A stretch of 30,139 bases of DNA from a virus. Where the stretch lies: positions 1 to 30,139 of the IMG/VR virus record IMGVR_UViG_3300020183_000331. One strand, written 5' to 3'. Positions 1-30,139 of this stretch are shown one piece after another (within the stretch, counting starts at the first letter, position 1; every line of letters begins with the position of its first letter). Under the pieces are notes generated by a model. It did no database searches. It was given only the letters and a program-made list of their open reading frames with translations, and was not told the origin of the DNA. The position numbers were made by a program, and so were the translations under genes.

Positions 1-2772
1 GCGAAACTTGCTTTTAATAAAATGATTGATGTAGTCAAGTCAAGAGCAAGAACAATCATTGAAGTAATGATTGAACTTGAAAAAGAAAAATTCACAGATG
101 TAACTCTTGTAGTTGGTAGTGACAGAGTTGCAGAGTTTGAAAGACTATTGAATCGATACAATGGTAAAGACTTTACCTTTAATTCAATAGAAGTCATTAG
201 CGCAGGTGAGCGTGATCCTGATGCCGAAGGTGTGTCAGGCATGTCTGCATCCAAGATGCGTGGTTTTGTAAGAGATAACGATTTCAATAAATTTAAAGAA
301 GGTGTTCCTTCTGCAATCAACGATGCACAAGCAAAGCAAATGTTTGATGCAGTTAAAAAAGGAATGAGATTAACAGAATCCGTTGACGAAGCATGTTGGG
401 TTGGTTACAAACAACAAGGACTAAAGAAGAAGGGTAATCGTATGGTACCAAATTGCGTTCCTGAAGAGAAAACAAACGAAGCCTTATCAATGGCTCAACG
501 CAGAAAAAGAGGTATGGTGTTGAGAAGAATGAAGGCTAAATTAAAACGAACTAGAGAACTTGCAATGCGCCGTTTTGCCTCTCAGTCTAAGTTAAAGACT
601 AGAGCAAGAAGAGCCGCACTTAAATTTCTAAAGCGTAGATTTGGCGCCGGCAAGGCATACAAATCTTTGTCAGTAGGGCAGAAAATTGCCGTTGACAAAA
701 AAGTTGAAAAAATGAAAGGCGCAATCGCAAAAATTTCAATGCGTCTTTTGCCAAGAGTACGCAAAGCAGAAATCGAAAGAAAGAAGCGACAAAATCAAGC
801 ATCAAAGAATGAACAATTTAAAAATTTCTTTGAAGGCAAAGTTGCACAAGATAAAGATGTTGCTGGTAAATCAGGCACACAACCAGCGAAGTATTTTAAA
901 GGTTTAGACAAAGATACCAAAGAGCGCAGAGATGCACACTTCAAGCGTATGGGTCCAAAAGCAGATGATGACAAATCAGCATACGCAGATGCACCAGGCG
1001 ACAAAGAAGCAAGAGAAAAAGATATGCCACAATCAAAGCATACAAAAAAGTTTAAGCAGATGTTTGGCGAAGAGATGGATAAAAAACAAGTCAACAAATT
1101 AGAACAATTGGTTCGCATGGGGCTTGCTGATAAAAAACTTCTAGCAATCATCAAGCGTTCAATTTCAAAAATGGATGCTGGCGAGGTATTAAATCCTCAA
1201 GAAAGAAGTGCAACACAAAATCTTCTTTCAACATTGCTTGACATGGTCACATCATCTGATCAATTGTTCCGTTTGACAAGAACTCAATTGCAAAAAGAAG
1301 AGTTTGATGTAAAAGAAGCAATATACAAAGGCAATATTGGCGCAATGGAAGTTTTTGAATTTTATCAAAAGGCAAGTTCAACACAAATTGCCGAATTGAA
1401 AAAACTCATTGGCCAACAAAAATTTAAAGAAGCGTGGGCTCTTGTAACAAAAGTTACAGGCAAAAAACTTGATGAAATGTTTGAAGATACTTTTGAAACA
1501 AATGAAGAAAACGATGAATATGATTACGATGAAACAGATGGCATTCAAATGGCACAAATTGAAGTTGCTAATTTAATGCAAGATGCAGAAGTGCTTCTAG
1601 AAATTTTAGATGGACTAGATGAAGAACCAGAAGCATGGGTTCTTTCTAAAATTACAAAAGCCGCAGATTATATTGAAAGCGTAACAGACTATCTTGAGTT
1701 TGAAGGCATGTATAATTATGATGATGATGAGGAAGAAGATGAAGATGAATATGAAGTTGACGATGAAGAAATATATGAGGCAATTATAAGTATACCAAAA
1801 GAAGAATTGAATGAAGAAGAACTTCAAGAGTTTTCTGACTTATTCGAAGAAATCGAAGGACTAAAAAAGAAAGCAGAAAAGTCTGGCATTGCATATAGCA
1901 TTCTCAAGCAAGTTTATAATCGTGGTATGGCGGCATGGCAAGGCGGTCACAGACCAGGCACTACTGCACAACAATGGGCATTTGCAAGAGTGAACTCATT
2001 TATCACCAAAGGCAAAGGCACTTGGGGAGGTGCTGATAGTGACCTTGCGAAGAAGGTTACAAAGAATGAGGAATTTGCAAATTTTATCGAAGCCCTTGAA
2101 TATGGAACTGATCAAGCAAGAATTGCATACGCAAGGGCTACTCCAGGACAAAGCATTGAGATTACAAAGGCAAGATACTCTGCAAATGACGCAATAGATG
2201 CAATTAACAATGCCAATATGCAACGCATGTTTAAGTTGTTTGGCGAAGGTAAACTACATGAAGCAATTGATTGGCATGTAGATAACAATGTGCCTTTGTT
2301 TGAAAATGTTTATCGTGTTGGTTCTGAAAAATATTTCGAAGTGTTTCGTGAAGCAAGAAAGTTGTATAACGAAGGCAAACTAGAACTTTGCTCTGAAGAC
2401 AAAGCACTCATTACAGAAACCGACATTGGTGAGTTTGCTAAGTACGAAGGTCGCAATGTTCCACTTGATTGCCCAATGTACGAAGAAGAAGATAAAGAAA
2501 AAGATCCACCATTGAATCAACCAAAGCGTGGTGGTCCTAAGAAGTTTTATGTGTTTGTTCGCAAACCAGATGGTGGTATTAAGAAAGTCACATGGGGTGA
2601 CACTACTGGTCTATCAGTCAAGATGAATGATCCAGAAGCAAGAAAATCTTTTGCGGCTCGTCATCAATGCAGTATGCAGAAAGATAGAACAAGTGCCGCA
2701 TATTGGGCTTGCAATACACCAAGATATGCAAAACAATTGGGATTAAGCGGTGGCGGAAACTTCTTCTGGTAA
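1..2772 (+). CDS. Large virion structural protein with nucleotidyltransferase-like N-terminus (5' partial)
   Basis: The frame is open from base 1, so the real start lies upstream; the first internal ATG is at 22. Counting from that ATG, residues 28-80 resemble the second half of a cytidylyl/adenylyltransferase fold (VVGSDRV, then the (S/T)xxxxR-type motif SASKMR at 75-80); the HxGH half would be upstream. Residues 125-145 form a C-x19-C cassette that recurs in the gene at 3033. A Lys/Arg-rich stretch (about 160-260), a very acidic stretch (about 490-600) and a C-terminal block with KKFYVFVRKPDGG, WGD, ARHQC and YWACNTPRY follow. That C-terminal block resembles one I recall in marine T4-like virion proteins. 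Position beside scaffold-like and virion genes fits a capsid or internal protein. Exact role is unknown; nucleotidyltransferase activity is not implied. Confidence 0.75.
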   Translation, partial: AKLAFNKMIDVVKSRARTIIEVMIELEKEKFTDVTLVVGSDRVAEFERLLNRYNGKDFTFNSIEVISAGERDPDAEGVSGMSASKMRGFVRDNDFNKFKEGVPSAINDAQAKQMFDAVKKGMRLTESVDEACWVGYKQQGLKKKGNRMVPNCVPEEKTNEALSMAQRRKRGMVLRRMKAKLKRTRELAMRRFASQSKLKTRARRAALKFLKRRFGAGKAYKSLSVGQKIAVDKKVEKMKGAIAKISMRLLPRVRKAEIERKKRQNQASKNEQFKNFFEGKVAQDKDVAGKSGTQPAKYFKGLDKDTKERRDAHFKRMGPKADDDKSAYADAPGDKEAREKDMPQSKHTKKFKQMFGEEMDKKQVNKLEQLVRMGLADKKLLAIIKRSISKMDAGEVLNPQERSATQNLLSTLLDMVTSSDQLFRLTRTQLQKEEFDVKEAIYKGNIGAMEVFEFYQKASSTQIAELKKLIGQQKFKEAWALVTKVTGKKLDEMFEDTFETNEENDEYDYDETDGIQMAQIEVANLMQDAEVLLEILDGLDEEPEAWVLSKITKAADYIESVTDYLEFEGMYNYDDDEEEDEDEYEVDDEEIYEAIISIPKEELNEEELQEFSDLFEEIEGLKKKAEKSGIAYSILKQVYNRGMAAWQGGHRPGTTAQQWAFARVNSFITKGKGTWGGADSDLAKKVTKNEEFANFIEALEYGTDQARIAYARATPGQSIEITKARYSANDAIDAINNANMQRMFKLFGEGKLHEAIDWHVDNNVPLFENVYRVGSEKYFEVFREARKLYNEGKLELCSEDKALITETDIGEFAKYEGRNVPLDCPMYEEEDKEKDPPLNQPKRGGPKKFYVFVRKPDGGIKKVTWGDTTGLSVKMNDPEARKSFAARHQCSMQKDRTSAAYWACNTPRYAKQLGLSGGGNFFW

Positions 2773-3031
2773 TCCATATACTGAAGTTTTGTTTTCAGAT
2801 TTTAAGGTAAGAACATTTTTAGAATCTGTAGAAAACGAAGAGTTGGTTTGGCATAGAGATCGTAAAGATCGACATGTGTTTGTAAAAGAATCAAACGATT
2901 GGAAGTTGCAGTTTGACGATGAACTTCCAGTTGAGTTAGAAAAAGGAAAGACATACTTTATTGAAGCGATGCGCTATCATAGAGTTATCAGAGGCAACGG
3001 AAACTTAATTCTAGAAATTAGAGAGGATTAA
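2750..3031 (+). CDS. Small cupin-like conserved phage protein
   Basis: 93 residues. It would start at GTG 2750, overlapping the previous gene by 23 bases; no better in-frame start exists before residue 70 and the ribosome site is weak, so the start is uncertain. The pattern VWHRDRKDRHVFVKES, WKLQFDDELPVELEKGKTYFI, YHRVIRGNGNLILEI resembles a single-domain beta-barrel (cupin-like) family that I recall next to structural genes of marine T4-like phages. Whether it binds a metal is not clear, since the usual cupin HxH pair is not obvious. It sits between two structural genes and probably shares their transcript. Confidence 0.65.
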   Translation: MAETSSGNPYTEVLFSDFKVRTFLESVENEELVWHRDRKDRHVFVKESNDWKLQFDDELPVELEKGKTYFIEAMRYHRVIRGNGNLILEIRED

Positions 3032-3032
3032 C

Positions 3033-4763
3033 ATGGACAACATGTCAAGCAAATTTGGATTACCACAGTCATTACTTGATGCAGTAAGAAACATTCAGAA
3101 AGAAGAAACTGAGTATCAAGCAAAAGTAAAAGCCTTGATGAAGAAAAAAGGCATTACTTCAATAAGCCAGTTGTCGCCTGATGAAAAGAAAGCATTCTTT
3201 AATCAATTAGATGCCATGCATCAAGCAAAACATGAAGAAGTTAAGCCTGATGTTGCAAAATCTTTTCCTGCATCTGGAGTTAAAAAACATGTCGCACCAA
3301 AAGGTGTGAGTACAATGCCTAAAGACAAAGAAAAGGCAAAAGGTCAACCAGCAGGTTCATTAAAAAAAGAAGAAATTGAACTTGATGAAGGCAAAGTAAA
3401 AGAACTTATGATGGACATTAATGATGTAGCATCGAAAATGAGAAAAAATAAAACACTAGAACCTTTTGCTGGTAAATTTGTAACAGCCGCAAAAAAATCT
3501 TTAAACATTAAAAAATCTTTAGAAGATGTTCTTCCCGATTACATATCTGGTGCTGAAATCGCAAAACTTTATAAAGAAGAAATTGAACTTGATGAAGCAA
3601 TTCCAAAATCAACAGGATATGCGCTTGTTCATTCTCCAAGTAAAAAAATAGTTGCTAAAGGCAACAAAGAAGAAATGATGAAAAAGATGAAAGATGCAAA
3701 TGCAAAAGAAAAAGGGAGTCATCATCTAGGAATGACAATCAGAGGTAAAGTTGGTGATAAATTTGGTGAAGAAGTAGAAAAGAAAACACAACCACCATTT
3801 ACACCAGACAAACCAAAAAAGAATCCTGGTGTGATTCCTGGTAAAGGTGGCACTGGTCCTTCAAGAGCAGCCCATCTTGCAAAGATGGCATTGAGAAAGC
3901 AATTGAAGAAAGAAGAGATTGAACTTGATGAATCCAAATCAAGCACAGGCTACGAACTTTATCACAAAGACTTTTCTTCAGCAATGGCTCATGCTTATGA
4001 CTTTGCAAAGAAGAAGTATAACATTGAAATTGATCCACTAGAGATTGATAGAAATGTTGCAATGGGTCCAAGAAAGCCAGCATCAGGCAAAGCAAATGCT
4101 TATCGTCTACTTGACAAGACTGGTAAGAAAGCAATTCAAGTACAAGTTGCCAATCTTGACAACAAGCGTTATGAATTGAATATGTACAAAGAAGACATTG
4201 ACGAAGCATGTTGGGACACTCACAAACAAGAAGGTATGAAAAAGAAAGGTGATAAAATGGTGCCAAATTGTGTGCCAAAGAATGAAGCCTCTTCACCAGC
4301 ACAACAAGCGGCAATTGCAATCTCTATGAAGAAAGCAGGCAAGACACCAAAAGAAGAAGGTGTAATGATTCCAGGAAAGATGAAATCACAAGCAAGAAAA
4401 GTTGTTGGTAGCATTATGTCTGAAGAAGAAATTGCAGAAGCATTCTCTTCAGCACAGATTGACAAGTTGCGTCAAGAGTATAGCAAGATCAATAAAGTTG
4501 ATCCTTCTAGCGATACCTACAAGAAACTTATTGCAATGCTAGATAAACTTGATTTGAAAACACTTCAATCACTTGCTGGCGCAAAGATCAAATTTGTTTC
4601 ACCTCTTGCACAGAATCGTGTTGTTAGAAAAATGAATGAAGAAAAAACTATAGGCGCAAAAAAAGAAGCCACAGGAAATGAAAAACCAGTTAAAAAAGGC
4701 GAGAAGGTAAGCGGTAAACAAGAACCAATTACAATCGATCCTGAAGTTGATGAAAAGAAATAA
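3033..4763 (+). CDS. Scaffold-like or internal head polyprotein with repeated I/LxE motifs
   Basis: 576 residues, Lys/Glu-rich and low in aromatic residues. The octamer KEEIELDE occurs three times (residues 112-119, 181-188, 293-300), each time followed by G, A or S, and related sites are IDE-A (about 389-391) and IAE-A (about 467-470). T4 prohead protease gp21 cuts after L/I-x-E before small residues, so these look like cleavage sites separating four or five modules. Residues 393-413 carry the C-x19-C cassette found in the preceding large protein. AGAGAG precedes the ATG at a good distance. Most likely an internal head protein or scaffold processed during capsid maturation; that is inference from the motif spacing. 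Confidence 0.6.
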   Translation: MDNMSSKFGLPQSLLDAVRNIQKEETEYQAKVKALMKKKGITSISQLSPDEKKAFFNQLDAMHQAKHEEVKPDVAKSFPASGVKKHVAPKGVSTMPKDKEKAKGQPAGSLKKEEIELDEGKVKELMMDINDVASKMRKNKTLEPFAGKFVTAAKKSLNIKKSLEDVLPDYISGAEIAKLYKEEIELDEAIPKSTGYALVHSPSKKIVAKGNKEEMMKKMKDANAKEKGSHHLGMTIRGKVGDKFGEEVEKKTQPPFTPDKPKKNPGVIPGKGGTGPSRAAHLAKMALRKQLKKEEIELDESKSSTGYELYHKDFSSAMAHAYDFAKKKYNIEIDPLEIDRNVAMGPRKPASGKANAYRLLDKTGKKAIQVQVANLDNKRYELNMYKEDIDEACWDTHKQEGMKKKGDKMVPNCVPKNEASSPAQQAAIAISMKKAGKTPKEEGVMIPGKMKSQARKVVGSIMSEEEIAEAFSSAQIDKLRQEYSKINKVDPSSDTYKKLIAMLDKLDLKTLQSLAGAKIKFVSPLAQNRVVRKMNEEKTIGAKKEATGNEKPVKKGEKVSGKQEPITIDPEVDEKK

Positions 4764-5255
4764 ATGGAACAGTTGCCTCAAATTTATTGTGATATGGATC
4801 AAGTTCTCGTAAATTTCATGGATAGTGCAAATAAAGCACTTAAAATGAAAGGTATGCGTGACTTTTCTGATGAAGAGAAAGAACCTAAGTGGAATGCACT
4901 TAAGACAGTACCTAAATTTTGGGCAAACTTAGATTGGATGCCTGATGGGCAAGCACTTTGGAAATTCATTCGTGCATATGATCCTATCATCCTTTCTACG
5001 CCTTCACGAAGAATGCCTACAAGCAGACCAGAGAAGGTTGAGTGGATTCGAAAGCATCTTGGTCGTGTGAAAGAGATTCATCTCGTTCCTCGTGACCAGA
5101 AGCAGAATTATGCAGTAAACAAGGATGGTAAACCAAACTTACTTATCGATGACCACATAAAAAACATAGATGAATGGGTTGCAAAGGGTGGTATAGGTAT
5201 TCGTCATATAAATACTATGAAAACCATATCTCAACTACGAAGATTAGGATATTAA
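4764..5255 (+). CDS. HAD-family 5'-nucleotidase-like phosphatase
   Basis: 163 residues starting directly after the preceding stop. HAD motif I is CDMDQVL (nucleophile D10, acid D12), motif II is ILSTPS near residue 80, and motif IV is LLIDDHIKNIDEW near 127-139. This arrangement matches the 5'(3')-deoxyribonucleotidase (NT5C) type, which dephosphorylates deoxynucleoside monophosphates in the cytoplasm. In phages such enzymes may tune dNTP pools. The gene sits among virion genes rather than with the RNR/ThyX block, which is a little unexpected, and a late promoter for the next gene lies inside its 3' end. A general sugar or nucleotide phosphatase is the alternative. Confidence 0.75.
   Translation: MEQLPQIYCDMDQVLVNFMDSANKALKMKGMRDFSDEEKEPKWNALKTVPKFWANLDWMPDGQALWKFIRAYDPIILSTPSRRMPTSRPEKVEWIRKHLGRVKEIHLVPRDQKQNYAVNKDGKPNLLIDDHIKNIDEWVAKGGIGIRHINTMKTISQLRRLGY
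5207..5214 (+). promoter_or_regulatory. T4-type late promoter (TATAAATA)
   Basis: The exact T4 late -10 box TATAAATA is followed by CTATG, close to the extended T4 consensus TATAAATACTATT. It lies 54 bases upstream of the ATG of the virion gene at 5268, inside the end of the HAD gene. Use would need a gp55-like sigma factor encoded elsewhere on the phage. Confidence 0.6.
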
Positions 5256-5267
5256 AGGAGAAAAACT

Positions 5268-5744
5268 ATGGCACTATGGGGAAAAAGAGATTCATTCTCA
5301 TTAACGGGTACAGTTGCGGCTGTTAATACTTCAACTACTGTTACCGGTACAAATACTGTATTCACTACAGAACTAGAAAAAGGCGATTCTATTTTCATTA
5401 ACGGTCGCAAGCGTAAAGTTATTACAATTTCAAGCAATACATCATTGACGATTAGCCCTGCATGGAATGTAGCAAATGTATCTGGCGTTACAATTACTGG
5501 GCAAGATTCGCCTAAGTATGTTCCAGCATCAGAAATAAGCGGCAATTTAATCTTTGGTGTTGACACTACTGAAGCATCAGTTGCCAACAACGAATTGCGC
5601 GGCCTAAGCACACCTGGTTGGGTCAAGCATGTTTCATATGTTGATGTACATGGCACAACACGCCGTAAGACTGAAGTACTTGTAGCAATGTCTTCAATCA
5701 CTGGTGATGCGAATACTGACGATACAATCTTACAAGATTCTTGA
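5268..5744 (+). CDS. Beta-rich virion structural protein
   Basis: 158 residues with a strong AAAGGAG ribosome site. The N-terminal 70 residues (GTVAAVNTSTTVTGTNTVF, then GDSIFINGRKRKVITISSNTSLTISPAW) are a Thr/Val-rich beta sandwich of the sort seen in phage decoration, tail and neck proteins. The C-terminal part has the TPGWVKHVSYVDVHGTTRRKTEVLVAM pattern that I recall from a widely shared marine T4-like virion protein. A late promoter (5207) upstream and a hairpin terminator (5780) downstream make it a well-delimited, probably abundant late product. Its exact place in the particle is unknown. Confidence 0.75.
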   Translation: MALWGKRDSFSLTGTVAAVNTSTTVTGTNTVFTTELEKGDSIFINGRKRKVITISSNTSLTISPAWNVANVSGVTITGQDSPKYVPASEISGNLIFGVDTTEASVANNELRGLSTPGWVKHVSYVDVHGTTRRKTEVLVAMSSITGDANTDDTILQDS

Positions 5745-5779
5745 TTTTAATTTTTGGTCCGAGTCCCGGAAGTAGCATT

Positions 5780-5800
5780 CCCCCTCTTCGGAGGGGGTTT
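5780..5800 (+). terminator. UUCG-capped hairpin terminator
   Basis: CCCCCTC (5780-5786), TTCG loop, GAGGGGG (5791-5797), then TTT. A perfect 7-bp GC stem with a C(UUCG)G tetraloop, located between two virion genes. The T-run is short, so it could be a partial terminator or an mRNA-stabilising end rather than a full stop. Confidence 0.75.
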
Positions 5801-5819
5801 ATAAAATTAGGAGAAAAAA

Positions 5820-6239
5820 ATGGCAGATAAAAAAGTAACGCAGTTGACCGCATTGACTGCACCAGCAAACACCGATCTATTGTTGATCATTGATGATCCA
5901 ACAGGTTCACCAGTATCAAAGAAAATTGAACTTGGTGATATCTTTGGTGAAACATCTCAGACGGTATTCAGCACAATTAACATTAGCGCAAATACTACAA
6001 ATGGTACTGCAACCATTGGTGGTGATGTTGTTAAAGTCACACCAAACACTCGCTTTGAAGTTGTTGGTCTTGCCGATTTCAATAATGATGAGATTCGTAT
6101 TCGCACAAAGCAAACGCCTGCAAGTGGTAATAATACATTGGCTGGTTGGGCAGTTGGTACAATCGCATGGGATGATAATTACATTTACATTGCGGCTAAC
6201 TCAACAAACATTGTGAGGGCATCACTTAGCGCATTCTAA
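5820..6239 (+). CDS. Virion structural protein, tail-fibre/baseplate type
   Basis: 139 residues with an AGGAG site. The N-terminus KVTQLTALTAPANTDLLLIIDDP followed by KKI is a short motif I recall at the start of many marine phage tail-fibre and structural proteins. The rest is Thr/Asn/Ala-rich with predicted beta strands and no cysteines. It follows a hairpin terminator and is likely co-expressed with the preceding virion gene by read-through or with the genes after it. Function beyond virion component is inference. Confidence 0.65.
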   Translation: MADKKVTQLTALTAPANTDLLLIIDDPTGSPVSKKIELGDIFGETSQTVFSTINISANTTNGTATIGGDVVKVTPNTRFEVVGLADFNNDEIRIRTKQTPASGNNTLAGWAVGTIAWDDNYIYIAANSTNIVRASLSAF

Positions 6240-6244
6240 TCGTT

Positions 6245-6601
6245 ATGTTAATACACAATGAAGATGATTTTGATGAATATGCAATCAACAATTATCAAAA
6301 TCCAAATTGCATATCGGTACTTGAGTTTCTTGAAGACTTAAACAAAATTAAGTATATCAAGCGACTAATTAACAAGTACGCAGAAAAAAGTGAACTGAGA
6401 GAAAGATTGATATTGAATCACATCATCTTTCTCTCAAATGTTTTTGGTGTAGAGGCAACAGTTAATATGTTAACCTTTAAAGTTGAAAAAGAGAATCATA
6501 AAACATTGAACAGTTTTTTAATTTTTTTAGATTACATAAAGAATGTCGAACATGATGAAGAATTGTTAAAAGAGATACAGAGAAAAGTATGGCAAACTTA
6601 G
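6245..6601 (+). CDS. Conserved T4-like phage protein (DUF7207-like), helical
   Basis: 118 residues, mostly helical. The stretches FDEYAINNYQNPNCISVLEFLEDL, IKRLINKYAEKSELRERLILNHI and FLSNVFGVEA match the pattern I associate with a small family conserved in cyanophages and pelagiphages (DUF7207, recalled from memory, not searched). No catalytic motif is visible. Its 3' end overlaps the next gene by 13 bases, so the two are probably translated together. Function unknown. Confidence 0.65.
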   Translation: MLIHNEDDFDEYAINNYQNPNCISVLEFLEDLNKIKYIKRLINKYAEKSELRERLILNHIIFLSNVFGVEATVNMLTFKVEKENHKTLNSFLIFLDYIKNVEHDEELLKEIQRKVWQT

Positions 6602-7287
6602 TAGATTTATATGTTGTATATCGAATCCTAAGAAGACTTACTCAGCCTTTTACTGAGTGGGAAGCCTTTAAACTTGGCGTGATTGATGCTGAAGGAAACA
6701 TACTTAAAAAAGGTGATGATCGTAGAACTATAGCAGAAAAAGATTCTTTGACTACATTTGATGTTCTTATGATCAAGTTGAAAAAACTACTTGCAATGGT
6801 ACCTGGTGGTAAAACACGCATTGCATCATATGCCGCCGCATTGTGGTTGATTAAAGAAGAAAAGAATTTAACTGAAGAAAATTTTGAAGAGGAGTTTCGT
6901 AAGCATAGGCTGAATGAACAGTTTACAAAGAAACTTCTTAAAGAAGAAGCACCAGTCAATGCAGTTGGTGGTGGAAACATTGCAGGCACAGGTGATGATG
7001 CACCAGTTGGCAAGAAAGCACAGATGGCACTTGTACGCAGAGCAAAGTTTGCAAACAATGATGTATTTGTTGTTGATACAGAGAGATTCAACAAAGCAAG
7101 ACTTGGTAAGAAAAAGTACTTGAAATATGAAACATATGTTGGCAACGATGAGATTGGCAATGAGATTCGTCAATTTGGTCGTAAGTATCCAAAGAAACCA
7201 ATCATACTTCAAGATGATAAAACAGGCGCAATGATTTTCTTGCGCTATGGTCGTAGTGGAATGTTCACCGAATCTTTTTTAAACTAA
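6589..7287 (+). CDS. Conserved marine T4-like phage protein, likely virion-associated
   Basis: 232 residues. The N-terminal part (VDLYVVYRILRRLTQPFTEWEAFKLGVID, then VPGGKTRIASYAAALWLIKEE near residues 72-92) is strongly reminiscent of a protein found next to structural genes in many T4-like cyanophages. A Gly-rich linker (about 124-140) separates it from a basic C-terminal domain (about 147-232: FANNDVFVVDTERFNKAR...). Two-domain architecture and location suggest a virion or head-assembly role, but no biochemical function can be assigned. It overlaps the gene before it. Confidence 0.65.
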   Translation: MANLVDLYVVYRILRRLTQPFTEWEAFKLGVIDAEGNILKKGDDRRTIAEKDSLTTFDVLMIKLKKLLAMVPGGKTRIASYAAALWLIKEEKNLTEENFEEEFRKHRLNEQFTKKLLKEEAPVNAVGGGNIAGTGDDAPVGKKAQMALVRRAKFANNDVFVVDTERFNKARLGKKKYLKYETYVGNDEIGNEIRQFGRKYPKKPIILQDDKTGAMIFLRYGRSGMFTESFLN

Positions 7288-7298
7288 AGGTGTAATGT

Positions 7299-7739
7299 AT
7301 GTGGATATTGCAATGGTTACCATACTGGATATTTTACGGAATCTTTTTCGCAGGTGTGATAGGATTCTTAGTGACCTATCTTTTGCGTTTCATACCAATT
7401 GGTCCATTGTATGTCTATAAGACACCAATTCAGATCGTATCCGTATTGCTAATTATGCTTGGCACCTATATGTCTGGTGCAATTTCAAATGAAGAAGCAT
7501 GGCAGGCAAGAGTAAAAGAGATGGAAGTAAAAGTCGCCGAATCAGAAGCCAAAGCGGCAAAAGAAAATGTAAAGATAGTAGAAAAGGTTGTAGTAAAAAC
7601 TGAAGTTGTTCGTGAAAAAGGCAATGAGATTATAAAGTATGTTGATAGGGAGATTGTAAAGTTTGATGCTAAGTGTGAAATTCCTAAAGAAGTTGTGAAT
7701 GTTGTGAACAAAGCCGCAGAGGGTGCAAAAGCAAAATGA
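7299..7739 (+). CDS. i-spanin-like inner-membrane coiled-coil protein
   Basis: 146 residues. Two hydrophobic segments (about 8-30 and 37-62) are followed by an Ala/Glu/Lys-rich coiled coil (about 64-120) that would project into the periplasm, ending in a short Cys-containing tail. The stop overlaps the start of a lipoprotein gene (ATGA), the classic layout of Rz/Rz1-type spanin pairs that fuse inner and outer membranes at lysis. Having two N-terminal membrane segments instead of one is atypical for Rz and leaves some doubt. Upstream AAAGG supports the start at 7299. Confidence 0.65.
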   Translation: MWILQWLPYWIFYGIFFAGVIGFLVTYLLRFIPIGPLYVYKTPIQIVSVLLIMLGTYMSGAISNEEAWQARVKEMEVKVAESEAKAAKENVKIVEKVVVKTEVVREKGNEIIKYVDREIVKFDAKCEIPKEVVNVVNKAAEGAKAK

Positions 7740-7999
7740 AAGTGATTGTTTTAGCAATGTGCGTAATGCTTGCAGGTTGTAGCATTACTGTGCCAGTTAA
7801 AAGAAAGTTTCCTGATGCACCAGAAACGCTGATGAAGCCTTGCGTTCAGTTAAAGCAAATTCAAAAAAATGATCCAGCATTGAGTGAGGTTGTCAAATCT
7901 GTGACTGAGAACTACACTCTATATCATGAATGTGCTTTGAAGAGTGAAGCATGGATTGAATGGTATAATGTTCAAAAGAAAACATTCGAAATTAAATAG
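7736..7999 (+). CDS. o-spanin-like outer-membrane lipoprotein
   Basis: 87 residues. The signal peptide ends in a lipobox, LAGC (Cys 15), predicting diacylation and outer-membrane anchoring. The mature part carries PDAPETLMKPCVQL, DPALSEVVKSVTENYTLYHECA and WIEWYNVQKKTF, a pattern I recall from Rz1-like lipoproteins of marine T4-like phages. Its start overlaps the stop of the membrane coiled-coil gene by ATGA and the endolysin gene follows after 8 bases, so it fits the second half of a spanin pair. Confidence 0.7.
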   Translation: MKVIVLAMCVMLAGCSITVPVKRKFPDAPETLMKPCVQLKQIQKNDPALSEVVKSVTENYTLYHECALKSEAWIEWYNVQKKTFEIK

Positions 8000-8007
8000 G
8001 AGGTACA

Positions 8008-8634
8008 ATGGAATTAACACAAGAGCAATTGAAACAATTATTGCCTAGAAACCCATATGTCACACAATGGCATAATGCTCTAGCACAATTATTTCCAGAC
8101 TACGAAATCAATACACCACAAAGAATGGCTGGGTTCATTGCACAATGTGCCCATGAATCTGGAAACTTTATGGTTCTACAAGAGAATCTAAACTATCGTG
8201 CGGCAAGTCTTAGAAAATTATTTCCAAAATATTTTCCTGATGATGCCATCGCACAACGCTATGCTTCAATGCCAAACAAACAAGAAGCAATCGCAAATCG
8301 CATCTACGCAAACCGCATGGGTAACGGACCAGAAGAATCTGGTGATGGTTACAAGTATCGTGGTCGTGGATTGATTCAACTTACAGGTAGAGATAATTAT
8401 TCTTGGTTCGCCGCATCATTAGAAATTTCTGCTGATGAAGCAACCGAGTATCTTGGCACATTCGAAGGTGCCGCACAATCTGCATGTTGGTTTTGGGAAA
8501 CAAACAAACTCAACCAATGGGCAGATAAAGGTGACATTGTTACATTGACTAAGCGTATCAATGGTGGAACGATTGGGCTTGATGACCGAATCAAACACTA
8601 TGAACATGCATTACATGTTCTAGGAGTACACTAA
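8008..8634 (+). CDS. Endolysin, glycoside hydrolase family 19 type
   Basis: 208 residues with an AGGAGG site. It has GH19 chitinase-like hallmarks: TPQRMAGFIAQCAHESGNF with catalytic Glu 50, then YKYRGRGLIQLTGRDNY (about 115-131) lining the cleft, then a WFWETNKLN segment. GH19 endolysins cleave the glycan strands of peptidoglycan in the periplasm. No signal peptide or membrane segment is visible, so a holin is needed; candidates lie directly downstream. It sits in the middle of the lysis cassette and shares one base with the next gene. Confidence 0.88.
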   Translation: MELTQEQLKQLLPRNPYVTQWHNALAQLFPDYEINTPQRMAGFIAQCAHESGNFMVLQENLNYRAASLRKLFPKYFPDDAIAQRYASMPNKQEAIANRIYANRMGNGPEESGDGYKYRGRGLIQLTGRDNYSWFAASLEISADEATEYLGTFEGAAQSACWFWETNKLNQWADKGDIVTLTKRINGGTIGLDDRIKHYEHALHVLGVH

Positions 8635-8852
8635 TGAAATACTTATTCATCTTATTGTTGCCGCTTCTAGCCGCATGTGATGGAGAGAGATATCGTTATC
8701 CTTGTCAGGACCCTACAAATTGGGATTTGCAAATTTGCAAGAAACCATACTGTAGTGCAAACGGAACTTGTCCTGAAGACTTGACGCATTATGAAAAAAA
8801 TAATAACAATCCACAATCAGCGCCACAAGGTCGTAAAGGAGAATGCAAATGA
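8634..8852 (+). CDS. Small Cys-rich lipoprotein of the lysis cassette
   Basis: 72 residues. The signal peptide ends with lipobox LAAC (Cys 15). The mature part contains several cysteines (PCQDPTNWDLQICKKPYCSANGTCPEDL), so periplasmic disulfides are likely. I recall similar short lipoproteins next to endolysins in other phages, but no function is established to my knowledge. It could be an extra spanin component or a superinfection-exclusion or immunity lipoprotein. It overlaps the endolysin stop and the next start. Confidence 0.7.
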   Translation: MKYLFILLLPLLAACDGERYRYPCQDPTNWDLQICKKPYCSANGTCPEDLTHYEKNNNNPQSAPQGRKGECK

Positions 8853-9325
8853 TTAGAAGTTTATTCGATGGTGAAAAATACACCTCAGAAGAGTTAAATG
8901 CTCGCCTTAAGTTTTTTATTGGTATCATTTTAGGTTTGACATTGTTCGGCATTGTGTTTGTCGTTCTATATTCTTTGATCTTTGTTACTCAACCAATGAA
9001 TGGCATGTCACCAGTTGACAATAAATTCTTTGAGTTGATCATTCCAATTGCAACATTTTTGACTGGTACTCTATCAGGCATTATGCTTGCTGGTGACGAT
9101 AAAGAGTTGAGAGCAAAAGCACTTGATTCTGCAAACAAACCATACACACCACCCCCACCACCAGCACCAACATCAGGTGGCGGCATTGGTTTTGATTTAG
9201 GCGATATTAAAAATCCATTCAAGAAAGAACCTAAGTTTGATTACGAATCTGCATCAAGCGGACAAATTGTAACAGGCTTTGGTGGCAAGCCAGGTCCTGC
9301 ACCAGCACCACAACCAGAGATTTAA
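8849..9325 (+). CDS. Two-pass membrane protein with Pro-rich tail, holin candidate
   Basis: 159 residues. I take the start at ATG 8849 rather than 8843: AAAGGAG is then 7 bases away and the start forms an ATGA overlap with the lipoprotein stop. Two hydrophobic segments lie at about 23-46 and 61-82. A cytoplasmic or periplasmic tail follows with PPPPPAP, a Gly-rich linker and PAPAPQP at the end. Position just after the endolysin and two-membrane-span topology allow a holin role, but the long Pro-rich tail is not typical. Function unproven. Confidence 0.65.
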   Translation: MIRSLFDGEKYTSEELNARLKFFIGIILGLTLFGIVFVVLYSLIFVTQPMNGMSPVDNKFFELIIPIATFLTGTLSGIMLAGDDKELRAKALDSANKPYTPPPPPAPTSGGGIGFDLGDIKNPFKKEPKFDYESASSGQIVTGFGGKPGPAPAPQPEI

Positions 9326-9326
9326 A

Positions 9327-9584
9327 ATGACTTTTCTAAAAAGCATGTTGCAAGATGGAGAAGACGGAACTTGGAGTAGCAAGAGAGTTGTTACTTTCCT
9401 TGCTTTCGTCTTTTGTAGTATTGCATTCTTTTCTAATTTGTTTTTTGGAATTGAAGTAAAAGAGTACATGTTTGAAAGCATGATGATGATTGCTATTGCC
9501 GGTCTTGGTGTTACAGTTACCGAAAGATTCGCTGATAGAAAATCATCATCAAATAAATATACTAATAATCAGGAGGAAGTATGA
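9327..9584 (+). CDS. Small two-pass membrane protein, holin-like
   Basis: 85 residues from ATG 9327. An earlier in-frame start at 9279 would run through the previous gene's tail and is less likely. Membrane segments are at about 21-40 and 48-66 (FLAFVFCSIAFFSNLFFGIEV, MMMIAIAGLGVTV), with a charged C-terminus (ERFADRKSSSN). Size, topology and location are those of class II holins or of the small holin-superfamily proteins seen near phage endolysins. No direct proof; a structural membrane protein is the alternative. Confidence 0.6.
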   Translation: MTFLKSMLQDGEDGTWSSKRVVTFLAFVFCSIAFFSNLFFGIEVKEYMFESMMMIAIAGLGVTVTERFADRKSSSNKYTNNQEEV

Positions 9585-9805
9585 AACAATTAATCACATC
9601 AACACTCGTAGCAATGTCATTGGCATTTGGTACTGTCGCTTATGCTGAAGAAAAGAAAGCGGCTGAAGTCAAAAAGGTTTGTATTGACAAGGTAACTAAA
9701 GATGGCAAACCAGTTCTTGATAAGGCTGGTAAGCAAGTACAAGAATGCAAAGAGATGAAGGTTCACAAGAAACTTGAAGGAACAAAAGTTCCAGAAAAGA
9801 AATGA
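9581..9805 (+). CDS. Small secreted Lys-rich protein
   Basis: 74 residues with AGGAGGAAGT upstream and an ATGA overlap with the holin-like gene. Residues 1-22 are a clear Sec signal peptide ending AYA before EEKKAAEV. The mature 52 residues are Lys/Glu/Val-rich with two cysteines (VCIDK, QECKEM) that could form one disulfide. No known domain is recognised. Export to the periplasm at lysis or superinfection time is a plausible setting, but the function is unknown. Confidence 0.6.
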   Translation: MKQLITSTLVAMSLAFGTVAYAEEKKAAEVKKVCIDKVTKDGKPVLDKAGKQVQECKEMKVHKKLEGTKVPEKK

Positions 9806-10233
9806 ACGATCCTGTAGTCGCTCTTAAAGTTGATGTGGAGGTCCTGAAAACTCAGGTCTCCAACATCACGCACTTGTGCGAGAAGATGGACACTATCATT
9901 GAAAAGTTGGTGGACAACCAAGACCGTATGGTTAATCAAATTTACACAGATATGAACAAAAAACAAGAAGATACTGGACAAGATATCAAAGAACTTCATT
10001 CTCGCATCACAACAGTTGACAGAAACCTATCTGATAAGATAGAATTGACAGAGCGTAGAATTATGGATGAGATTAAATCTCTCCATTCTACCATTAATGA
10101 ACACAACAAGAAGGAAGACGATGATCTCAAAAAAATCCTTCAATGGAAATGGATGCTTGCTGGTGGTGTAGTTGTTTTGGCATGGATTATCTCCAATGTT
10201 AAGTTAGAAGCACTTCTAGCCTTATTTGCCTAG
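9802..10233 (+). CDS. Coiled-coil protein with C-terminal membrane anchor, XhlA-like topology
   Basis: 143 residues. Residues 5-110 are heptad-rich (LKVDVEVLKTQVSNITHLCEKM and onward) and residues about 117-135 (WMLAGGVVVLAWIISNV) are a single membrane span near the C-terminus. This tail-anchored coiled-coil layout is that of the hemolysin XhlA/phage lysis-accessory type and of some tape-associated proteins. It overlaps the preceding gene by 4 bases and ends just before the primase promoter, so it likely closes the lysis/membrane operon. Confidence 0.6.
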   Translation: MNDPVVALKVDVEVLKTQVSNITHLCEKMDTIIEKLVDNQDRMVNQIYTDMNKKQEDTGQDIKELHSRITTVDRNLSDKIELTERRIMDEIKSLHSTINEHNKKEDDDLKKILQWKWMLAGGVVVLAWIISNVKLEALLALFA

Positions 10234-10262
10234 TTGACCTGTAAGCGATTTTCTGCTATACT
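10234..10262 (+). promoter_or_regulatory. Sigma70-type promoter for the replication block, overlapped by a palindrome
   Basis: TTGACC (10234-10239), 17-base spacer, TATACT (10257-10262). An almost perfect inverted repeat, CGATTTTCTGCTA (10246-10258) and TAGCAGAAATCG (10262-10273), is centred on the -10 box and could be an operator or a transcript-end hairpin. The primase ATG follows at 10296. Confidence 0.7.
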
Positions 10263-10295
10263 AGCAGAAATCGTATCTCTGGAGTATTTTATAAT

Positions 10296-11324
10296 ATGAG
10301 TATGTGGCTTGATCAACAGTATGTCGGTACTATTTCTCATAGACTTGATAAGTTTAAGCGAAAAGGCGACTACAATTATAACTTCCGTTGTCCTATATGT
10401 GGCGACAGTCAAACCAATCGCAACAAAGCGAGGGGCTATCTTTACCCAAACAAAGGTGGATTGTTTTACAAATGTCACAATTGCCAAGCGTCAATGTCAT
10501 TTGGCAATCTCATTAAGTTTATGGATCCAAATTTGTATAAAGAGTATTGCCTTGATCGATACAAGTCTGGTGAAACTGGACGCAAGGCACACAAAGATCA
10601 CGGGTTTGTTTTCAAGCCTGTTACATTTGCAAGCAGTAAGCAAGACAATGCATTCAAAGGTTTATTGACACCAATTAAAAAATTGGCAAATGATCATGAG
10701 GTACTCAAATACCTTCATTCTAGAAAGATTCCAGAACATAGATATGAAGAGTTATGCTATGTTGATGACATAGCAAAATTTAAACAATTCGCTGATGGTT
10801 ATGAAGATAAGATACTAGGCAATGAGCCGAGGCTCGTATTGCCTTTTTTTGACGGCGAAGATAATTTAGTTGGGCTTTCTGGTCGTGCAATTCGTGGTGA
10901 GAAGTTGCGCTATGTCACAATGCGAATTATAGATGATGCACCAATGATTTTTTGTCTGAACAATGTAGACAAAGATCAGACAATTTATGTAACAGAAGGA
11001 CCAATTGATAGTTTATTCTTACACAATGCAGTTGGTGCTGGTAATGCAAATCTAAAATCAGTTGGTGAGTTTTTGCCTAAAGAGAAATTGATTTTAGTAT
11101 ATGATAATGAACCTAGAAACAAAGAAATCGTTAGAGAAATAAAATCTGCAATCGATGATGGATTTACAGTTTGTATCTGGCCAAAGGAGATTGTGGAAAA
11201 AGATATCAATGACATGGTAGTGAAGCAGAATTTAAGTGCTGAAGAGATACAGAATACAATAAATAAAAACTCATTCTCTGGTCCTGAAGCGATGTTGCAA
11301 TTTAATTTATGGAAGAAAACATGA
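10296..11324 (+). CDS. 61: DNA primase, T4 gp61-like
   Basis: 342 residues. An N-terminal zinc ribbon uses C32, C35, C60 and C63 (CPICGDSQ, KCHNC). A Toprim-type core follows: VTEGPIDSLFLHNAV has the metal-binding Glu, LILVYDNEPRNKE the DxD-like region and IWPKEIVEKDINDMV a third acidic site. This is the T4 gp61 architecture, which makes RNA primers at the replication fork with the gp41 helicase. GGAG lies 11 bases before the ATG; a second ATG six bases on is possible. It is the first gene behind a sigma70-type promoter and overlaps thyX by ATGA. Confidence 0.88.
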   Translation: MSMWLDQQYVGTISHRLDKFKRKGDYNYNFRCPICGDSQTNRNKARGYLYPNKGGLFYKCHNCQASMSFGNLIKFMDPNLYKEYCLDRYKSGETGRKAHKDHGFVFKPVTFASSKQDNAFKGLLTPIKKLANDHEVLKYLHSRKIPEHRYEELCYVDDIAKFKQFADGYEDKILGNEPRLVLPFFDGEDNLVGLSGRAIRGEKLRYVTMRIIDDAPMIFCLNNVDKDQTIYVTEGPIDSLFLHNAVGAGNANLKSVGEFLPKEKLILVYDNEPRNKEIVREIKSAIDDGFTVCIWPKEIVEKDINDMVVKQNLSAEEIQNTINKNSFSGPEAMLQFNLWKKT

Positions 11325-12004
11325 AGGTAAAATTAATCAATTATAGTCAACCCTCTGAGGAATTTAAAAATGCTTTACAACATACCTTTGATGCCCAGGA
11401 CTTGGTGGCGTATTGTGCGAGAGTTTCGAATCCAGCCAATCAGTCCAATACAGAAACTTCAGAACGACTTATCAAATACCTCGTCAAAAACAAACATTGG
11501 TCCCCACTTGAAATGGTCTCAGCCTGCCTTGAAGTTGAAACCACAAGAGATATCGCAAGACAATTGTTGCGACATAGAAGTTTTTCCTTTCAAGAATTTA
11601 GCCAACGCTACGCCGATCCAACGAAAGATTTGGATTTCGTATGTAGAGAGGCACGCCTTCAGGACACCAAGAATCGACAAAACAGTATAGAAGTAAATGA
11701 CGATTATTTAAAAGAACGATGGGAAGAAGAACAATTGAAAGTTATCTTAGCATCAAAGCAAGCATACAAATGGGCGATTGATAACGGTATTGCAAAAGAA
11801 CAAGCAAGAGCAGTACTACCAGAAGGATTGACTGTATCTAGATTATATGTCAATGGCACACTTAGAAGTTGGGTGCATTACATTGAATTGCGAAGTGGTA
11901 ATGGCACACAGAAAGAACACATTGAGATTGCAAACGCATGTGCAGATGTTATAAGTAAAGTGTTCCCTATGATCTCAGACTTTGTGGAGAATAAAAATGG
12001 ATGA
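11321..12004 (+). CDS. thyX: Flavin-dependent thymidylate synthase ThyX
   Basis: 227 residues from ATG 11321, chosen over 11309 because it gives the ATGA overlap and a GGAAG site. The ThyX signature RHRxxSxNExSxRY is present at 84-97 as RHRSFSFQEFSQRY, with Gln in place of the usual Asn. The C-terminal LRSWVHYIELRSGNGTQKEHIEIA helix is also typical. The enzyme makes dTMP from dUMP using FAD, NADPH and methylene-tetrahydrofolate. With NrdA and NrdB nearby it forms a de novo dTTP supply module. Confidence 0.93.
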   Translation: MKVKLINYSQPSEEFKNALQHTFDAQDLVAYCARVSNPANQSNTETSERLIKYLVKNKHWSPLEMVSACLEVETTRDIARQLLRHRSFSFQEFSQRYADPTKDLDFVCREARLQDTKNRQNSIEVNDDYLKERWEEEQLKVILASKQAYKWAIDNGIAKEQARAVLPEGLTVSRLYVNGTLRSWVHYIELRSGNGTQKEHIEIANACADVISKVFPMISDFVENKNG

Positions 12005-12161
12005 CAACGAATTTAGAAATTGGGCATATGACATGTATTCACGAAATCGTGATGAAAGAATGAACTATAAAGAAGCACCTATATCGTTTGATGAATATTA
12101 TAAAAGTAATATGGCATGGTTGAAATTGAAGTACGAAGAATTAAAACAAAAAGGAAATTAA
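11997..12161 (+). CDS. Small acidic/aromatic protein between thyX and nrdA
   Basis: 54 residues. ATG 11997 overlaps the end of thyX by 8 bases, GGAG lies upstream at a suitable distance, and the stop is followed at once by the nrdA ATG. The protein is rich in Asp, Glu, Tyr, Asn and Trp (MDDNEFRNWAYDMYSRN, then a helical YEELKQKGN end). The tight packing supports a real gene. No family is recognised. Confidence 0.6.
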   Translation: MDDNEFRNWAYDMYSRNRDERMNYKEAPISFDEYYKSNMAWLKLKYEELKQKGN

Positions 12162-13946
12162 ATGTCTGAAATTATAGTCGATTATAGTAGAGATGAACTA
12201 TTTGATGAATTAGGTATCAAAAGATTAAAAGAGAGTTACATGAGAGAAGATGAAAACTCTCCGCAAGAAAGGTTTGCATATGTATCGAAATCGTTTGGTT
12301 CCAATCCGGAACATGCCCAGCGCCTATACGATTATTCTAGTAAGCATTGGTTATCTTATAGCACTCCCATTCTTAGTTTTGGCAGGTCTAAGCGTGGTCT
12401 TCCTATTTCTTGCTTCTTGCCATATCTTGACGATAGCGCAGAGGGTTTGGTTGACACTCTATCAGAAGTAAATTGGCTATCAATGCTCGGAGGAGGTGTA
12501 GGAATTGGTCTTGGAATTCGTAGTGCTGATGATAAAAGCGTTGGCGTTATGCCTCATCTACGCACTTATGACGCTTCTTCTCTTGCTTACAGACAAGGTA
12601 GAACTCGTAGAGGCAGTTATGCTACTTACTTGGATATTTCCCATCCTGATATACTTATGTTTTTAGAGATGCGAAAGCCAACAGGCGATCCAAACATGCG
12701 TACTCTAAACTTGCATCACGGCATCAACATCACCGATGACTTTATGCAAATCGTTGAGAGATGCATGATTGATGTACACGCAGATGATTCATGGGAACTT
12801 AAAGATCCACATGATGGTTCTGTTCGTGAAGTTATTTCAGCGAGAGAATTGTGGCAACGCATTCTTGAAACTCGTATGATCACTGGTGAACCATATTTGC
12901 ATTTTATCGATACAAGTAATCGTGCAATGCCACAATTTCAAAAAGACAAAGGGCTATCAATCAAACAGAGTAATCTCTGTAGCGAAATCATTCTGCCAAC
13001 AGATAAGAAAAGAACTGCCGTTTGTTGTTTGTCTTCCGTCAATCTTGAATATTTTGATGAATGGAAGAAAAATAAATTATTCCTTAGAGATGTTGCAGAG
13101 ATGCTAGATAATGTGTTACAATACTTTATTGATAACGCACCATCGCCAATTAAAAGAGCGAAGTATTCTGCCATTCAAGAAAGAAGCATTGGCATTGGTG
13201 CATTAGGGTGGCACGCCTATTTACAAAAGAATAATATTCCTTGGGAATCTGCACTTGCGACTTCAGCAAATCACAAGATTTTCTTGCACACTAAAAAAGG
13301 ATTAGATGATGCAAATTTACAACTTGGTACTGAAAGAGGTGAAGCACCTGATACAATGGGCACCGGTAGGCGCTTTTCTCACATGGTGGCTGTTGCGCCC
13401 AATGCCTCTAGTAGTATTATTATGGGTAATACCAGCCCTAGCATTGAACCATTTCGTGCAAACGCTTATCGACAAGATACCTTATCAGGTTCATCATTAA
13501 ATAAGAATAGATATCTTGATGAAGTTATTTGCAAAGAATCAAAAAATCATAAAGAAGGTTGGTATGAAGAAATCTGGTCAAGCATCATTGCTAACGATGG
13601 TTCAGTACAACATCTAGAGTGGATGGATGATTGGAACAAAGATGTATTCAAAACTTCTATGGAGATTGATCAACGATGGGTAGTGCAACATGCCGCAGAT
13701 CGCCAACAGTATATCGATCAAGCACAATCACTCAATTTATTCTTTCGACCAGATGTTAATATCAAGTATCTTCATGCCATTCATTTCATGGCTTGGAAAA
13801 ATGGTCTTAAGACACTTTACTATTGCCGTTCTGAAAAGATTGGTAAGGCAGATAAAGTGGCGAAGCGTATTGAAAGAGAAGTCATCAAAGAACTCGACAT
13901 GAAAGCAATTGTCGAAGGTGACACCTGTTTGGCTTGTGAAGGCTAA
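12162..13946 (+). CDS. nrdA: Ribonucleotide reductase class I alpha subunit NrdA
   Basis: 594 residues, shorter than E. coli NrdA (761). The N-terminal ATP-cone is missing, so dATP feedback through that domain is probably lost. The active site is intact: C84 (PISCF) for C225, NLCSE with N271, C273 and E275, and C288 (AVCCLSSVNL) for C462. The radical-transfer tyrosines are present in LKTLYYCRSEK and the redox pair sits in the CLAC tail (C589, C592). It reduces ribonucleoside diphosphates together with NrdB at 15931. IscU and ErpA genes lie between the two subunits. Confidence 0.95.
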   Translation: MSEIIVDYSRDELFDELGIKRLKESYMREDENSPQERFAYVSKSFGSNPEHAQRLYDYSSKHWLSYSTPILSFGRSKRGLPISCFLPYLDDSAEGLVDTLSEVNWLSMLGGGVGIGLGIRSADDKSVGVMPHLRTYDASSLAYRQGRTRRGSYATYLDISHPDILMFLEMRKPTGDPNMRTLNLHHGINITDDFMQIVERCMIDVHADDSWELKDPHDGSVREVISARELWQRILETRMITGEPYLHFIDTSNRAMPQFQKDKGLSIKQSNLCSEIILPTDKKRTAVCCLSSVNLEYFDEWKKNKLFLRDVAEMLDNVLQYFIDNAPSPIKRAKYSAIQERSIGIGALGWHAYLQKNNIPWESALATSANHKIFLHTKKGLDDANLQLGTERGEAPDTMGTGRRFSHMVAVAPNASSSIIMGNTSPSIEPFRANAYRQDTLSGSSLNKNRYLDEVICKESKNHKEGWYEEIWSSIIANDGSVQHLEWMDDWNKDVFKTSMEIDQRWVVQHAADRQQYIDQAQSLNLFFRPDVNIKYLHAIHFMAWKNGLKTLYYCRSEKIGKADKVAKRIEREVIKELDMKAIVEGDTCLACEG

Positions 13947-13961
13947 TTATAAGGAGAATAT

Positions 13962-14372
13962 ATGGCATATTCAGAAAAAGTTCTTGACCATTATGAGAAC
14001 CCAAGAAATGTAGGTTCTTTTGCTAAAGAAATAAAAAGAGTAGGCACAGGAATGGTTGGAGCACCAGCCTGTGGAGATGTAATGAAACTACAGATTAAAG
14101 TAAATGAAGATGGAATAATTGAAGATGCTAAATTTAAGACTTATGGTTGTGGTAGTGCCATTGCAAGTAGTTCATTGGTTACTGAATGGGTAAAAGGAAA
14201 AAGTCTTGATGAGGCTTCAACGATCACAAATACATCAATTGCAAATGAACTCGCTCTTCCTCCAGTTAAAATTCATTGCTCTATTTTAGCAGAAGATGCA
14301 ATCAAAGCGGCCATTAAAGACTATAAGGACAAATATGTTAACAATAACGCAGAATGCTCATACACAAATTAA
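13962..14372 (+). CDS. iscU: Iron-sulfur cluster scaffold IscU
   Basis: 136 residues with AAGGAG. It is strikingly like bacterial IscU over its whole length. The three cluster cysteines C37, C63 and C106, plus D39 and H105, keep E. coli numbering, and the HscA-recognition motif LPPVK is at 99-103. The start [20 protein letters not shown] is nearly the E. coli sequence as I remember it. IscU assembles [2Fe-2S] clusters with IscS and passes them on with HscA/HscB, so it would plug into host machinery. The C-terminal 15 residues ([13 protein letters not shown]) differ from cellular IscU. Close similarity suggests transfer from a proteobacterial host. Confidence 0.95.
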
Positions 14373-14643
14373 TGAAATTCTTTTGGGTGAAAATTCAAAA
14401 TATGTAAGAGCCTTTATTCAAGGAGGCGGGTGTAGTGGATTTCAGTATGGTTTTACAACGGAAGACGATAAGAATGAAGATGATTTTGTAATTGAAAATT
14501 TAATTGTTGATGCTATGAGTATGCAATACTTTGATGGTGCAACAATTGATTATAAGACAGATAAATTACAAGGTTCTTCATTTGTAATTACTAATCCAAA
14601 TGCAAAATCACATTGTGGATGTGGTTCTTCTTTTGGTGTTTAG
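14335..14643 (+). CDS. erpA: A-type iron-sulfur carrier, ErpA-like
   Basis: 102 residues from ATG 14335, overlapping iscU by 38 bases. The earlier ATG at 14296 would add a non-homologous N-terminus. Cluster ligands C33 ([11 protein letters not shown]), C94 and C96 (SHCGCGSSF) are intact, and the surrounding motif [15 protein letters not shown] and TNPNAKS fit ErpA better than IscA. ErpA carries clusters from the scaffold to apo-enzymes. Pairing with IscU gives a two-protein assembly and delivery route that would still depend on host IscS. Confidence 0.9.
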
Positions 14644-15022
14644 ATACAGAGTAGAAGTCAAAACTGCAACAAACCTAAAGATGGGATTAGGTTTGTTTGC
14701 AAAAGAATTTATACCTAAAGATAGCATCGCATGGAAATTTGTTGAAGGCATTGACACAAAAATTTCATTATTACAATTCTTTGATTTGAATGATGCACAA
14801 AAAGAATACTTTATTAAGTATGGATGGATTGAAAAAGGTGAAGAAGGTTTTTACTATTCTTCAGGTGACTTAAGTAATTTTATGAATCATAGTTATACAC
14901 CAAACTTAAATAGTGAGCAAGGGTGTTTAATTGCGGTAAGAGATATTCAAATTGGCGAAGAATTGTTTGTAGACTATAGTGAATACTGCGCCAACTTTGA
15001 TGAAAACGAAGTTAAAGAATAG
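14636..15022 (+). CDS. SET-domain protein (putative lysine methyltransferase)
   Basis: 128 residues if begun at GTG 14636, overlapping erpA by 8 bases. ATG 14600 is the alternative but adds residues translated through the erpA end. SET motifs are complete: GLGLFA (17-22), FMNHSYTPN (82-90, the NHSxxPN signature) and GEELFVDY (107-114) with the catalytic Tyr. No post-SET cysteine cluster is visible. SET proteins transfer methyl from S-adenosylmethionine to protein lysines. The target here is unknown; host ribosomal, nucleoid or RNA polymerase proteins are only guesses. Confidence 0.82.
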
Positions 15023-15033
15023 GAAGAAAAAAA

Positions 15034-15666
15034 ATGTTTCTAGTTTGCAACATACCAACAGTCTACTGTTACATTCGTAAAGAATTTCTCTATGACTTTG
15101 AAAAAGGTCATGGAGAATATGAACCATGTTATTGGGTAACTGCAAAGTCTATTCAAGGGCAAGCACTACGCATTGAAGCATATCTACCTAACTATGGTGC
15201 ATTGTATGATAAGTTTCCTATCTCAGCATTTGTATCTCGCAATCATGATTTGAAACCTGAAGAGTTTTTGCCTTTGAACTATTTGCAAATTTGGGATTCT
15301 ATGGGATATGACATTACAGTAATTCGTAAATCATTTTTACAAAATCTAAGTTGTAAATTCTATGCGAAAGATAAGAATTGGTATGAAGGTAAATATATGT
15401 TTACGATTGACCATGCAAATGCAGACCCTAACATAACACCAACAGGTTTTGCTGAAGAACCAATGGATCATAAGTCATTTAACTTTATTGAACTCGACAA
15501 TGGTCAGTATGCCGCACAACCAAACAATCGTACAATTTTCTTAGACCCGTCAAGCAATCCTAAAGAGTTGTTGTTTCCAGACTTTAGAGTTTGCACTAAA
15601 AAATATGTTGTTGAACACAATGCCAAGTGGGCACTTGGTGATTCTAATACGGTGATGTATGAATAA
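15034..15666 (+). CDS. Conserved phage protein of unknown function
   Basis: 210 residues with AGGAAGA upstream. The sequence is Tyr/Phe/Pro-rich (YEPCYWVTAKSIQGQALRIEAYLPNYGALYDKFPISAF near 36-75; FNFIELDNGQYAAQPNNRTIFLDPS near 148-172), suggesting a compact, mainly beta, soluble protein. I have an impression of similar proteins in marine phages but cannot name a family. It is not a recognisable enzyme: no nucleotide-binding or metal motif stands out. It lies in the NrdA-NrdB interval and overlaps the next gene by 8 bases. Confidence 0.6.
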   Translation: MFLVCNIPTVYCYIRKEFLYDFEKGHGEYEPCYWVTAKSIQGQALRIEAYLPNYGALYDKFPISAFVSRNHDLKPEEFLPLNYLQIWDSMGYDITVIRKSFLQNLSCKFYAKDKNWYEGKYMFTIDHANADPNITPTGFAEEPMDHKSFNFIELDNGQYAAQPNNRTIFLDPSSNPKELLFPDFRVCTKKYVVEHNAKWALGDSNTVMYE

Positions 15667-15955
15667 CATTTGGGATTTAATTTTTCTCATCATCGGCATT
15701 ACTATCGCACTCTTCATAAAAAATAATTTTACAGTTGAAGATGCGGATGACAAATCAAAAGAAACAGACAGAATCAACATTAAAATCGAAGAAATTGAAA
15801 ATACATACTATGCTTGGAAAGACAATGACTTCATTGTACAATCAAGACAGATTGAAGATATATTAGACCACATCAAACAAAAATTTCCAAACAAAAAATA
15901 TTTAATCGTATCGAATAGGAATCTAGAAAAATGGTTACAAACAAAAGAGATTTAA
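15659..15955 (+). CDS. Small membrane-anchored protein upstream of nrdB
   Basis: 98 residues. Residues 5-21 (WDLIFLIIGITIALFIK) form one membrane segment. The remaining soluble part is charged and helical with NTYYAWKDNDFIVQSRQIEDILDHIKQKFP and a short KKYLIVSNRNLEKWL strand-helix. It overlaps both neighbours, nrdB by 25 bases, so translation is probably coupled to nrdB. No family recognised. Confidence 0.6.
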   Translation: MNNIWDLIFLIIGITIALFIKNNFTVEDADDKSKETDRINIKIEEIENTYYAWKDNDFIVQSRQIEDILDHIKQKFPNKKYLIVSNRNLEKWLQTKEI

Positions 15956-16926
15956 ATCTATCTGAAGATAGATCATACTTTAAACCTTTCAATTATCCAT
16001 GGGCATATGAGGCATGGTTAAAGCATGAACAATCCCACTGGTTGCACACCGAAGTGCCGATGCTTGAAGATGTAAAAGATTGGAAGAATCGTTTGAAAGA
16101 AAATGAAAAGAAATTCCTTACTCACATTTTTCGTTTCTTTACACAAGGTGACATTGATGTTGCTGGTGGCTATGTAAAGAATTATCTACCATACTTTCCA
16201 CAACCAGAAATACGCATGATGCTTTGTGGCTTTGCCGCTAGAGAAGCATTGCACATTGCCGCATACTCACACTTGATTGAAACTCTTGGTATGCCTGAAA
16301 GCACATACAATGAGTTTATAGAATACGAACAGATGAAAGAAAAGCATGATTACATTCTAGACCTCTCATCACAGAATACAACAAAAGAAAACACCGCAAT
16401 GCACATTGCCGCTTTCTCAGCATTCACAGAGGGTATGCAGTTGTTCTCTTCATTCATCATGCTATTAAACTTTCCAAGACATGGTAAGATGCGTGGCATG
16501 GGGCAAATTGTCACTTGGTCAATTGTAGACGAAACTCAACATGCAGAATCAATGATCAAATTATTTCGCACATACATAGAAGAAAATCGTGAGATTTGGA
16601 ACGATGATCTCAAATCAAAGATTTATACCATTGCTACAAGAATGGTAGAACTTGAAGATAAGTTTATTGACCTCGCATTTGAAATGGGTGAAATGGAAAA
16701 TCTAAAAGCAGAAGATGTGAAAGAATACATTCGCTACATTGCAGATCGTAGATTGATTTCGCTCGGTATGAAAGGTATCTTCAAACGCAAAAAGAATCCA
16801 TTGCCATGGGTAGAAGAAATGATTAACGCACCAACTCACACAAACTTCTTTGAGAATCGTGCTACAGATTATGCAAAAGGTGCATTGTCTGGAAAATGGG
16901 AAGATGTTTGGGGCAAGGCGGCTTAA
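15931..16926 (+). CDS. nrdB: Ribonucleotide reductase class I beta subunit NrdB
   Basis: 331 residues. All six diiron ligands can be placed with E. coli spacing: D74, E105, H108, E167, E201 and H204. The radical tyrosine is present at Y112 (EALHIAAY), so this is a standard tyrosyl-radical type rather than a Phe/Val-substituted variant. NrdB generates the radical used by NrdA. The start lies inside the preceding small membrane-protein gene. Unlike T4, nrdA and nrdB are separated by iron-sulfur, SET and small genes. Confidence 0.95.
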   Translation: MVTNKRDLNLSEDRSYFKPFNYPWAYEAWLKHEQSHWLHTEVPMLEDVKDWKNRLKENEKKFLTHIFRFFTQGDIDVAGGYVKNYLPYFPQPEIRMMLCGFAAREALHIAAYSHLIETLGMPESTYNEFIEYEQMKEKHDYILDLSSQNTTKENTAMHIAAFSAFTEGMQLFSSFIMLLNFPRHGKMRGMGQIVTWSIVDETQHAESMIKLFRTYIEENREIWNDDLKSKIYTIATRMVELEDKFIDLAFEMGEMENLKAEDVKEYIRYIADRRLISLGMKGIFKRKKNPLPWVEEMINAPTHTNFFENRATDYAKGALSGKWEDVWGKAA

Positions 16927-16975
16927 GAGTATGCCTACTGTATATCCGTTTCCAGGAAAATTAAGGAGAAAAAAT

Positions 16976-17167
16976 ATGACAACCACACATCTATCTCATT
17001 TGAAACATGAAGTAGAAATTCTTAAGTCTAGAATACAAGAGCATGATACTGGACATATTATTACTGCAATTCAAGTATTAGAAGAAAGAATTAAAGAAGA
17101 AGAAGAGTTTGTTGAAGAAATTCTTGATTCTACTTATCCCGATGGCGTTAATTATTGGAAAACTTAA
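16976..17167 (+). CDS. Small helical conserved phage protein
   Basis: 63 residues from ATG 16976, which has AAGGAG at the right distance. ATG 16931 is in frame but has a poor ribosome site. Nearly all of it is one or two helices (HLSHLKHEVEILKSRI, HDTGHIITAIQVLEERIKEEEEFVEEI). I recall short proteins with the TTTHLxHLKHE...HDTGH pattern in T4-like marine phages, near nrd genes. Function unknown; a coiled-coil interaction role is possible. Confidence 0.65.
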   Translation: MTTTHLSHLKHEVEILKSRIQEHDTGHIITAIQVLEERIKEEEEFVEEILDSTYPDGVNYWKT

Positions 17168-17182
17168 TAAAGGAGATTTGAA

Positions 17183-17848
17183 ATGAATACAACACTAAGT
17201 GCGGCACAAAGTTTAAACACCGCAGTTGCAGGTGTCTTGGGTAGAATGACTGGTGCAATCTTTTTGACAATGTTAATTGCGGCATTGGCGTCACCTCTTG
17301 CGCCATTTATGTTTGGTGGTATATTTGGTTATGTTATTATCTTTGCACCACTTGCAATGAGTTTGTTTATTGCATGGAAAGGTGAATCGATGAGTGAAGA
17401 AACAATTAAATTTTGGTTCTTTGCATTTGCATCTGTCATGGGGCTTAGCCTTAGTCTTTTCTTTTATGCATTTACAACCGCAAGTATTGTTCTTGCATTG
17501 GTAGGAACCACAGTATCTTTTGGCGCACTAGCATTTTATGGATACTTTACAAAGAAAGATTTGTCTGGCTTTGGTCCCTTTCTCTTTGCAGGTGTCATTG
17601 GTCTGATTGTTGCAAGCATTGTAAATATTTTTATTGCATCAACCGCACTTCAAATGACATTGAATGTTTTAGCCATTGTTATATTTTTAGGTTTGACTGC
17701 ATATGACATGAATCGTATTCGTGATATGTTTTGGAGTTCTAATCAAGATGAAATTCGCAAAACGCAATGGTTTGGTGCGTTAAGTTTGTATATTAACTTC
17801 ATCAACATTTTTATAAGCATACTACAACTATTTGGGAACAAAGAATGA
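17183..17848 (+). CDS. BAX inhibitor-1 (UPF0005/YccA) family membrane protein
   Basis: 221 residues with AAAGGAG and about seven membrane segments. The family signature is clear in the C-terminal half: GFGPFLFAGVIGLIVASIVNIF, then LAIVIFLGLTAYDMNRIRDMF, then GALSLYINFINIFISILQLFG. Bacterial members (YccA, YbhL, YetJ) sit in the inner membrane; YccA inhibits the FtsH protease and YetJ is a pH-sensitive calcium leak channel. Either activity could help a phage, by shielding phage proteins from FtsH or by ion control before lysis. The stop overlaps the thermonuclease start by 4 bases. Confidence 0.88.
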   Translation: MNTTLSAAQSLNTAVAGVLGRMTGAIFLTMLIAALASPLAPFMFGGIFGYVIIFAPLAMSLFIAWKGESMSEETIKFWFFAFASVMGLSLSLFFYAFTTASIVLALVGTTVSFGALAFYGYFTKKDLSGFGPFLFAGVIGLIVASIVNIFIASTALQMTLNVLAIVIFLGLTAYDMNRIRDMFWSSNQDEIRKTQWFGALSLYINFINIFISILQLFGNKE

Positions 17849-18285
17849 AAACTATAGTTTACGCATTACTCGCAGTATTCTTAGCCACACCAGCGTTTGC
17901 ACAAAAGCAAAAAGATGGTGTTCTTTATAACGCAACATTGACCAGAGTGATTGATGGTGACACAGTTGCCTTTCAAGCAAACTGGTTGCCTGATCCACTT
18001 AAGAAAGAATTGTCTTTGCGAGTGTTTGGTGTAGATACACCAGAGAAAGGTCACAGAGCGCAATGCCCACAAGAAGATGCAAGAGGTAAAGCCGCTACTG
18101 AATTCACAAAGCAAGCAATCGCCGCATCGCAACAAAGACAAATATATCTTATGTCATGGGATAAGTATGGTGGTCGTGTGTTGGGTGACATTGTTTTAGA
18201 TGGTAAAAGTCTACGCAACATGCTAATTGAAAAAGGTTTTGCTAGAGAATATTATGGAGAGGCAAAAACAAGTTGGTGCAATTAA
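17845..18285 (+). CDS. Secreted thermonuclease (SNase-like)
   Basis: 146 residues. Residues 1-19 are a Sec signal peptide ending AFA. The staphylococcal-nuclease fold follows: VIDGDTV (35-41), LRVFGVDTPE (58-67) with R59, D64 and E67, and R111 in GGRVLGD. R59-E67-R111 spacing matches R35-E43-R87 of the staphylococcal enzyme, so it should be active and Ca2+-dependent. Export means it probably acts in the periplasm or on released DNA, for example scavenging nucleotides or degrading competing incoming DNA. It is translationally coupled to the BI-1 family gene. Confidence 0.87.
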   Translation: MKTIVYALLAVFLATPAFAQKQKDGVLYNATLTRVIDGDTVAFQANWLPDPLKKELSLRVFGVDTPEKGHRAQCPQEDARGKAATEFTKQAIAASQQRQIYLMSWDKYGGRVLGDIVLDGKSLRNMLIEKGFAREYYGEAKTSWCN

Positions 18286-18294
18286 GGAGGTTGA

Positions 18295-18489
18295 ATGACT
18301 ACATACCAAGTATATTGCGAATCTTGCGGTTCAGATCATGAGGTGCAAGTATTCGACAAAAAGAAAATTAAATTTTGTTCAGTTTGTGGTTCGGAGTTAG
18401 ACGAATCAAATATTAATGAATCTGATTCTTACGATGATATTGAAGAAGAACCAGATTGGGATTGGGGAGAAGATAAAGATGAAAGATAA
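18295..18489 (+). CDS. Small zinc-ribbon protein with acidic tail
   Basis: 64 residues with AAGGAGG. Two Cys pairs, CESC near residue 8-11 and CSVC near 28-31, form a rubredoxin-like zinc ribbon. The C-terminal 30 residues are very acidic (SDSYDDIEEEPDWDWGEDKDE). This domain order is common in small phage proteins that touch nucleic acid-binding or transcription partners, but nothing specific can be said. It overlaps the following gene by 11 bases. Confidence 0.65.
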   Translation: MTTYQVYCESCGSDHEVQVFDKKKIKFCSVCGSELDESNINESDSYDDIEEEPDWDWGEDKDER

Positions 18490-18676
18490 AATTAAACATG
18501 CATTAGAACAATATCTAGAAGCACACATTACTAAACACATTGTCAATGTTGAAATATTACTAGACAAGGGTGTTGGTGTTGCAGAGCATCCAGATATCAT
18601 GGGAACAATTGAGAAAGAACTAGAAGAAATCTCAAACTACCACGATAAACTGGAGGTACTCAGAAAGTATTTCTGA
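18479..18676 (+). CDS. Small helical protein of unknown function
   Basis: 65 residues from ATG 18479, preceded by GGGGAGA; the earlier in-frame ATG at 18416 lies deep in the zinc-ribbon gene. Helical and charged (KIKHALEQYLEAHITKHIVNVEILLDKG, GTIEKELEEISNYHDKLEVLRKYF). The stop shares one base with the RuvC-like gene start (TGATG), so coupling is likely. No known family seen. Confidence 0.6.
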   Translation: MKDKIKHALEQYLEAHITKHIVNVEILLDKGVGVAEHPDIMGTIEKELEEISNYHDKLEVLRKYF

Positions 18677-19263
18677 TGACTTACTTTGGCATTGATTATT
18701 CAATGACCTCGCCAGCAGTTTGCATGTTTGATGATTCTGCTGGCGAATTCAATTTCAACAATTGTCATGTTCATTACTTGACACAATCAAAAAAATATGA
18801 AGTATCATTTAAAAATGTTCAAGGGCATTACTTTGACTATCAAAGCGACATGCATCGTTATGAAGTGATCTCAAGTTTTTTCTTAGACCGAATTTTAGAA
18901 AGAGAACCTGGTGTGGCAGTTTTCATTGAAGACTATTCACTAGGTTCAAAGGGCAGAGTGTTTCACATTGCCGAAAATACTGGAGTGCTGAAATATAGAT
19001 TTTTTCAGTTTCAAGTTCAATACCAAACAGTACCACCAACAGTTATTAAGAAGTTTGCGACTGGTAAGGGTAATGCAAACAAAGAAAAAATGCAAGAAGT
19101 GTTTGAAGAAGAGAATACCATTCGTTTAAAGGAAGAACTAAATCAAACGGAGAAACAATGGAATCCATCTTCAGATATCATTGATGCATACTACATATGT
19201 AAGTACGGCTTTATGAAAACTAAAACATTGGAGAATTTGAATGGTAAGAATGGTCAACGATGA
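18676..19263 (+). CDS. RuvC-like Holliday-junction/crossover endonuclease
   Basis: 195 residues. RNase H-fold motifs are in order: FGIDYSMTSPAVC with D7, VFIEDYSLGSKGRVFHIAENTG with the Glu of the second strand, then PPTVIKKFATGKGNANKEKM, and SSDIIDAYYICKYG with the terminal Asp pair. This is the phage RuvC-type resolvase family, which cleaves branched DNA during recombination and packaging. T4 uses gp49 (endonuclease VII) for this task, so a RuvC type would be an alternative solution. Confidence 0.82.
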   Translation: MTYFGIDYSMTSPAVCMFDDSAGEFNFNNCHVHYLTQSKKYEVSFKNVQGHYFDYQSDMHRYEVISSFFLDRILEREPGVAVFIEDYSLGSKGRVFHIAENTGVLKYRFFQFQVQYQTVPPTVIKKFATGKGNANKEKMQEVFEEENTIRLKEELNQTEKQWNPSSDIIDAYYICKYGFMKTKTLENLNGKNGQR

Positions 19264-19849
19264 AAAAGTTTCTACTGATAATAAAGCGATTGACGCAAAG
19301 CCGATCGGTAGTTTAATTACAATTTATCTATCTGGTGAAATAGGACCACCAGAAACATACATTAGTGCATTCGATGCAATTCGTCATGCACAAGAAACAG
19401 ATATCATTAAGTTTAATATCAATTCACCAGGCGGTGATTTGTTTACCACAATTCAATTTCTTCGTGCCATTGCCGAATGTAAGGGCATGGTAGTTGCATC
19501 AGCAGAAGGCGCTTGTATGTCTGCCGCAACAATGATCTTTCTATCAGCAGATCGATATGAAATCTCAGAGCATTCCTTATTCATGTTCCATAATTATTCG
19601 GGTGGCACATTTGGTAAAGGTGGTGAGATGTATGATCAGTTGACCAAAGAAAGAAAGTGGTCAGAAAAAATCATTCGAAAGTTATATAATGGGTTCTTGA
19701 CACCAGACGAGATTCGTAGTATACTTGACAATAAAGATATTTGGATGGATGGTGAAGAAGTCATGAAGCGTCTTGAGAAAAAAGTCAAAGACACACTTTC
19801 TAAAAAACCACCAGCAAAGAAAGCGACTAAGAAAACTACTACACCATGA
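19241..19849 (+). CDS. ClpP-like serine protease
   Basis: 202 residues. The ClpP/crotonase fold is clear: FNINSPGGDLFTTIQFLRA (58-76), catalytic Ser 94 in ACMSAATM, and His 117 in LFMFHNYSGG; the third residue is probably in IWMDGEEV. The last 20 residues are Lys/Pro/Thr-rich. Phage ClpP-like enzymes often mature capsids, but this one lies in the DNA-metabolism block, so targeting host or phage regulatory proteins is as likely. It overlaps the RuvC-like gene by 23 bases and carries a promoter-like site near its end. Confidence 0.82.
   Translation: MVRMVNDEKVSTDNKAIDAKPIGSLITIYLSGEIGPPETYISAFDAIRHAQETDIIKFNINSPGGDLFTTIQFLRAIAECKGMVVASAEGACMSAATMIFLSADRYEISEHSLFMFHNYSGGTFGKGGEMYDQLTKERKWSEKIIRKLYNGFLTPDEIRSILDNKDIWMDGEEVMKRLEKKVKDTLSKKPPAKKATKKTTTP
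19697..19725 (+). promoter_or_regulatory. Sigma70-type promoter inside the ClpP-like gene
   Basis: TTGACA (19697-19702), 17-base spacer, TATACT (19720-19725). It would start transcription about 115 bases before the gene at 19846. Coding overlap lowers certainty, but spacing and sequence match the other promoters of this window. Confidence 0.45.
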
Positions 19850-20535
19850 AAAATTTATTTTTAGTATCTTCGGCAATCAATGCCAAGCATGGCATTTATA
19901 CGCCAAGAGAAAGATTTTTACAAACATATGAATCATGCAAGTCAATCAAAGATAGATGCCACAATGCAGATATCATATTGATTGACGGCGGTCTCAAACC
20001 AATCAATGATGGTCAGCAAGAAAAACTCACTAAGTTTGGCGTAGAGTTTATGTACTATGGTGACCATCCTAGAGTAAAAGAAATTCAGCAGTCAAACAAC
20101 CATGATATTGTAAAGAATCTGATTGAAATTTATATGTTCATGGATGTGTTGAATGGTCGTGCTTTTGCGGAGTACTCTAGAATTTTCAAGATGAGTGGTC
20201 GTTACACACTCAACGAAAATTTTGATATCAAGAAACACACAGGACCAATTGTTATTCGTGGTCCATATACAAGTCAGTTTCCACCAGCAATCACTGGTGG
20301 TATTGAGTTACAGTACATGAGTAGACTATGGAGTTTTGATATAAGTCAGCACGATTACATTGGTGAAGTTTACAAAAAAATGTATGATCACATGACAAGA
20401 CGATTAGAAGAGGGTGGCTATGTTGACATTGAACACCTTCTGTATTATCATCTTGATAAAAGTTTAGTTGTTAACATTGATAGAATTGGTGTGACTGGTA
20501 ACATTGCACCTAATGGATATGGAGTGGATGAATGA
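19846..20535 (+). CDS. Glycosyltransferase-like protein (putative)
   Basis: 229 residues, ATGA overlap with the protease gene. The order of motifs suggests a GT-A-like sugar transferase: an N-terminal strand (NLFLVSSAIN), ADIILIDGG near residue 41-49, and the segment YSRIFKMSGRYTLNENFD near 112-129, which is typical of viral and O-antigen glycosyltransferases. A strict DxD is not evident. It could modify phage DNA, capsid or host surface glycans. The next gene also looks glycosyltransferase-like. Moderate certainty only. Confidence 0.5.
   Translation: MKNLFLVSSAINAKHGIYTPRERFLQTYESCKSIKDRCHNADIILIDGGLKPINDGQQEKLTKFGVEFMYYGDHPRVKEIQQSNNHDIVKNLIEIYMFMDVLNGRAFAEYSRIFKMSGRYTLNENFDIKKHTGPIVIRGPYTSQFPPAITGGIELQYMSRLWSFDISQHDYIGEVYKKMYDHMTRRLEEGGYVDIEHLLYYHLDKSLVVNIDRIGVTGNIAPNGYGVDE
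20423..20451 (+). promoter_or_regulatory. Sigma70-type promoter near the end of the first glycosyltransferase-like gene
   Basis: TTGACA (20423-20428), 17-base spacer, TATCAT (20446-20451), 80 bases before the ATG at 20532. Within coding sequence, so tentative. Confidence 0.35.
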
Positions 20536-21356
20536 ATGTAAAATTATTTGAGATTTGTTTTGAAGAGCGACAATTAGCAAATGTTGATCCTTTGCTTACA
20601 CCATTTGACAATACAAAGAATGAACAACCAGAGTTGCGTGAGTATCATAACTTTCATAGACTGTTTGATGAAGGTCACACAAAAGACTTAGACTTATGGG
20701 GTGCATTTGGTCCACGATGGAATGGTAAGTTGCGTTATCCTGCACAAGATATCTTTGACACAATCAAAAACAATCCTGGTCATGATGTTTACATTTTTAA
20801 CCATGCAAGAATCGTCAATGCATTGACATATAATGTATGGGATCAAGGCGAGTTATTTCACAAAGGCATCACAAAAGTTGCAAGACATGCACTCAATGCC
20901 GCTGGATATGATCAAAACTTAACCAATGGAATGATGACCAATCTTGATACTTGTTATTGCAGTTACTTCATTGCAACAAACACATTTTGGAAAGACTATC
21001 TTGCCTTCCTTGATATGATTAAGAAGCGACTTGAAAATCTGCCAGATGACCTCGCAGAAATTTATCATGGTAGCGCAAACTACAGTAGAGATGCATCATT
21101 GAACATGTTTCCATTCATTGTTGAAAGAATGTTTTCTACTTATATTCAGCATCGTAAAGATTTGAAGGTGCTTTCAAAACCATATGACTACAAAGTGTAT
21201 ACTGAGTTACAAGACAACATGGTAAACATTTTGAGTTCATTAAACACTATGAAGACATTGGTATATCAACACAAGTCAAGAGAATTGTTTGAATGTTGGA
21301 ATTCTATGAGAATTGCCTATCTTAAAGATATGCCACAGTTGCTACACTTGGATTGA
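20532..21356 (+). CDS. DUF4422-like glycosyltransferase-type protein (putative)
   Basis: 274 residues, ATGA overlap with the gene before it. Features recalling the DUF4422 and related sugar-transferase families are: VDPLLTPFDNT and YHNFHRLFDEG near the start, WGAFGPRWNGK, HDVYIFNHA near residue 85-93, a middle block YCSYFIATNTFWKDYLAFLDMI, and MFPFIVERMFSTYIQ near 195-209, where such enzymes have a conserved RLF/ERL helix. No clear catalytic DxD. Probably works with the preceding protein on a common glycan; substrate unknown. Confidence 0.5.
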   Translation: MNVKLFEICFEERQLANVDPLLTPFDNTKNEQPELREYHNFHRLFDEGHTKDLDLWGAFGPRWNGKLRYPAQDIFDTIKNNPGHDVYIFNHARIVNALTYNVWDQGELFHKGITKVARHALNAAGYDQNLTNGMMTNLDTCYCSYFIATNTFWKDYLAFLDMIKKRLENLPDDLAEIYHGSANYSRDASLNMFPFIVERMFSTYIQHRKDLKVLSKPYDYKVYTELQDNMVNILSSLNTMKTLVYQHKSRELFECWNSMRIAYLKDMPQLLHLD

Positions 21357-21381
21357 CAAAAGGAGGGTGGTGTGATACACT
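21353..21381 (+). promoter_or_regulatory. Extended -10 sigma70-type promoter
   Basis: TTGACA (21353-21358) overlaps the preceding stop codon. A 17-base spacer and TG one base before TACACT (21376-21381) make an extended -10. The predicted start of transcription is about 21388, right at the ATG at 21389. Confidence 0.6.
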
Positions 21382-21388
21382 ACTATAT

Positions 21389-21676
21389 ATGCATGAAGTA
21401 TTCAATAACACTTTCGAATGGATAAAAGATGATTGGCAATCTAACAAATTTAGATTTGTTGTTGAAATTGTCGCTTGGGCTATTAGTATTGGCTGTAGTA
21501 TTACCATGGCTCTTACTGTTCCAACCCCACCTCTTCTCGTACTTTATCCTATTTGGATCATTGGGTGTGGCATGTATGCGTGGGCTTCTTGGACTCGTAG
21601 GAGTTTCGGTATGCTTGCTAACTATTTGCTACTTGTTAGTATAGATAGTGTAGGCTTGATAAGGATGATATTATGA
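21389..21676 (+). CDS. Small three-pass membrane protein
   Basis: 95 residues from ATG 21389. A TTG at 21353 would extend the frame by 12 residues but has no ribosome site and overlaps a promoter. Hydrophobic segments are at about 23-41, 46-63 and 75-92 (FVVEIVAWAISIGCSITMALTV, LLVLYPIWIIGCGMYAWASW, MLANYLLLVSIDSVGLIRM). I recall similar YPIWIxGCxxYAWAxWTRxSFGMLANYLLLV proteins in T4-like marine phages, with no assigned role. The predicted mRNA start coincides with the ATG, so translation may be leaderless. Confidence 0.65.
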   Translation: MHEVFNNTFEWIKDDWQSNKFRFVVEIVAWAISIGCSITMALTVPTPPLLVLYPIWIIGCGMYAWASWTRRSFGMLANYLLLVSIDSVGLIRMIL

Positions 21677-22128
21677 AACGATGGACATTAGAAGTGCAAG
21701 AAGATGAAAACGGACACTTTCTTCAGTTTCCAGATGATCTATTAAAAGAATCTGGATGGAAAGAAGGTGATCGCATTAAATGGATTGATCGTGGTGATGG
21801 GAGTTGGGAAATGAAAAAAGTTGAAACTCAATTCGTGCTTGTTGAATGCATCAGTCAATTTCGTCAACGCTATGTTGTTGAAGTACCGACTGGCATTGAT
21901 CAATGGGGTAAAGACAAAACATTGTGGGCGCTTGATACAGTCAATATGGAAGAAGCAAAAGAATTTTCTCAGCAACATCTAGGAGAAACAATTGTATCTC
22001 ATTGGGTTTTAAGCAGAGATGAAGTTTTAGAAATGTGTGATCAAGACAATGACTATTGCAAAACTTGGGATGATGACAAAAAGTTCGAAACCTTTGTAAC
22101 GGAGTGGAAAGAAAATGACGCTACCTAA
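21673..22128 (+). CDS. Protein with AbrB-like N-terminus
   Basis: 151 residues, ATGA overlap. Residues 14-50 (GHFLQFPDDLLKESGWKEGDRIKWIDRGDGSWEMKKV) have the swapped-hairpin pattern of SpoVT/AbrB DNA-binding domains (xxxFPxxLLxxxGWxEGDxIxW). The remainder (about 52-151) is a mixed alpha/beta region with a YVVEVPTG strand and an acidic end, and no known family. A transcription-factor or antitoxin-like role is possible. The next gene overlaps its end by 14 bases. Confidence 0.6.
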   Translation: MKRWTLEVQEDENGHFLQFPDDLLKESGWKEGDRIKWIDRGDGSWEMKKVETQFVLVECISQFRQRYVVEVPTGIDQWGKDKTLWALDTVNMEEAKEFSQQHLGETIVSHWVLSRDEVLEMCDQDNDYCKTWDDDKKFETFVTEWKENDAT

Positions 22129-22387
22129 TGAAAGATATCGTGCCATGAGATGTGGTTATCAATTTCTCATGGAGTTATGCAATTCTGCGGCAACACCGAA
22201 AGTGCCTAAAGCAGTTCGTGAAAGAGCGAGAAGTATTCTTAAACACTATCCAGGACAATATCATTTTGAGATGATAGCACAGGCATTGCCAAATGAATTT
22301 TCAAAAACAAATTCATTCTTAAATCTAAGACTTGTAGACCAGAAGGAAAACGATGATGAATTCAATCCCCCACCAAGCATTGCCTGA
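22115..22387 (+). CDS. BPSL0761-like family protein
   Basis: 90 residues. The pattern MTLPNERYRAMRCGYQFLMELCNS, then TPKVPKAVRERARSILKHYPGQYHFEMIAQALPNEF closely follows what I recall of the BPSL0761 family, a short helical protein found mainly in betaproteobacteria and some phages. No function is known to me. It may hint at a betaproteobacterial host or gene source. A shorter relative follows immediately. Confidence 0.7.
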   Translation: MTLPNERYRAMRCGYQFLMELCNSAATPKVPKAVRERARSILKHYPGQYHFEMIAQALPNEFSKTNSFLNLRLVDQKENDDEFNPPPSIA

Positions 22388-22508
22388 AGATGTATATCGT
22401 TTTCTCAAAGACCTATTGAATCCTGAGATGTATGGTCATGCAGTCACGGCAGAAGTTCGTGATAAAGCAAGAGAGTTACTTGGAAAAGAAAGAGTTGAAA
22501 CGAAATGA
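22353..22508 (+). CDS. Short relative of the preceding BPSL0761-like protein
   Basis: 51 residues (or 50 from the second ATG at 22356), with AAGGA upstream, overlapping the previous gene by 35 bases. The stop overlaps the next ATG (ATGA), which supports a real gene. The core LPEDVYRFLKDLLNP...TAEVRDKARELLGKE lines up with the QFLMELCN...PKAVRERARSILK helix pair of the gene before it, so it looks like a trimmed tandem duplicate. Function unknown. Confidence 0.6.
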   Translation: MMNSIPHQALPEDVYRFLKDLLNPEMYGHAVTAEVRDKARELLGKERVETK

Positions 22509-23254
22509 AAGTTTACATTGGTCCCTATAAAAACTGGTTCGGTCCTTATCAGTTAGCCGAATTGCTTTGCTTTTGGGCAAAGAAAGAAAAAGACGAAATA
22601 GGCATCGACCATCATCCTGAGTGGGTGCATAACTTTGGGCATTGGCTTGCAACAGGTTCGTGGGATAGTGAAAAGGGTGATCCTTTCAAAAAGAAAGAAC
22701 ACGAAACTCTACTCTACAAGTTTTTGCTTTGGGTAGATAAATTCAAAAAGCGTATTCAATATGTAAAGATTGATCGCTATGACACATGGTCGATGGATAG
22801 CACTTTGGCATTGATTGTTCTGCCGATGCTAAAGCAATTAAAAGCAACAAAGCATGGTTCTGGTATGGTTGACTTAGAAGATGTGCCAGAAGAAATGCGA
22901 TACACTACAGCCGAAGAATATGATGATCAAAAGTGTTTCGATTTTTACCATGAAGACAACACAAAAGTTGAATGTGACATTCACACTCGTTGGGATTGGG
23001 CACTTGATGAGATGATCTTTGCATTTGAACGCCTTGTTGATGATTCGTGGGAAGAAAAATATTGTAGTGGTGAGATGAATCATTACTCTGAAGCATGTGC
23101 TTGGGATGAGAATGGCAAAGCAACAATGTACACAATGAAAGAAGGACCGAATCATACATATAAGTGTGACTATGAAGGTTTACGAAAAGAACAGGAAAGA
23201 ATCGACAATGGACTACGCCTGTTTGGCAAATATTTTCGTAACCTGTGGGACTAA
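22505..23254 (+). CDS. Conserved phage protein of unknown function (KVYIGPYKNWFGPYQLAE type)
   Basis: 249 residues. It starts with KVYIGPYKNWFGPYQLAELL, has DRYDTWSMDSTLALIVLPMLKQLKATKHGSG near residue 91-121, and WDWALDEMIFAFERLVDD near 160-177. I recall this family as widely spread in phages of proteobacteria, always uncharacterised. His, Trp and acidic residues are abundant, so metal binding is possible but unproven. It ends shortly before a late-promoter-like site. Confidence 0.7.
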   Translation: MKVYIGPYKNWFGPYQLAELLCFWAKKEKDEIGIDHHPEWVHNFGHWLATGSWDSEKGDPFKKKEHETLLYKFLLWVDKFKKRIQYVKIDRYDTWSMDSTLALIVLPMLKQLKATKHGSGMVDLEDVPEEMRYTTAEEYDDQKCFDFYHEDNTKVECDIHTRWDWALDEMIFAFERLVDDSWEEKYCSGEMNHYSEACAWDENGKATMYTMKEGPNHTYKCDYEGLRKEQERIDNGLRLFGKYFRNLWD

Positions 23255-23255
23255 G

Positions 23256-23263
23256 CATAAATA
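23256..23263 (+). promoter_or_regulatory. T4-type late promoter, one mismatch
   Basis: CATAAATA followed by CTATT, matching the extended T4 late consensus TATAAATACTATT at all but the first base, directly in the intergenic gap 28 bases before the ATG at 23291. It shares AAATACTAT with the site at 5207. Confidence 0.55.
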
Positions 23264-23290
23264 CTATTACTAATCTAACAGGAGATTTTT

Positions 23291-23581
23291 ATGGAATTCT
23301 TACTTGCAATCGTAGTTGTAGTTGTTATCGGTACTTTAATTTATTTCAATCGTTCATCAAAGAGCCTTGACATTAATGCCGATGGCAAAGTTGATGCACA
23401 AGATGCCAAAGCGGCAGTTCAGAATGCCGTTACTGGTGTGAAGAAAACTGCCGATGTAAACAAAGATGGCAAAGTTGATGCGGCAGATGCTAAAGTTGTG
23501 GCAACAAAGGCAAAGACTGCCGTAAAGAAAGCCGCAGTCAAAGCAAAGACTGCAACAAGTTCAACAAGAACGACTAAGTAA
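23291..23581 (+). CDS. Membrane-anchored protein with two EF-hand/dockerin-like loops
   Basis: 96 residues with AGGAG. Residues 3-19 are a membrane segment. Two canonical 12-residue calcium loops follow, at 27-38 (DINADGKVDAQD) and 55-66 (DVNKDGKVDAAD), each with the D-x-N-x-DG-x-V-D-x-x-D pattern. The last 25 residues are Lys/Ala/Thr-rich like histone-type tails. A late-type promoter lies upstream. Calcium-dependent membrane or envelope binding is a reasonable guess; no specific role is known. Confidence 0.7.
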   Translation: MEFLLAIVVVVVIGTLIYFNRSSKSLDINADGKVDAQDAKAAVQNAVTGVKKTADVNKDGKVDAADAKVVATKAKTAVKKAAVKAKTATSSTRTTK

Positions 23582-23593
23582 GTACTCACTTAC
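23576..23593 (+). repeat. 18-base repeat, copy 1
   Basis: AAGTAAGTACTCACTTAC begins at the stop of the EF-hand gene and contains the inverted repeat GTAAGT/ACTTAC with loop ACTC. A 17/18-identical copy lies at 27640. This copy is 8 bases before a strong promoter. Confidence 0.6.
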
Positions 23594-23600
23594 ATACTAC

Positions 23601-23629
23601 TTGACATGCACCGAAAAATGAGATATGAT
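23601..23629 (+). promoter_or_regulatory. Sigma70-type promoter
   Basis: TTGACA (23601-23606), 17-base spacer, TATGAT (23624-23629), in a true intergenic gap upstream of the gene at 23655. Eleven of twelve bases match consensus. Confidence 0.75.
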
Positions 23630-23654
23630 ATATACAAATGAAAGGAGCAGTCAA

Positions 23655-24263
23655 ATGAAACTCAAAGCATTAGCAGTTGCCATTGCACTTATTGCTGGCA
23701 CCGCACAGGCTGGAGTTCGTTATACGCAAGAGGTTCAGGTTGATCCTTTACCTCAAGCACCAGTTACGGGACCAGTCACAGTTAGACCAGTACAACCAGT
23801 TGATGGAATTCGTATGGTCCCGGTTGTGCGAGTTGATCCTATTCAACATGCTGAAACATTTACTCAAACAGAATATGTTTGTACTCCAGTAAGTGTGCCA
23901 GTATATCAACAAGTTCCAGTTACATCTCAGGTTCAAAACAATGGTCACGCTGGATTAATCCTCGGAACAATTGCAGGTGTTGCACTTACAAAAGGTACCG
24001 CACAAGTTGGCGGTGCAATTGTGGGCGGTGCAATCGGTCATGCAATCGATAGTCAACCACGAACAGTTACGCATGGTTATGCAACACAATTTGTTGGTTA
24101 TCGTGAACAACAAACTTGTCAAGCAAGAAGTATGCCTTATGAAAGACTTGCAACAATCGGATACAATGTTACTTTTGTTGATCGTGGTGAAACAAAAACA
24201 ATCACAATGGCATATCATCCTGGATCACATGTGAGGTTAAGAACAACAACAAGACTGGACTAA
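23655..24263 (+). CDS. Secreted glycine-zipper protein
   Basis: 202 residues from ATG 23655, which has AAAGGAG; the upstream ATG at 23625 would disrupt the signal peptide. Residues 1-19 are a Sec signal peptide (ALAVAIALIAGTAQA). A Pro/Val/Gln-rich stretch (about 25-90) leads to a glycine-zipper segment, GLILGTIAGVALTKGTAQVGGAIVGGAIGHAID, like the outer-membrane 17-kDa antigen/SlyB group. Several Cys occur in the mature protein. It likely sits in the periplasm or outer membrane and has its own promoter. An envelope-modifying or superinfection role is conjecture. Confidence 0.7.
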   Translation: MKLKALAVAIALIAGTAQAGVRYTQEVQVDPLPQAPVTGPVTVRPVQPVDGIRMVPVVRVDPIQHAETFTQTEYVCTPVSVPVYQQVPVTSQVQNNGHAGLILGTIAGVALTKGTAQVGGAIVGGAIGHAIDSQPRTVTHGYATQFVGYREQQTCQARSMPYERLATIGYNVTFVDRGETKTITMAYHPGSHVRLRTTTRLD

Positions 24264-24587
24264 ATGTTTTTTATTTACGGCGCCTCTAATAGCAAAGCGT
24301 GTGAAAAAGCCGAATTACTACTTCATGCAACAAGATCAAATTACAGATTCTATGTTTATGGAAGAGATTATACTCTCAACCAATTACAAAGGCTCGTTCC
24401 TGGTGCAACAACAGTACCTCAAATATTTTATGGCACAAAATACATTGGTGGTGTAAAAGAGTTGTATGACTATATCTACACAGGTGAGAATAACGATATA
24501 CAACCCACCCTCGGACCTAATGAGGCTAAGAAGTTCCTTAATTTCCTTCTTAAGAACCAATCGAATACTCCTACAGATACAAACTAA
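24264..24587 (+). CDS. Glutaredoxin-like protein with Ser in place of the first active-site Cys
   Basis: 107 residues, starting right after the preceding stop. The thioredoxin-fold pattern is intact: IYGASNSKACEKAELLL, TVPQIF with the cis-Pro (50-52), YIGGVKELYDYI with the glutathione-binding GG (62-63). The active-site CxxC reads S10-K-A-C13, so the nucleophilic Cys is a Ser and only the resolving Cys remains. Ordinary dithiol activity is unlikely; glutathione or cluster binding, or a purely structural role, are alternatives. Confidence 0.75.
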   Translation: MFFIYGASNSKACEKAELLLHATRSNYRFYVYGRDYTLNQLQRLVPGATTVPQIFYGTKYIGGVKELYDYIYTGENNDIQPTLGPNEAKKFLNFLLKNQSNTPTDTN

Positions 24588-24647
24588 GAATAGTAGTGTA
24601 ATTATTGAGTGGAACATTGAAACTAATCATTGGAGAACATTTATATC

Positions 24648-25748
24648 ATGAGAAAGATTAAATCTGATTTAGGTACTGAGCCGAATTGGGTCAACAAAAC
24701 TGAGTACAATGAGCAAAGCGAAATCATAGGAGCATTTAATTTTTACAATTACTCCTGTGATAAGAAAAATGCCAAAGAGTTTGTACTCGACTATCTCAAA
24801 GCAACAAACAAATCTAAAGATATCATTGATGCATTTCGATCATTACCCGAATCGAAGTATATTCTTCAATTCGGTTGGCTTGCCCGAATGTTTAGTCTTG
24901 GTTTCAAACCAGGAGAAAAAACTACAGAGTTTTTCAAACGAACATATAACGATCTCTTAGCAATTGCAAAAAATAATTTTAAAAATGATCCTTTGCCTGT
25001 AATTGAAACTGCACCAAAGACAAACATTCAAAACCGCATTCGTGAGAAAGCCGCAGAAGAGGCAGGTGAGATTGAAGGTATGATTGATGATTTTGTCGTG
25101 TCTGGTTGCAAGAAAACAATCGACATGAATTCTTATTTCAAATCTCGTAATCTATCTGCCGTTGTCATGGGCAGAATTTGCGATGTGTTCGTGGGAAGAG
25201 CAAAAGAGATTGAAGAAGTCATGGTGAGTGACGATCCACAATTGAAAGAAGGTTACTCAAACTTTAGCAAAGTTGAATTGCGTAAGTTCAAAGAGTTTCT
25301 TGATTCAATTGTTGTTGCCGCCAATGCAAGTGCAAACGCAAACAAGCCAACAAGAAAGAAGCGCAAGGTGAAAGAAAAGCCTGCGGTGCTTGTTGTTGCA
25401 AAGATGAATTACATGAAAGAGTTTCCTGATCTTAAACTTGTAAGTGTAGCACCTGAAAAAATTGTGGGTGCATTACAAGTGTGGACATACAATACGAAGA
25501 CTAAACTTCTTGGTGTCTACAATGCCGACAATGCAAAGGGTCTTACAGTCAAAGGTAGCACATTACAGAATTTCAATGAGCAAACATCGATTGGCAAACG
25601 ATTGAGAAAACCTGAGATTGTTTTGCCGAATGTGCTGAGTGCTGGCAAAGTTCAGATCAAGAAGATTCTACCAGACTTGACTACCAAGGAATCAAACTTG
25701 ACAGGCAGAATAAATTCTGATACAATTATTGTTAGAGTGACAAATTAA
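24648..25748 (+). CDS. Conserved phage protein upstream of RNase H, function unknown
   Basis: 366 residues from ATG 24648, which has TGGAG 12 bases before it; the upstream ATG at 24630 overlaps that site. The N-terminal half is helical (AKEFVLDYLKATNKSKDIIDAFRSLPES, FGWLARMFSLGFKPGEKTTEFF), then a Lys/Arg-rich hinge (about 235-250) and a C-terminal beta-rich domain (GALQVWTYNTKTKLLGVYNADNAKGLTVKGSTLQNFNEQTS). I believe similar proteins precede RNase H in other marine T4-like phages but cannot name a function. The basic hinge suggests nucleic-acid contact. A promoter for the next gene lies inside its 3' end. Confidence 0.6.
   Translation: MRKIKSDLGTEPNWVNKTEYNEQSEIIGAFNFYNYSCDKKNAKEFVLDYLKATNKSKDIIDAFRSLPESKYILQFGWLARMFSLGFKPGEKTTEFFKRTYNDLLAIAKNNFKNDPLPVIETAPKTNIQNRIREKAAEEAGEIEGMIDDFVVSGCKKTIDMNSYFKSRNLSAVVMGRICDVFVGRAKEIEEVMVSDDPQLKEGYSNFSKVELRKFKEFLDSIVVAANASANANKPTRKKRKVKEKPAVLVVAKMNYMKEFPDLKLVSVAPEKIVGALQVWTYNTKTKLLGVYNADNAKGLTVKGSTLQNFNEQTSIGKRLRKPEIVLPNVLSAGKVQIKKILPDLTTKESNLTGRINSDTIIVRVTN
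25698..25726 (+). promoter_or_regulatory. Sigma70-type promoter for RNase H
   Basis: TTGACA (25698-25703), 17-base spacer, TACAAT (25721-25726), 31 bases before the RNase H ATG. It overlaps the last codons of the upstream gene. Eleven of twelve bases match consensus. Confidence 0.6.
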
Positions 25749-25756
25749 GGGTAATT

Positions 25757-26623
25757 ATGATTTTAGTTGACCTGAATCAGGTTATGATTTCAAATCTTAT
25801 GATGCAACCTGGCTTGAAAGCAGATGGCATCAATGAGAACATGATTCGCCACATGGTATTGAACAGTCTACGCATGTACAATGTGAGGTTCAAAGACAAG
25901 TATGGCGAGATGGTCATTTGTGCCGATGACAAAAAGTATTGGCGCCGTGACATGTTTCCGTATTACAAAGCAAGTCGTAAGAAGAATCGTGAAGAATCAC
26001 CATATGATTGGAATCTAATTTTTGAAACACTAAACAAAGTTCGTGATGAGATTCGTGAAAACTTTCCATACAAAGTGATTCAAATTGACAAGACTGAAGC
26101 AGATGATATCATTGGAACAGTTTGTCATTATCATGGCAAAGAGTTGAAGAATGAGTCCGATGAGAAGATTCTGATTCTCTCAAGTGACAAAGACTTCATG
26201 CAATTGCAGAAGTTCGTCAATGTAGAACAGTATAGCCCAATTGCCAAGAAATTTCTGAAAGAGAGCAATCCGATCAAATTTTTGCGTGAACACATCATCA
26301 AGGGCGACCGAGGTGATGGCATTCCTAACATACTTTCTAGCGATGATACATTCGTTACCGAATCTCGTCAGAAGCCTGTAATTGAGAAAAAACTAAATAT
26401 ATGGGTAACACAGAATCCTGAGGAATTTTGTGATGCAACAATGTTGAAAAACTTTCGCAGGAATGAAAGTCTGATTGACTTATCTAAAGTTCCGACAGAG
26501 TTTTCTGACAAAATTTTAGACGCTTATCGTGCGCCCAAAGAAGTAAAGGGTAAAGATAAGATACTTAACTATTTCATCAAGAATCGAATGAAACTATTGA
26601 TGGAGCATATACAGGAATTTTAA
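25757..26623 (+). CDS. rnh: RNase H, T4/FEN-1 type 5'-3' exonuclease
   Basis: 288 residues. Acidic metal-site motifs run in T4 RNase H order: VDLNQ with D5, ICADDKKYWRR near 55-64, KTEADDIIGT (112-121), SSDKDFMQL (142-150) and KGDRGDGIPN. The Arg/Lys-rich segment after the second motif (YYKASRKKNREE) matches the bridge region. The enzyme removes RNA primers and short flaps from lagging-strand fragments. It has its own promoter upstream and is followed by two small conserved genes. Confidence 0.9.
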   Translation: MILVDLNQVMISNLMMQPGLKADGINENMIRHMVLNSLRMYNVRFKDKYGEMVICADDKKYWRRDMFPYYKASRKKNREESPYDWNLIFETLNKVRDEIRENFPYKVIQIDKTEADDIIGTVCHYHGKELKNESDEKILILSSDKDFMQLQKFVNVEQYSPIAKKFLKESNPIKFLREHIIKGDRGDGIPNILSSDDTFVTESRQKPVIEKKLNIWVTQNPEEFCDATMLKNFRRNESLIDLSKVPTEFSDKILDAYRAPKEVKGKDKILNYFIKNRMKLLMEHIQEF

Positions 26624-26625
26624 CC

Positions 26626-27087
26626 ATGCCTACAGATGTTAGCAGAATGACTTTTCCAGAGTTGTTGAAGCATATTGAAGAATTGCCAGCAGGTAAGAAA
26701 GTTGATGCAATTCGACAGTTGACTAAAATTGTACCCGGCTTTCGGGATGTGTTTGAGTTGGTGTTTCGCACCGATCTAGAGATTGATTTGCCAGCAGGCG
26801 ATCCTCCATACAAACCTCTTGACATGCCAGAAAATTGGGGATATAATAGACTGCCTAAAGAGATTAAAAAGTTCAAGTATTTCGTAAAGAGTATACCGAA
26901 CAATTTAACCAAATCAAAAAGGGAAAAGATGTTTATTGATATGCTTGAGAGTGTGTCTCCAGAAGAAGCAAAACTTGTTTTGATGATTAAAGACAAGAAA
27001 CTTAAGTACAAAGGGATCACCAGAAAAGTTGTTGAAGAAGCAATTCCAACACTTTTCGAAGGAGAAAAAGTAAATCAAAATGTCTAA
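26626..27087 (+). CDS. DUF6433-like conserved phage protein
   Basis: 153 residues. The sequence TFPELLKHIEELPAGKKVDAIRQL, then FRTDLEIDLPAGDPPYKPLDMPENW, then FKYFVKSIPNNLTKSKREKMFIDMLESVSPEEAKLVLMIKDKKLKYKGITRKVVEEAIPTLF follows the DUF6433 family of T4-like marine phages as I recall it. The family is helical, with a conserved G-x-PPY turn. Function unknown; its steady position beside replication genes hints at a replication or late-transcription role. Confidence 0.72.
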   Translation: MPTDVSRMTFPELLKHIEELPAGKKVDAIRQLTKIVPGFRDVFELVFRTDLEIDLPAGDPPYKPLDMPENWGYNRLPKEIKKFKYFVKSIPNNLTKSKREKMFIDMLESVSPEEAKLVLMIKDKKLKYKGITRKVVEEAIPTLFEGEKVNQNV

Positions 27088-27265
27088 GACTGAGAAAAAA
27101 TATAAAAGTTTTCGTGAGTTCTACGAAGACGAAGATGTGGGTAAGCCAAAGAAGCAACCCAAAGAAAACAAAAAGGATCGCCTGAAGGCAAAACAGAAAT
27201 TGAAAAATTTCGATCCGAACAATTTTAGCGATGAAGATTTTGATGACCAAGATTTTTTTAAGTGA
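27080..27265 (+). CDS. Small charged protein with acidic-aromatic C-terminus
   Basis: 61 residues, overlapping the previous gene by 8 bases. A basic middle (KPKKQPKENKKDRLKAKQKLKN) is followed by an acidic-aromatic tail ending DFDDQDFFK. T4 late-transcription proteins gp33 and gp55 end in short hydrophobic-acidic clamp-binding tails, and this tail is loosely similar, but the match is too weak to call. Function unknown. Confidence 0.55.
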   Translation: MSKTEKKYKSFREFYEDEDVGKPKKQPKENKKDRLKAKQKLKNFDPNNFSDEDFDDQDFFK

Positions 27266-27273
27266 GGTAAACT

Positions 27274-27465
27274 ATGAAGAGTGAAAACACATTAGTTCTA
27301 ATTTTGATAGCGGCACTTATTGCAGTTCTAATTGCGCCATTGATGTTGATCTGGTCATTGAACACTCTGTTCGGCTTGACAATCGCATACGGATTCTTTG
27401 AGTGGCTTGCTGGATTATTTTTACTCGGGTTTGTTAAAACTTCTGTCAAAGTAAACAAACCATAG
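27274..27465 (+). CDS. Small two-pass membrane protein
   Basis: 63 residues with AGTGAGG upstream. Two membrane segments, about 6-28 (LVLILIAALIAVLIAPLMLIWSL) and 34-53 (LTIAYGFFEWLAGLFLLGFV), with short charged ends. No family recognised. It is the last clear membrane-protein gene before the RNA region. Confidence 0.6.
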   Translation: MKSENTLVLILIAALIAVLIAPLMLIWSLNTLFGLTIAYGFFEWLAGLFLLGFVKTSVKVNKP

Positions 27466-27486
27466 TAAAAGTTTACTATATAGAGA

Positions 27487-27639
27487 ATGACAAATAAATT
27501 TTTTCGAAAGGTAGTATTTTCAATGTTAACCATATCCCACCTCCAGTATAGAACAGAAAAGAGTGCAATGCCATTTGCATGGACACGCACATCTGCCATT
27601 CTATCATGCAATGAGGATCGAATGGGGGTCATTGGTTAA
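27487..27639 (+). CDS. Short ORF before the terminator (possible small protein)
   Basis: 50 residues from ATG 27487, or 38 from ATG 27523, which has AAAGG 11 bases upstream. The part from the second ATG (MLTISHLQYRTEKSAMPFAW, then TRTSAILSCNEDRMGVIG) has ordinary amino-acid composition and no rare-codon clusters. The ORF ends just before the 18-base repeat and the terminator, as an operon's last gene would. No family known to me; it may be a fragment. Confidence 0.4.
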   Translation: MTNKFFRKVVFSMLTISHLQYRTEKSAMPFAWTRTSAILSCNEDRMGVIG

Positions 27640-27657
27640 AAGTAAGTACTCACTCAC
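27640..27657 (+). repeat. 18-base repeat, copy 2
   Basis: AAGTAAGTACTCACTCAC, one base different from the copy at 23576. It also begins right after a stop codon and lies upstream of a terminator and a promoter. Confidence 0.6.
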
Positions 27658-27664
27658 ACCAAGA

Positions 27665-27700
27665 CCCCCAACCCTAAAAAAGTTGGGGGTTTTTGTTTTT
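27665..27700 (+). terminator. Strong rho-independent terminator
   Basis: CCCCCAAC (27665-27672) pairs perfectly with GTTGGGGG (27682-27689); the loop is CCTAAAAAA and TTTTTGTTTTT follows. It separates the protein-coding operon from the tRNA promoter. Confidence 0.92.
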
Positions 27701-27726
27701 ATGTTGTAAAAAAACAACACTATGTG

Positions 27727-27755
27727 TTGACAACCAATGAAAAGTAGAGTACACT
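27727..27755 (+). promoter_or_regulatory. Sigma70-type promoter of the first tRNA unit
   Basis: TTGACA (27727-27732), 17-base spacer, TACACT (27750-27755). The inverted repeat CAACAC-TAT-GTGTTG (27715-27729) overlaps the -35. Predicted transcription start is about 27762, ahead of boxA and the first tRNA. Confidence 0.72.
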
Positions 27756-27776
27756 CTCTTTCGTTGGTTAAGAAGT

Positions 27777-27789
27777 TGCTCTTTAACAA
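27777..27789 (+). promoter_or_regulatory. rrn-type boxA antitermination element
   Basis: TGCTCTTTAACAA is identical to the boxA of E. coli ribosomal RNA leaders. It lies on the predicted transcript 15 bases after the start and 16 bases before the first tRNA. In cells, boxA recruits NusB/NusE to make RNA polymerase resist Rho on untranslated RNA, which suits a long tRNA transcript. No boxB or boxC was identified. Confidence 0.7.
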
Positions 27790-27804
27790 TCTAGAAAGTC
27801 TTTT

Positions 27805-27880
27805 CTGCCCGTAGTTCAGAGGATAGAACATTTGCCTTCTAAGCAAAGGGTCGCAGGTTCGATTCCTGCCGGGCAGGCCA
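27805..27880 (+). tRNA. tRNA-Arg (TCT)
   Basis: 76 bases with encoded CCA. Acceptor CTGCCCG/CGGGCAG, anticodon stem TTTGC/GCAAA with loop CTTCTAA (anticodon TCT at 27838-27840), T arm GCAGG-TTCGATT-CCTGC. It reads AGA, a codon common in this AT-rich phage. First gene of the tRNA unit. Confidence 0.95.
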
Positions 27881-27881
27881 T

Positions 27882-27956
27882 GCACCGTTCGTCTATCGGT
27901 TAGGACGGCGCCCTTTCAAGGCGCAAAGATGGGTTCGATTCCCGTACGGTGTACCA
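27882..27956 (+). tRNA. tRNA-Glu (TTC)
   Basis: 75 bases with CCA. Acceptor GCACCGT/ACGGTGT, anticodon stem GCGCC/GGCGC with loop CTTTCAA (anticodon TTC), T loop TTCGATT. One base after tRNA-Arg, so both are cut from one transcript. Confidence 0.95.
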
Positions 27957-27984
27957 TACCAATTAATTATGAAAAGGATAATAA

Positions 27985-28164
27985 ATGGTTTACGAAAACA
28001 ATGTGGATAAGACAATTGATTCTTTGCAAACTTATTTCAAAACTGATGCAGAGATAATTAAATTCATTTTCGATAATTTAGAAAATGAGAGGTCGTTGTT
28101 TTGGATTCGTGTTGCACGATCTTATGCAAATCGTTTAGATGTTTATTTGAATTTAGAGGTATAA
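27985..28164 (+). CDS. Small protein encoded within the tRNA cluster
   Basis: 59 residues with AAAAGGATA upstream. Helical and mildly charged (TIDSLQTYFKTDAEIIKFIFDNLENE, then WIRVARSYANRLDVYLNLEV). It fits exactly between tRNA-Glu and tRNA-Ala and ends 8 bases before the latter. No family recognised. A boxA-modified polymerase would transcribe it with the tRNAs. Confidence 0.6.
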   Translation: MVYENNVDKTIDSLQTYFKTDAEIIKFIFDNLENERSLFWIRVARSYANRLDVYLNLEV

Positions 28165-28172
28165 AGTTTAAT

Positions 28173-28248
28173 GGGGAATTAGTTCAGTTGGGAGAACGCC
28201 TGTTTTGCAAGCAGGAGGTCAGCGGTTCGAACCCGCTATTCTCCACCA
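28173..28248 (+). tRNA. tRNA-Ala (TGC)
   Basis: 76 bases with CCA. Acceptor GGGGAAT/ATTCTCC (one G-U pair at position 3), anticodon stem CCTGT/GCAGG with loop TTTGCAA (anticodon TGC), T loop TTCGAAC. G3-U70 is the alanine identity element and is present. Confidence 0.95.
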
Positions 28249-28253
28249 TTTAT

Positions 28254-28331
28254 GTGAGGATGCCAGAGCGGTCAAATGGCGGAGCCTGCAAAACTCTTGT
28301 ATCGTGGGTTCGAATCCCACTCCTCACTCCA
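28254..28331 (+). tRNA. tRNA-Cys (GCA)
   Basis: 78 bases with CCA and discriminator T, as expected for Cys. Acceptor GTGAGGA/TCCTCAC, T arm GTGGG-TTCGAAT-CCCAC. The anticodon loop CTGCAAA gives GCA. The anticodon stem GGAGC/ACTCT has a C-A mismatch next to the loop and the variable region is six bases, so it is a little irregular. Confidence 0.85.
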
Positions 28332-28336
28332 GTTAT

Positions 28337-28424
28337 GGGTGGTGCCCCCTACGGCGGTCTGTAAAACCGTTGGCATAATAAGTAGGGAAGTTGCCTCGTG
28401 GAGCGTTACCATCACCACCCACCA
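28337..28424 (+). ncRNA. Tyr-type tRNA-like RNA, atypical
   Basis: 88 bases. Ends behave like a tRNA: GGGTGGT (28337-28343) pairs with ACCACCC (28414-28420), then A and CCA. An anticodon-type hairpin GCGGT-CTGTAAA-ACCGT (28354-28370) shows GTA, Tyr. But only ten bases remain for the D arm, and the T-arm candidate GTGG-AGCGTTA-CCAT (28398-28412) lacks TTCRANY. CCCTAC (28347-28352) can instead pair with GTAGGG (28382-28387) around the anticodon hairpin. It may be a highly derived class II tRNA-Tyr or a tRNA mimic. Confidence 0.5.
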
Positions 28425-28425
28425 T

Positions 28426-28500
28426 ACCACCTTAGTGAAATGAATATCACGCTAGGCTACGGACCTTGAATTGAGGGTTTGATTCCTTCAGGTGGTGCCA
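28426..28500 (+). tRNA. tRNA-Arg (ACG), degenerate tertiary-contact bases
   Basis: 75 bases with CCA. Acceptor ACCACCT/AGGTGGT, D stem GTGA/TCAC, anticodon stem CTAGG/CCTTG (one T-T mismatch) with loop CTACGGA (anticodon ACG), T arm GAGGG-TTTGATT-CCTTC. The D loop AATGAATA lacks the GG pair and the T loop has T instead of C56, so the usual D-loop/T-loop contacts are missing. Decoding function is uncertain. Confidence 0.75.
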
Positions 28501-28506
28501 GATTTT

Positions 28507-28580
28507 GGGGGTATAACTTAGTGGTAAAGTAACTGGCTTTTAACCAGTAAATCAGAGTTCGATTCTCTGTGCCCCTACCA
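28507..28580 (+). tRNA. tRNA-Lys (TTT)
   Basis: 74 bases with CCA. Acceptor GGGGGTA/TGCCCCT, anticodon stem ACTGG/CCAGT with loop CTTTTAA (anticodon TTT), T arm CAGAG-TTCGATT-CTCTG. Last tRNA of the first unit; a hairpin follows at once. Confidence 0.95.
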
Positions 28581-28599
28581 AACTTGACAAATCAAGTTT
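28580..28599 (+). terminator. Hairpin at the end of the first tRNA unit, overlapping the next promoter
   Basis: AAACTTGA, loop CAAA, TCAAGTTT: a perfect 8-bp stem starting at the last A of tRNA-Lys. The TTGACA of the next promoter lies inside it. The T-run is short and the stem AT-rich, so it may be a weak terminator or processing signal. Confidence 0.5.
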
Positions 28600-28612
28600 C
28601 TTGTAGTATAAT
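28584..28612 (+). promoter_or_regulatory. Perfect consensus sigma70 promoter of the second tRNA unit
   Basis: TTGACA (28584-28589), 17-base spacer, TATAAT (28607-28612): all twelve bases and the spacing are ideal. Predicted start is about 28619, four bases before tRNA-Asp. Confidence 0.88.
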
Positions 28613-28622
28613 ACTAAATATT

Positions 28623-28697
28623 GGTCCGTTCATATAGTGGCTATTATGCCTGCCTGTCTAGCAGGACATAGGGGTTCGATTCCCCTACGGATCGCCA
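28623..28697 (+). tRNA. tRNA-Asp (GTC)
   Basis: 75 bases with CCA and discriminator G. Acceptor GGTCCGT/ACGGATC, anticodon stem CCTGC/GCAGG with loop CTGTCTA (anticodon GTC), T loop TTCGATT. First gene behind the perfect promoter. Confidence 0.95.
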
Positions 28698-28704
28698 TTA
28701 AAAA

Positions 28705-28811
28705 ACAGAGAATGTGCGCTCTGTCTCCGCATCGATTGATCGGAGTTTAGCAAGGGTTTGATGCGGCAATGACTTCGGCATCATGTAACAGTCAGTTCCT
28801 TGTTAGCATTC
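28705..28811 (+). ncRNA. Structured spacer RNA A between tRNA-Asp and tRNA-Met
   Basis: About 107 bases with a consistent fold. GAATGT (28710-28715) pairs with GCATTC (28806-28811); stacked directly on it, TAGCAAGG (28748-28755) pairs with CCTTGTTA (28798-28805). Between lie hairpins CTCCG/CGGAG (28725-28729, 28741-28745) and TGATGC/GCATCA (28759-28764, 28778-28783). An alternative hairpin ACAGAG/CTCTGT (28705-28724) competes with the closing helix. No start codon with a ribosome site. Not a tRNA. Class unknown. Confidence 0.5.
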
Positions 28812-28817
28812 AATTTT

Positions 28818-28894
28818 CGCAGAGTATGGAAGAGGTCTATCCGCTTGGTCTCATAAGCCGAGAATCGCAGGTTCGAATCCTGCCTCTGCTACCA
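28818..28894 (+). tRNA. tRNA-Met (CAT), initiator-like
   Basis: 77 bases with CCA. Acceptor CGCAGAG/CTCTGCT leaves C1-T72 unpaired; the D stem TGGA/TCCG gives a purine-pyrimidine 11-24 pair. Both are initiator features. The anticodon stem TTGGT/GCCGA with loop CTCATAA (anticodon CAT) lacks the full three G-C pairs of a standard initiator, so a formyl-Met role is only likely in part. T arm GCAGG-TTCGAAT-CCTGC is normal. Confidence 0.88.
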
Positions 28895-28895
28895 A

Positions 28896-29120
28896 ACCCG
28901 CCGGGGTAACGCCTGGCTACTGTGACCCGCAGGAAGGAGAAATGAGTTCGTCACTCATGGGTGGTTCCCCTACAGTTAAGTAGGCATCGAAAGATGGGTT
29001 TAACCTAACCGGCGCTGGCAATGCGAGAATCCTTTTTGGTCGTGAAGTGGATGGAGGGTGTCTGTGAAGGCAATGCAGAGCCGGAGACACTATAGGTACC
29101 ACCGCAGAAAGGAAGCACCT
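28896..29120 (+). ncRNA. Structured spacer RNA B between tRNA-Met and tRNA-Asn
   Basis: About 225 bases without a credible gene. GGTGGT (28960-28965) pairs with ACCACC (29098-29103) and encloses three back-to-back hairpins: CCTAC/GTAGG (28969-28984), CATC-GAAA-GATG with a GNRA loop (28985-28996), GGTT/AACC (28997-29010), and later GTGTCT/AGACAC (29058-29063, 29085-29090). ATGAGT/ACTCAT (28942-28958) precedes them. The segment from 28957 resembles the start of the Tyr-like RNA at 28335 (ATGGGTGGT, then CCCCTAC). Class unknown. Confidence 0.45.
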
Positions 29121-29122
29121 GT

Positions 29123-29198
29123 TCCAGAGTAGCACAGCGGTAGTTGCGCCTGACTGTTAATCAGGATGTCGTAGGTTCGATCCCTACCTCTGGAGCCA
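29123..29198 (+). tRNA. tRNA-Asn (GTT)
   Basis: 76 bases with CCA. Acceptor TCCAGAG/CTCTGGA, anticodon stem CCTGA/TCAGG with loop CTGTTAA (anticodon GTT), T loop TTCGATC. Its discriminator and CCA can alternatively pair with the start of the next tRNA. Confidence 0.95.
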
Positions 29199-29364
29199 TT
29201 AGTGAAAGTCCGAAAGCGAGGTGCTTGACTAGCGACCTGACTGCCGAGGGAATACCGCTCTCTATCGCCATCGATTAAGGGATTAGTCACCCACAGATGG
29301 TTTCAGATAGTAGATACCGCTTATCTAGGTATTAAACGGATATGGCAGTACTTTCACTAATGGC
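29195..29364 (+). ncRNA. Structured spacer RNA C, closed by a 15-bp helix
   Basis: GCCATTAGTGAAAGT (29195-29209) is perfectly complementary to ACTTTCACTAATGGC (29350-29364). Inside, AGGTGCT/AGC-G-ACCT forms a hairpin (29219-29238), ACTGCC/GGCAGT (29240-29245, 29344-29349) stacks beside the closing helix, AATACC/GGTATT (29251-29256, 29328-29333) is nested, and CCATC/GATGG (29268-29300) and TAGATA/TATCTA (29311-29327) are terminal hairpins. The closing helix uses the discriminator and CCA of tRNA-Asn and the first three bases of the following tRNA-Met. Class unknown. Confidence 0.65.
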
Positions 29365-29437
29365 GATGTAGCATAGCGGCTAATGCAGTCCCTTCATACG
29401 GGAAAGATCGAAGGCTCGATTCCTTCCATCGCCACCA
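29362..29437 (+). tRNA. tRNA-Met (CAT), elongator or Ile2 type
   Basis: 76 bases with CCA. Acceptor GGCGATG/CATCGCC fully paired, D stem GCAT/ATGC (elongator-type 11-24), anticodon stem GTCCC/GGGAA with a G-A mismatch at its base, loop TTCATAC (anticodon CAT), T arm GAAGG-CTCGATT-CCTTC with C at position 54. It could be elongator Met, or Ile2 if the C34 is modified to lysidine. Confidence 0.9.
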
Positions 29438-29450
29438 TAGAGGAAAAAAT

Positions 29451-30139
29451 ATGACAATAGTTTCAATTTACAATGCACAAGGTGTACAGATAAATGAATT
29501 GAGTATTGATGATGATATTCAGTACCTCAATGGCAGAGTATCAAAAGGCAATAAATGTTATTACAAAGGCGTTGGCATTCCGTATCGTCATCATACGATG
29601 ACAGAATTTGATGATCTCAATTATGATGTAATTCAACAAACAGATATCTTTTACTTAGGATACCAGGTAGTCAAAAAATGTTTCAAAGGTAAGACTGGCA
29701 TTTTTCAAGAGAGATATCAGCCATTCTTTCCAGATTTTATTGGCACTTGTAGTGTCAAAGAAGGAACGATTGTTTTAAATTCTACCATCTTTGAGAAATC
29801 ATCGGTAGAGGTGCTTGACTATGTTCTCTACGATGAAGAGAATATTCAGTCGTACTACATGCTAGACTACAAGTGTGGTAGGCAATCTTACTTGACAAAT
29901 GACGGGAATCCTGTTAAACTGAGAGAGTTGTTAGACTACATGATTCAAAACGATTGGAATTTTCTATGGGACAAAGGTGCCATCAATGATGTTTCACCGA
30001 ATGGTACAATTAGCGATGTGGCAGATTTGTTTATCTCTGATACACTATCGCACAAGATCGGTACAGTCTATTGCATCTTGCATAGTCTGATGCGATTAAA
30101 TCCCGAGAAGTACATGGAGTTTTTGCAAATAAACGATTT
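29451..30139 (+). CDS. Unidentified protein, 3' partial
   Basis: At least 229 residues, open to the window end, with AGAGGA before ATG 29451 (13 bases after the last tRNA). Motif-like stretches are KGNKCYYKGVGIPYRHHTMTEF (about 34-54), FPDFIGTCSVKEGTIVLNSTIFEKSSV (a repeated beta-turn pattern like parallel beta-helices), DYKCGRQSYLTNDGNPVKL and HKIGTVYCILHSLMRLNP. Composition and balanced codons support a real gene. No family recognised; a beta-helical or glycan-related protein is possible. Confidence 0.6.
   Translation, partial: MTIVSIYNAQGVQINELSIDDDIQYLNGRVSKGNKCYYKGVGIPYRHHTMTEFDDLNYDVIQQTDIFYLGYQVVKKCFKGKTGIFQERYQPFFPDFIGTCSVKEGTIVLNSTIFEKSSVEVLDYVLYDEENIQSYYMLDYKCGRQSYLTNDGNPVKLRELLDYMIQNDWNFLWDKGAINDVSPNGTISDVADLFISDTLSHKIGTVYCILHSLMRLNPEKYMEFLQIND

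Follow-up and report, generated by a model that had tools for sequence, protein, structure and literature searches.

A tRNA array in an uncultured T4-like phage appears, on comparison with its relatives, to carry at least three previously undescribed folded RNAs between its tRNA genes, here called A, B and C, together with an element at 28337-28424 that reads as a tRNA-Tyr without a normal D-arm, replacing the ordinary tRNA-Tyr. The window (the whole stretch of DNA analysed) is a 30,139-base IMG/VR fragment of this phage and includes genes for DNA primase, both ribonucleotide reductase subunits and a T4-type RNase H/flap exonuclease; through the flap exonuclease, the closest named relatives are the Methylophilales phages Melnitz, at 55% identity. 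ARAGORN calls ten tRNAs in the window, at 27805-29437, and the features of the array are as follows.

27727..27755, + strand: promoter-like site TTGACA-17-TACACT before the whole array (10/12 matches; consensus match only)
27777..27789, + strand: boxA-like TGCTCTTTAACAA, 15 nt before tRNA-Arg, the first tRNA; candidate antitermination leader (exact match at 27777)
27805..28331, + strand: tRNAs Arg(TCT), Glu(TTC), Ala(TGC) and Cys(GCA) (ARAGORN)
27985-28164, + strand: 59-aa ORF in a 216-nt gap among the upstream tRNAs (ORF list)
28337..28424, + strand: tRNA-Tyr-like element, non-canonical (alignment of 17 distinct homologues; model R1)
28426..28580, + strand: tRNA-Arg(ACG) and tRNA-Lys(TTT) (ARAGORN)
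28584..28612, + strand: sigma-70 promoter TTGACA-17-TATAAT, perfect consensus (12/12 matches)
28623..28697, + strand: tRNA-Asp(GTC) (ARAGORN)
28704..28808, + strand: RNA A, in spacer A (nine distinct homologues)
28818..28894, + strand: tRNA-Met(CAT) (ARAGORN)
28896..29119, + strand: RNA B, in spacer B (alignment A8 of 51 homologues; model R2)
29123..29198, + strand: tRNA-Asn(GTT) (ARAGORN)
29197..29362, + strand: RNA C, in spacer C (alignment A13 of 15 homologues; model R3)
29362..29437, + strand: tRNA-Met(CAT), the final tRNA ahead of an ORF at 29451 (ARAGORN)

The initial annotation had proposed the order tRNA-Asp, A, tRNA-Met, B, tRNA-Asn, C, tRNA-Met behind a perfect consensus promoter, and both the ARAGORN coordinates and the promoter bear this out; weaker versions of the promoter occur at the equivalent place in two relatives (L005 and L173). 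Its spacer lengths of about 110, 225 and 160 nt compare with 120 nt for A, 228 nt for B and 163 nt for C between the tRNAs. It had also started the unit at 28584 and the structured spacers at A. Both limits move upstream: the array begins at 27805, preceded by a separate promoter-like site and a boxA, and the structured, tRNA-Tyr-like element already lies between tRNA-Cys and tRNA-Arg. Over all loci compared, a same-strand tRNA follows within 120 nt for 44 of 60 boxA-like sites, which suggests that these arrays may use rRNA-type antitermination. In rRNA operons boxA recruits NusB/NusE, with protection of the transcript from Rho as a proposed role (PMC4807359).

The case that the spacers fold is decided by covariation, given that single-sequence folding separates them poorly (z = -0.7 for B, which is not decisive, and z = -3.0 for C). 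The RNA B consensus from 51 homologues (alignment A8) spans about 208 positions, with 43 pairs in 11 helices including one pseudoknot. In this alignment 94.7% of cells are paired, compared with at most 52.0% when slid, and 28 of the 43 pairs are doubly changed; the result was matched by 0 of 500 shuffles on every measure, a count that is not a probability because the homologues share ancestry. The pseudoknot pairs the loop of helix 2 with a downstream GGGT and shows changes from AU to GC and from CG to UA. RNAalifold, with the pseudoknot omitted, gives 23 of 35 pairs doubly changed. Model R2 scores the window's own copy at 141.8 bits. Identical blocks of the variable arm (for example, GGGTATGATAGCGTCATATCT) recur in A8 copies of B that differ elsewhere, a pattern that points to recombination between B genes.

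RNA B is also widespread. Its core pattern was found in at least 119 IMG/VR stretches, including contigs of about 350 kb, and once in a collection of bacterial and archaeal genomes, on a 5.9-kb contig of a Bacteroidota MAG. Model R2 found no copy in T4, Melnitz, Aeh1, S-PM2, phage G, phiN3 or CcrBL9 in a first pass that was perhaps too coarse. Most copies were recovered by a sequence pattern blind to tRNAs, and 81 had enough flank for their surroundings to be read: the 5' start of B coincides with the end of an upstream same-strand tRNA in 42, and a tRNA follows within 9 nt downstream in 34. None of the 81 has an opposite-strand tRNA within 400 nt, and none is antisense to a nearby tRNA. In about half of the copies the 50 nt upstream contain no tRNA, and some copies are followed by ORFs.

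For RNA C (15 homologues, alignment A13, cut at the helix ends) 97.1% of cells are paired, compared with at most 49.9% when slid, 19 of 32 pairs are doubly changed and 0 of 500 shuffles reach the covariation score, shared ancestry again making this a count rather than a probability. The element is closed by a 13-bp helix (29197-29209/29350-29362) in which 12 pairs are doubly changed among the 15 homologues. In the window its arms reach over the final two bases of tRNA-Asn (the CA of CCA) and the opening G of tRNA-Met, and two more bases on each side would make it a perfect 15 bp. The closing helix would thus compete with the ends of the neighbouring tRNAs, which suggests ordered processing. 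Within the seed, arms match their own partners at a mean of 12.5 of 13 positions and mixed arms at 7.6. Inside the closing helix are a variable arm and an inner helix, ACTGCC/GGCAGT, for which six different triplet pairs occur. Beyond the seed, model R3 picked up further copies in L197, L074, L213/L243, L067 and L202, with rough E values of 1e-9 to 1e-29. Four of these (L197, L067, L202 and L074) pair at 13 of 13 closing-helix positions; the helices of the first three are new in sequence and that of L074 equals the one in L147, whereas the closing helix of L213 was not recovered by the model (5 of 13). Copies of C adjoin tRNAs at Asn|Met, Leu|Ser and Thr|Pro junctions, the L067 copy filling the Thr|Pro gap.

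RNA A is also predicted to be structured, with covarying hairpins, on evidence that is good but thinner than for B and C. An HMM of five sequences found four further distinct homologues, giving nine in all, at other tRNA junctions. The fold comprises a covarying 5' hairpin, a second hairpin and a helix GCAAGG/CCTTGT that encloses TGATGC/GCATCA. Read by hand, the 5' hairpin occurs as five perfect stems (ACAGA/TCTGT, ACGAA/TTCGT, ACAGG/CCTGT, ACGGA/TCCGT and ACGAT/ATCGT), the second hairpin is CTC/GAG or CCC/GGG, and the enclosed helix changes to TGATAC/GTATCA among the homologues. A candidate pseudoknot, TGAC/GTCA, becomes TGCC/GGCA in L013, and its support comes mainly from one variant row. 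RNAalifold, run on five misregistered rows, gave no double change and missed the 5' hairpin.

Neither protein coding nor a known RNA family accounts for the spacers. The initial annotation saw no credible protein in any of them, and we likewise reject coding, with no frame open across the homologues of A or C and frames open in at most 10 of 72 for B. It had named GOLLD, tmRNA, group I introns and RNase P as families to be searched: Rfam 15, run over the window, placed only tRNAs above threshold, with no GOLLD, ROOL, tmRNA, RNase P or group I intron, and a permissive scan gave nothing credible below threshold in the spacers. A tRNA with an intron, the other alternative it had raised, does not explain A, B or C. 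Its central proposal, that structured non-coding RNAs alternate with tRNAs within a single unit, is thus supported by covariation in homologues and by the lack of Rfam matches other than tRNAs. Searched by BLAST in 50,697 named phage records, A, B, C, the tRNA-Tyr element and further members of these families returned no match, except that the tRNA-Tyr element of L173 weakly and partially matches a Serratia phage tRNA-Thr. We found no description of A, B, C or the tRNA-Tyr element in the open-access literature.

The wider comparison covers about 300 loci, all contig fragments, gathered by protein searches and by pattern scans of viral contigs. In close relatives the order of the tRNAs is conserved and the gaps between them differ. 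C sits at the Asn|Met junction in L005, L160, L173 and L162 and is missing there in L010, L013, L017, L164 and L169, which have 4-8 nt between the two tRNAs; absence in relatives had been put forward as a sign against the spacers, and we read it as gain or loss at a fixed tRNA junction. B occupies Met|Asn in L005 and L162, and other relatives have a 70-nt hairpin RNA instead. A is found at Asp|Met in the window, at Lys|Asp in L013 and before tRNA-Glu in L174, L175 and L301. With gaps that vary while the tRNA order is conserved, and with elements that recur at several junctions, the spacers look like cassettes at tRNA junctions.

Several further spacers were seen in these loci. The 70-nt Met-Asn hairpin RNA has the form GGATAC...GTATCC and occurs in L010-L028, L160, L164, L169 and L170 (GGATGC...GCATCC in L170). 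The Cys-Ala gap of L010, L011, L013, L016, L017, L160 and L173 holds a conserved, RNA-like spacer of about 120 nt, TAGTCGCACC...GTTCGTAATGCCAAATATT. Spacers of about 85-100 nt lie beside tRNAs or B copies in L164, L169, L174, L054, L181 and L252; several start with TATTGAAGCACATT, the complete ones end in GTGTGTTTC(A/T)ATATGG, and they are apparently another closed structured family. In L170, tRNA-like genes absent from the ARAGORN calls (L170:2836-3122) lie within the 291-nt Met-Asn gap, and one of them apparently carries an insert in its anticodon region. When 502 distinct spacers of 45-330 nt were clustered, several recurrent families emerged in addition to the tRNA-Tyr element and A, B and C.

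The tRNA-Tyr element is 88 nt long in the window (88-89 nt across the family) and lies in the 94 nt that separate tRNA-Cys from tRNA-Arg; it is absent from the ARAGORN and Rfam calls. Over 17 distinct homologues 100% of its cells are paired, 10 of 22 pairs are doubly changed and 0 of 500 shuffles do as well, which for related sequences is not a probability either. Every one of the 17 distinct rows forms the seven pairs of the acceptor stem, of which four are doubly changed, and the element ends in ACCA; the anticodon stem covaries and closes a 7-nt loop that is CTGTAAA (GUA) in every row. An ordinary D-arm is not formed. The 5' strand at that position pairs instead with columns 47-52, on the far 3' side of the anticodon arm, and the resulting stem (columns 11-16/47-52, CCCTAC/GTAGGG in the window) encloses that arm; three of its pairs are doubly changed. 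The T-arm-like hairpin carries the loop AGCGTTA in the main form, which does not fit TTCRANY. A pairing of GCC (8-10) with GGC (36-38) was considered and dropped, being invariant and failing in the sister form L027. The enclosing stem is kept in the sister forms L173, L074, L027, L273 and L203 (model R1); their T-loops are of the TTCRA type in L173, L074, L027 and L203 (TTCGATT or TTCAATT in the first three) and AGCGTTA in L273.

Distribution also points to the element taking the place of the ordinary gene. Among loci with at least six tRNAs, ARAGORN calls a tRNA-Tyr in 0 of 23 with the element and in 83 of 127 without it (Fisher p 7e-10, an optimistic value given the relatedness of the loci), and L273 and L203 likewise lack an ARAGORN tRNA-Tyr. 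A codon-pattern search of 26 element-bearing records found one apparently real ordinary tRNA-Tyr, in the 191-kb record of L166, so the exclusion is strong and not absolute. With the canonical class II bacterial tRNA-Tyr the element shares the 7-bp acceptor, G1-C72, A73, CCA and the loop CUGUAAA with GUA, but it has no ordinary D-arm, nests its anticodon arm and carries AGCGTTA rather than TTCRA. Mitochondrial (type III) tRNAs without a D-stem are known (PMC7609411), and the missing D-stem is what they have in common with the element; unlike them, it is phage-encoded and 88-89 nt long, has the enclosing stem in addition and shows an unusual sequence, conserved among its homologues, on the T side. 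The review cited makes no mention of phages.

We consider it likely that A, B and C are three separate structured RNA genes, cassettes that would be co-transcribed with the tRNAs, freed by processing and active in trans. As far as the DNA can tell, they would be transcribed with the tRNAs as one transcript from the promoter at 28584, and probably also, by read-through, from the upstream promoter-like site with its boxA leader (about 27727-27789). Processing at the 3' end of the upstream tRNA would probably then create the 5' end of each spacer RNA, and RNase P cutting of the downstream tRNA its 3' end. The initial annotation had proposed this release step, and the placement of B directly after a tRNA in 42 of 81 copies and no more than 9 nt before one in 34 fits the predicted geometry, but with about half of the copies having no close upstream tRNA, tRNA processing cannot make both ends everywhere. 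The released RNAs would probably be stable and act during infection, rather than serving as switches for the next gene, and may bind a host or phage protein or a component of host defence, which is a guess.

The alternative that keeps most weight, although we regard it as unlikely, is that the spacers are cis-acting riboswitches, attenuators or antiterminators for the genes or tRNAs directly after them. Part of the B copies and some C copies do stand before ORFs with no tRNA between, and the invariant loops of B resemble those of ligand-binding RNAs. Against this, the first ORFs after B form no consistent class and were judged by eye to be MazG-like, GroES-like, RNA polymerase omega-like or one of several unknown proteins; other copies precede many different tRNAs, and a search of the window's spacers for terminator-like stems with a T run came up empty. 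The closed frames and the mixed genes after B make a coding or cis-regulatory role improbable, and the variation in downstream genes is why we prefer action in trans. The by-eye look-alikes directly after B are of GroES in L186, L196, L244 and L271, of RNA polymerase omega in L262 and of MazG in L038 and L057.

A slightly poorer prospect still is that the spacers are scaffolds for the processing or stability of the neighbouring tRNAs, for example with an RNase III site in the C helix, and functionless once cut. The closing helix of C spans exactly from tRNA edge to tRNA edge and could reach further into both, as such a role would have it, but B and C keep their internal loops and helices far more strictly than a spacer would need, relatives without C make do with a gap of 4-8 nt, and both RNAs also occur away from tRNAs. 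Selfish RNA elements inserting at tRNA junctions, in the manner of intron-derived or mobile ribozyme elements, are very improbable: presence and absence at one junction and the same element at different junctions would suit them, but no target-site duplication or shared terminal sequence was seen between sites, Rfam gave no intron or ribozyme match, and recombination between tRNA genes also explains gain and loss.

Trans-acting, tRNA-processed RNA genes would have a precedent of position in T4, one that the initial annotation had missed. Its RNAC and RNAD (species 1 and 2 RNAs; 139 and 119 nt) are small stable RNAs among tRNA genes, detected as late RNAs with function undescribed (PMC9697503), and lie 1-6 nt from tRNA-Arg and from each other. 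The phage studied here is also T4-like and its RNAs resemble these in lying within the tRNA cluster, on the same strand and a few nucleotides from tRNAs. They differ in lying between tRNAs and in forming at least three families, one of them very widespread; models R2 and R3 gave no match in the T4 tRNA region (L176), nor did R2 in the whole of T4. GOLLD and ROOL are large structured RNAs of phages and prophages that are often near tRNA islands (PMC12286853), whereas the RNAs here measure 105-225 nt rather than several hundred, fill single gaps between tRNAs and match no Rfam family.

A broader reading, which we hold tentatively and think more doubtful than not, is that large phage tRNA arrays are general carriers of a varied stock of trans-acting structured RNAs, exchanged as cassettes at the junctions and processed with their tRNAs, and that the tRNA-Tyr of new architecture, its anticodon arm nested in a rearranged D-stem and lacking a normal T-loop, works as a tRNA. 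If so, host enzymes directed against ordinary tRNAs could fail to act on its altered body. A variant that is charged and takes part in translation would add a new architecture to the tRNAs of bacterial systems, and surveys of phage tRNAs by standard tools would then be falling short. The locus indicates that an arrangement of RNAs interleaved with tRNAs is not an oddity of T4 but extends to families of complex, conserved RNAs in uncultured phages, and the deep alignments permit structure probing and functional tests.
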